Of a DNA stretch of 34,619 nucleotides, positions 1 to 34,619 are shown one piece after another. The stretch comes from Frankia torreyi (GTDB lineage: Bacteria > Actinomycetota > Actinomycetes > Frankiales > Frankiaceae), in contig NZ_JYFN01000014.1 in NCBI RefSeq assembly GCF_000948395.1, forward strand, positions 100,725 through 135,343, read 5' to 3'. A program made the translations under genes and the position numbers. Every line of letters begins with the position of its first letter. Positions within the stretch are counted from its first letter, which is position 1. A model generated the notes under the pieces. That model worked only from the letters and a program-made list of their open reading frames with translations, had not been told where the DNA came from and did no database searches.

Positions 1-1
1 G

Positions 2-2107
2 ATGGTCGGTGGCGGCGTTGTGGTCTTCGTGGCCGATTACTTCGGCGCGGCAGAAAACCTGACCGGCGACCGGAGCCCCAGCGGAGGCGTCCCGTTCTTC
101 GCGACAGTCTGTGCGCTGATACTCGGCGGACTGGCGCTCACTCCGCTCTGCCGTGCTCTGCGAGACCCGCTCTACTCCGACGAGGTCTATGAGACCGACG
201 AACGCCGGCCCAGCAGCGCCATCGGTCTTGGCCTGCGTTTCATCGCCAAGCTGTTGATCCTCCCAGCGGTCTTCACCGCCGCGGCGTTCCAGGTGGGTGA
301 CCTGATCACGCTCGGGAGTGTGGGCCAGAGCCAGGCCGACGGAGCCGGCCCCTCGCTCACCAGCGTGGCGGGCTCTTTTCTGCTGAGCGAGATTTTCCGC
401 TATGGCCTGGCCGCAGCCATGCTCGCCCTGCTCGGAGCCGCCGCGGTTGCCCTCGACCGGCTCGGACTGCGCCTGCTGACCGAGGAGGCACAGACGTTGC
501 TGCAGCGTGATCCGCGCCGACCGATCCTGTACCTGCGCAACTTCGGCGACGACGAATTCAGGATCGAGGCGGCCGGCCCCAGCAGGCGCGGCCTCGTGGG
601 CAAGCTGGCCCTTCGCCGGACGCGACCGTTCGAGGAGACCTTCGCCTGGCGACTCAACCAGTACGGCCCGCTGATCGCCGCCAACGACCCGAACATCCGG
701 CTTCGCACACTCGGTGCCGCCAAAATGCATCTCCCGCACGTCAACTGGAAGGATCAGGTCGAGGCCTACGCCGCGGACAGCCTGGCTGTCGTGATCTCCG
801 CCACCCCGACAGAGATCAACTGCGGACTACTGTGGGAGCTCCGGATGATCGCGGAAAGACTGCCCCACCAGCGCGTCATCCTCCTGCTGCCACCTCGACG
901 GAAACGGGAGAGCGAGCAGGGTTGGACCGCCTTCTGCAACGCGGTCTCCGGCTGGGCCTTCTTCGACGGAGCACGCGCGGCGAACCCGACCGGCGCCGCC
1001 CATCTGCTGGTGCACGTTCCTGGCGAGGGCTGGCGTGCCTGGGGCGCGGCCACCCGCACCGAATGGACCTATGTCCTTGCCGTGCGCGGCTGCCTGGACT
1101 ACGCGACAAAGGCGTGGCAGCGGACGGCCCCCTGGCTCGCCGACGCCCGACCGGCGGCCGCGCGGCACCGGCCGATGGCGGCGACCGTCCGCGTCGGGCT
1201 GCGGTTCATGTACGCCGGAATCGTGTTGACTCTTCTCAACACCCTGGTCACCGTGCCCATGCTGAGCCGGAACTACGGCAACGCCGCGCTGCGCGAGGCA
1301 AGCCAGGACCCGATCGGTAACAGTGACCTCGTCGTCAGCCAGGCCGCCATGACAATCAGTTGGTTCGAGCTGGGCGGTCTCGCGGCGACGGCCGCGTGGA
1401 CCTGGGTCGCGTTCCGTTGCCGGAAGGGAAACAACTGGGGCAGGGTCCTGGCCACCTGCGGCTGCCTGCTCGGCACCCTCTTCCTGCTGGCCAAGCTGCT
1501 CGGAGACACCCGCGCACACTCATGGGTCAGCTCCATAGACGCGGCGACGGCGCTGGCGGGTGTCACCGGGGTCGGGCTGATGTGGGCCGGGGATTCCGAA
1601 CAGCACTTCGACTCGCCCACGCGGGCGACCGCGATGCCCGCGTCCGTGCGGACCGCGCTGCGGCTCATGTACCTCGGCATGGCTCTGACCCTGGCGGACG
1701 TCGTCGACATCGGGATCACCCGCTACTTCGGCTATCGCCACCTCGCCGGCCACAGCGACGCACTCACCGCCCAGGATGCGTACGCGCGCCTCGTCGGCGG
1801 TCTCGTGCTCCTGGTGGCCGGCGGCCTGATCTGCGAGGGTCTCTGGCTTTCGGCTGTGCTCGGATGCCGCCGAGGCGGTCACTGGGGGCGGATACTGGCC
1901 ACCATCTACTTCGTTGTGGCGACCTTCGGCATCCTCATCAGACTGCTCGTCGAGACGACCCTCAGCGGCCGCCTGCTGGACCTGACCGTCCTCCTCGTCG
2001 CCGCGACCGCCCTCTGCCTGCTGTGGAGCAGACCATCGGGGCGCTACTTCCGCCCCCAACCCGGCCCCGCACTCGCCTACCCCGGCCCACCAACCTGGTA
2101 CCCCTGA
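2..2107 (+). CDS. Multi-pass membrane protein with a TIR-like soluble domain (5' end probably outside the window)
   Basis: The reading frame is open from the left edge, so the true start may lie upstream and the 701 residues seen may be partial. Three hydrophobic segments (about residues 29-48, 78-98 and 133-152) lead into a soluble domain of about residues 165-390. That domain opens with ILYLRNFGDDE (about 174-184). It has a short central block around FEETFAWRL and, near residue 277, the motif LLWELRMI after a hydrophobic strand. I read this as a Rossmann/TIR-like fold, by pattern only. After it come two copies of a four-helix module, about 395-530 and 550-690. The matching signatures are CRKGNNWGRVLAT and CRRGGHWGRILAT. 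No enzymatic or transport role can be assigned; a membrane-anchored sensor or effector is possible. Confidence 0.75.
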   Translation: MVGGGVVVFVADYFGAAENLTGDRSPSGGVPFFATVCALILGGLALTPLCRALRDPLYSDEVYETDERRPSSAIGLGLRFIAKLLILPAVFTAAAFQVGDLITLGSVGQSQADGAGPSLTSVAGSFLLSEIFRYGLAAAMLALLGAAAVALDRLGLRLLTEEAQTLLQRDPRRPILYLRNFGDDEFRIEAAGPSRRGLVGKLALRRTRPFEETFAWRLNQYGPLIAANDPNIRLRTLGAAKMHLPHVNWKDQVEAYAADSLAVVISATPTEINCGLLWELRMIAERLPHQRVILLLPPRRKRESEQGWTAFCNAVSGWAFFDGARAANPTGAAHLLVHVPGEGWRAWGAATRTEWTYVLAVRGCLDYATKAWQRTAPWLADARPAAARHRPMAATVRVGLRFMYAGIVLTLLNTLVTVPMLSRNYGNAALREASQDPIGNSDLVVSQAAMTISWFELGGLAATAAWTWVAFRCRKGNNWGRVLATCGCLLGTLFLLAKLLGDTRAHSWVSSIDAATALAGVTGVGLMWAGDSEQHFDSPTRATAMPASVRTALRLMYLGMALTLADVVDIGITRYFGYRHLAGHSDALTAQDAYARLVGGLVLLVAGGLICEGLWLSAVLGCRRGGHWGRILATIYFVVATFGILIRLLVETTLSGRLLDLTVLLVAATALCLLWSRPSGRYFRPQPGPALAYPGPPTWYP

Positions 2108-2284
2108 CCGAGGCGGCGGTTCGGCTCCCTATGGCACGGTTGGAAACCCTGATCCGCACCGGACGGACCCGGCGGCGGGTCGTAGCGTCGGGGCACGCCG
2201 ACCGTCGGCCGCGCGTGCCGCACCCGGCGCGGGGCGGCTCGCGGACGGCGCGCTGCCGCACGCCACCCGGCGAAGGGGTACACC

Positions 2285-3943
2285 GTGGGCCACGCTCTTC
2301 ACCATGCCCTCGAGACGAGCGCCGACTACGACCTCGGCCTGACCGTGACGGCGGGCCGATGGCCGGCCGGCCTCGCCGGGCACCTGTATCTCATCGGCCC
2401 CGCCCAGCCGACCGAGGTCGGCTTCATGTTCGCCGGACCGGGGATTCTCACCCACGTCGATCTTGGCGCCCGGCACTGGCGGACGAGCCGGGTGCGCACC
2501 CCCGACCTGGCATTGTTCGCCGCTCTGCGCCAGGCCCTGCCGGCCGCGGACTTCGCCGCGCTCACCCTCGGTGCGCGGCCGTCGCTGACGAACGTCGCCC
2601 CGCACCTGTTCGGTGACCGGCTGATCCTCACCGGCATCAGCCAGCGCCCGGTCGAGGTCGACCCGATCACTCTCGACTTCCACAGCTTCCTCGGGGGCGT
2701 CGACGAGTATCCGGAGGTGGCGGCGCACCCGCTGTTCGCCGGGGTGCGGACGGCGGCCCATCCGGTCGAGGATCTCGACGAGGGCTGCATGTGGTGGTGC
2801 AATACGCGGCTGCGCCCGCAGGGCACGTCGACGACGGACGTCGAGGGCACGCTGTGGGTGGCGCGCTGGGACGGCGCCGGGGCGGTGGAGACGTGGTGCG
2901 TGCCCGGCGCGCATCTCGTGCAGGGCGTCCACGAGGTGACGGTGACGCAGGACTACGTCATCGTCACCGAGATCGGCTTCCAGCAGGAGCCGGGCAGCGT
3001 CGCCGGCCGCAACCGCACGAAGCCGCACCTGCCGTTCACCGACATCTACCTCGTCGCCAAACGGGACCTGACGGCGGCCCGGCGTGGCCGCACGGTCCCG
3101 GTGACCCACGCCCGCGTCCCCTACGAGTCGTTCCACCACTTCGCCGACTACCGTCAGGACGGCGACGACGTGACGCTGTACATCGCGCACTCCAACGGCT
3201 GGGACCTCAACTACAGCCTGGCCGCCACCGACCGGGTCTGGCGGTCGGGCGCCGCCCTCGCCCCGGGGCTGCACGGGTTCATCTCGGCGCCCGTCGACGC
3301 CTCGCCCGTCGGGCGCTACGTCATCGACGGTCGGACGGGCGAGGTCCGCGACAGCCGGCTGTTCCTGGCCCCGCACCAGCACTGGGCGACCCTGCTGTAC
3401 GGCCGCGACCTGCGCCGCGGCGCGCTCGAACGAGGCCGGTACCTCTGGCAGGCGTACTGGGGATGCGACCCGGAGATGCTCGTCGACCGGATCGTCGACC
3501 TGTACGCCGCGCACCCCTGGCGCGTCGTCCCCGTGCACCGGCTGCCGTCCCAGGAGATCCCGTCCTCGCTGGTCTGCCTCGACGCGGAGGCGATGACGGA
3601 GCAGTCCTCCTGGTCGTTCCCCGCCGGCACGGTGGGCGAGTCGCCGGTGTACGTGCCCGATCCGGCGGGCGGCGCAGGCTGGGCGGTCATCGTCGTGCAC
3701 CACGCCGACCGCAGTGAACTGCAGGTCTTCGACGCGCTGGCGCTGGGGGCCGGACCGGTGGCGATCGCCGGCGCACCCGGGCTGAAGCTCTCCGTCCAGT
3801 TCCACTCCGCCTACAGCCCGACGCTGCGTACGCGCCCGGCCGACTACCGGCGCTCCTTCGCCGATGACCTCGACCCGAGCTGGAGGGACCTGCCCGCGGC
3901 CGCCCGCACGGTGATCGCCCGGGTTCTCGAGCAGTACGGCTGA
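2285..3943 (+). CDS. Carotenoid oxygenase (RPE65/carotenoid cleavage dioxygenase family)
   Basis: This 552-residue protein has the size and spacing of the seven-bladed propeller family that cleaves carotenoids or related alkenes oxidatively using one Fe(II). The four iron-binding histidines are best placed at about H158 (in TAHPVED), H216 (in VQGVHEV), H284 (in SFHHFADY) and H507 (in VQFHSAYSP). The first two gaps match the family and the last is somewhat longer than usual. The start is GTG, preceded by an AGGGG-type ribosome site. The FAD oxidoreductase follows after 33 bases on the same strand, so the two are probably co-transcribed. The substrate is unknown. Stilbene- or lignostilbene-type cleavage is possible as well as carotenoid cleavage, because no carotenoid biosynthesis genes are visible nearby. 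Confidence 0.88.
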   Translation: MGHALHHALETSADYDLGLTVTAGRWPAGLAGHLYLIGPAQPTEVGFMFAGPGILTHVDLGARHWRTSRVRTPDLALFAALRQALPAADFAALTLGARPSLTNVAPHLFGDRLILTGISQRPVEVDPITLDFHSFLGGVDEYPEVAAHPLFAGVRTAAHPVEDLDEGCMWWCNTRLRPQGTSTTDVEGTLWVARWDGAGAVETWCVPGAHLVQGVHEVTVTQDYVIVTEIGFQQEPGSVAGRNRTKPHLPFTDIYLVAKRDLTAARRGRTVPVTHARVPYESFHHFADYRQDGDDVTLYIAHSNGWDLNYSLAATDRVWRSGAALAPGLHGFISAPVDASPVGRYVIDGRTGEVRDSRLFLAPHQHWATLLYGRDLRRGALERGRYLWQAYWGCDPEMLVDRIVDLYAAHPWRVVPVHRLPSQEIPSSLVCLDAEAMTEQSSWSFPAGTVGESPVYVPDPAGGAGWAVIVVHHADRSELQVFDALALGAGPVAIAGAPGLKLSVQFHSAYSPTLRTRPADYRRSFADDLDPSWRDLPAAARTVIARVLEQYG

Positions 3944-3976
3944 GGCACGACGAGGGAGCGAGGAAGCGAGGAAGCG

Positions 3977-5227
3977 ATGTACGACGTGATCATCGTCGGG
4001 GCGCGCTGCGCGGGCTCGCCGCTGGCCATGCTGCTGGCCCGCCGCGGCCACCGGGTGCTGGTCGTGGACCGGGCCACCTTCCCGAGCGACACCGTGTCGA
4101 CGCACTTCATCCACCAGACGGGCCTCGCCCGGCTGCGGGACTGGGGGCTGCTCGACCGCCTGCGGGCGACGGGGGTGCCGCCGGTGCGGCACATGACCTT
4201 CTCCTACGACGGCATCCACGCCGAGGGTTTCGCCGAGGCGATCGACGGCATCACCGAGGTCCTCTGCCCACGCCGCACGGTGCTCGACGCGCTGCTCGTC
4301 GACGCGGCCCGCGCGGCCGGGGCCGAGGTGATCGAGGGCTTCACCGTCACCGCCACGATCGTCGCCAACGGCCGGGTGGCGGGGATCCGGGGATACCACT
4401 CCGACGGCACCGAGCACGCCTTCGCCGGGCGGTTCGTCGTCGGCGCGGACGGTGTCGAATCGGCGATCGCCCGGCTGGTGGGCGCGGAGGTCTACCGCGA
4501 CGTGCCCGCGAGCGGGTTCGTCTACTACTCCTACTTCGACGGCCTCGACTGGGGCTTCCACAACCGGACGGCGCACGGGCGGCAGTTCGCGAGCTGCCCC
4601 ACCCACGACGGGCGCACCATGGTCGCGGTCATGCGCCGTCGGGACGCCTACGGCGAGTTCCGAGCCGACGTCGAGGGCAGCTTCCGGTCCGTGCTGGCCG
4701 CCGTCGTGCCCGAGTTCGGCGCGGACCTGCGGGCCGCCACGCGGACGGAACGCTTCCGAGGGCTGCGCTACGCCGACAGCTTCTACCGCCGGTCCCACGG
4801 ACCCGGCTGGGCCCTGGTCGGCGACGCCGGCTACCACAAGGACCCGCTCACCGCCTGGGGCATCACCGACGCCTTCCGCCACGCCGAGCTGCTCGCCGAG
4901 GCCCTGCACCGAGGGCTGGCCGACGAGTCCCCGATCGACGGGGCCGTCGCGGACTACGCGTCACAACGCGACCGGGAAAGCGCGGGCACCTTCGCGTTCA
5001 CCGTCGCCGTGGCGGCACTCACGCTGCCGCCGTTCCTGCACGCGGCGCTGTCCGCGGCGACGCGCAGCCCGGCCTACCGCGCGAAGTTCTTCGCCATGGT
5101 CGGCGGGGGCTACCCCGGCGAGGAGTTCTTCGCCCCCGATCGCCTCGCCGACCTCTACGAGGAGGTCGGCATGCCCCCCGCCCTGCGCCTGCTGCCCCCC
5201 GCTCCGGCGCCCGTCACCCCGTCCTGA
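3977..5227 (+). CDS. FAD-dependent oxidoreductase (geranylgeranyl reductase / PHBH-like monooxygenase superfamily)
   Basis: The 416-residue protein starts with an FAD-binding Rossmann motif, VIIVGARCAGSPLA, ending in an acidic residue after LVVD. The second FAD motif, WALVGDAGYHKDPLTAWGITDA, lies about residue 275. These place it in the group that contains aromatic-ring hydroxylases, halogenases and geranylgeranyl reductases. The variant GARCAG sequence and the histidine-rich HFIHQTG segment are common in the actinobacterial geranylgeranyl-reductase-like subgroup. The ATG follows a purine-rich GAGGAAGCG repeat. It sits between a carotenoid oxygenase and an SRPBCC protein, which suggests modification of a hydrophobic or polyene substrate. 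Whether it hydroxylates or reduces cannot be decided from sequence. Its stop codon lies inside the first unit of an 18-bp tandem repeat. Confidence 0.85.
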   Translation: MYDVIIVGARCAGSPLAMLLARRGHRVLVVDRATFPSDTVSTHFIHQTGLARLRDWGLLDRLRATGVPPVRHMTFSYDGIHAEGFAEAIDGITEVLCPRRTVLDALLVDAARAAGAEVIEGFTVTATIVANGRVAGIRGYHSDGTEHAFAGRFVVGADGVESAIARLVGAEVYRDVPASGFVYYSYFDGLDWGFHNRTAHGRQFASCPTHDGRTMVAVMRRRDAYGEFRADVEGSFRSVLAAVVPEFGADLRAATRTERFRGLRYADSFYRRSHGPGWALVGDAGYHKDPLTAWGITDAFRHAELLAEALHRGLADESPIDGAVADYASQRDRESAGTFAFTVAVAALTLPPFLHAALSAATRSPAYRAKFFAMVGGGYPGEEFFAPDRLADLYEEVGMPPALRLLPPAPAPVTPS

Positions 5228-5294
5228 CCAAGCCACCCAGTCCTGACCAGCCACTCGGTCCTGACCGGCCATTCAGTCCTGACCAGCCATTCGG
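5223..5294. repeat. Tandem repeat, four copies of an 18-bp unit
   Basis: Four imperfect copies of TCCTGACCAGCCATTCGG run from the stop codon of the FAD oxidoreductase to just before the SRPBCC start; the first copy has one extra base. The TGA that ends the upstream gene is part of the first copy, and every copy carries the same TGA. The array fills nearly all of the space between the two genes. Confidence 0.85.
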
Positions 5295-5302
5295 GAGCTG
5301 TC

Positions 5303-5752
5303 ATGCCGCAGGTAAGCGATGAGCTCGTCACCGACCGGCCGATCGAGGCCGTGTTCGACTTCACCACGACGGCCGGGTACTGGCCGCGGTGGCACCCGAC
5401 CGCCCGACGTGTCGCGGGGGAGGTCGACCGCCCGGCCCAACTCGGCGACCGAATCGGCGAGCAGGTCACTGTCGCCGGTGTCGACAACACCGTGACCTGG
5501 ACGATCGTCGGCTGCGACCGTCCGCACCGGCTGGAGTTGACCACCAACGTCGACGCCGGCCGGGTGCGGATCGGCTACGACCTCGCCGTTCTGGCCGACG
5601 GACGGACCCGCTTTCGCCGGACGGTGGACTTCCCCGAGCTGGGCCCCGCGTTCGCCGAGGCGATGCGGGCGCAGTCCGTCGAGGGGCTCGCCAACCTCGC
5701 CCGCCTGCTGACCGAGGGCGCCGCCGACCCTGCCGCCGACCCCGTGGAATGA
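5303..5752 (+). CDS. SRPBCC (START-like, polyketide cyclase/dehydrase) protein
   Basis: The 149-residue protein shows the layout of the SRPBCC ligand-binding fold. An opening strand is followed by IEAVFDFTT and WPRWHPTA, and a late strand-rich section ends in a long C-terminal helix (ELGPAFAEAMRAQSVEGLANLARLL). Members bind hydrophobic ligands and sometimes catalyse cyclisation or hydration. It is third in a same-strand run after the carotenoid oxygenase and the FAD oxidoreductase, so it may hold or process their product. The ATG follows a GGGAGCTGTC stretch. The region behind it up to about 5816 holds no gene that I can see. Confidence 0.8.
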   Translation: MPQVSDELVTDRPIEAVFDFTTTAGYWPRWHPTARRVAGEVDRPAQLGDRIGEQVTVAGVDNTVTWTIVGCDRPHRLELTTNVDAGRVRIGYDLAVLADGRTRFRRTVDFPELGPAFAEAMRAQSVEGLANLARLLTEGAADPAADPVE

Positions 5753-5816
5753 CCCCGCCCGGCCGGCGCCTCCTCCGGTCCGCTCGGAACGCCCGCCGGC
5801 CGCCCGGCCGCCCTGG

Positions 5817-6047
5817 CTAGAGACGCGTCGCGGTCCGGACGAGGCCGGCGACGGCTCTGGAGCGGCTGTGCGGTGGCCACGCGATGACCGTCGTAACCGT
5901 CGGCGCGTCCAGCACCGGCACGGCGGCGAGGTCGCCGCGCAGGTGGGCTCGGCACGAGTCCGGCAGGATCGCGCACGCGCGACCGAGCGCGATGAGCTGC
6001 AGCAACTGCGTGTGGTCGCGAACCGGCGGACCGGGGCCGTCCGGGTA
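5817..6047 (-). pseudogene. LysR-family regulator, C-terminal remnant
   Basis: Read on the minus strand from about 6047 down to the stop at 5817, the translation gives about 76 residues that look like the end of a LysR co-inducer domain. It begins PDGPGPPVRDHTQLL, continues through ALGRACAILPDSCRAHL and ends VAGLVRTATRL. The DNA-binding helix-turn-helix and most of the sensor domain (about three quarters of a normal 300-residue LysR) are missing. The frame stays open to an ATG at 6161, but those extra residues only shadow the SDR remnant on the other strand. It cannot bind DNA and is almost certainly dead. The break coincides with the break in the SDR remnant. Confidence 0.78.
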
Positions 6048-6282
6048 CGCGCCGTCGAAGACGTTCCTCAACGCCGTCACCGTCCAGTACGCCGAGGAAC
6101 TGCACGACACGAACATCCTGATCAACGCGGCGTGCCCCGGATTCACCGCGACCGGCCTCAACGGCTTCCGCGGCGTCCGCAGCCCGGAGCAGGGCGCGGC
6201 GATCGCGATCCGGCTCGCGACCCTGCCCGACGACGGCCCGACCGGCGGTTTCTTCGACGACGCGGGGGTGGTGCCCTGGTGA
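6043..6282 (+). pseudogene. Short-chain dehydrogenase/reductase, C-terminal remnant
   Basis: From the catalytic Tyr-x-x-x-Lys onward (GYAPSKTFLN, Tyr at 6046-6048) the frame reads as a normal SDR C-terminus. It includes INAACPGFTATGLNG and the typical end DGPTGGFFDDAGVVPW. The cofactor-binding TGxxxGIG half, about 150 residues, is gone. The frame is open upstream to an ATG at 5884, but that part is antisense to the LysR remnant and has no SDR character. In actinobacteria this SDR type is often found divergent from a LysR gene. A single deletion removing both 5' ends and the shared promoter would give exactly this picture. Confidence 0.8.
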
Positions 6283-6320
6283 CGTGCCCGGCTGCCCGCG
6301 ATCAGCCCGCCGGGCCGTGG

Positions 6321-6725
6321 TCACGGATTACCGGTCCGGGCAAGCTCGGGGCGATGCCGGTTGATCCGCTGCCGCCGGCGGGCGAGGAGGACATCCGCGA
6401 GGGCGTCCGCGCGTTCCATGTCGTCGAGGGTGGCCCGGGATCGTCCCTCCACCTCGAGGATGGCGGCGAGGAGCTCCGCGGACAGTCTCATCCGCGCCGC
6501 CACCCGCGCCACGCTCGGCGGGAGGCCGCAGGACGCCCGGTCCGACAGCGGGCGGCCATCGCCGGGACCGACCACCTGCGACGGGATCCGACCGTCCGGC
6601 GTGACGCGACCCGTAGGACCGGCATGATCCGTAGGGGCGGCGTGACCCCTGGGCGCGAGGTGGCTCTTGGGCGCGATGCGACCCTCGGGGGCGAGGCGGG
6701 GCCGGACTCCGAAGAGATCGAACAT
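6321..6725 (-). CDS. Small hypothetical protein behind a LexA-like box
   Basis: The 134-residue frame begins MFDLFGVRPRLAPEG. It continues through a low-complexity proline/alanine/histidine stretch (about residues 12-50) and ends in a helical, charged part (RMRLSAELLAAILEVEGRSRATL, about 75-97, then an Arg-rich tail). I chose the ATG at 6725 because the promoter at 6733-6761 and the LexA-like box at 6718-6733 sit right on it; there is no ribosome site, so the mRNA would be leaderless. SOS-controlled HNH/DUF222 proteins of actinobacteria often start with MF inside such a box, so this may be the stump of one. I cannot see DUF222 or HNH motifs. The product could also be non-functional. Confidence 0.45.
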   Translation of the reverse strand: MFDLFGVRPRLAPEGRIAPKSHLAPRGHAAPTDHAGPTGRVTPDGRIPSQVVGPGDGRPLSDRASCGLPPSVARVAARMRLSAELLAAILEVEGRSRATLDDMERADALADVLLARRRQRINRHRPELARTGNP

Positions 6726-6733
6726 ACATTCGA
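6718..6733 (-). promoter_or_regulatory. LexA/SOS-box-like palindrome overlapping a start codon
   Basis: The 16 bases read TCGAACATACATTCGA on the plus strand. Compared with the actinobacterial LexA site TCGAAC-N4-GTTCGA, 11 of 12 fixed positions match, and the central four bases also fit the R-N-R-Y pattern. The ATG of the small minus-strand gene lies inside the box. Bound LexA would cover the transcription and translation start together. Confidence 0.6.
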
Positions 6734-6761
6734 TTCTGGCGAAAGCGGATCGTCCTGTCAA
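6733..6761 (-). promoter_or_regulatory. Sigma-70-type promoter for the small SOS-box gene
   Basis: On the minus strand a perfect -35 TTGACA (6761-6756) is followed after exactly 17 bases by CAGAAT (6738-6733), a four-of-six match to the -10 consensus. The expected start point falls inside the LexA-like box just downstream. Such good matches are unusual in DNA this GC-rich. Confidence 0.6.
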
Positions 6762-7015
6762 GGTCGGCCGCCCCCGGGGTCGGGTCGTCAGCCGGCTGTG
6801 CGTCGTCCAGGACACCAGCTCGGACCGGGCGAGCTGCGCCGCTCGACCCTGCTCAGCTCGTCGTCGCGCCACCGGGCACGCGATCCCTGCGCCCACCAGG
6901 AACTGCACCCGGCTCGCCAGCAGCCGCAGCAGGTCGCCCGGCTCCCCGCCAGACGTGACGGCGATCACCGCAGGGCGATAGGTTGACGATGATCCAATTC
7001 TGCTCTGGAGGTTCC

Positions 7016-7843
7016 ATGGCTACAGCCTTCGTCACCGGCGCGAGCCGGGGCATCGGCAAGGCGATCGCCCTGTCCCTGGCCGACGCCGGCTACGACCTGG
7101 CCGTCTCGGCCCGCACCGTCCAGCCGGGCGAGATCCGCGACAACGCGCTGACGGTGCACCACACCGATTCCCGACCCTTACCCGGCAGCCTGGCCGAGAC
7201 CGCCGCCGAGGTCGAGGCCCGCGGTCGCGAGGCCCTGATCGTGCCGTGCGATCTGACCGACCGGGCGTCGGTCGAGGCGGCCGCGCGTCGCCTCCTCGAC
7301 ACCTGGGGCGGCGTCGACGTCATCGTCCACAACGGGCGTTACATCGGCCCCGGGATCATGGACGTCTTCCTCGACACCCCGCTCGAGGCCTACGAGAAGA
7401 TGTTCGAGGCCCACTGCATCGCCCCGGTCATCCTCACCCGCGCGCTGCTGCCGGCGATGCTCGCCCGCGGCGGCGGGGCCGTCGTCACCATCACCTCCGG
7501 CGCAGCGTGGCTCGTCCCGCCCGCCCCGGCCGGGCAGGGCGGCTGGGGGCTGGCCTACGCCGTCGGCAAGGCGTCGGGAAACCCGCTGGTCGGGGTCCTG
7601 CACACCGAATACGCCGGGCGTGGGCTGCGCGTGTTCAACGTCGAGCCCGGCTTCGTCGCCACCGAGCGCAACGAGATCTCGGTACGCGACTACGGCCGGG
7701 AACTCGTCGGGGCCGCTCCCCCCTCGGCGATCGGCGCGACCGTGCGCTGGCTGCTGGACAGCCCCGACGCCGACTCCCTGCTGGGCACGACGATCGAGGC
7801 CCAGGACCTCTGCCGGGCCCGCGAGCTGCACCCCGCCTGGTAG
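7016..7843 (+). CDS. SDR family NAD(P)-dependent oxidoreductase
   Basis: The 275-residue protein is a classical-length SDR. It has the cofactor motif TGASRGIG at residues 7-14, the structural HNG motif (VDVIVHNGRY), the catalytic serine in VTITSGAAW and the catalytic Tyr181-x-x-x-Lys185 (AYAVGK). I chose the ATG at 7016 over an in-frame ATG at 6983. It has a GGAGG ribosome site four bases upstream, and the Rossmann fold starts at once. It is monocistronic, ending in a strong palindromic terminator. The PGFVATERNEIS segment suggests a ketone or hydroxyacyl substrate, but specificity cannot be read. It is intact, unlike the SDR remnant 1 kb upstream, and belongs to a different subgroup. Confidence 0.9.
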   Translation: MATAFVTGASRGIGKAIALSLADAGYDLAVSARTVQPGEIRDNALTVHHTDSRPLPGSLAETAAEVEARGREALIVPCDLTDRASVEAAARRLLDTWGGVDVIVHNGRYIGPGIMDVFLDTPLEAYEKMFEAHCIAPVILTRALLPAMLARGGGAVVTITSGAAWLVPPAPAGQGGWGLAYAVGKASGNPLVGVLHTEYAGRGLRVFNVEPGFVATERNEISVRDYGRELVGAAPPSAIGATVRWLLDSPDADSLLGTTIEAQDLCRARELHPAW

Positions 7844-7849
7844 ACCGCG

Positions 7850-7883
7850 GCGGGGTTCCCGCCCGGCCGGGCGGGAACCCCGC
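7850..7883. terminator. Perfect 34-bp palindrome, probable bidirectional terminator
   Basis: Two 17-base arms starting GCGGGGTTCCC match perfectly with no unpaired loop. It lies seven bases after the SDR stop codon and just before the stop of the minus-strand LLM remnant, where a terminator shared by two converging genes is expected. No U-tract follows, as is common in actinobacteria. Confidence 0.75.
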
Positions 7884-7885
7884 GA

Positions 7886-8109
7886 TCAGTCGATCAGCGG
7901 TGCGTCGATCGGCGCGAATCCATCGGCGATGTGTTCCGCGCGCCGGGCCGCCGCGCGGGACGAGCCGCCCAGAAGCACCGGCGGCCCCGGCTGCCGCACC
8001 GGCACGGGTGTCACCCGGACCGTGGTGCCGCGGCGGCACCGTACAGCTCCTGTGTCGAGCGCCCGAACTCGGCCGGCACCCGCATGTCGCACCGCAGGCC
8101 CACCCGCAT
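7886..8109 (-). pseudogene. LLM-class (F420/flavin) monooxygenase, collapsed remnant
   Basis: On the minus strand the ATG at 8109 opens with MRVGLRCDMRVPAEFG and continues to TQELYG, a standard N-terminus of luciferase-like F420-dependent oxidoreductases. After about 25 residues the match stops. In another frame, from about 8020, comes a typical late LLM segment, RVTPVPVRQPGPPVLLGG, then ARRAEHIADGFAPID and a stop at 7886. So some 150-200 central residues are lost and the two ends are out of frame. The junction is near 8025-8045, at a short GGTGCCG/CGGCACC inverted repeat. It cannot make a working enzyme. Confidence 0.7.
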
Positions 8110-8238
8110 CGGGTTTCGGGACGCAACGGCCGCAGCTGACGTCGTTGTCACGGTCACCTCAGTTGCTGGTCGTCGTGCGCGGGCAGCGGACCAGGCGGAA
8201 ACCGGCGCGTCTCCGCCTTCGAGCGTGTCGACGCCTGA

Positions 8239-8290
8239 CCTGTCTGACGACGGACCTGTCTGACGACGGACGTGTCTGACGACGGACGTG
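8239..8290. repeat. Tandem repeat, about 3.2 copies of a 16-bp unit
   Basis: Copies of CCTGTCTGACGACGGA at 8239, 8255 and 8271 (the last with one change) lie between the LLM remnant and the lipoyl gene. The unit length is not a multiple of three, and no gene reads through it. The rest of 8110-8315 shows nothing else recognisable. Confidence 0.85.
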
Positions 8291-8315
8291 AATCCGGCGC
8301 AGGGGTGCCCCGCGG

Positions 8316-8546
8316 TCATTCGATGCGGCCGACCAGGGTGCCCACCGGGTAGGTCTCCTCCGGCACACCGAGGATCTCCAGCGTGCCCGCGGCGGGCGCC
8401 TCGATCTCGGTCTCGGTCTTGTCGGTCGCCAGGACGTAGAGCGGCTGGCCCGCCTCGACGGCGGCGCCGTCGTCGGCGAGCCATTCGCCGATGATGCCCT
8501 CGGTCATCGTCACTCCGAGCTGGGGAATGCGCAGTTCCTCCGCCAC
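8316..8546 (-). CDS. Free-standing lipoyl (biotinyl) carrier domain protein
   Basis: The 76-residue protein is a single lipoyl domain and nothing more. It has the hairpin motif TDKTETEIEAP with the modifiable Lys43, the entry strand IPQLGVTMTEG and the closing PVGTLVGRIE. The lipoate on Lys43 would accept the acyl or hydroxyalkyl group from the E1 enzyme encoded just upstream. There is no peripheral-subunit-binding or acyltransferase domain, which a normal E2 of 400 or more residues would have. The start is GTG with GGAG about nine bases upstream. It is the last gene of the operon, separated from E1-beta by 131 bases that hold an imperfect inverted repeat around TCCGTGCACGGA. It could instead be biotinylated, but TDKTE favours lipoate. 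Confidence 0.87.
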   Translation of the reverse strand: MAEELRIPQLGVTMTEGIIGEWLADDGAAVEAGQPLYVLATDKTETEIEAPAAGTLEILGVPEETYPVGTLVGRIE

Positions 8547-8677
8547 CGGGCGTGTCTCCTTCGACTGTTCGCGGCCCTCGGCCGGTGCCTGCTTTGGCGC
8601 ATGGTTGGGCGCACGGTTGGGTGCAGGTATCCGTGCACGGTCCGGGGCACCGATCCGTGCACGGATCGCCGGCTCGG

Positions 8678-9688
8678 TCAGAGCGTGGATCGGATGGCCG
8701 CCGCGATCCGCGACCGGCTCGGGATGTAGGCCTCCTCGAGGGACCGCGCGTAGGGCACCGGCGTGTCGGGCGCGGTGACCCGGACGACGGGTGCCGCGAG
8801 CTGGCCGAACAGCTCGGCGTGGATCGTCGCGGAGAGCTCGGCGCCGAAGCCGTTGCGCCGCACCGCCTCGTGGACGATCACGGCCCGGCGGGTCCGGGCG
8901 ACGGAGCCGAGCAGGGTCGCGGTGTCGAGTGGCTGCAGGGTGCGCAGGTCGATCACCTCGACTCCCACCCCCTCGCCCGCGAGCTGCTCGGCGACCGCCA
9001 GGCAGTCGGCCACCTGGCGTCCGTAGGTGATCACCGTGACGTCATCGCCCGCGCGGGCGATGTTCGCCTGGCCCAGCGGAACCCGGTAGTCCCCCTCGGG
9101 CACCGGGCCGCGGGCGGCGAAGTACAGCCCGGTCACCTCGACGAACACGCACGGGTCGTCGTCGAAGATGGAAGACAGCAGCAGGCCCTTGGCGTCCGCC
9201 GGGTTGCTCGGCACCACCACCTTGAGCCCGGCCGCGTGCACGAGCTGGGCCTCGAGCATGTCCGAGTGCTGCGCGCCGAAGCCGCCGCCCGCGCCGGTGG
9301 CGGTGCGCACGGTCAGCGGCACCGGGGTCCGGCCGCCGGACATGTAGCGCAGCTTCGCGGCGTGGTTGACGAGCTGGTCCATGCAGACGTGCACGAAGTT
9401 CATCAGCATGATCTCGGCGACCGGCCGCAGGCCCGAGATGGCCGCACCGATGGCCGCGCCCATGATGGCCTGCTCGGAGATGGGGGTCATGCGCACCCGG
9501 TGCGCGCCGTGCTTCACGCCCAGGCCCTTGTGGACGCCGAACCCCCCGCCGCCGGGCTCCTGGATGTCCTCCCCGAGCGCGAAGACCGCCGGGTCGGTGC
9601 TCAGCGCGACGTCGAGGGCCTCGTTGATGGCCTGCACCATGCCGAGCGTGCGGGCCGTCTCGGGCGTCGCCGTCCCTGCGGTCGTCAT
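8678..9688 (-). CDS. Thiamine-diphosphate-dependent 2-oxo acid dehydrogenase, E1-beta subunit
   Basis: The 336-residue protein matches the transketolase-like beta subunit of pyruvate, acetoin or branched-chain 2-oxo acid dehydrogenases. It opens with QAINEALDVAL, then ALGEDI, and has PISEQAIMGAAIGAA, a GGGFGAQHSDMLEA segment and VEVIDLRTLQPLD near residue 240. With the alpha subunit it decarboxylates a 2-oxo acid and passes the product to a lipoyl arm. Its ATG overlaps the alpha-subunit stop as ATGA (9688-9685), so the two are translationally coupled, and GGAG lies eight bases upstream. The E1 type (acetoin versus 2-oxo acid) cannot be fixed from sequence alone. Confidence 0.9.
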   Translation of the reverse strand: MTTAGTATPETARTLGMVQAINEALDVALSTDPAVFALGEDIQEPGGGGFGVHKGLGVKHGAHRVRMTPISEQAIMGAAIGAAISGLRPVAEIMLMNFVHVCMDQLVNHAAKLRYMSGGRTPVPLTVRTATGAGGGFGAQHSDMLEAQLVHAAGLKVVVPSNPADAKGLLLSSIFDDDPCVFVEVTGLYFAARGPVPEGDYRVPLGQANIARAGDDVTVITYGRQVADCLAVAEQLAGEGVGVEVIDLRTLQPLDTATLLGSVARTRRAVIVHEAVRRNGFGAELSATIHAELFGQLAAPVVRVTAPDTPVPYARSLEEAYIPSRSRIAAAIRSTL

Positions 9689-10713
9689 GCCGTCACTCCG
9701 TCCTGCGCGGTGTCCGCGTACACGTCGGTGGTCAGTTCGCTCACCGCGGGCAGCTCGGCGGTCCGCGCGAACTCCCAGGCGTCCGCCACCTCGTCCGCGG
9801 CGGCGCGTTCGACCGCGGCGAGCTCGTCCTCGCCGACGTGGACGGCGAGCTGCGCCCGAAAGCGGACCAGCGGGTCGGCGGCGATGGCGGCCCGCAGTTC
9901 CTCCGCGGGCATGTAGACCTGCTGGTCGCCCATGATGTGGCCGCAGAACCGGAAGGTCATCGCCTCCAGCAGCGTCGGGCCGCCGCCGGACCTGGCCCGC
10001 TCGACCGCGGCGCCGGCGGCGTTGTACAGCTCGATCGGATTGTTGCCGTCCACCGTGACCCCGGGAACGGAATACGCGGCCGCCCTTTTCGCGATCCGGT
10101 CGACCGACGTTCCCTCGCGCAGCGGGGTGTATTCGGCGTACTGGTTGTTCTGGCAGACGAAGATGACGGGCAGGCGCCAGATCGACGCCAGATTCAACGA
10201 TTCGTGAAAGGCACCGATGTTGGACGCACCGTCGCCGAAGTTGACCACGGTGACCTGGTCGGTGCCGCGAAGCTGGGCCGACAGGCCCAGCCCGTTGGCT
10301 ATCGGCAGGCCCGACCCGACGACGCCGGTGGTCACCATGAGCCCGTACTCGGGCGCGGTGACGTGCATCGGGCCGCCCTTGCCCGCGCAGGTGCCGGCCG
10401 CCTTGCCGAGGTACTCGGCCCACAGCTCGCGCAGCGGCACACCCTTGGCGATCTGGTCGTGCAACCCGCGGTAGGTGGTGACGACGTAGTCGTCGCGACG
10501 CAGGTGGGCGGCGACGGACGCGGCGGCGAACTCCTGCCCGCGCGGCGAGTAGTACATGCCCCCGATTGCGCCGCTGGTCATCAGGGAGCGGTACTTCTCG
10601 TCGAACCGCGCGATCCGGGTGGCGGTGCGGAACAGGCCGAGCTGGACGTCGATCCCCGGCGACGCGGAGAAGTCGACCGCGTCGGCGGAGTCCGGGGGTG
10701 CCGAGATGCTCAC
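9685..10713 (-). CDS. Thiamine-diphosphate-dependent 2-oxo acid dehydrogenase, E1-alpha subunit
   Basis: The 342-residue protein carries the thiamine-diphosphate/Mg motif beginning NFGDGASNIGAFHES and ending VCQNNQYAEYTP (GDG ... NN). It also has the GGMYYSPRGQEFAAAS active-site region and the KGGPMHV loop typical of E1-alpha. A phosphorylation-loop-like YRxPG region is not evident. The start is GTG at 10713, with AGGGGAG immediately upstream. It overlaps the flavoprotein stop as GTGA, and its own end overlaps E1-beta as ATGA. The substrate is likely a small 2-oxo acid or acyloin released by the upstream catabolic enzymes; this is inference from context. Confidence 0.9.
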   Translation of the reverse strand: MSISAPPDSADAVDFSASPGIDVQLGLFRTATRIARFDEKYRSLMTSGAIGGMYYSPRGQEFAAASVAAHLRRDDYVVTTYRGLHDQIAKGVPLRELWAEYLGKAAGTCAGKGGPMHVTAPEYGLMVTTGVVGSGLPIANGLGLSAQLRGTDQVTVVNFGDGASNIGAFHESLNLASIWRLPVIFVCQNNQYAEYTPLREGTSVDRIAKRAAAYSVPGVTVDGNNPIELYNAAGAAVERARSGGGPTLLEAMTFRFCGHIMGDQQVYMPAEELRAAIAADPLVRFRAQLAVHVGEDELAAVERAAADEVADAWEFARTAELPAVSELTTDVYADTAQDGVTA

Positions 10714-12566
10714 GTGAGCTCCCCTTGCCTGGAGTGAACGGCGTGGCCGGGACGGCCGGCTTGACTGGAATGGCCGCCGGCTTGCGCGGAGTGGCCCGAC
10801 TGCGTGGAATGGACGGCTTGACCGAAATGGCCGGCTCTGCCCGCCGCATGTGCACCGGCGCGCCGGCCCGAGAAGACGGCGTCGGCGAGGGAGAGCCCGG
10901 ACACGTAGCTGTTGCTGCACAGGCCGACCGCCGCCCGACCGCCGGCGTACAGGCCGGGCACGATCGATGCGTCGCGGCGCAGAACCGCGCCGCTGTCCCC
11001 GTCGACCACCAAGCCGCCGAGGGTGATGAACGGGAACGGGTAGAGCGACGACGTGCGGGCCGAGACGTCCACCGCGTAGTAGGGGCCGTCGCCGATCGCA
11101 CGGTGGAACTCGCCGGTCTTGCCGAACCGGTCCGGCAGGCCGGCCGCCGCCGTGTCGTTGTACTCCCGGACCGTCTTGTCCAGACCAGCCGGGTCGATGC
11201 CCACCCGGCGGGCCAGCTCGCCGAGAGTCGCGGCGCGCCGGTGGCCGGCGGGGCCGAACAGGTAGGCCAGTTGGGGGAGGTGGAAGAACGCCGACTGCGT
11301 GCGGATCTGGCCCCGGGCCCGACGCCACGTCTCGGCGTCGACGATGAGGTAGCCGCGGGCGTGCTGCTCCTCGACGAGGGGCGCCGAGAAGGTCGCGCCG
11401 TAGAGCTGCTCGTTGGCGAAGCGGTCGCCCTGGTCGTTCACGGCGATCCCGCGCATGAAGTCCGAGGGCGGGGAGAGGAACCGCCAGCCGGACATCTTCT
11501 CCAGGTGCGAGGTGGCGGCGTCCACCGTGGCGGCGAGGTCGAGGGCGGCCCCGGTGTCGCCGGCCGTGCCGAGCGCCGTCAGCCCAGCCCAGGCGGGGGC
11601 GTGGCGCGCGACGAGCTCCCGGTTGAAGCCGTGCCCGCCGGTGGTCAGCACCACCCCGCCGGTCGCCCGGACCCGCCGGGGCACCGAACGCCGGCGGGCG
11701 GCGGCGACCCCGACCGCGCCGAGTCGGGCCCCGAGCGCCGGATTCCACACGTGGGCCTTCGCCGCGAGCTCCGTGTACGTCCGGTGCCATCCGCCCGGTT
11801 GGCGTCCCGGCGGTGGCGCGTCGTAGTCGACGCCGACCACGCGGCCGTTCTCCACGACGAGGCCGCGGGCCTCGGCGAGCGGGCGAAACGTGACTCCCAG
11901 GCGCAGCGCCGAATCCCGCAGCCGGCCGTAGAAGGTCGCCCCCGAGAAGTTCTTCGCGTGGGTACGGTGCCCCCGCGGCGCCGGGGGCGCGACGTCGGCG
12001 TAGCCGGAGGCCAGTTCGTTGCCGGAGTAGTAGAGGTAATGCCGGTTCGTCGGGTAGGACGTCTTGTAGGGGCACAGGCTGCCCTCGAACTCGACCCCCT
12101 GCCGGCCGAGCCATTCGACCATCTCCCGGCTGCCCTCGACGAACTGGCGCAGCGTTTCGGCGGAGACGGCGTCGCCGACCTCCAGGCGGAGGTACTCGTA
12201 CATGCCCTCGACCGTATCGGTGACCCCGGCCTGGGTCTGCTGGGCCGTGCCACCGCCGGCGTAGACGACGCCGCCCGAGTGCACCGTCGAACCGCCGCCG
12301 TAGAAACGGTCCAGGACGACGACGGAGGCGCCGCGCTCGGCGGCCGCGATCGCCGCGCACGCCCCCGCCCCGCCGAACCCGACCACGACCACGTCAAACG
12401 TCTCGGCGGCTTTCTGTGCGGCAGTCTCGGCGGCTTTCTCGGCGGCTGTCTCGCCGGCGGCTGTCTCGGAACCAGCGGTCGCGGACAAGCGGGCCGGTTC
12501 GGCTAAGTGGGCCGGTTCAGATAAGTGGGTCGGCTCAGCTAAGTGGGCCGGTTCAGATGAATCCAT
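10710..12566 (-). CDS. FAD-binding dehydrogenase, KstD / fumarate-reductase-flavoprotein family
   Basis: The 618-residue protein has the FAD Rossmann motif VVVVGFGGAGACAAIAAAE at about residues 58-76. It has a GGGSTVHSGGVVYAGGG loop and the closing FAD segment GLYAGGRAAVGLCSNSYVSG, LSLADAVFSGRRAG. This is the 3-ketosteroid-delta1-dehydrogenase-like branch of the family, which introduces C=C bonds next to a carbonyl. The ATG at 12566 has GAGGAG upstream. Both ends carry repeats: residues 4-27 are hexamers of the type EPAHLA/S, and the last 40 residues are His/Gln/Ser/Gly-rich. Neither belongs to the fold. It overlaps E1-alpha by GTGA. Steroid specificity is not established. Confidence 0.87.
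   Translation of the reverse strand: MDSSEPAHLAEPTHLSEPAHLAEPARLSATAGSETAAGETAAEKAAETAAQKAAETFDVVVVGFGGAGACAAIAAAERGASVVVLDRFYGGGSTVHSGGVVYAGGGTAQQTQAGVTDTVEGMYEYLRLEVGDAVSAETLRQFVEGSREMVEWLGRQGVEFEGSLCPYKTSYPTNRHYLYYSGNELASGYADVAPPAPRGHRTHAKNFSGATFYGRLRDSALRLGVTFRPLAEARGLVVENGRVVGVDYDAPPPGRQPGGWHRTYTELAAKAHVWNPALGARLGAVGVAAARRRSVPRRVRATGGVVLTTGGHGFNRELVARHAPAWAGLTALGTAGDTGAALDLAATVDAATSHLEKMSGWRFLSPPSDFMRGIAVNDQGDRFANEQLYGATFSAPLVEEQHARGYLIVDAETWRRARGQIRTQSAFFHLPQLAYLFGPAGHRRAATLGELARRVGIDPAGLDKTVREYNDTAAAGLPDRFGKTGEFHRAIGDGPYYAVDVSARTSSLYPFPFITLGGLVVDGDSGAVLRRDASIVPGLYAGGRAAVGLCSNSYVSGLSLADAVFSGRRAGAHAAGRAGHFGQAVHSTQSGHSAQAGGHSSQAGRPGHAVHSRQGELT
12495..12565. repeat. In-frame tandem repeat, about 3.5 copies of an 18-bp unit
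   Basis: Copies of CGGTTCGGCTAAGTGGGC at 12495, 12513 and 12531 and a partial one at 12549 encode six-residue repeats (EPAHLA, EPTHLS and similar) at the N-terminus of the KstD-like protein. The unit length keeps the frame. Confidence 0.85.
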
Positions 12567-12620
12567 GGATGCTCGCTCCTCGGTTCCGGAGCACTCCCTC
12601 GGTGAGCTCCGGCACGACTG

Positions 12621-13031
12621 TCAGGGATTCAGGCTTTCCGGTTCGGGGAGGGTGGCCGCGGTCCGCGCCGGTGCCACCACGGAACCGTCGTCCGGGGCGT
12701 CCTGGGAATTCGGTCGGACGCCCCGTTTCTCGACCGTCACGTCGCCGGTGACGGTGAGCCGGCAGGCCAGCCTGGTGTCGCGGCTGGACCGCCTGCCGTG
12801 TCGGCTGGCGAGCTGGCGCAGTACACCCTGCTCGACGGAATCCGGCGGGACGAGGTTCTGGTGGCCGTCGATGACCCGCAGCGCGCAGGCGGTGCACCGG
12901 GCCTGGCCGTAGCAGATCGTCGGCCAGGTCAGGTCCGTGCGCAGCGCGGCGGCGAAGACGGTCTCCCCCACCCCGACCTGCAGGTCGATCCCGGCGGGCT
13001 CGACCCGGACCCGCGACGGGCGACGCGTCAT
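12621..13031 (-). CDS. [2Fe-2S] ferredoxin
   Basis: The 136-residue protein has cysteines at 40, 46, 49 and 90, a C-x5-C-x2-C-x40-C layout like adrenodoxin-type ferredoxins (TICYGQARCTACALRV ... RLAC). Residues 1-90 form the ferredoxin; the last 35 residues are an extra, poorly structured tail. It is the obvious electron donor for the Rieske oxygenase, whose stop it overlaps as ATGA. No ferredoxin reductase is encoded in this operon, so electrons must come from a reductase elsewhere. The flavoprotein follows after 54 bases. Confidence 0.9.
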   Translation of the reverse strand: MTRRPSRVRVEPAGIDLQVGVGETVFAAALRTDLTWPTICYGQARCTACALRVIDGHQNLVPPDSVEQGVLRQLASRHGRRSSRDTRLACRLTVTGDVTVEKRGVRPNSQDAPDDGSVVAPARTAATLPEPESLNP

Positions 13032-14365
13032 CGGGACAGGTATTCGTCGATCACCCGATGGCTGTTCACGATCATCGACTCGTACCGGCCGGAGAGGACC
13101 AGGTCGCGCATACCCTGGGTGTGCACGCCCTTCTGCTGGGCCGAGATGTTCTGGAAGTCCTCCTTGAAGATCTGCGGCCAGTCCTCGATCGCGATCGGGC
13201 CTTCGAGAACCGGCGGGTCGGGCTCGTCGTCGCCGTCGGCGGGAATCTGGACCGCCCACACCTCGAACAGGCAGGACTCGGGATCGTCCCCGTTCGGCCG
13301 CACCCGGTAGATGATGGAGTTCCCGTACGCGGGGAGCACCGTCATGTTCGGGAAGATGTGCGCGTAGCCGGTGGTGTCGGTGGCCGGCGGCGGGAGCGGG
13401 ATGCCGGCGCCGGCGGCATACTCGTAGAGCGCCCCGAAGAAGGCCATGGGGTACTCGTCCGGGTCGATGTCGCGTTTCGCCAGGCTCTGCTGGAGAAACA
13501 TCTCCCGATCGGTCGCGTACGCGTCGGTCCCGACGTACAGCGCATTGTTGAACTGGGTGAAGTAGTCGGCCACGGACATGCCGGGGACGGGCACCGAACC
13601 GTCACTGGGCCGCAGGTGCGCATGCCCGCCGGCGAAGCACTCGAAGTTGCCGCCGAGCACGTCGATGTCGTAGTCGTCGTCCGCCGCGCCCATGCTCAGC
13701 GACGGATGCGCCTGCATGATGTGGTAGGCCTCCATGAAGGCCTCCTGCGCCATCTTCCAGTTCGCCGGAAGAACGAGGTGGCGCCACCAGCGGACCCGCA
13801 TCCGTTCGAACCCGATCGGGGCCAGGGTCGACGCGATTCCGGCCATCGCCGTGGCCAGCGGAGGGGCCGCGGGATCCATGTTGATGAAGACCAGCCCGAA
13901 CATGGTCCCGACCTGGCACTCGCGCAGGCGCAGGGAGTCGGGGGCGAGGCAGTCCGGCGCGAAACCGCGTCGCGCGTAGACGTAGGAGCTCGACCCGTCC
14001 AGATTCCACCGCCAGCCGTGGTAGGGGCACACGATCTGGCCACCGTGGAACGTGCCGGTGCCGTTTCCCAGCGCGGTCGCCCGGTGCCGGCAGGCGTTGA
14101 AGTACGCCTTCACGGTGTCGGCGCTCTCCCGCACGATGAGGATGGACTGGTCGTTGATGCGGTATTCGGTGAAGTCACCGGGGCGTAATATCTCGTCGAG
14201 TCGGCAGGCGAACTGCCAGGCGTGCGGCCACAGCTTCTCCTTCTCCCGCCGAGCGAATTCCCGGTCGAAGTACCGCTCGACCGGTACGCGTGAGGGATCG
14301 GTGATCGCGTGGGGGAAGGCCGGCGCCGCCCGCCCGGGAGCCTCCGGTTCGGCGTGGATGGTCAA
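13028..14365 (-). CDS. Rieske non-heme iron oxygenase, large (alpha) subunit
   Basis: The 445-residue protein binds a Rieske cluster through C92-x-H94 and C113-x2-H116 (ACRHR and IVCPYHGW). It binds mononuclear iron through H215 and H220 in the segment NWKMAQEAFMEAYHIMQAHP, with E212 near the bridging position. These features define ring-hydroxylating or demethylating oxygenases. No beta subunit is present, so it is of the alpha-only type. I chose the TTG at 14365 because GGAGGAG ends seven bases upstream; an in-frame ATG at 14428 has no such site and would add 21 residues. It is the first gene of the operon behind the promoter at 14477-14505. Confidence 0.92.
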   Translation of the reverse strand: MTIHAEPEAPGRAAPAFPHAITDPSRVPVERYFDREFARREKEKLWPHAWQFACRLDEILRPGDFTEYRINDQSILIVRESADTVKAYFNACRHRATALGNGTGTFHGGQIVCPYHGWRWNLDGSSSYVYARRGFAPDCLAPDSLRLRECQVGTMFGLVFINMDPAAPPLATAMAGIASTLAPIGFERMRVRWWRHLVLPANWKMAQEAFMEAYHIMQAHPSLSMGAADDDYDIDVLGGNFECFAGGHAHLRPSDGSVPVPGMSVADYFTQFNNALYVGTDAYATDREMFLQQSLAKRDIDPDEYPMAFFGALYEYAAGAGIPLPPPATDTTGYAHIFPNMTVLPAYGNSIIYRVRPNGDDPESCLFEVWAVQIPADGDDEPDPPVLEGPIAIEDWPQIFKEDFQNISAQQKGVHTQGMRDLVLSGRYESMIVNSHRVIDEYLSR

Positions 14366-14456
14366 CTCATCTCCTCCTTCGAGGGCGCGCCCGCTGCGGT
14401 GCGCGTCCGGTCCCCCGGCGCGCCACATCCGGCGACATCGTTCGGCAACTGCGAGG

Positions 14457-14476
14457 AAGTAAATGAACAGTTACTT
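14457..14476. promoter_or_regulatory. Inverted-repeat operator at the Rieske operon start
   Basis: AAGTAA (14457-14462) and TTACTT (14471-14476) are separated by eight bases; a second TTACTT follows at 14475. The repeat lies over the predicted transcription start, directly downstream of the -10. A bound repressor would block the promoter. The TetR protein encoded upstream is the natural candidate. Confidence 0.6.
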
Positions 14477-14505
14477 ACTTTAAGATGTGACGCAGCTCAT
14501 GTCAA
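14477..14505 (-). promoter_or_regulatory. Sigma-70-type promoter of the Rieske/E1/lipoyl operon
   Basis: On the minus strand TTGACA (14505-14500) and TAAAGT (14482-14477) are 17 bases apart, a perfect -35, a four-of-six -10 and the ideal spacing. The leader to the TTG start is about 105 bases. This AT-rich island stands out from its GC-rich surroundings. Confidence 0.68.
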
Positions 14506-14570
14506 CGGTCGAACGGCGATGGATCGGCAGGAATCGGCCACGTCGGCGGCGCGACCCGCCCGACACCCGC

Positions 14571-14668
14571 GGCGCGGAACTCGCGGCGCGGAACTCGCGG
14601 CGCGGAACTCGCGGCGCGGAACTCGCGGCGCGGAACTCGCGGCGCGGAACTCGCGGCGCGGAACTCGC
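14571..14668. repeat. Tandem repeat, seven perfect copies of a 14-bp unit
   Basis: Seven identical head-to-tail copies of GGCGCGGAACTCGC lie in the 342-base stretch (14506-14847) between the operon promoter and the 3' end of the TetR gene. That stretch holds no gene; after the array there is only a looser GC-rich partial duplication (around 14757-14806). Perfect identity suggests recent expansion. There are no spacers, so it is not CRISPR. Confidence 0.92.
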
Positions 14669-14847
14669 GACAGGCTCGCGGGCCCGGCGCAGGTGCTGAT
14701 GCGGCACCGCGTGGAGGCCGACGCGAAGCCGCGCGGGTACCGACGCGGGGCGCCGGCCGGTGCCGATGCGGGACGCGGGCCGGTGCCGATGCGGGGCGCG
14801 GGCGGGTTCGCGCTGGGCGAGCGGGTCCCCGCCGGGTGGGGGCGGGC

Positions 14848-15471
14848 TCAGGAGCCGACCGGGAACCCCTGGGCGAGCAGCGACTCGGTCAGTCGGATGG
14901 CCGCCCGATGCCGGTCGGCCGTGGCGGTCACCGACAGATGAGTCAACCCCCAGCTCACCGAGGTGAGCAGGTCGACCATGGCCTGGACGGAGGTGCCGCC
15001 GGGCAGCTCACCGACCTCGACCGCCTCGACGACCAGCCGGCGGTAGAGCGTCTCCTCGGTGTGGCGGCGGTATCCCACCGCGGCCGCGAACTCCGGGGAA
15101 TGGGTCGACTCGAACAGCAGGCTCGCCTCGAAACGGGTCATCGCGGGGTGATCCGCCATGCATGCGAGGGCCTCCTCCAGCAACGCGACCAGCCGGGCCC
15201 GGAAGCCCTCGACGGAGAAGGCCGCCGCCTCCAGCCGCCCCACCACGTCCGCGAAGACGTCGTCGAGTGCCTGGAGGACCAGGTCCGCCTTGGACGGGAA
15301 GTACCGGTAGATCGCCGCGCTCGTCAGATCCGCCTGCTCGGCGATGGACTTCATCGTCGCCCTCGAATACCCCACCTCGGCCACATGCGTCATCGCCGCG
15401 AGCAGAATGCGCCGCCGGGTGCGCTCGGCGTCGGCGTTCACCGGGCGGCCGAGGCGGGCCGACGACTTCAT
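14848..15471 (-). CDS. TetR-family transcriptional regulator
   Basis: The 207-residue protein has a TetR helix-turn-helix at about residues 15-62: TRRRILLAAMTHVAEVGY, then SIAEQADLTSAAIYRYFPSKADLV. A ligand-binding helical domain follows to the end. The ATG at 15471 has GGAGGAG six bases upstream. It lies upstream of the Rieske operon on the same strand, but 342 non-coding bases and a separate promoter divide them. It is therefore probably a separately transcribed local regulator acting at 14457-14476. The ligand is presumably the operon substrate or a product. This link is inference from position and from the operator. Confidence 0.88.
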   Translation of the reverse strand: MKSSARLGRPVNADAERTRRRILLAAMTHVAEVGYSRATMKSIAEQADLTSAAIYRYFPSKADLVLQALDDVFADVVGRLEAAAFSVEGFRARLVALLEEALACMADHPAMTRFEASLLFESTHSPEFAAAVGYRRHTEETLYRRLVVEAVEVGELPGGTSVQAMVDLLTSVSWGLTHLSVTATADRHRAAIRLTESLLAQGFPVGS

Positions 15472-15713
15472 CCGACGCTCCTCCAGGTCGGCCCGCCGGG
15501 CCGAGGTCGCCACCGCCCGGTGTGGTGCGGGCCAACCCCGAGTATCCCCGGCGTGCACCGGCCCGCGTTCGCGCCTCGGGACGTGGGACGTGGGACGTCG
15601 CTCACCGCACAGACCGTCCGCGACTTCTACGAGGACCTCGACGCATCCAGCCGGATGTGATCCCTCCCCAGGGGTCGATCGTGGCCGGAGCAGCGGATGC
15701 GAAAAGTGATCGC

Positions 15714-15723
15714 TTGTATACGA
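15714..15723. promoter_or_regulatory. Possible regulator-binding palindrome upstream of doxX
   Basis: TTGTATACGA, centred on GTATAC, sits just before the DoxX start and within the divergent region shared with the TetR gene. TATACG inside it could also serve as a -10 for a leaderless DoxX message. Only the central eight to ten bases are symmetric, so this is a weak call. Confidence 0.25.
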
Positions 15724-15730
15724 TGCGTTA

Positions 15731-16318
15731 ATGACATTGGATGCGCACCAAGCAGCCCCTGGCCGGACGGGAGACGAAGCGATCATCGGAGCAGGCGACG
15801 CACGCGCAGAGAAGGCACGACGACGTCCGGCGCCGATGGGGTTCGACCTCGGCCTGTTCCTGCTGCGCCTGACCGTCGGCGTCACCATGGCCGGCCACGG
15901 CACCCAGAAGCTGTTCGGCTGGTTCGGCGGCGGCGGCCTCGACAGCACTGCGGCGTTCTTCACCAGCGCCGGTTACCCGTCGGGCCGGGCCTTCGCCGTC
16001 GTCGCCGGGCTCACCGAGACCCTCGGCGGAATCGGCCTGGCCCTCGGCCTGCTCACCCCGCTCGCCGCCGCCGCGCTCCTCGGCACGCTCATCAACGCCA
16101 TGGCGACCCGCTGGGGCGGCGGCTTCTTCGTACCGGACGGCATCGAGTACGAGATCCTGATCGCCATGGCCGCCCTGTCCCTCGCCCTGACCGGCCCGGG
16201 TCGCCTCTCGGTCGACGCCCGGTTGCCCGTCCTGCGCGACAACCGCCTCGACGTCGCCGTCGGCGCCGTCGCCTTGGGCGGCGTGACCGCAGCCGTCGTA
16301 CTGCTCATCCGCGGCTGA
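15731..16318 (+). CDS. DoxX family membrane protein
   Basis: The 195-residue protein shows the DoxX pattern. An opening helix has LFLLRLTVGVTMAGHGTQKLFGWFGGGGL, then come helices with LTETLGGIGLALGLLTPLAAAALLGTLINAM and a conserved EYEILIAMAALSLALTGPGRLSVD near the end. This gives about four membrane segments. DoxX proteins are small inner-membrane proteins linked to redox stress and quinone or thiosulfate metabolism; the exact role is unclear. The first 35 residues are hydrophilic and not part of the domain, so translation could start at the ATG at 15836 instead. I keep the earlier ATG because the promoter-like TATACG lies just ahead. Neither start has a clear ribosome site. Confidence 0.82.
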   Translation: MTLDAHQAAPGRTGDEAIIGAGDARAEKARRRPAPMGFDLGLFLLRLTVGVTMAGHGTQKLFGWFGGGGLDSTAAFFTSAGYPSGRAFAVVAGLTETLGGIGLALGLLTPLAAAALLGTLINAMATRWGGGFFVPDGIEYEILIAMAALSLALTGPGRLSVDARLPVLRDNRLDVAVGAVALGGVTAAVVLLIRG

Positions 16319-16734
16319 GCGGGTCGGCGACCGTCGGGGTTTCGCCCGGGGCTGACCGGGGATCGTCGACTGTGACGTCCCGGCGGCGGCACCGCGCGGA
16401 CAACCGCCGGATGAGGGCCGGATGAGGGGCGCGTACCGGGCATCCGCGACAGCCACGGGTTGGGCGTGGGTCGTGGCGGCCGGCCGGCAAGGCGATGCGG
16501 ACCGCAGACCGGCCGGCCGTCCCCGCGCGGACGACCGCCCTCCCCCGAAGCCGACCGTCCTCGCCATTTTCACATCCCGATCATGTACCGCCCCGCAGAC
16601 ACACTCCCATTCCCGGATGCGCAACGGCGACTCTGCTCGGAAGAATACTCTTGCATCATCACACCGCGTCCCACGTTTCTTGGTTGATCGCAGGCCGGGG
16701 TGACAGATGCTTGTCGCGGGACCTTTCGTTTGTT
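16319..16734. other. Gene-free stretch between DoxX and the IS630 remnant
   Basis: I see no gene here. A stem-loop with perfect 11-base arms (16477-16487 and 16509-16519, CGGCCGGCCGG type) is the only structure. From about 16560 the base composition drops towards AT around the lost end of the transposase. A minus-strand frame reads through from the transposase but has no recognisable content. Confidence 0.6.
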
Positions 16735-17151
16735 CCACGCGTTTATCCGTTTGTGGATGTCGGCTTCGAGTTCGACGACACGGCGATGGGTGGAACGGCG
16801 CAGCTTGCGGGTGGTCAGTTCAGCGAACCAGCGCTCGACGAGGTTCATCCACGACGCCGAGGTCGGGGCGAGGCGCAGGTGGAGCCGCGGGTAGCGCAGC
16901 AGCCAGTTCTTCACTGCCGGGGTCTTGCGGGTGGCGTAGTTGTCCAAGATCAGGCGCAGGTCGTAGCCGACCGGGACCGAGGAGTCGATCAGCTTGAGGA
17001 AACGCAGGACCTCCGGGTGGCGGTGCCGCCGGTAGGTCTGGGCGATCACTGACCCCGACACCGGATCGAGGGCGGTCAACAGGCTGGTCGTGCCGCGCCG
17101 AACGTAGCCATGGGTCATCCGCGCCAGCGTGCCCGGCATCATCGGCAGCAC
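16735..17151 (-). pseudogene. IS630-family transposase fragment
   Basis: About 139 residues match the middle and end of an IS630-type DDE transposase: PMMPGTLARMTHGYVRRGTT, then ILDNYATRK with the second catalytic Asp, and TSASWMNLVERWFAELT with the catalytic Glu about 35 residues later. The N-terminal half with the helix-turn-helix and first Asp is missing. The C-terminus departs from the family pattern after RINAWN. The frame is open from an ATG at 17184 to a stop at 16570, but the outer parts are unrelated sequence. No terminal inverted repeats or target duplication are evident. It is a dead relic that ends about 100 bases before the ArsR gene. Confidence 0.82.
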
Positions 17152-17244
17152 CGGTGCGGGCGGGGCGGGCGGGTCGGCGGCCACCGCACGGACCGACGGT
17201 TCCGGAGTCGCCCGTCTTGCCTCGCTCGCCGGTGTCCGCTAACG

Positions 17245-17262
17245 TACAACTCAATGGTTGTA
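17245..17262. promoter_or_regulatory. Perfect palindromic operator covering the ArsR start codon
   Basis: TACAAC-TCAATG-GTTGTA has six-base arms in perfect inverted symmetry, and the ArsR ATG (17254) lies in the centre. ArsR genes paired with SRPBCC genes in actinobacteria commonly carry a similar ACAAC/GTTGT site. It implies autorepression at a leaderless or near-leaderless start. Confidence 0.7.
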
Positions 17263-17721
17263 GATCAGGGCCCCGTCGAGCACGCCGATCGCCTCTTCCA
17301 TGCCCTGGCCGACGCGACGAGGCGCGAGATCGTGGCGCTCACCCTGACCGGTGAGCATTCGGTCTCCGAGCTCGCCCGGCGGTTCCCGATGAGCTTCGCG
17401 GCCGTTCAGAAGCACGTGGCGGTACTGGAGGGCGCCGGGCTGGTCACGAAGCGACGGCAGGGTCGGGAGCAGCGCGTGCGGGGCAACGCGGACGCACTGC
17501 GCGAGGTTCATCGGCTGCTGGACGAGCTCGCGGCTCTGTGGCGGGGACGCATCGACCGGATGGCCGCGATCCTCGCCGAACCCGACCCGTTCGACAGCGA
17601 CCCATCCGATAGCGACATGGCAGGCAGCGACAGGGCAGGCAGCGACACAGCCAGCAGCGACACGGCAGACGGCAGGCCAGCAGACAACGAACGAGCAGAC
17701 GGCGAGGAGCGACGCGCATGA
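17254..17721 (+). CDS. ArsR-family winged-helix regulator
   Basis: The 155-residue protein has an ArsR winged helix over residues 8-95: HALADATRREIVALTL, SVSELARRFPMSFAAVQKHVAVL and GLVTKRRQGREQRVRG. It lacks the metal-binding ELCVCDL box, so it is not a classical metal sensor. The C-terminus from about residue 115 is a repetitive Asp/Ser tail made by an in-frame 15-bp tandem array. The stop overlaps the next gene's start as ATGA, so the pair is co-translated. The start codon sits in its probable operator at 17245-17262, which indicates autoregulation. Confidence 0.9.
   Translation: MVVDQGPVEHADRLFHALADATRREIVALTLTGEHSVSELARRFPMSFAAVQKHVAVLEGAGLVTKRRQGREQRVRGNADALREVHRLLDELAALWRGRIDRMAAILAEPDPFDSDPSDSDMAGSDRAGSDTASSDTADGRPADNERADGEERRA
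17611..17670. repeat. In-frame tandem repeat, four copies of a 15-bp unit
   Basis: Imperfect copies of AGCGACATGGCAGGC at 17611, 17626, 17641 and 17656 encode a five-residue repeat (SDMAG, SDRAG, SDTAS, SDTAD) in the ArsR C-terminal tail. The unit keeps the reading frame. Confidence 0.85.
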
Positions 17722-18215
17722 CCGTGATCGACGTGAAGAAGGATCCTGAGGCCCTCAGTCTCGCCATCAGCTCCAGGTTCGAGGCGCCGCCGCAGCGAGT
17801 GTGGCGGATCTGGGCCGACCCGCGCCAGCTCGAGCGGTGGTGGGGGCCGCCGACGTACCCGGCGACCGTCGTCGACCACGACCTGGCTCCCGGCGGCTCG
17901 GTCACGTACTTCATGACCGGGCCGGAGGGAGACAAGCATTATGGCTGGTGGCGCGTCCGGACGGTCGACGTCCCGCACCGGCTGGAGTTCGAGGACGGCT
18001 TCGCCGACGACTCGGGCCGCCCCAACCTCGACCTGCCCACCACGATCGTTCGCGTCCAGCTCACCGCGGACGGCGAGTCGGCGACCGTGATGACGATCGA
18101 GAGCACCTTCCCCTCGTCCGAGGCGATGGAGCAGATGGTGTCCATGGGCATGGTCGAGGGCATGTCCGAGGCCCTGGGACAGATCGAGGCCCTGCTGGCC
18201 GGAGCCCCGGCCTGA
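17718..18215 (+). CDS. SRPBCC / AHSA1-like protein paired with ArsR
   Basis: The 165-residue protein has the AHSA1-type START-like fold. It shows RFEAPPQRVWRIWADPRQLERWWGPP, then PGGSVTYFMTG and WWRVRTVDVPHRLEFEDGF, with a long closing helix (MVSMGMVEGMSEALGQIEALL). Such proteins bind small hydrophobic ligands and are very often the partner of an ArsR regulator without metal ligands. Its ATG overlaps the ArsR stop (ATGA). Its own TGA is the first part of a 13-bp tandem array. The ligand is unknown. Confidence 0.88.
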   Translation: MTVIDVKKDPEALSLAISSRFEAPPQRVWRIWADPRQLERWWGPPTYPATVVDHDLAPGGSVTYFMTGPEGDKHYGWWRVRTVDVPHRLEFEDGFADDSGRPNLDLPTTIVRVQLTADGESATVMTIESTFPSSEAMEQMVSMGMVEGMSEALGQIEALLAGAPA

Positions 18216-18262
18216 CCGCGTGCCCTGACCGCGTGCCCTGACCGCGTGCCCTGACCGCGTGC
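18211..18262. repeat. Tandem repeat, four perfect copies of a 13-bp unit
   Basis: CCTGACCGCGTGC occurs at 18211, 18224, 18237 and 18250 without change. The stop codon of the SRPBCC gene lies in the first unit. The length is not a multiple of three and the rest is non-coding. Confidence 0.9.
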
Positions 18263-18277
18263 CCTGCGCGCGGCCGT

Positions 18278-18301
18278 AGCCTCGCCGGCGACGACGAGGC
18301 T
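18278..18301. terminator. Possible terminator hairpin between converging genes
   Basis: AGCCTCG (18278-18284) pairs with CGAGGCT (18295-18301) across a ten-base loop. It sits between the converging SRPBCC gene and the end of the gas-vesicle cluster. The stem is short, so confidence is limited. Confidence 0.4.
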
Positions 18302-18366
18302 CCCGGGCGTCGGGCCCGGCCCGCCTGCCGAGATCACCCTCCGGCACGTCCCGCCGGCATGGACGA

Positions 18367-19374
18367 TCAGCCGCCGACCGACGCCTTGGGCCTGGCTTCA
18401 GCGTCGGAGGTCTGTTCGGACTCGCCGCCGGTGTCCTCGTCCGAGGGCCCGGGTGTCGCGCCCGCGGGCCGCCCGGCGTCGCCGCGGCCCGAGTCGGCCG
18501 CGTCGTCGGCGTCCCGCGTGCCCTCGGACTCCTCCGCGCCCTGTTCTCCTTCGTCGGGCTGTTGGACGACCTCGCCGTCGCGGATCACACCCCGCCACGA
18601 ACCGCTCGCCTCACCCTGCATCGTGATGTAGCGGCGGAAATGCTTGAGATCGAGCCGGGCCCGTCGACCACCGGCCCGCCAGATATTACCGATCTTCTCC
18701 ATGAGTCCGGACGGATAGTATTCCATGGCCAGCAGCACCCGGGTCAGGTCGTCGGCAAGCGGGTGGAACGTGACGGCTCCCTTGGTGGAGCCCTTCGGGC
18801 CCTCTGAGGTCCACACGATCCGCCGGTCCGGTATCTGCTCCTGGACCTTGGCCGCCCAGGTCCGGCGGGATTTGAAGACCTTGACCCGCCAGTTCTGCTC
18901 GGTCTCGCTCTTCGCGTCCACCGCCTCGACACCCTTCATGAAGCGGGAGAACTGCGGGTACTGCGTCCACTGGTCATACGCCACGGAGACCGGCACCCCG
19001 ACGTCGATCGTCTCCTCGATGTTCGTGGCCTTCGGCGGCCCACCCTTTCCACCGGACCCCTTGCCACCGAGATGCAGCACCGACGTGACCTTGTCCTTCG
19101 CCGCCGAGGCCGCCGTCGCGAACGCGGCCCGCAGCGGCGACTTCCCACTGGCCAGCTGCTGGGAACCAGCCTTGAGCGCGGAGACCGCACCACCCTGGTC
19201 GGCGAGCACGTTCAGCTTTTCCGTACTCGACGTGAGCCGCTCCGTCGTCTTCCCGACCAGCTGGGCACCCCGCGCCTTCGCCAGGTTCTTCGCCTGGTCG
19301 ACCAGGTTCTTCGTCGCCGGGTTCTCGCGCAGGGCGCCGATGATGCCCGTCTGCTTCGCAGTCGTCTGCGTCAT
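18367..19374 (-). CDS. Gas-vesicle-associated SRPBCC protein (GvpZ-like)
   Basis: The 335-residue protein has three parts. Residues 1-110 form a helical N-terminus rich in Ala, Gln and Lys. An SRPBCC domain follows at about 115-260 (IEETIDVGVPVSVAYDQWTQYPQFSRFMKGV ... RIVWTSEGPKGSTKGAVTFHPL). The C-terminal tail of about 70 residues is highly acidic. Proteins with this layout occur at the end of actinobacterial gas-vesicle clusters. The ATG at 19374 has GAGGAGGGG ahead of it. It is the last gene of the cluster, 23 bases after the Y-like gene. A role in vesicle assembly or membrane association is plausible but unproven. Confidence 0.8.
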   Translation of the reverse strand: MTQTTAKQTGIIGALRENPATKNLVDQAKNLAKARGAQLVGKTTERLTSSTEKLNVLADQGGAVSALKAGSQQLASGKSPLRAAFATAASAAKDKVTSVLHLGGKGSGGKGGPPKATNIEETIDVGVPVSVAYDQWTQYPQFSRFMKGVEAVDAKSETEQNWRVKVFKSRRTWAAKVQEQIPDRRIVWTSEGPKGSTKGAVTFHPLADDLTRVLLAMEYYPSGLMEKIGNIWRAGGRRARLDLKHFRRYITMQGEASGSWRGVIRDGEVVQQPDEGEQGAEESEGTRDADDAADSGRGDAGRPAGATPGPSDEDTGGESEQTSDAEARPKASVGG

Positions 19375-19397
19375 GTCCCCTCCTCGTCGATCTGCCG

Positions 19398-20048
19398 TCA
19401 CTCGGCTTCCGCCATGAGAGGGCGACGACGAGCGCCGCGATCGGGTGCGGGGGCACGGCCGGCGGGGCGGCGGCCCTCATCACCGTCGTCGGGCCCCTGT
19501 TCCTCGGTCTCCGCCTCCTCCTGCTCCGCTTCCGCCGGCCCCTGGTCGGATTCCTCGGTCTGATCGCCGGGGCCGCTGTCCGCCTGATCACTGGTGGTCC
19601 CGTCCGCCTGATCGCCGGGGCCGCCGTCCGTCTCCTGTCCCGCGGGTGCCTGCTCGTCGGTCTTTCCGCCGGCGCCGGGCACTGTCTTCAGGACGTCGCT
19701 CACGGCTCCGGCCGCCGCCTTCGCGGTGGTGCCGCCCTTCTCCGTGAGGGTCTCCGTGAACTGCTGGGTACGTTGTTGCAGGTTCTCGGTGAGACGCTCG
19801 ACCTGGGCCTCGTACACCGACAGGGCGGCGCGCCGGCTGGCCTCCACGACCGGCCCGCGCACCTGGGCGAGCAGCTGCTCGCCCTGGGGGGACTTCAGCA
19901 GCTTCACGGCCTGATCCCGCAGGACATCCTTGGGATCGTGATTGCGTCCGGTGAGCCAGAGCGCCACGCCGATGGCCGCCTTCGCCTTCTTGGTCCGGCC
20001 GAGGACGTAGCCACCGACGAGCGCCGCGGCGATCTTCGCATTGCTCAC
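19398..20048 (-). CDS. Gas-vesicle-associated helical protein (GvpY-like)
   Basis: The 216-residue protein begins with a short hydrophobic segment, AALVGGYVLGRTKKAKAAIG. A helical stretch with LLKSPQGEQLLAQVRGPVVEA and AQVERLTENLQQRTQQFTETL follows (about residues 45-105). The tail from about 120 is rich in Glu, Asp, Gln and Gly. This resembles the unassigned Y-type proteins that sit beside Z-type genes in streptomycete vesicle clusters. The GTG overlaps the end of the preceding GvpF/L gene as GTGA. No known catalytic motif is seen. Confidence 0.7.
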   Translation of the reverse strand: MSNAKIAAALVGGYVLGRTKKAKAAIGVALWLTGRNHDPKDVLRDQAVKLLKSPQGEQLLAQVRGPVVEASRRAALSVYEAQVERLTENLQQRTQQFTETLTEKGGTTAKAAAGAVSDVLKTVPGAGGKTDEQAPAGQETDGGPGDQADGTTSDQADSGPGDQTEESDQGPAEAEQEEAETEEQGPDDGDEGRRPAGRAPAPDRGARRRPLMAEAE

Positions 20049-20863
20049 GGTTGGTCATCTCCCTTGCGTTCGTCCCCCTCCGGTCCCCAGCCCCAGCGGC
20101 CGGTGCCCGCAAACGAGTCGGCGGGTCCTGCCGCTGAAGCCCGGGTGATGGTGGGGATTTCTATGAAATCGATGGCGGGCAACGGCCCGACGTACTCGAT
20201 CGAGAGCTCCGGTCGGGCCCGACGCAGCCGCGCGACCGCGGCGTCGAAGGTCTCGATGTCGTCGGCGGCCAGCAGAAAGGCCCAGCTGAGCACGGGATCC
20301 TCCGCCCCGCCGTGTCGCCGTCTCGGCCGATCGGAGCGGGCCAGCGGCTGCAGCTCACTGAGGATCTCGTCGGCCTGCCGCTGCCGCCGCTGCACGACCA
20401 GCTCGGCGATCTCCTGCCCGAACCTGATCCGCTCGTCCAGATCGTCCGGTGGCGGATACGCGGCCGCCGGCGACCCGGGGAGCACCGCCTGCAACGCGGA
20501 CTGCTCGTCCTCGTCCACGTCAAGACGCAGTTCCACGAGACCATCGACGGCGTCGAGCCGCTCCGGCATCACCTCGACCAGCGGCGCGAGGACCTCCTCG
20601 CGCACGGCATCCTCGTCGGGAGCGACCGTGCCGAACCGCAGGGGCAGCACGGGGCCTCGCGCCAGCAGCCGCTGCAGGATGTCCAGATGGTGCACCGCCT
20701 CCTGGTCGCCGAGGACCCCGACGTCGGCGGTGCAGCTCACCGCGGCCGACAACGGCCCGAACCGCACCAGATGCACCGGTTCCGGGGGGTGTCCAAGGCC
20801 GGGCGGGGCGGGTTCGGGAGCCGGATGCCCCGCTCGCGTGACGCCATACACGATGACGGGCAT
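20045..20863 (-). CDS. gvpF: Gas vesicle protein GvpF/GvpL family, second copy
   Basis: The 272-residue protein has the GvpF/L signature. It opens with VIVYGVTRAG, has VLPLRFGTVAPDEDAVREEV at about residue 70, and in the second half FLLAADDIETFDAAVARL and ELSIEYVGPLPAIDF. GvpF/L proteins are minor structural or assembly factors that contact GvpA. The ATG has AAGGAG eight bases ahead and lies five bases after the gvpA stop. F and L cannot be told apart with certainty from sequence; position after gvpA favours F. A 30-residue tail after the domain is Gly/Asp-rich. Confidence 0.86.
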   Translation of the reverse strand: MPVIVYGVTRAGHPAPEPAPPGLGHPPEPVHLVRFGPLSAAVSCTADVGVLGDQEAVHHLDILQRLLARGPVLPLRFGTVAPDEDAVREEVLAPLVEVMPERLDAVDGLVELRLDVDEDEQSALQAVLPGSPAAAYPPPDDLDERIRFGQEIAELVVQRRQRQADEILSELQPLARSDRPRRRHGGAEDPVLSWAFLLAADDIETFDAAVARLRRARPELSIEYVGPLPAIDFIEIPTITRASAAGPADSFAGTGRWGWGPEGDERKGDDQP

Positions 20864-20868
20864 GGCCC

Positions 20869-21300
20869 TCACTCCTTCTTGCCGCCGCGGCGCTCTGCCG
20901 GGGCCTCGCGACCTGCCGGCAGGTCCCGCCCGCGACGTTCCTCGGCGGGCGCGCCGCGCAGAGCGTCGACCACGTCCTCGGCCGTGTCCTTGAGTCCAGC
21001 GAGTGCTCCGCTCGTCTTGTGCCGAGCGGTGCCCTCGGTGACCTCGTGCATGAGCCCGGGAAGTCCGGCGACCTGCTCCCTGGGCTGCAGATCGAGCCGG
21101 TTCACCGCTTCCGCGAACCGCAGGTAGGTATCGACGCTGGCGATGACGATCCGCGCGTCGATCGTGAGGATCTCGATTCCCACCAGCGCGACGCGAACGT
21201 AGGCGTCGATGACGATCCCCTTGTCGAGAACCACGTCGAGGACGTCGGCAAGACTGCTCGGCTGGGGAGCTCGATTGATCGGACGACTGGCAACGGTCAT
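20869..21300 (-). CDS. gvpA: Gas vesicle structural protein GvpA
   Basis: The 143-residue protein contains the GvpA core at about residues 16-75: [51 protein letters not shown]. This is the amphipathic rib-forming segment. The C-terminal half is a charged extension that is common in actinobacterial GvpA. GvpA builds the hollow gas-filled shell. The ATG overlaps the gvpK stop (ATGA). It is the fourth-last gene of the cluster, not the first, unlike cyanobacterial clusters. Confidence 0.92.
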
Positions 21301-21695
21301 GGCGCTGACCTCGCCTTCTGACAGGATTGCTGGTCGGCGCAGGATCGGGCGGAGCGCCGCGTGGGTGCCATCGGCCCGCGGTCCGGGACCGCCTCGGAGC
21401 CGGTCTCGACGAGGCGACGCGCCCGGGCGACGGCGTCGTCGGCCTCCCGCTGGGTGACACCGAGCGAGGTGCGGACCCGCTCGAGGCTGTGCCGGATCTC
21501 GATCAGTGCCTGGCCCAGGTCGTCGAGCTGCTGCACCGTCAGCTCGCCGCCGTCCATCCGGCGGATCGCCTGGCGTTCCAGGACCTCGCGCAGCAGTTCG
21601 AGGACGACCACGACGAGCTGTCCCAGACCTCGACCGACCTGGTCCGGGTCGGCGTTGAGGCGCAACGGGCGACCGGCACCGCCGGAACCACTCAT
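21297..21695 (-). CDS. gvpK: Gas vesicle protein GvpK
   Basis: The 132-residue protein matches Gvp[58 protein letters not shown]. This is the conserved helical core with a typical RRMDGG bend. GvpK is an essential assembly factor of unknown mechanism. Starts and stops overlap on both sides (ATGA with gvpS and with gvpA). The last 35 residues are non-conserved and basic. Confidence 0.92.
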
Positions 21696-21979
21696 TCCGC
21701 CACCTCCCCAGCACCCTCCACGGCCGTCTGGATGCCGACGAGGAGCAGCCGCAGATCGAGCCGGATCAGGTCGACCCCGGCCAGGGCGATCACGACGTCT
21801 CCACTGATCACGACACCGCGATCCACGAGCCGGTCCAACAGGTCTGCGAGCGGCTGGGCCGCAGAGCAGGGCGTGCCGGCGGTGGCCGGGGTGCGGGGTC
21901 GGACCAGACCGGCGACACCGGCCCGGCCCCGGGGAACGGGCCCGCCGCCCGGCTCGCACCTCCGACCCGACTCAGCCAT
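21692..21979 (-). CDS. gvpS: Gas vesicle protein of the GvpA/J/S family (GvpS-like)
   Basis: The 95-residue protein has a short GvpA-type core: [44 protein letters not shown] at about residues 43-86. It has a Gly/Pro/Arg-rich N-terminus but no extended C-terminus. Its position between GvpL and GvpK matches gvpS of actinobacterial clusters. I chose the ATG at 21979, which overlaps the gvpL end by eight bases; a longer frame is possible but would be repetitive Met/Val/Gly. It is probably a minor structural protein. Confidence 0.85.
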
Positions 21980-23243
21980 CCCCATCACCACCATCCCCAC
22001 CACCGCCGCCATCCGCACCACCGCCGAGGGTGACGTGCACGAAGGAGTACGGCGGCCAGGGCCCCGTGATCTCGGCGTCGAGACCGGCCTGCGTCAGTCG
22101 CCGCACCAGCGTCCGCGCCGCCGCGAGGAACTCCTCGTCGGCCGAGCGCGGCACGAGGTACGCGCAGTCGAGCATCCGCCCGACCCGGCCGCCCCGGCGT
22201 CGCGCGGTGTCCCGGGCGAAGGCGGTCAGTTCCTCGTCCGCCTGTTCGATCAGCGTGCCGAGTTCTTCCCGGCGTGCCTCCTGCGCCCGGATCTCCCGGC
22301 GCCGGGCCGTAAGATAGGCCGTCCCCGATCCCGGCGCGAGTCCCGCCACCTCCACCGGAAGATCGATGGGCTGGTCGAGAGGCGCCGCGTCGGCCACCGG
22401 CTGAGGCGCGTCGACCCGTAGGCCCCATTCCCTCGTGTCCTGAACCTGGGCCAGCGTGCGGGAAAGCGTCTGCTCCGGATCATCGAGCACCGCGTAGGCG
22501 TGCTCCGCGTCCGGCAGGACCGTGCCGAAACGCAGCGGGAGCACCCCACCGCGTTCCGCCAACGCCCGCAGCACCTGATCGTGCCGGCGGGCAAGGTCCG
22601 CAAGCCGTCCCGTCTCCGAGACGTCCTCCTCAAGGTCACGCAGCAGGGCGAGCTCGATGTCGGAGACCACCAGGGCCACCGGCGGGCGAACCACGGCGCG
22701 CACCTCGGTCCCGGCCACCAGACCTTCGAGATCGGACACGTGCCGGCTCTGCTCCGGGACGATCCCGTAGGCGTACAGCCCGTGGTCTACGTCGACGCCG
22801 CAACCGCGCCCGCGAGACCCGCCCGTGGATGCGGCCGCAGTCCCCTCACCGCCCGGGACCGCGAGGTCTCCTGACACGCGGTCGTCTGACACGCGGTCGT
22901 CTGACACGCGGTCGTCTGACACGCGGTCGTCTGACACGCGGTCGTCGGTGGGGACCTCGGCCTCCCGCACGAGCCCGCGCTCACCCGGCAGCCCCTCGTC
23001 GGGCTTCGGCGGCGCCTCGCCCGGCAGCCCTTCGCCCCACAGCCCTTCCGCGAGGGCCGTCCACCCCTGCGCGAGTCCCGGCACCCCCGCGTCGAACACG
23101 ACCCGCGTGATCTCCTGCGCCAGGCGCTGCGCGACCTGGCGCCGGGCCACACTGCGCGCCTCGGAGACGGCTTCCTCGAGCACGCCGGGTGCGAGCTGTC
23201 GGGCAAGGGCGGCGAGGCTGTCAGCGTCGCTCGCCGCGGGCAT
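21972..23243 (-). CDS. gvpL: Gas vesicle protein GvpL with a long N-terminal extension
   Basis: Residues from about 155 to 410 of this 423-residue protein are a GvpF/L domain: GLYAYGIVPEQ, VLPLRFGTVLPDAEHAYAVLDDP and EITGPWPPYSFVHV. In front lies an extension absent from ordinary GvpL. It has a helical part at 5-55 (LARQLAPGVLEEAVSEA, ARRQVAQRLAQEITRVV), a Gly/Pro-rich part and five DDRVS-type repeats at about 100-124. The C-terminal tail is a run of Gly and Asp. The start overlaps gvpJ by 23 bases and the end overlaps gvpS by eight. The domain is a secure call; the extension's function is unknown. Confidence 0.88.
   Translation of the reverse strand: MPAASDADSLAALARQLAPGVLEEAVSEARSVARRQVAQRLAQEITRVVFDAGVPGLAQGWTALAEGLWGEGLPGEAPPKPDEGLPGERGLVREAEVPTDDRVSDDRVSDDRVSDDRVSDDRVSGDLAVPGGEGTAAASTGGSRGRGCGVDVDHGLYAYGIVPEQSRHVSDLEGLVAGTEVRAVVRPPVALVVSDIELALLRDLEEDVSETGRLADLARRHDQVLRALAERGGVLPLRFGTVLPDAEHAYAVLDDPEQTLSRTLAQVQDTREWGLRVDAPQPVADAAPLDQPIDLPVEVAGLAPGSGTAYLTARRREIRAQEARREELGTLIEQADEELTAFARDTARRRGGRVGRMLDCAYLVPRSADEEFLAAARTLVRRLTQAGLDAEITGPWPPYSFVHVTLGGGADGGGGGDGGDGDG
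22871..22945. repeat. In-frame tandem repeat, five perfect copies of a 15-bp unit
   Basis: CTGACACGCGGTCGT repeats five times without change and encodes the DDRVS repeat of GvpL on the minus strand. The multiple-of-three unit preserves the frame. Confidence 0.95.
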
Positions 23244-23769
23244 GGCGGCTCTCCCCCCTCGTCGCGTCCGGCGCTCCTGCGCTCACCGCTCCTCCGCTTG
23301 CCACGGAATCGGCCCAGGGCAGATACGGCCGTCGAGAGGCGGCGGCGACCGGGGCAGAGGCCGCCCATCGCCGCTCGTCGACCATCCTCGCCGGCGCCTC
23401 GACCGCGGCCCGGTCCGGCAGACCCCGCCCGACCTCGGTCGCAGGCATACGGCCGGCGGCCTCCAGGGCCGCCAGCCGGCTGCGCAGCTCCTCGTTCTCC
23501 TCCCGCAACGAGCGTGCCTTGGAGTTGAAGAAGGGATCGGCCGTCCACCAGTCCAGACCCATCTCGCGGGCCGTGTCCGCCGAGGCGATGAACAGTCGCA
23601 GCTTCAGGGTGAGCAGCTCGACGTCCAGCACACTGACGACCACGTCACCGACGATCACGATGCCCTTGTCGAGCACCCGTTCCAGCACATCCGCGAGGGA
23701 GTCGGAACGTGGCCCACTCCACGCCCGTGCCCGAGACGGCCCGGTGGCGAGGCTTCGATCGACGGTCAT
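23221..23769 (-). CDS. gvpJ: Gas vesicle protein GvpJ
   Basis: The 182-residue protein has a GvpA-type core at about residues 21-70 ([44 protein letters not shown]). The J-specific segment GLDWWTADPFF follows, then a heptad-rich helix (LREENEELRSRLAAL) and a variable tail. GvpJ is a minor shell protein that shapes vesicle tips. I chose the ATG at 23769, which has AGGA upstream, rather than the in-frame TTG at 23790, which has no ribosome site. It follows gvpO after 27 bases. Confidence 0.9.
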   Translation of the reverse strand: MTVDRSLATGPSRARAWSGPRSDSLADVLERVLDKGIVIVGDVVVSVLDVELLTLKLRLFIASADTAREMGLDWWTADPFFNSKARSLREENEELRSRLAALEAAGRMPATEVGRGLPDRAAVEAPARMVDERRWAASAPVAAASRRPYLPWADSVASGGAVSAGAPDATRGESRHARGERR

Positions 23770-23796
23770 CAGCGGTCCTGGCACGGTCAAGGGAAC

Positions 23797-24099
23797 TTAG
23801 TCGGTAGCACCCCGAACGAATCGTCGTAGGCGCTCATAACCCACGAGCGCGCCGCGAGCATCCACATCGAGCCGATACGTAGCCAGCACGCTCGTCGTGG
23901 ACGGTATGCGATCCAGTTCCACGACATCCGCCAGGATCGACCAACCGTCGTCCGTCCTCCGCACCCCCGAAATTCGCTCTGGAGTATGACCGAGAATGGA
24001 CTCGAACTCGGCGAGCGCGTCGGGCAGCACCGTCGCCAACTCGCCACGTATCGCGTGATCCGGACTTCGGCGCCGTGGTGGGTCGTCGTCCGGGTGCAT
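23797..24099 (-). CDS. gvpO: Gas vesicle protein GvpO
   Basis: The 100-residue protein contains the GvpO core: LGHTPERISGVRRTDDGWSILADVVELDRIPSTTSVLATYRLDVDARGALVGYERLRRFVRG. It is the first gene of the cluster, as in streptomycetes. I chose the ATG at 24099 with a GGGGGG run about ten bases upstream; an in-frame GTG at 24153 would add 18 residues but has no ribosome site. Up to 24346 the DNA is gene-free and holds a perfect 12-bp palindrome at 24262. A promoter probably lies there. Confidence 0.85.
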   Translation of the reverse strand: MHPDDDPPRRRSPDHAIRGELATVLPDALAEFESILGHTPERISGVRRTDDGWSILADVVELDRIPSTTSVLATYRLDVDARGALVGYERLRRFVRGATD

Positions 24100-24261
24100 G
24101 GCGCGAAAACCCCCCGTCGAAGGCCCGTCTCCGGGCCAGGGGATCGGAATCACACCGAGAAAACATCGACAACGCGCATCTGCCCAGGAACGCTCGCTCC
24201 AAACACGGCTCCCCGGGCGGAAGAACCGGCGGAGACATTTCCTGGCAGGACAGGAGAAGTG

Positions 24262-24273
24262 CCGCTATAGCGG
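24262..24273. promoter_or_regulatory. Perfect 12-bp palindrome upstream of the gas-vesicle operon
   Basis: CCGCTATAGCGG is a perfect palindrome in the 247-base gene-free region before gvpO. It may be an operator or part of a promoter. No clear sigma-70 hexamer pair was found here. A weak GTTT-N15-GGG stretch resembling a stress-sigma promoter lies closer to gvpO (around 24185-24206, minus strand). Confidence 0.35.
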
Positions 24274-24346
24274 AGAAGGTGACCACCGCCGCCGACCCGG
24301 GGAACCGACCCGCGGCGGGGCCGGCCGGCCTGCGGGCCGACCGGGC

Positions 24347-25195
24347 TCAGTGCATCTCCAGCGGCACCGGCTCGGGCGGCGGCGGGAACGCACGGTCGAG
24401 GTCGGCGAGCTCGTCGGGGGCCAGCCGCAGGTCGAGAGCCTCCCGGTCCTCGCGGACGTGGCGGGGATCGTGGGAGCGCGGGATCGCGACCACGCCTTCC
24501 TGCGCCAGCACCCAGGCGAGCGCGGCCTGGGCCGGTGTCACGCCATGGCTGGTCGCGATCCCGGTGAGCGCCGGCTCGTGGGCCAGGCGGCCGAGCTCGA
24601 GCGGGGAATACGCCATGATCGGGATTCCCCGTTCGCGGCACCACGGAAGCAGGTCGAGCTCCGTGCCCCGGCGGTTCAGGTTGTACAGCACCTGGTCGGT
24701 CTGCACGGCCTCGCCGCCCGGCAGCTCCACGAGCTCCGCCATGTCCTCCACATCGAGGTTGCTGACCCCCCAGCGCCGGATCCTGCCGGCCTCCACCAGC
24801 TCGGCGAACGCCTCCAGCGTCTCGGCCAGCGGGACCGGCCCCCGCCAGTGCAGGAGGTAGAGGTCGACAACATCGGTGCGCAGCCGGGCGAGGCTGGCCT
24901 CGCAGGCGGCGATCGTCCCGCGCGCCGTGGCGTGCTGCGGGAGCACCTTGCTCACCAGGAACACGCCTTCGCGGCGGCCGTCGATCGCCTCGCCGACGAG
25001 CTCCTCCGCCGCCCCGTCGGCGTACATCTCCGCGGTGTCGATCAGGGACATCCCGAGATCCAACCCGGTCCGGATCGCCTCGATCTCCTGATCGCGCAGG
25101 CGGGGATCCTCGGCGAAACGCCAGGTTCCCAGGCCCAAGGCGGGGATCGGTTCGCCGGACGGAAGCTTGACGGTGCGCAGGGCGGCGGTCGGCAT
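24347..25195 (-). CDS. Aldo/keto reductase
   Basis: The 282-residue protein has the complete AKR catalytic tetrad: D53 and Y58 (IDTAEMY), K83 (VSKVLP) and H116 (LLHW). The nucleotide-binding end AIPRSHDPRHVRED lies near residue 240. The GVSNLDVEDM motif is also typical. It reduces aldehydes or ketones with NADPH; the substrate cannot be told. The ATG has GGAGG seven bases ahead. It is last in a same-strand run of redox genes but separated by 174 bases from the next gene, so it probably has its own promoter. Confidence 0.92.
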   Translation of the reverse strand: MPTAALRTVKLPSGEPIPALGLGTWRFAEDPRLRDQEIEAIRTGLDLGMSLIDTAEMYADGAAEELVGEAIDGRREGVFLVSKVLPQHATARGTIAACEASLARLRTDVVDLYLLHWRGPVPLAETLEAFAELVEAGRIRRWGVSNLDVEDMAELVELPGGEAVQTDQVLYNLNRRGTELDLLPWCRERGIPIMAYSPLELGRLAHEPALTGIATSHGVTPAQAALAWVLAQEGVVAIPRSHDPRHVREDREALDLRLAPDELADLDRAFPPPPEPVPLEMH

Positions 25196-25369
25196 GCAGA
25201 CCTCCCGGACCGGGTGCGCTCCGACGGTCCCCGCCTGCCGGAGACCGTCCGGTCGCGGACCCTCCCGTACCTCTCACGGTAGGGCCCTGCGGCCAGTGCG
25301 CCACCGGCGCCACCGGCGTCGGCGGCGCGGGACCGTCGGCTGACGCGGTCGAGTCCGCGGCGGCTGCTG

Positions 25370-26029
25370 TCAGGCGCGGAAGTCCGCCGGGCGGTCCGGG
25401 GAGGCGGCAGCCAGGGCCTTGACGGTGCCGGCGGCGTCGAGGTCCGCGCCGTAGACCGGGGTGCCGGGCTGCTGACGCCAGGACTCCGCCAGCGTGCCGC
25501 CGTCGACCGGGTCGAAGCCCAGCTCGTCGACCAGCGCGAACACCAGCTCCTTGCCGGGGCCGTCCGCGCCCGCGATCGGCAGCGCGATGCGGCCCTCGGC
25601 GCCCTTCGGCCGGCCACGCTCCAGCAGGTGCTTCCAGAAGATCCCGTTGAACACCTTGATCACCGGCGCGCCGATCTGCTCGGCGACCCAGACGCTCTCC
25701 GTGGTGCCGGCCTCGATCGCGTCAAGGCGGCCGTCGCGCTGCTGGGGGTAGTAGTTGTTCGTCTCGATCACCGGCGCCCCCGGCTTCGCCCCCTTGAGGA
25801 TGCCCGCGGGCAGGTTCGGAACGTTCTTCTGCGGGATGCTGATGATGACCACGTCGGCGTCCTCGGCGGCGTCGGCCGCCCACACGGCCGTGGCCCCGCT
25901 CTGCTCCGCGAGCTCCGCCAGGGTCTGCGGGTCGCGCGAGTTGGCCACCCGCACCTCGTGGCCGAGCTCGCTCAGCCGCCGCGTCAGCGTCCCGCCGATC
26001 TGACCCGCCCCGATGATCCCGATTTTCAT
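25370..26029 (-). CDS. NADPH-dependent F420 reductase-like protein
   Basis: The 219-residue protein opens with a Rossmann motif MKIGIIGAGQIGGTLTRRLSELGHEVRVANSRDP. That is followed by ADVVIISIPQKNVPNLP, ETNNYYPQQRDG and VIKVFNGIFWKHL. This layout is that of the NAD(P)-binding F420:NADP oxidoreductase group. Such proteins can also be general NAD(P)-binding reductases, so F420 use is inferred, not shown. The ATG at 26029 has GAGGAG ahead of it. The presence of PPOX and LLM proteins in the same run supports F420 or flavin chemistry nearby. Confidence 0.83.
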   Translation of the reverse strand: MKIGIIGAGQIGGTLTRRLSELGHEVRVANSRDPQTLAELAEQSGATAVWAADAAEDADVVIISIPQKNVPNLPAGILKGAKPGAPVIETNNYYPQQRDGRLDAIEAGTTESVWVAEQIGAPVIKVFNGIFWKHLLERGRPKGAEGRIALPIAGADGPGKELVFALVDELGFDPVDGGTLAESWRQQPGTPVYGADLDAAGTVKALAAASPDRPADFRA

Positions 26030-26120
26030 GGTCCGCGCTCCTCGACGACCGGGGCGAGGCACCTGCGCCTCGCCACGCGCCGTCTCCAACCTTGCCGATC
26101 GGGAAACTGTTCCGACCCCG

Positions 26121-26210
26121 CACTGCCGCGGCCCGCACTGCCGCGGCCCGCACTGCCGCGGCCCGCACTGCCGCGGCCCGGCCTGCCGCGGCCCGGCCTG
26201 CCGCGGCCCG
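26121..26210. repeat. Tandem repeat, six copies of a 15-bp unit
   Basis: Four identical copies of CACTGCCGCGGCCCG (26121, 26136, 26151, 26166) are followed by two GCCTGCCGCGGCCCG variants (26181, 26196). The array ends four bases before the PPOX stop codon. Each unit carries a CCGCGG palindrome. Confidence 0.92.
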
Positions 26211-26213
26211 GCC

Positions 26214-26618
26214 TCAGCCGCGGACGACGACGCGGCGCGGATGCAGCACGGCCGTGGTCCGCTCGGGGTCGAGGGCGCTGAGCCGGGCGAAGTCGGCGCC
26301 GTAGCGGTCCGTCATCCGGGCCAGGACGGACTTGTCCGGGTCGGGCACGAGCTCGACGTCGGCACGGATCTCCAGGGTGCGCCCCGGATTGGTGGGGTCG
26401 AACACGAACAGGGTCGCCACCGGGGTGCGTCGCAGGTTCGCCAGCTTCTGCCGGGTACTGATCATCGAGACCCTGACCGTCGGCCCGTCGGGGAGGAACC
26501 AGACGGCGGTCGACTGGGGCCGACCGCCCGCGCCGATCGTGGTCAGGACGCCGGTCAGCGGGTTGTCGATCAGGTCGCGGTGGGAGGCCGGGAACTCGGC
26601 CGGCTCGGGTGTGCTCAC
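26214..26618 (-). CDS. PPOX-class (pyridoxamine-phosphate-oxidase-like), probably F420- or FMN-dependent enzyme
   Basis: The 134-residue protein has the split-barrel signature of F420-dependent PPOX proteins: NPLTGVLTTIGAGGRPQSTAVWFLPDG, RQKLANLRRTPVATLFVFDP and LEIRADVELVPDPD. Length and layout match the single-domain actinobacterial type. The start is GTG, with GAGGAGGT about ten bases upstream. The 3' end abuts a 15-bp tandem array. It could be a reductase of quinone-like, biliverdin-like or nitro compounds; the substrate is not determinable. Confidence 0.85.
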   Translation of the reverse strand: MSTPEPAEFPASHRDLIDNPLTGVLTTIGAGGRPQSTAVWFLPDGPTVRVSMISTRQKLANLRRTPVATLFVFDPTNPGRTLEIRADVELVPDPDKSVLARMTDRYGADFARLSALDPERTTAVLHPRRVVVRG

Positions 26619-26762
26619 CCCTGTATGCCTACCTCCTCTGCCCGCCCTGCGCACCGGCGGGGCCGGGCACCGCCGCGCGGGCGCCCGGTCCCGTCCTACG
26701 CGACGGCTCACCATGGTGTCGGCGTGGATGCCCCGCCCTGACGCCTCCGCCGGGAGAGGACG

Positions 26763-27872
26763 TCACTTCTCGGGAACCTGGACGCGCCGGCCGGTGGCGG
26801 CGGACCGGGAGACCGCGTCGAGGAGCTGGTGGCGGCGCAGCGCGTGGGTGAAGTCGGGCGCCACCGTGGTGCCCTCGGCGAGATCGCGGCCGATCTGCGC
26901 GTAGGCGTGGGCGACGGCGGCGGCCGGCTGCCCGGCCAGGGCGGGGAAGGCGTCGTACGACGCCGGCGTGGTCAGCTCGGCGAGCGGCTCGCCGCCCTGG
27001 GAGCCGAGGATGGTGATCTGGCCGTAGTTGAGGCTGCCGGTCGACGAGGTCACCTGGAGATCGCCGTCGGTGCCGTTGATCTCCCACAGGAAGCTGGTGC
27101 CGCGTGGCGTCCCGCCGCGCAGGTGGATGCTCGCGACGGCCCCGCCGACGAGGGTGCCGGAGACGGCGATCTGGTCCTCGGCGGTCATCGGGACGGACGC
27201 GCCGGTCTCGGCGTTGCGGACCTGGGGCCGCCGGGTCGCGGTGGTGGCGACGACGTCGGCGAACTCCCCCAGCACGCTGGCGACGGCGTCGGCGGTGTGG
27301 CCGAACGGGATCGTCAGCATGGTGGCGCCCAGGTCTCGATCGAGCAGGTACTCACCGCCGGGGTGGATGACCGGTCCCCACACGCCGCCGTTGCCCACCA
27401 GCGTCGTCGACAGCACCTCGCCCACGTACCCGTCGGCCACGAGGTCGCGCAGGTAGCGCACCGCGGGGGCGAAGCGCCCCTGCACACCGACGAACGACCG
27501 CACGCCCGCGGCGGCCTCGACGAGCTCCCGGACCTCGTCGAGACCGGCCGCCAGCGGCCACTCGCACAGCACCGCCTTGCCCGCCGCCAGCGCGGGCAGG
27601 ACCAGCTCGCGGTGGCGCGGCACCTTCACCGAGACGACGACCAGGTCGACGTCGTCGCGCCCGGCCAACTCCTCGACGCTCCCGCTGGCCGCGGGCACGC
27701 CGTGGGCCTCGGCCGCGGCGCGCGCCGACTGCGGGCTGCTGGCGGCGACCGCCCGCAGCGCGAAGCCGTCGACGGCGGCCAGCGCGGGCACGTGCGCCCC
27801 GGCCGCCCAGCCGCCGTTGGCGCTCAGGCCGACGATGCCGACGCCCACCGTGCGTTCGAGATCCGATGCCAT
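26763..27872 (-). CDS. Gfo/Idh/MocA family NAD(P)-dependent oxidoreductase
   Basis: The 369-residue protein has a Gfo/Idh/MocA fold. The N-terminal Rossmann part has VGIVGLSANGGWAAGAHVPAL (glycine pattern present but atypical). It also has VDLVVVSVKVPRHRELVLPAL, the EKP-like motif replaced by LCEWPLA, and a C-terminal alpha/beta domain with TIPFGHTADAV. The usual catalytic Lys in EKP is Trp here (EWP), which may alter activity; this variant is common in fungal galactose/xylose-type homologues. The ATG follows AGAGGA. A sugar or cyclitol substrate is possible but unproven. Confidence 0.87.
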   Translation of the reverse strand: MASDLERTVGVGIVGLSANGGWAAGAHVPALAAVDGFALRAVAASSPQSARAAAEAHGVPAASGSVEELAGRDDVDLVVVSVKVPRHRELVLPALAAGKAVLCEWPLAAGLDEVRELVEAAAGVRSFVGVQGRFAPAVRYLRDLVADGYVGEVLSTTLVGNGGVWGPVIHPGGEYLLDRDLGATMLTIPFGHTADAVASVLGEFADVVATTATRRPQVRNAETGASVPMTAEDQIAVSGTLVGGAVASIHLRGGTPRGTSFLWEINGTDGDLQVTSSTGSLNYGQITILGSQGGEPLAELTTPASYDAFPALAGQPAAAVAHAYAQIGRDLAEGTTVAPDFTHALRRHQLLDAVSRSAATGRRVQVPEK

Positions 27873-27943
27873 CAGAATGTCCTCTTCTCGGTTTCTCAGT
27901 CGGGGTGCCACTCTGGCGGGCTGCCACTCAGGCGGCCTGCCGT

Positions 27944-27994
27944 CGGCCAGGTCGGGGTATCGCTCAGGTCGGGGTGCCGCTCAGGTCGGGGTGC
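27944..27994. repeat. Tandem repeat, three copies of a 17-bp unit at the LLM 3' end
   Basis: CGCTCAGGTCGGGGTGC at 27961 and 27978, and a variant at 27944, lie across the end of the LLM gene. The 17-bp step shifts frame between copies, and the second-read copy supplies the LLM stop codon. Confidence 0.8.
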
Positions 27995-29034
27995 GCGCCC
28001 GCCGGCGCCACGCCCGCGGCGGGCTGGAGGTCGAACATGGCGGCCAGCAGCTCGTGGGAGCGGCGCCGGTCGGCGGGGTCGGCGATGAGGTTCTGCACCA
28101 TCAGCTCGTCGGCCCGGCTCTCCGCGAGCATCCGCTCCAGTGTGGCTCGGACCCCGTCGACGTCGCCGGCGACGAACTGCGGCCACCGCCCGTCGACGAT
28201 CCGGGTCGGCTGCTCCTGCTCGGCGTCGGTGAGCTCCGCGGCGGCCTCATCGGCACTCGGCAGCACCGCGTCGCCCCCCTGACGCCGCAGTCGAGCGTAG
28301 AACCCCTTCGCCGAACCGACCAGCCGCCGCGCCTGCGCCTCGGTCTCGGCGACGGTGACGTTCACCGCCAGGATGGACCGCGGCTCGGCCAGCCCGAACC
28401 CCTGGGGACGGAACTGCTCGCGGTAGTGCCGCAGCGCCGCCGCCGCGCCCGCCGGGTTGATGAAGCCGGCGAAGGCGTACCCGATACCGAGTCCGGCCGC
28501 GAGGTTCGACCCGGACGGGCTCGACCCGAGCAGCCAGGTCTGCGGCACCCCGGGCACCGACGGGATCAGCGGGTTGCCGGTGAACGGATGCCCGGCCGGG
28601 AACGCCTCATACAGCCAGGCCAGCGTCTCGGCGACCTGCTGGGTGTGGTCGTCCTGCGTCGGCTGCCGGCGGTCGCGCCGCAACGCCAGGTCGATGACCG
28701 GCCCGGCGGTCGCCCGTCCCATGCCCAAGTCGACCCGGCCCGGGTACATCGCCTCGAGCTGGGCGAACATCTCGGCGACCTTGAACGGGCTGTAATGGTT
28801 CATCAGCACCGTCCCGGACCCGATCCGGATCGTCGACGTCCGCGCGCCGGCGGCCGCGATCAGCAGCTCCGGGTGGTGCGACGCGCCGGAACGGCTCAGG
28901 TGGTGCTCGGCGAACCAGACCCGGTGGAAGCCCCAGGCCTCGGCGTGCCGAGCCGTCTCGACCGCGTCGACGAGCGCCTGCCGCTCGTCCGTGCCCGGCG
29001 CGACCGTGCCCAGCTCCACGATGGACAGCCTCAC
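27964..29034 (-). CDS. LLM-class flavin-dependent oxidoreductase (MsnO8-like)
   Basis: The 356-residue protein is a luciferase-like monooxygenase. It begins with the short strand MRLSIVELGTV, followed by AEAWGFHRVWFAEHHLS, IRIGSGTVLMNHYSPFKVAEMF and PGRVDLGMGRATAGP, with LLGSSPSGSNLAAGLGIGYAFAGF in the middle. These are the hallmarks of the MsnO8-like group. The GTG has GGAGG five bases ahead. It is divergent from the MarR gene, with an inverted repeat in the 133-base gap, so MarR probably controls it. Flavin or F420 use cannot be told apart. The final residues are encoded by a tandem array. Confidence 0.9.
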   Translation of the reverse strand: MRLSIVELGTVAPGTDERQALVDAVETARHAEAWGFHRVWFAEHHLSRSGASHHPELLIAAAGARTSTIRIGSGTVLMNHYSPFKVAEMFAQLEAMYPGRVDLGMGRATAGPVIDLALRRDRRQPTQDDHTQQVAETLAWLYEAFPAGHPFTGNPLIPSVPGVPQTWLLGSSPSGSNLAAGLGIGYAFAGFINPAGAAAALRHYREQFRPQGFGLAEPRSILAVNVTVAETEAQARRLVGSAKGFYARLRRQGGDAVLPSADEAAAELTDAEQEQPTRIVDGRWPQFVAGDVDGVRATLERMLAESRADELMVQNLIADPADRRRSHELLAAMFDLQPAAGVAPAGAHPDLSGTPT

Positions 29035-29114
29035 CCGCGGCCTCCGAGCCCGTGGCCTCCGACGGCGTCGTCTGCGGCAATGGCGGCGATGCTCACCGCT
29101 CCACCGTAGTCGAT

Positions 29115-29132
29115 AGTTGGTTGGTCCCAACT
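29115..29132. promoter_or_regulatory. Inverted repeat between LLM and MarR genes, probable MarR operator
   Basis: AGTTGG (29115-29120) and CCAACT (29127-29132) are separated by six bases, giving a site of MarR size in the divergent intergenic region. On the minus strand TTGGGA and TACGGT, about 16 bases apart, could be the LLM promoter that it overlaps. Confidence 0.6.
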
Positions 29133-29167
29133 TGTGGTCTCGCGTCGCGCCTCTCTACCGTGGACCG

Positions 29168-29782
29168 ATGGACCCCGCGCCCGCACCCGCGACGCCGACC
29201 GCCCTCGCCGCCCTTGAGCGGGCACTCGCGGACGTGGCGCGGATCCTCGCCGACCGCGCCACCGTCGACGACCTCGCGCGGCGGTCCGGCTTCGACCTGC
29301 CCGCCGCCTCGTGGGCGCTGTTGGAGTACCTCGACGGGCATGGCCCCATGCCCGTCTCCGCGGTCGCCGCCTGCCACGGCGTCGACGTCTCCTCGGTCAC
29401 CCCGCGGATCAAGCGGCTCGAACGTGACGGCCTGATCAGCCGGCGGCGCGAGCCCCGCGACGCTCGCATCCACCTCATCCACATCACCGATCGCGGCCGG
29501 CACGCGCTCGACAGCGTCCACGCCGCCCGCCGCGACCTGCTCGATACGGCCATCGCCGAGCTGGACCCGACCCACGTCGGCATCGCCGCCGGGGTCCTCG
29601 AGCTGATCGCCGGTCGGCTCTCCACCACGCGGCGACGCATCGACGCCCAGTCCCCGGGTGGCGCGAGTCCGCATCCTCTCGGCCTCGGGCCGGAAGATGA
29701 TCCGAGGGATCTTCCGCCGACGTCGGCGGAGGCCGGCCGGGCCCGGCGTCCCGGCGACAGGTCGGAGTCGATACCCACCTGA
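29168..29782 (+). CDS. MarR-family transcriptional regulator
   Basis: The 204-residue protein has a MarR winged helix at about residues 35-105: SWALLEYLDGHGPMPVSAVAACHGVDVSSVTPRIKRLERDGLISRRREPRDARIHLIHIT, with the wing at RRREPRDAR. A helical dimerisation region follows, then a 45-residue disordered tail rich in Pro, Gly and Arg. The ATG at 29168 has only weak upstream purines, so a leaderless start is possible. It is divergent from the LLM gene and probably controls it through 29115-29132. Confidence 0.9.
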   Translation: MDPAPAPATPTALAALERALADVARILADRATVDDLARRSGFDLPAASWALLEYLDGHGPMPVSAVAACHGVDVSSVTPRIKRLERDGLISRRREPRDARIHLIHITDRGRHALDSVHAARRDLLDTAIAELDPTHVGIAAGVLELIAGRLSTTRRRIDAQSPGGASPHPLGLGPEDDPRDLPPTSAEAGRARRPGDRSESIPT

Positions 29783-29821
29783 CGTCGGCATCGCCGCCCC
29801 GGCCGGGCCGAGCCGAGCCCG

Positions 29822-30193
29822 TCAGGCCAGCAGAAGGCCCGCGGTGATGAGCAGCAGCACCGCCGTGAGGCCGTGGATGGCGTAGGCGGTGACCTTGGGC
29901 CCCTGGTGGCGCAGCACGATCAGGGCGTCGCCGATCGGGACGACGGTGATCATAAGCATGAACCAGCCGACCGCCTGTTGCGTCGAGGCGAGGATCAGGG
30001 CTATCGGGACGAGCCCCGACGCGATGTCCCGGATCCCCTTGACCGCGAAATAGGCGTCGGCCTGGCCGATGTCCGCCGGCACGGCGACACCGAAGGCGGC
30101 GGCCGCGGCCCGGGGTACGAGCAGAAAGCGTATTCCGATGAAGATGATGGTGACGCTGACGATCCACGAGAGCACATAGGCAACGGTTGTCAT
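29822..30193 (-). CDS. DUF4267 family small membrane protein
   Basis: The 123-residue protein has four likely membrane segments, starting with AYVLSWIVSVTIIFIGIRFLLVPRAAAAAFG and ending GLTAVLLLITAGLLL. The pattern GIRFLLVPRAAAAAFGV is typical of DUF4267. Its biochemical role is unknown. The ATG follows GAGGTAGACC and comes three bases after the hemerythrin gene stop, so the two are co-transcribed and the hemerythrin gene is first. Confidence 0.82.
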   Translation of the reverse strand: MTTVAYVLSWIVSVTIIFIGIRFLLVPRAAAAAFGVAVPADIGQADAYFAVKGIRDIASGLVPIALILASTQQAVGWFMLMITVVPIGDALIVLRHQGPKVTAYAIHGLTAVLLLITAGLLLA

Positions 30194-30196
30194 GGT

Positions 30197-31000
30197 CTAC
30201 CTCGCCGATCTGGTCGCGGGAGCCGCTCCGTCGGCGGTGCTCGGCCTGTCGACGGCACTCGGCCTGTCGACGGCACTCGGCCTGTCGACGGCACTCGGCC
30301 TGTCGACGGCTGCGGGAACGGGCCGGTAGTTCCCCCGGATCCGCCGCACGTGGGCCGCGTAGAGGATCCGGCCGACCGAGAACCAGATGATGCGGGCCGG
30401 CAGCGGAAGCCCGGCGAGGAACGCCTTGCGCTCATCCGGCTGCGCGTCCTCCAACACGGCGCCCAGCAGGGTCAGGAGCGCGTCCTTCGGGGTGTTGGCG
30501 AGGAAGTGCTCGCCCTGGGCCGCCCATTCCGGCACGCTGAGATACTCGGCGGCGAGCGGCAACAGGTGCGATTCCTCGTCGTCGAGATGTTCGATCAATG
30601 CCGCCCGATGCTCGACGAGAGCCTCGACGAGGGCGTCCCGAGCCGACGGGTCCGCGCCGGCCTCCCAGGCGGCCAGGGCGATTTCCGCCCGGGCGAGGCT
30701 CGCGGCCACCTCTTCGTGCTGGGCCTCCATCCGCAGCACGACGTCGGCGCCCAGGTCCAGGCGGGCCAGCAGCAGCGGCCAGACCAGCTCGTCCTCACCG
30801 TGGTGGTGGACGCCGAGGCCCAACTGGTACCACCGGAAGTAGCCGGCGAGGACCCGCGCCCGGGCGGTGTCGCCCGCGGGAACCCGGGCCGTCAGCTCGG
30901 CCAGCAATCGCGATTCGCGGCGGAACGCCCGGTGGATGATCTTCATCTCCTGGGTGTTCGGGCGTTCCACGTCGGTGTCAGGGGCTGCGGAAGTGGTCAC
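30197..31000 (-). CDS. Hemerythrin domain-containing protein
   Basis: The 267-residue protein has a four-helix hemerythrin-like core with candidate di-iron ligands H23 (MKIIHRAF), H65-H67 with E69 (VHHHGEDE), H95 (EAQHEEV), H131 and H138 (VEHRAALIEH) and E142/E143. Such proteins bind O2, NO or iron and often serve in redox or nitrosative stress. The core ends near residue 165. The rest includes a conserved hydrophobic stretch (LPARIIWFSVGRILYAAH) and a C-terminal repeat VDRPSA from an 18-bp tandem array. The GTG has GGGAGG ahead of it. It shares an operon with the DUF4267 gene. Confidence 0.87.
   Translation of the reverse strand: MTTSAAPDTDVERPNTQEMKIIHRAFRRESRLLAELTARVPAGDTARARVLAGYFRWYQLGLGVHHHGEDELVWPLLLARLDLGADVVLRMEAQHEEVAASLARAEIALAAWEAGADPSARDALVEALVEHRAALIEHLDDEESHLLPLAAEYLSVPEWAAQGEHFLANTPKDALLTLLGAVLEDAQPDERKAFLAGLPLPARIIWFSVGRILYAAHVRRIRGNYRPVPAAVDRPSAVDRPSAVDRPSAVDRPSTADGAAPATRSAR
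30241..30312. repeat. In-frame tandem repeat, four copies of an 18-bp unit
   Basis: TCGGCCTGTCGACGGCAC repeats at 30241, 30259, 30277 and 30295 (the last diverging at its end). On the minus strand it encodes six-residue repeats (VDRPSA) at the hemerythrin C-terminus. The unit keeps the frame. Confidence 0.92.
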
Positions 31001-31020
31001 GGTGTTCCTCCCTCGGTCGC

Positions 31021-31071
31021 GGCCTTTCCGGGTCCGCGGCCTTTCCGGGTCCGCGGCCTTTCCGGTGCGCG
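31021..31071. repeat. Tandem repeat, almost three copies of a 17-bp unit
   Basis: GGCCTTTCCGGGTCCGC occurs at 31021 and 31038 and in degraded form at 31055. It lies in the 205-base gap between the hemerythrin gene and the divergent SARP-type gene. The gap holds no other structure that I recognise. Confidence 0.85.
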
Positions 31072-31205
31072 ACCCTTCTGGATCGCGTTCGGACTGTTCG
31101 GTTGAACTGGGATCAGCATCGGCGGCGACACTTGGAGCGCTCGTGGAGCTGAGTTGGAGCCGTCTCGCCGGAGGGACAGGACCGGATGGATAGGATCGGT
31201 ACGCG

Positions 31206-34200
31206 ATGGTCCGGATCCGAGTGCTCGGCCCGCTGGCGGTCGAGGTGGGTGGACGCGCCGTCGCCCTGGGCGGACCGCGACAGCGGGCAGTCCTCGCCCG
31301 GTTGGTCGTCGCCCGCGGTGAGCTCGTCTCGGTGGACCGGCTGATCGAGGACCTGTGGCGCGGCGAACCGCCGGCCAAGGCCGTGACCTCCCTGCAGTCC
31401 TACGTCTCCAATCTGCGCCGGCTGCTGGAGCCGGCCCGGCCGCCGAGGACACCCGCGACGATCCTCATCAGCGCGAACCCGGGTTACGCCCTCGCGCTCG
31501 GCCCGGAGGCAGTGGACGCCTGGCGGTTCGAGTCGCTGCTGCGCGAGGCCCGGCGGAACTCCGCCGCCGGCACCGCCTCCCGGGCGCTGCTCTCCGAGAG
31601 CCTGTCGCTGTGGCGCGGCGACGCCTTCGGTGAGGTCGCCGACGAGTCCTGGGCCACCGCGGAGATCGCCCGGTTAGCGGAACTTCGCGTCGAGGCTCGG
31701 GAGATGCTCGCCGCCGCCGAGCTACGCGACGGCAACCTGGCCGCCGCCGTGCGGCTCGCGGATGCGCTCACCCGGCGTGAACCCCTGCGGGAGGAGGGCT
31801 GGCGACTACTGGCCCTTTCCCTGTGGGGCAGCAACCGACAGGCCGACGCCCTCGACGCGTTGCGCCGCGCCCGTCGGCGGCTCGCCGAGGAACTCGGCCT
31901 GGACCCAGGACCCGAACTCGCCCGGCTGGAGGAGGCGATCCTCCGGCAGGACCGAGAGTTCCTCGACGCGACGACGCCCCCCTCGGCGTCCCCCTCGCCA
32001 CCCCCCTCCGCACCCGAGCCGCCGGCGGCCACCACTGCGAGCGCCGAGCTGTTCGCCGGCCGCGAGCGGGAGCTCGCCGCGCTGGCGGACGTCGCCGCCG
32101 AGGTTGGTGCCGCCGAGGTTGGTGCCGCCCAGGTCCGGGCCGCCGACATCGATGCCGGCCGGGTGAGGATCGTCCTGGTCAGCGGCGAATCGGGAGCCGG
32201 GAAGTCCGCGCTGTTGCGGCAGGTGCGCCACCGGCTGACCACAACCGGGTGGTTGGTCGTCACCGGGCAGTGTCTCGAGGCAGAAGGAGCTCCCCCGGCC
32301 TGGGCGTGGCTGCAGGCTCTGCGCGCGCTGGCCGACACCGCTCCCCCGCCGGCCGAGCTGGCCGAGCTCCTCGAACCTCTCCTGTCGGACCAGCTGCCCG
32401 ACCATCCGCCAGGCCACTACCAGCCCATGGACGCGGACCGCCGGAACCACGTCGACGCCTCGGCCGGCCGGTTCCGGCTACACCAGGCCGTCGCCGCCTG
32501 GCTGCGAGTGGTTGCCGATCGGAAGCCAGCGGGACCACTGGCGATCATCCTGGACGATCTGCACTGGGCCGACGCGGAGACCCTGGCTCTGCTCAGCGCG
32601 GTCGGTACGCAGGTGACCGACGCGCCGATCCTGCTGCTGGCGGCCTACCGGGACGGGGAGGCCGGCCCGGCTCTGAGCGAGGCGCTCGCCCGGCTGGCCA
32701 CCCGTTCACCACGGCGCCTGGCGCTGGGTGGGCTGTCGCGGGCGGCGATCGCCGACGTCGTCGGCGCGCTCTGCCCGCGGCCCGTCGACGCCGACACCAT
32801 GCTGGCCCTCGCCGAACGCACCGGCGGAAACCCGTTCTACGTGCGGGAGAGCGCCCGCCTGCTCGCCAGCGAGGGGGCGCTCGTCGCGCTGTCCGACGTC
32901 CCGGACGGCGTGCGTGACGTGCTCCGCCGGCGGCTCGCACGCCTGCCCGAGGCGTCGGTGGCGGTGCTGCGACTGGCCGCCGTCGCCGGCCGGGAGGCCG
33001 ACGTCGAGGTGCTCATCGACGCGGCCAGCACCGACGAGGAGGGCGTGCTCGACGCCCTGGACGCCGGGCTCATCGCCGGTCTGCTCACCGAGCCCGCACC
33101 CGGTCGGGTCCGGTTCACCCACGCTCTCGTCCGGGACACCCTGAGCTCCGACCTCAGTCGGCTGCGCCGCACGCGCATGCACGCCAGGCTCGGCGCCGCC
33201 CTCGAGCGGCTGCAGCCCGACAACACCCCCGCGCTGGCCCACCACTACCTCCGGGCCGCCTCGGCGGCGACGGCTCGCCGCGCCGTCGACTACGCGGTCC
33301 GGGCCGCCCAGTCCGCCGAACGCCGCTACGCCCACGACACGGCGGCGGAGCTACTCGCGGACGCGCTCGACGGTTTCGACCGCATTCCCGCCGACGACAT
33401 TCCCGCCGACGACCACGCGTCCCAGGAGAATGATCGCGACGCCGAGCGGGTGCGGCTGCTGGGCCGGTTGCTGCGGGCGCAGGTGCGGGCCGGCGCGGTG
33501 GCGGCCGCGCGCGCCACCCGGCAACGGGCCGTCGATCACGCCGAGGCGGCCGGCCGCGAGGACCTGCTGATCGCCGCCTTCACGGCCTGGACCGAACCGA
33601 CCCCCTGGCAGAGCCGGCCCTACGGGACCGTGGACGCGCCCGCCGTCGCGGTGCTCACCCGCCTGCTCGAGCGGCGCGGTCTCGACCCCGCCGTGCGCTG
33701 CCGGCTGTTGGACGCGCTGACCACCGAGCTCGCCGGCGAGGACGACGCCCGGCCCCGCCGGGCCGCCGAGGAGGCGGTGGCACTGTCCGCGGCCGTGGAC
33801 GATCCCGCTCTGCGCGCCCTCGCCCTCACCGCGTTGGCCCGGGTGCGCAACAACGAGTCCGACTGGCCGCAGCGGGCCCGGGTCGGCCAGGAGCTGATCG
33901 CGCTCGGCGTCGGGCACGACCTGCCCGCCTACCACTCCTTCGGCAACTTCATCCGGGCCATCGCGGCGGTCGCCGACTCCGACGTCGCCGACGTCCGGCG
34001 CTTCGTCACCGACGGGATGAACCTCGCTCGCCTATACCGGATGCCGGAGGCCGAGGGCGTCGGCGAGTACGCGCAGGCGATGCTCGCGCACATCGCCGGC
34101 GACCTCGACGACGCCGAGCGCCGGTACACCGAGGCGAGCGCCCGGATGCTCCGCCACGGGTCGATCCACGCCGCCGGCTTCCAGCTCCTGGCCCTCGCCA

Positions 34201-34619
34201 CCCTGCGCCTGACGCAGGGCCGGATGGCCGAGTTCGCCGCATGCGCCGACGATCTGCTGGCCGCCCACGGTCCGGTCGTGACCGACCTGCTCACGCTCGC
34301 GCTGGCCCGGGACGGCCGGCTCGCCGAGGCCACGCGCATGCACGCCGGAGCCCCGGCCCTGCGACCCGACTTCCTCTTCTCGGCCCTCGGTGTCCTGCGC
34401 GCCGAGGCGGCCATCGCCGTCGCGGACCGTCCGCTCGCCCGGGCGATGTACGCCGACCTGCTACCGCTGCGCGGACAGTTACCCGGCACCCTGAGCCTGT
34501 CGCTGGCGCTGCGGCCGGTCGCCCACACCCTCGGCGCTCTCGCCGCCTTTCTCGGCCGGTCCCTCGACGCCGCCGACCACTTCCGGCACGCGCTCACGGT
34601 CGCCGAACGCTGGGGTGCC
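31206..34619 (+). CDS. SARP/AfsR-type regulator with AAA ATPase and TPR-like repeats (3' end outside the window)
   Basis: The frame is open from the ATG at 31206 to the right edge, 1138 codons without a stop. Residues 1-95 form an OmpR/PhoB-type winged helix (VRIRVLGPLAVEVGGRAV and SYVSNLRRLLEP). Residues about 100-250 are a bacterial transcriptional activation domain (BTAD). A Pro/Ser-rich linker of about 20 residues at about 256-278 leads to a STAND-type AAA ATPase with Walker A GESGAGKS near 327-334 and Walker B LAIILDDLHWAD near 447. From about 600 on, helical repeats resemble TPR. This is an AfsR-like or SARP-LuxR-type activator of secondary metabolism. Its target is not visible in the window, and a C-terminal LuxR helix may lie beyond the edge. 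Confidence 0.88.
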   Translation, partial: MVRIRVLGPLAVEVGGRAVALGGPRQRAVLARLVVARGELVSVDRLIEDLWRGEPPAKAVTSLQSYVSNLRRLLEPARPPRTPATILISANPGYALALGPEAVDAWRFESLLREARRNSAAGTASRALLSESLSLWRGDAFGEVADESWATAEIARLAELRVEAREMLAAAELRDGNLAAAVRLADALTRREPLREEGWRLLALSLWGSNRQADALDALRRARRRLAEELGLDPGPELARLEEAILRQDREFLDATTPPSASPSPPPSAPEPPAATTASAELFAGRERELAALADVAAEVGAAEVGAAQVRAADIDAGRVRIVLVSGESGAGKSALLRQVRHRLTTTGWLVVTGQCLEAEGAPPAWAWLQALRALADTAPPPAELAELLEPLLSDQLPDHPPGHYQPMDADRRNHVDASAGRFRLHQAVAAWLRVVADRKPAGPLAIILDDLHWADAETLALLSAVGTQVTDAPILLLAAYRDGEAGPALSEALARLATRSPRRLALGGLSRAAIADVVGALCPRPVDADTMLALAERTGGNPFYVRESARLLASEGALVALSDVPDGVRDVLRRRLARLPEASVAVLRLAAVAGREADVEVLIDAASTDEEGVLDALDAGLIAGLLTEPAPGRVRFTHALVRDTLSSDLSRLRRTRMHARLGAALERLQPDNTPALAHHYLRAASAATARRAVDYAVRAAQSAERRYAHDTAAELLADALDGFDRIPADDIPADDHASQENDRDAERVRLLGRLLRAQVRAGAVAAARATRQRAVDHAEAAGREDLLIAAFTAWTEPTPWQSRPYGTVDAPAVAVLTRLLERRGLDPAVRCRLLDALTTELAGEDDARPRRAAEEAVALSAAVDDPALRALALTALARVRNNESDWPQRARVGQELIALGVGHDLPAYHSFGNFIRAIAAVADSDVADVRRFVTDGMNLARLYRMPEAEGVGEYAQAMLAHIAGDLDDAERRYTEASARMLRHGSIHAAGFQLLALATLRLTQGRMAEFAACADDLLAAHGPVVTDLLTLALARDGRLAEATRMHAGAPALRPDFLFSALGVLRAEAAIAVADRPLARAMYADLLPLRGQLPGTLSLSLALRPVAHTLGALAAFLGRSLDAADHFRHALTVAERWGA

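Follow-up and report, generated by a model that had tools for sequence, protein, structure and literature searches.

The window analysed here, a stretch of 34,619 nucleotides of Frankia torreyi DNA, contains a frame of 134 residues whose start codon lies inside a predicted LexA box, and the question is whether this frame is a damaged SOS gene or an intact gene for a small DNA-damage product. Frankia is a nitrogen-fixing symbiont of alders and other actinorhizal plants. In the established SOS response, DNA damage acts through RecA to cause the cleavage of LexA and thereby derepression. Many of the SOS effectors that were added by particular bacterial lineages are still unknown. Our results suggest that the frame is likely to be an intact, LexA-repressed and leaderless gene that is inducible by DNA damage and encodes a small helical protein specific to its lineage; the protein would act via the contacts of a hairpin. 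The regulation is of a known kind, and the protein is previously undescribed.

The sequence-only reading described a TTGACA-N17-CAGAAT promoter leading into a LexA-like box with an ATG inside, and this arrangement was confirmed on the minus strand (Table 1). The spacer between the two hexamers is GGACGATCCGCTTTCGC, and the last T of CAGAAT is also the first T of the box TCGAATGTATGTTCGA, which has a mismatch to TCGAAC-N4-GTTCGA at one of the 12 fixed positions and spans the -10 end, the start codon and the site where transcription is expected to begin. It is the sole match with one mismatch or fewer in the whole window. Dinucleotide shuffles of the window (n = 100) gave a mean of 0.07 matches, with one in 7 of the 100; for the box taken alone, a chance origin is only moderately unlikely. 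As this level is not overwhelming, the case rests on conservation. Two ATG codons lie inside the box, one at 6729 opening a frame of 133 residues (MYV..., P0001) and one at 6725 opening the frame of 134 residues (MFD..., P0002). The start at 6729 was rejected, since conservation points to the MFD frame as the real one. The -10-like hexamer counts against our preferred explanation, because CAGAAT, which is mostly CAGGAT in the relatives, is missing the first T of TANNNT.

Table 1. Position of the promoter, box, gene and neighbouring gene ends in the window.
Feature	Position	Strand	Remarks
-35 hexamer TTGACA	6756..6761	-	Identical in 23/23 distinct SOS-type relatives
-10-like hexamer CAGAAT (family consensus CANNAT)	6733..6738	-	17-base spacer from the -35; 7 bases short of the ATG
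Predicted LexA box TCGAATGTATGTTCGA	6718..6733	-	11/12 of TCGAAC-N4-GTTCGA; kept in 23/23 relatives
Predicted transcription start, A of ATG (leaderless)	6725	-	Inferred from the -10/ATG spacing and M. tuberculosis start-site data (PMC3898074)
134-residue gene P0002 (MFDLFGVRPR...), stop codon included	6321..6725	-	Member of a Frankiaceae-only family
Residues 1-67	6525..6725	-	Variable, proline/arginine-rich, predicted disordered; MFD encoded by the LexA half-site
Residues 68-121, conserved domain LPPSVARVAARMRLSAELLAAILEVEGRSRATLDDMERADALADVLLARRRQRI	6363..6524	-	Predicted two-helix hairpin (helices 70-93 and 100-124)
LysR substrate-binding domain end	5820-6161	-	E 8.5e-6; start missing
Short-chain dehydrogenase end	6040-6279	+	E 3.7e-6; start missing

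When 13 genomes of the window's genus were searched with the 134-residue protein, matches were found in 11. The SOS type, with the same promoter, box, start codon and fixed arrangement, is present in 24 of 27 genomes from three genera: 10/13 in the window's genus (including one truncated at the end of its contig), and 6/6 and 8/8 in two further genera, in which the named records belong to Parafrankia and Pseudofrankia, along with some Frankia-labelled strains. Its absence from three Frankia genomes indicates that the gene is not indispensable in the genus, and it was not seen in eight genomes, some incomplete, from the other four genera of the family. All 23 distinct members carry TTGACA, a spacer of 17 (16 members) or 18 bases (7 members), CANNAT and the box, which varies at inner bases only and is TCGAATGTATGTTCGA itself in 16 of them; one member starts with GTG instead of ATG. 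The mean information was 0.37 bits per base at -100 to -50, 1.04 in the promoter and 1.86 in the box. A strict -35/-10/box pattern had 20 hits in 34 genomes, all in Frankiaceae, and the reversed pattern had none in the same 34 genomes.

The conserved domain has a pN/pS of 0.14, indicating that the 134-residue frame is under purifying selection; roughly half of the members have stops in the remaining two reading frames. The named relatives are from Frankiaceae without exception. Likewise, when 393 genomes from the class and 296 from the phylum were searched by profile, the family was found only in Frankiaceae; four partial hits of the class search outside Frankiaceae (E 0.004-0.007), about the chance expectation for 393 genomes, were rejected. 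No relatives were detected among IMG/VR viral contigs. In the neighbourhood of the SOS-type gene, nothing is widely conserved except the gene itself and frames overlapping it. There are thus no conserved neighbours to name a pathway, which counts against our preferred explanation. Beside the gene in the window are two gene ends whose starts are missing, one from a LysR substrate-binding domain and the other comprising the last 80 residues of a short-chain dehydrogenase with YxxxK (Table 1).

In M. tuberculosis, 26% of the genes with a primary start site are leaderless, and the centre of the -10 element precedes the start by 7-12 bases (PMC3898074). In the Frankia gene, the -10-like hexamer is centred about 10 bases ahead of the A in the ATG, there is no room for a leader, and in 23/23 distinct members the hexamer ends exactly seven bases before the start codon. 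These spacings, together with the M. tuberculosis rule, suggest that the mRNA is probably leaderless. The gene resembles the leaderless genes of M. tuberculosis in a -10 placed so that transcription would begin at the start codon (PMC3898074), and differs from them in having a repressor box over those same bases, the start being a predicted one.

The genome (7.62 Mb in 153 contigs) encodes LexA (PF01726, E 9e-29), and the box TCGAACGGGAGTTCGT is found upstream of its DNA-binding domain. The genome scan that the sequence-only reading proposed revealed eight TCGAAYN4RTTCGA boxes in 7.6 Mb, and none with the reversed control. Two of the eight start DUF222/HNH genes in the same manner, with CAAAAT or CATAAT lying seven bases ahead of an ATG within the box and a product that begins with MFD, while at least one falls within an unrelated coding frame; other DUF222 genes of the genome have boxes with one mismatch. 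ChIP-seq of Streptomyces LexA gave the motif tCGAAC-N4-GNNCGa (PMC9380542). The Frankia gene agrees with actinobacterial LexA-repressed SOS genes in having a box of this type over the promoter (PMC9380542) and a LexA in the genome; it is different in that it stands outside the usual repair set, its protein has no known relatives and its LexA control is predicted. The conservation, the LexA of the genome and the absence of reversed hits all argue for the SOS promoter over the start codon that was first proposed.

It is suggested that LexA on the box would cover the -10 end, the transcription start and the start codon together, block the polymerase directly and keep the gene silent. Upon DNA damage, the RecA filament would stimulate LexA cleavage and free the promoter; RNA polymerase would then start at the A of the ATG, and the leaderless mRNA would give a basic protein of about 134 residues. 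The steps up to this small basic protein are drawn from established SOS biology and the conserved sites, and we regard the combination of LexA binding, damage induction and a leaderless start as highly probable. Expression is almost certainly damage-induced in Frankia and its close kin, as far as promoter conservation can tell. The promoter would be a clean example from nature of several roles overlapping in one 16-base stretch: repressor site, -10 end, transcription start, start codon and coding sequence. Thus, the predicted control of the promoter is well supported by conservation, and from here on we infer the action of the protein.

The product had been called low-complexity, which holds for residues 1-67 and not for residues 68-121, which are highly conserved; the protein was misjudged because its first half is of low complexity. 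The N-terminal part varies in length and sequence and is abundant in Pro, Arg, Ala, Gly, Ser, His and Thr, and the SOS-type members have 106-140 aa in total. Residues 68-121 are near-invariant (LPPSVARVAARxRLSAELLAAILxVDGRSRATLDDMERADALADxLLARRRQR). The whole-protein and domain-only models agree on the predicted hairpin, with a pLDDT of at least 90 across almost the whole domain in the two runs, and both the N-terminus and the domain have a net positive charge. The suggestion of a small DNA-damage product is upheld as far as sequence can show.

No match for P0002 was found in Pfam, NCBIfam, PHROGs or PADLOC. An Xre-like HTH appeared weakly in 2 of 18 members (best E 0.0055), was absent in seven scanned members and conflicts with the predicted hairpin, and it was rejected. 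The profile search of PDB sequences gave just chance-level hits, among them short matches to designed helix bundles. In fold searches of PDB and viral structures with the full model and the domain alone, no hit fell below E 0.001 (Z ≤6.2); pieces of histone folds and AAA lids recurred, not above the noise for helical hairpins. No study of the SOS response in Frankia dealing with this gene came up in our literature searches. Several members, from both paralogs, have small residues at the C-terminus, such as LRWSA (L032, L034, L042), RLSA (L048, L061) and YRASA (L023, L024), with the endings WSA, LSA and ASA, which recalls protease recognition tails.

Most of the genomes have a second gene with the same domain, a MALLHL-like start and no LexA box. 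Its upstream region is different yet conserved, with GTCAAG, a few bases and TTG, followed by a TATCAC-like hexamer close to the ATG. The GTCAAG...TTG element precedes the ATG of the MALLHL/MDLR start by tens of bases (loci L019, L022, L044, L057 and L060), is retained from Frankia to Protofrankia, and did not match a known operator. The neighbourhood of this paralog is conserved in many genomes, with an acyltransferase gene upstream. The paralog reaches Protofrankia, and a divergent relative occurs in a 3-Mb Frankiaceae genome. As it is present in more genera, it may be older than the SOS type; the SOS and non-SOS types cluster in a domain tree, which with 55 columns does not resolve a single origin or their relative age.

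The only conserved part of the SOS-type protein is the hairpin, which the box-free paralog has as well; on the simplest view, the two would therefore form mixed dimers or compete for a partner. The hairpin might act as a homodimer, as the partner of the paralog or by competing for the paralog's partner, and DNA damage would then alter whatever the paralog does in undamaged cells. Protein-protein contact through the model-predicted hairpin is our tentative proposal for the mode of action. The gene is a compact, conserved and easily tested candidate effector, for which the box-free paralog offers a built-in comparison.

The best surviving alternative is that the product is an SOS cell-division inhibitor like SulA, YneA, DivS or ChiZ, which would delay septation until repair is complete. 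Small proteins with mostly no relation to one another serve as SOS division inhibitors in different bacteria (PMC3989709; PMC6051672), and the Frankia product shares with those four its small size, single-gene and lineage-specific nature and SOS-type regulation. However, no sequence relation to them or to any Pfam family was found, and the box-free paralog would be left unexplained. Many such inhibitors are membrane-bound (PMC6051672), whereas on a simple hydropathy scale the best 19-residue mean of the SOS-type members is 1.39, with no membrane-like stretch. This speaks against an inhibitor of the membrane-bound YneA type, and would not speak against a cytosolic SulA-like action. On balance, we consider a division inhibitor rather unlikely.

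It is less probable still that the product is a damage-induced nucleoid or DNA-binding protein, in which the hairpin is a dimer core and the basic N-terminus touches DNA. The positive charge of both parts agrees with such a role, and histone-fold pieces are many of the best Foldseek hits of the domain. However, these hits have E values of at least 1 and Z of at most about 6, the level that helical hairpins reach by chance, and the PDB contains a disproportionate number of histones. Histone models did not hit any member at E 10, and the profile search of PDB sequences retrieved no histone chain. The histone fold has three helices with a long middle one, and for this domain only a two-helix hairpin is predicted. 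A bolder version would have a Frankiaceae pair of small histone-fold-like hairpin proteins, one with its own promoter and one damage-induced, and during repair their exchange would repackage the nucleoid or direct a common partner elsewhere; we find this quite improbable.

It was also supposed at first that the gene could be a damaged SOS gene, perhaps of the DUF222/HNH type. As a decayed remnant of such a gene, it would keep only the promoter and first codons. The DUF222/HNH (13E12-type) genes of the same genome and genus do have the same design, TTGAC(A/G)-N17-CANNAT-CGAA with the start codon in the LexA box and an MFD/VFD start, so the likeness noticed earlier is real for the promoter and reflects shared regulation only. 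The M. tuberculosis genes with RecA-dependent mitomycin C induction include five for putative HNH endonucleases (PMC8151990). On the other hand, the DUF222/HNH genes encode about 440 aa, compared with SOS-type proteins that are far shorter and have neither a DUF222 nor an HNH domain. DUF222 (PF02720) did not match P0002, nor 18 members at E 10, and in the profile-profile comparison of DUF222 N-termini with the SOS-type family, which the sequence-only reading had proposed, only MFD(L) aligned. The shared MFD, VFD or VFE starts arise because the half-site GTTCGA reads (AT)G-TTC-GA, and the box-over-start design explains the Met-Phe-Asp start of unrelated proteins in these genomes. Of the 20 strict hits, 13 start this gene and 7 start DUF222/HNH genes; the strict promoter thus marks two unrelated proteins. 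Since the frame is intact and under purifying selection in three genera, and the same domain is present in the box-free paralog, a decayed remnant is hardly credible. The possibility that box and promoter are chance matches before an unused frame in a GC-rich genome, for which only the shuffled windows speak, is negligible: with all elements and spacings kept across genera and no hits of the reversed pattern, the box, judged by this comparison, is not a chance match.

Some other boxes were observed in the genome. Perfect LexA boxes (L006 1501 and L008 1501) accompany a gene with the product MAVVSRPV... and a small frame that begins with MDTRRTSFPLIQG, adjoining a trpC-like gene; the searches gave no identification for either product. 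A third box-over-start promoter, TTGACA-N17-CATAAT-CGATCACATGTTCGA, was found on the plus strand (L126 1501-1665; G000:C64:60879 onward). It is divergent from a DUF222/HNH gene about 200 bases away that has the same kind of promoter, and the frame that follows it, which may be a remnant, has only 42 residues (MFELLEGVSCRSS...).
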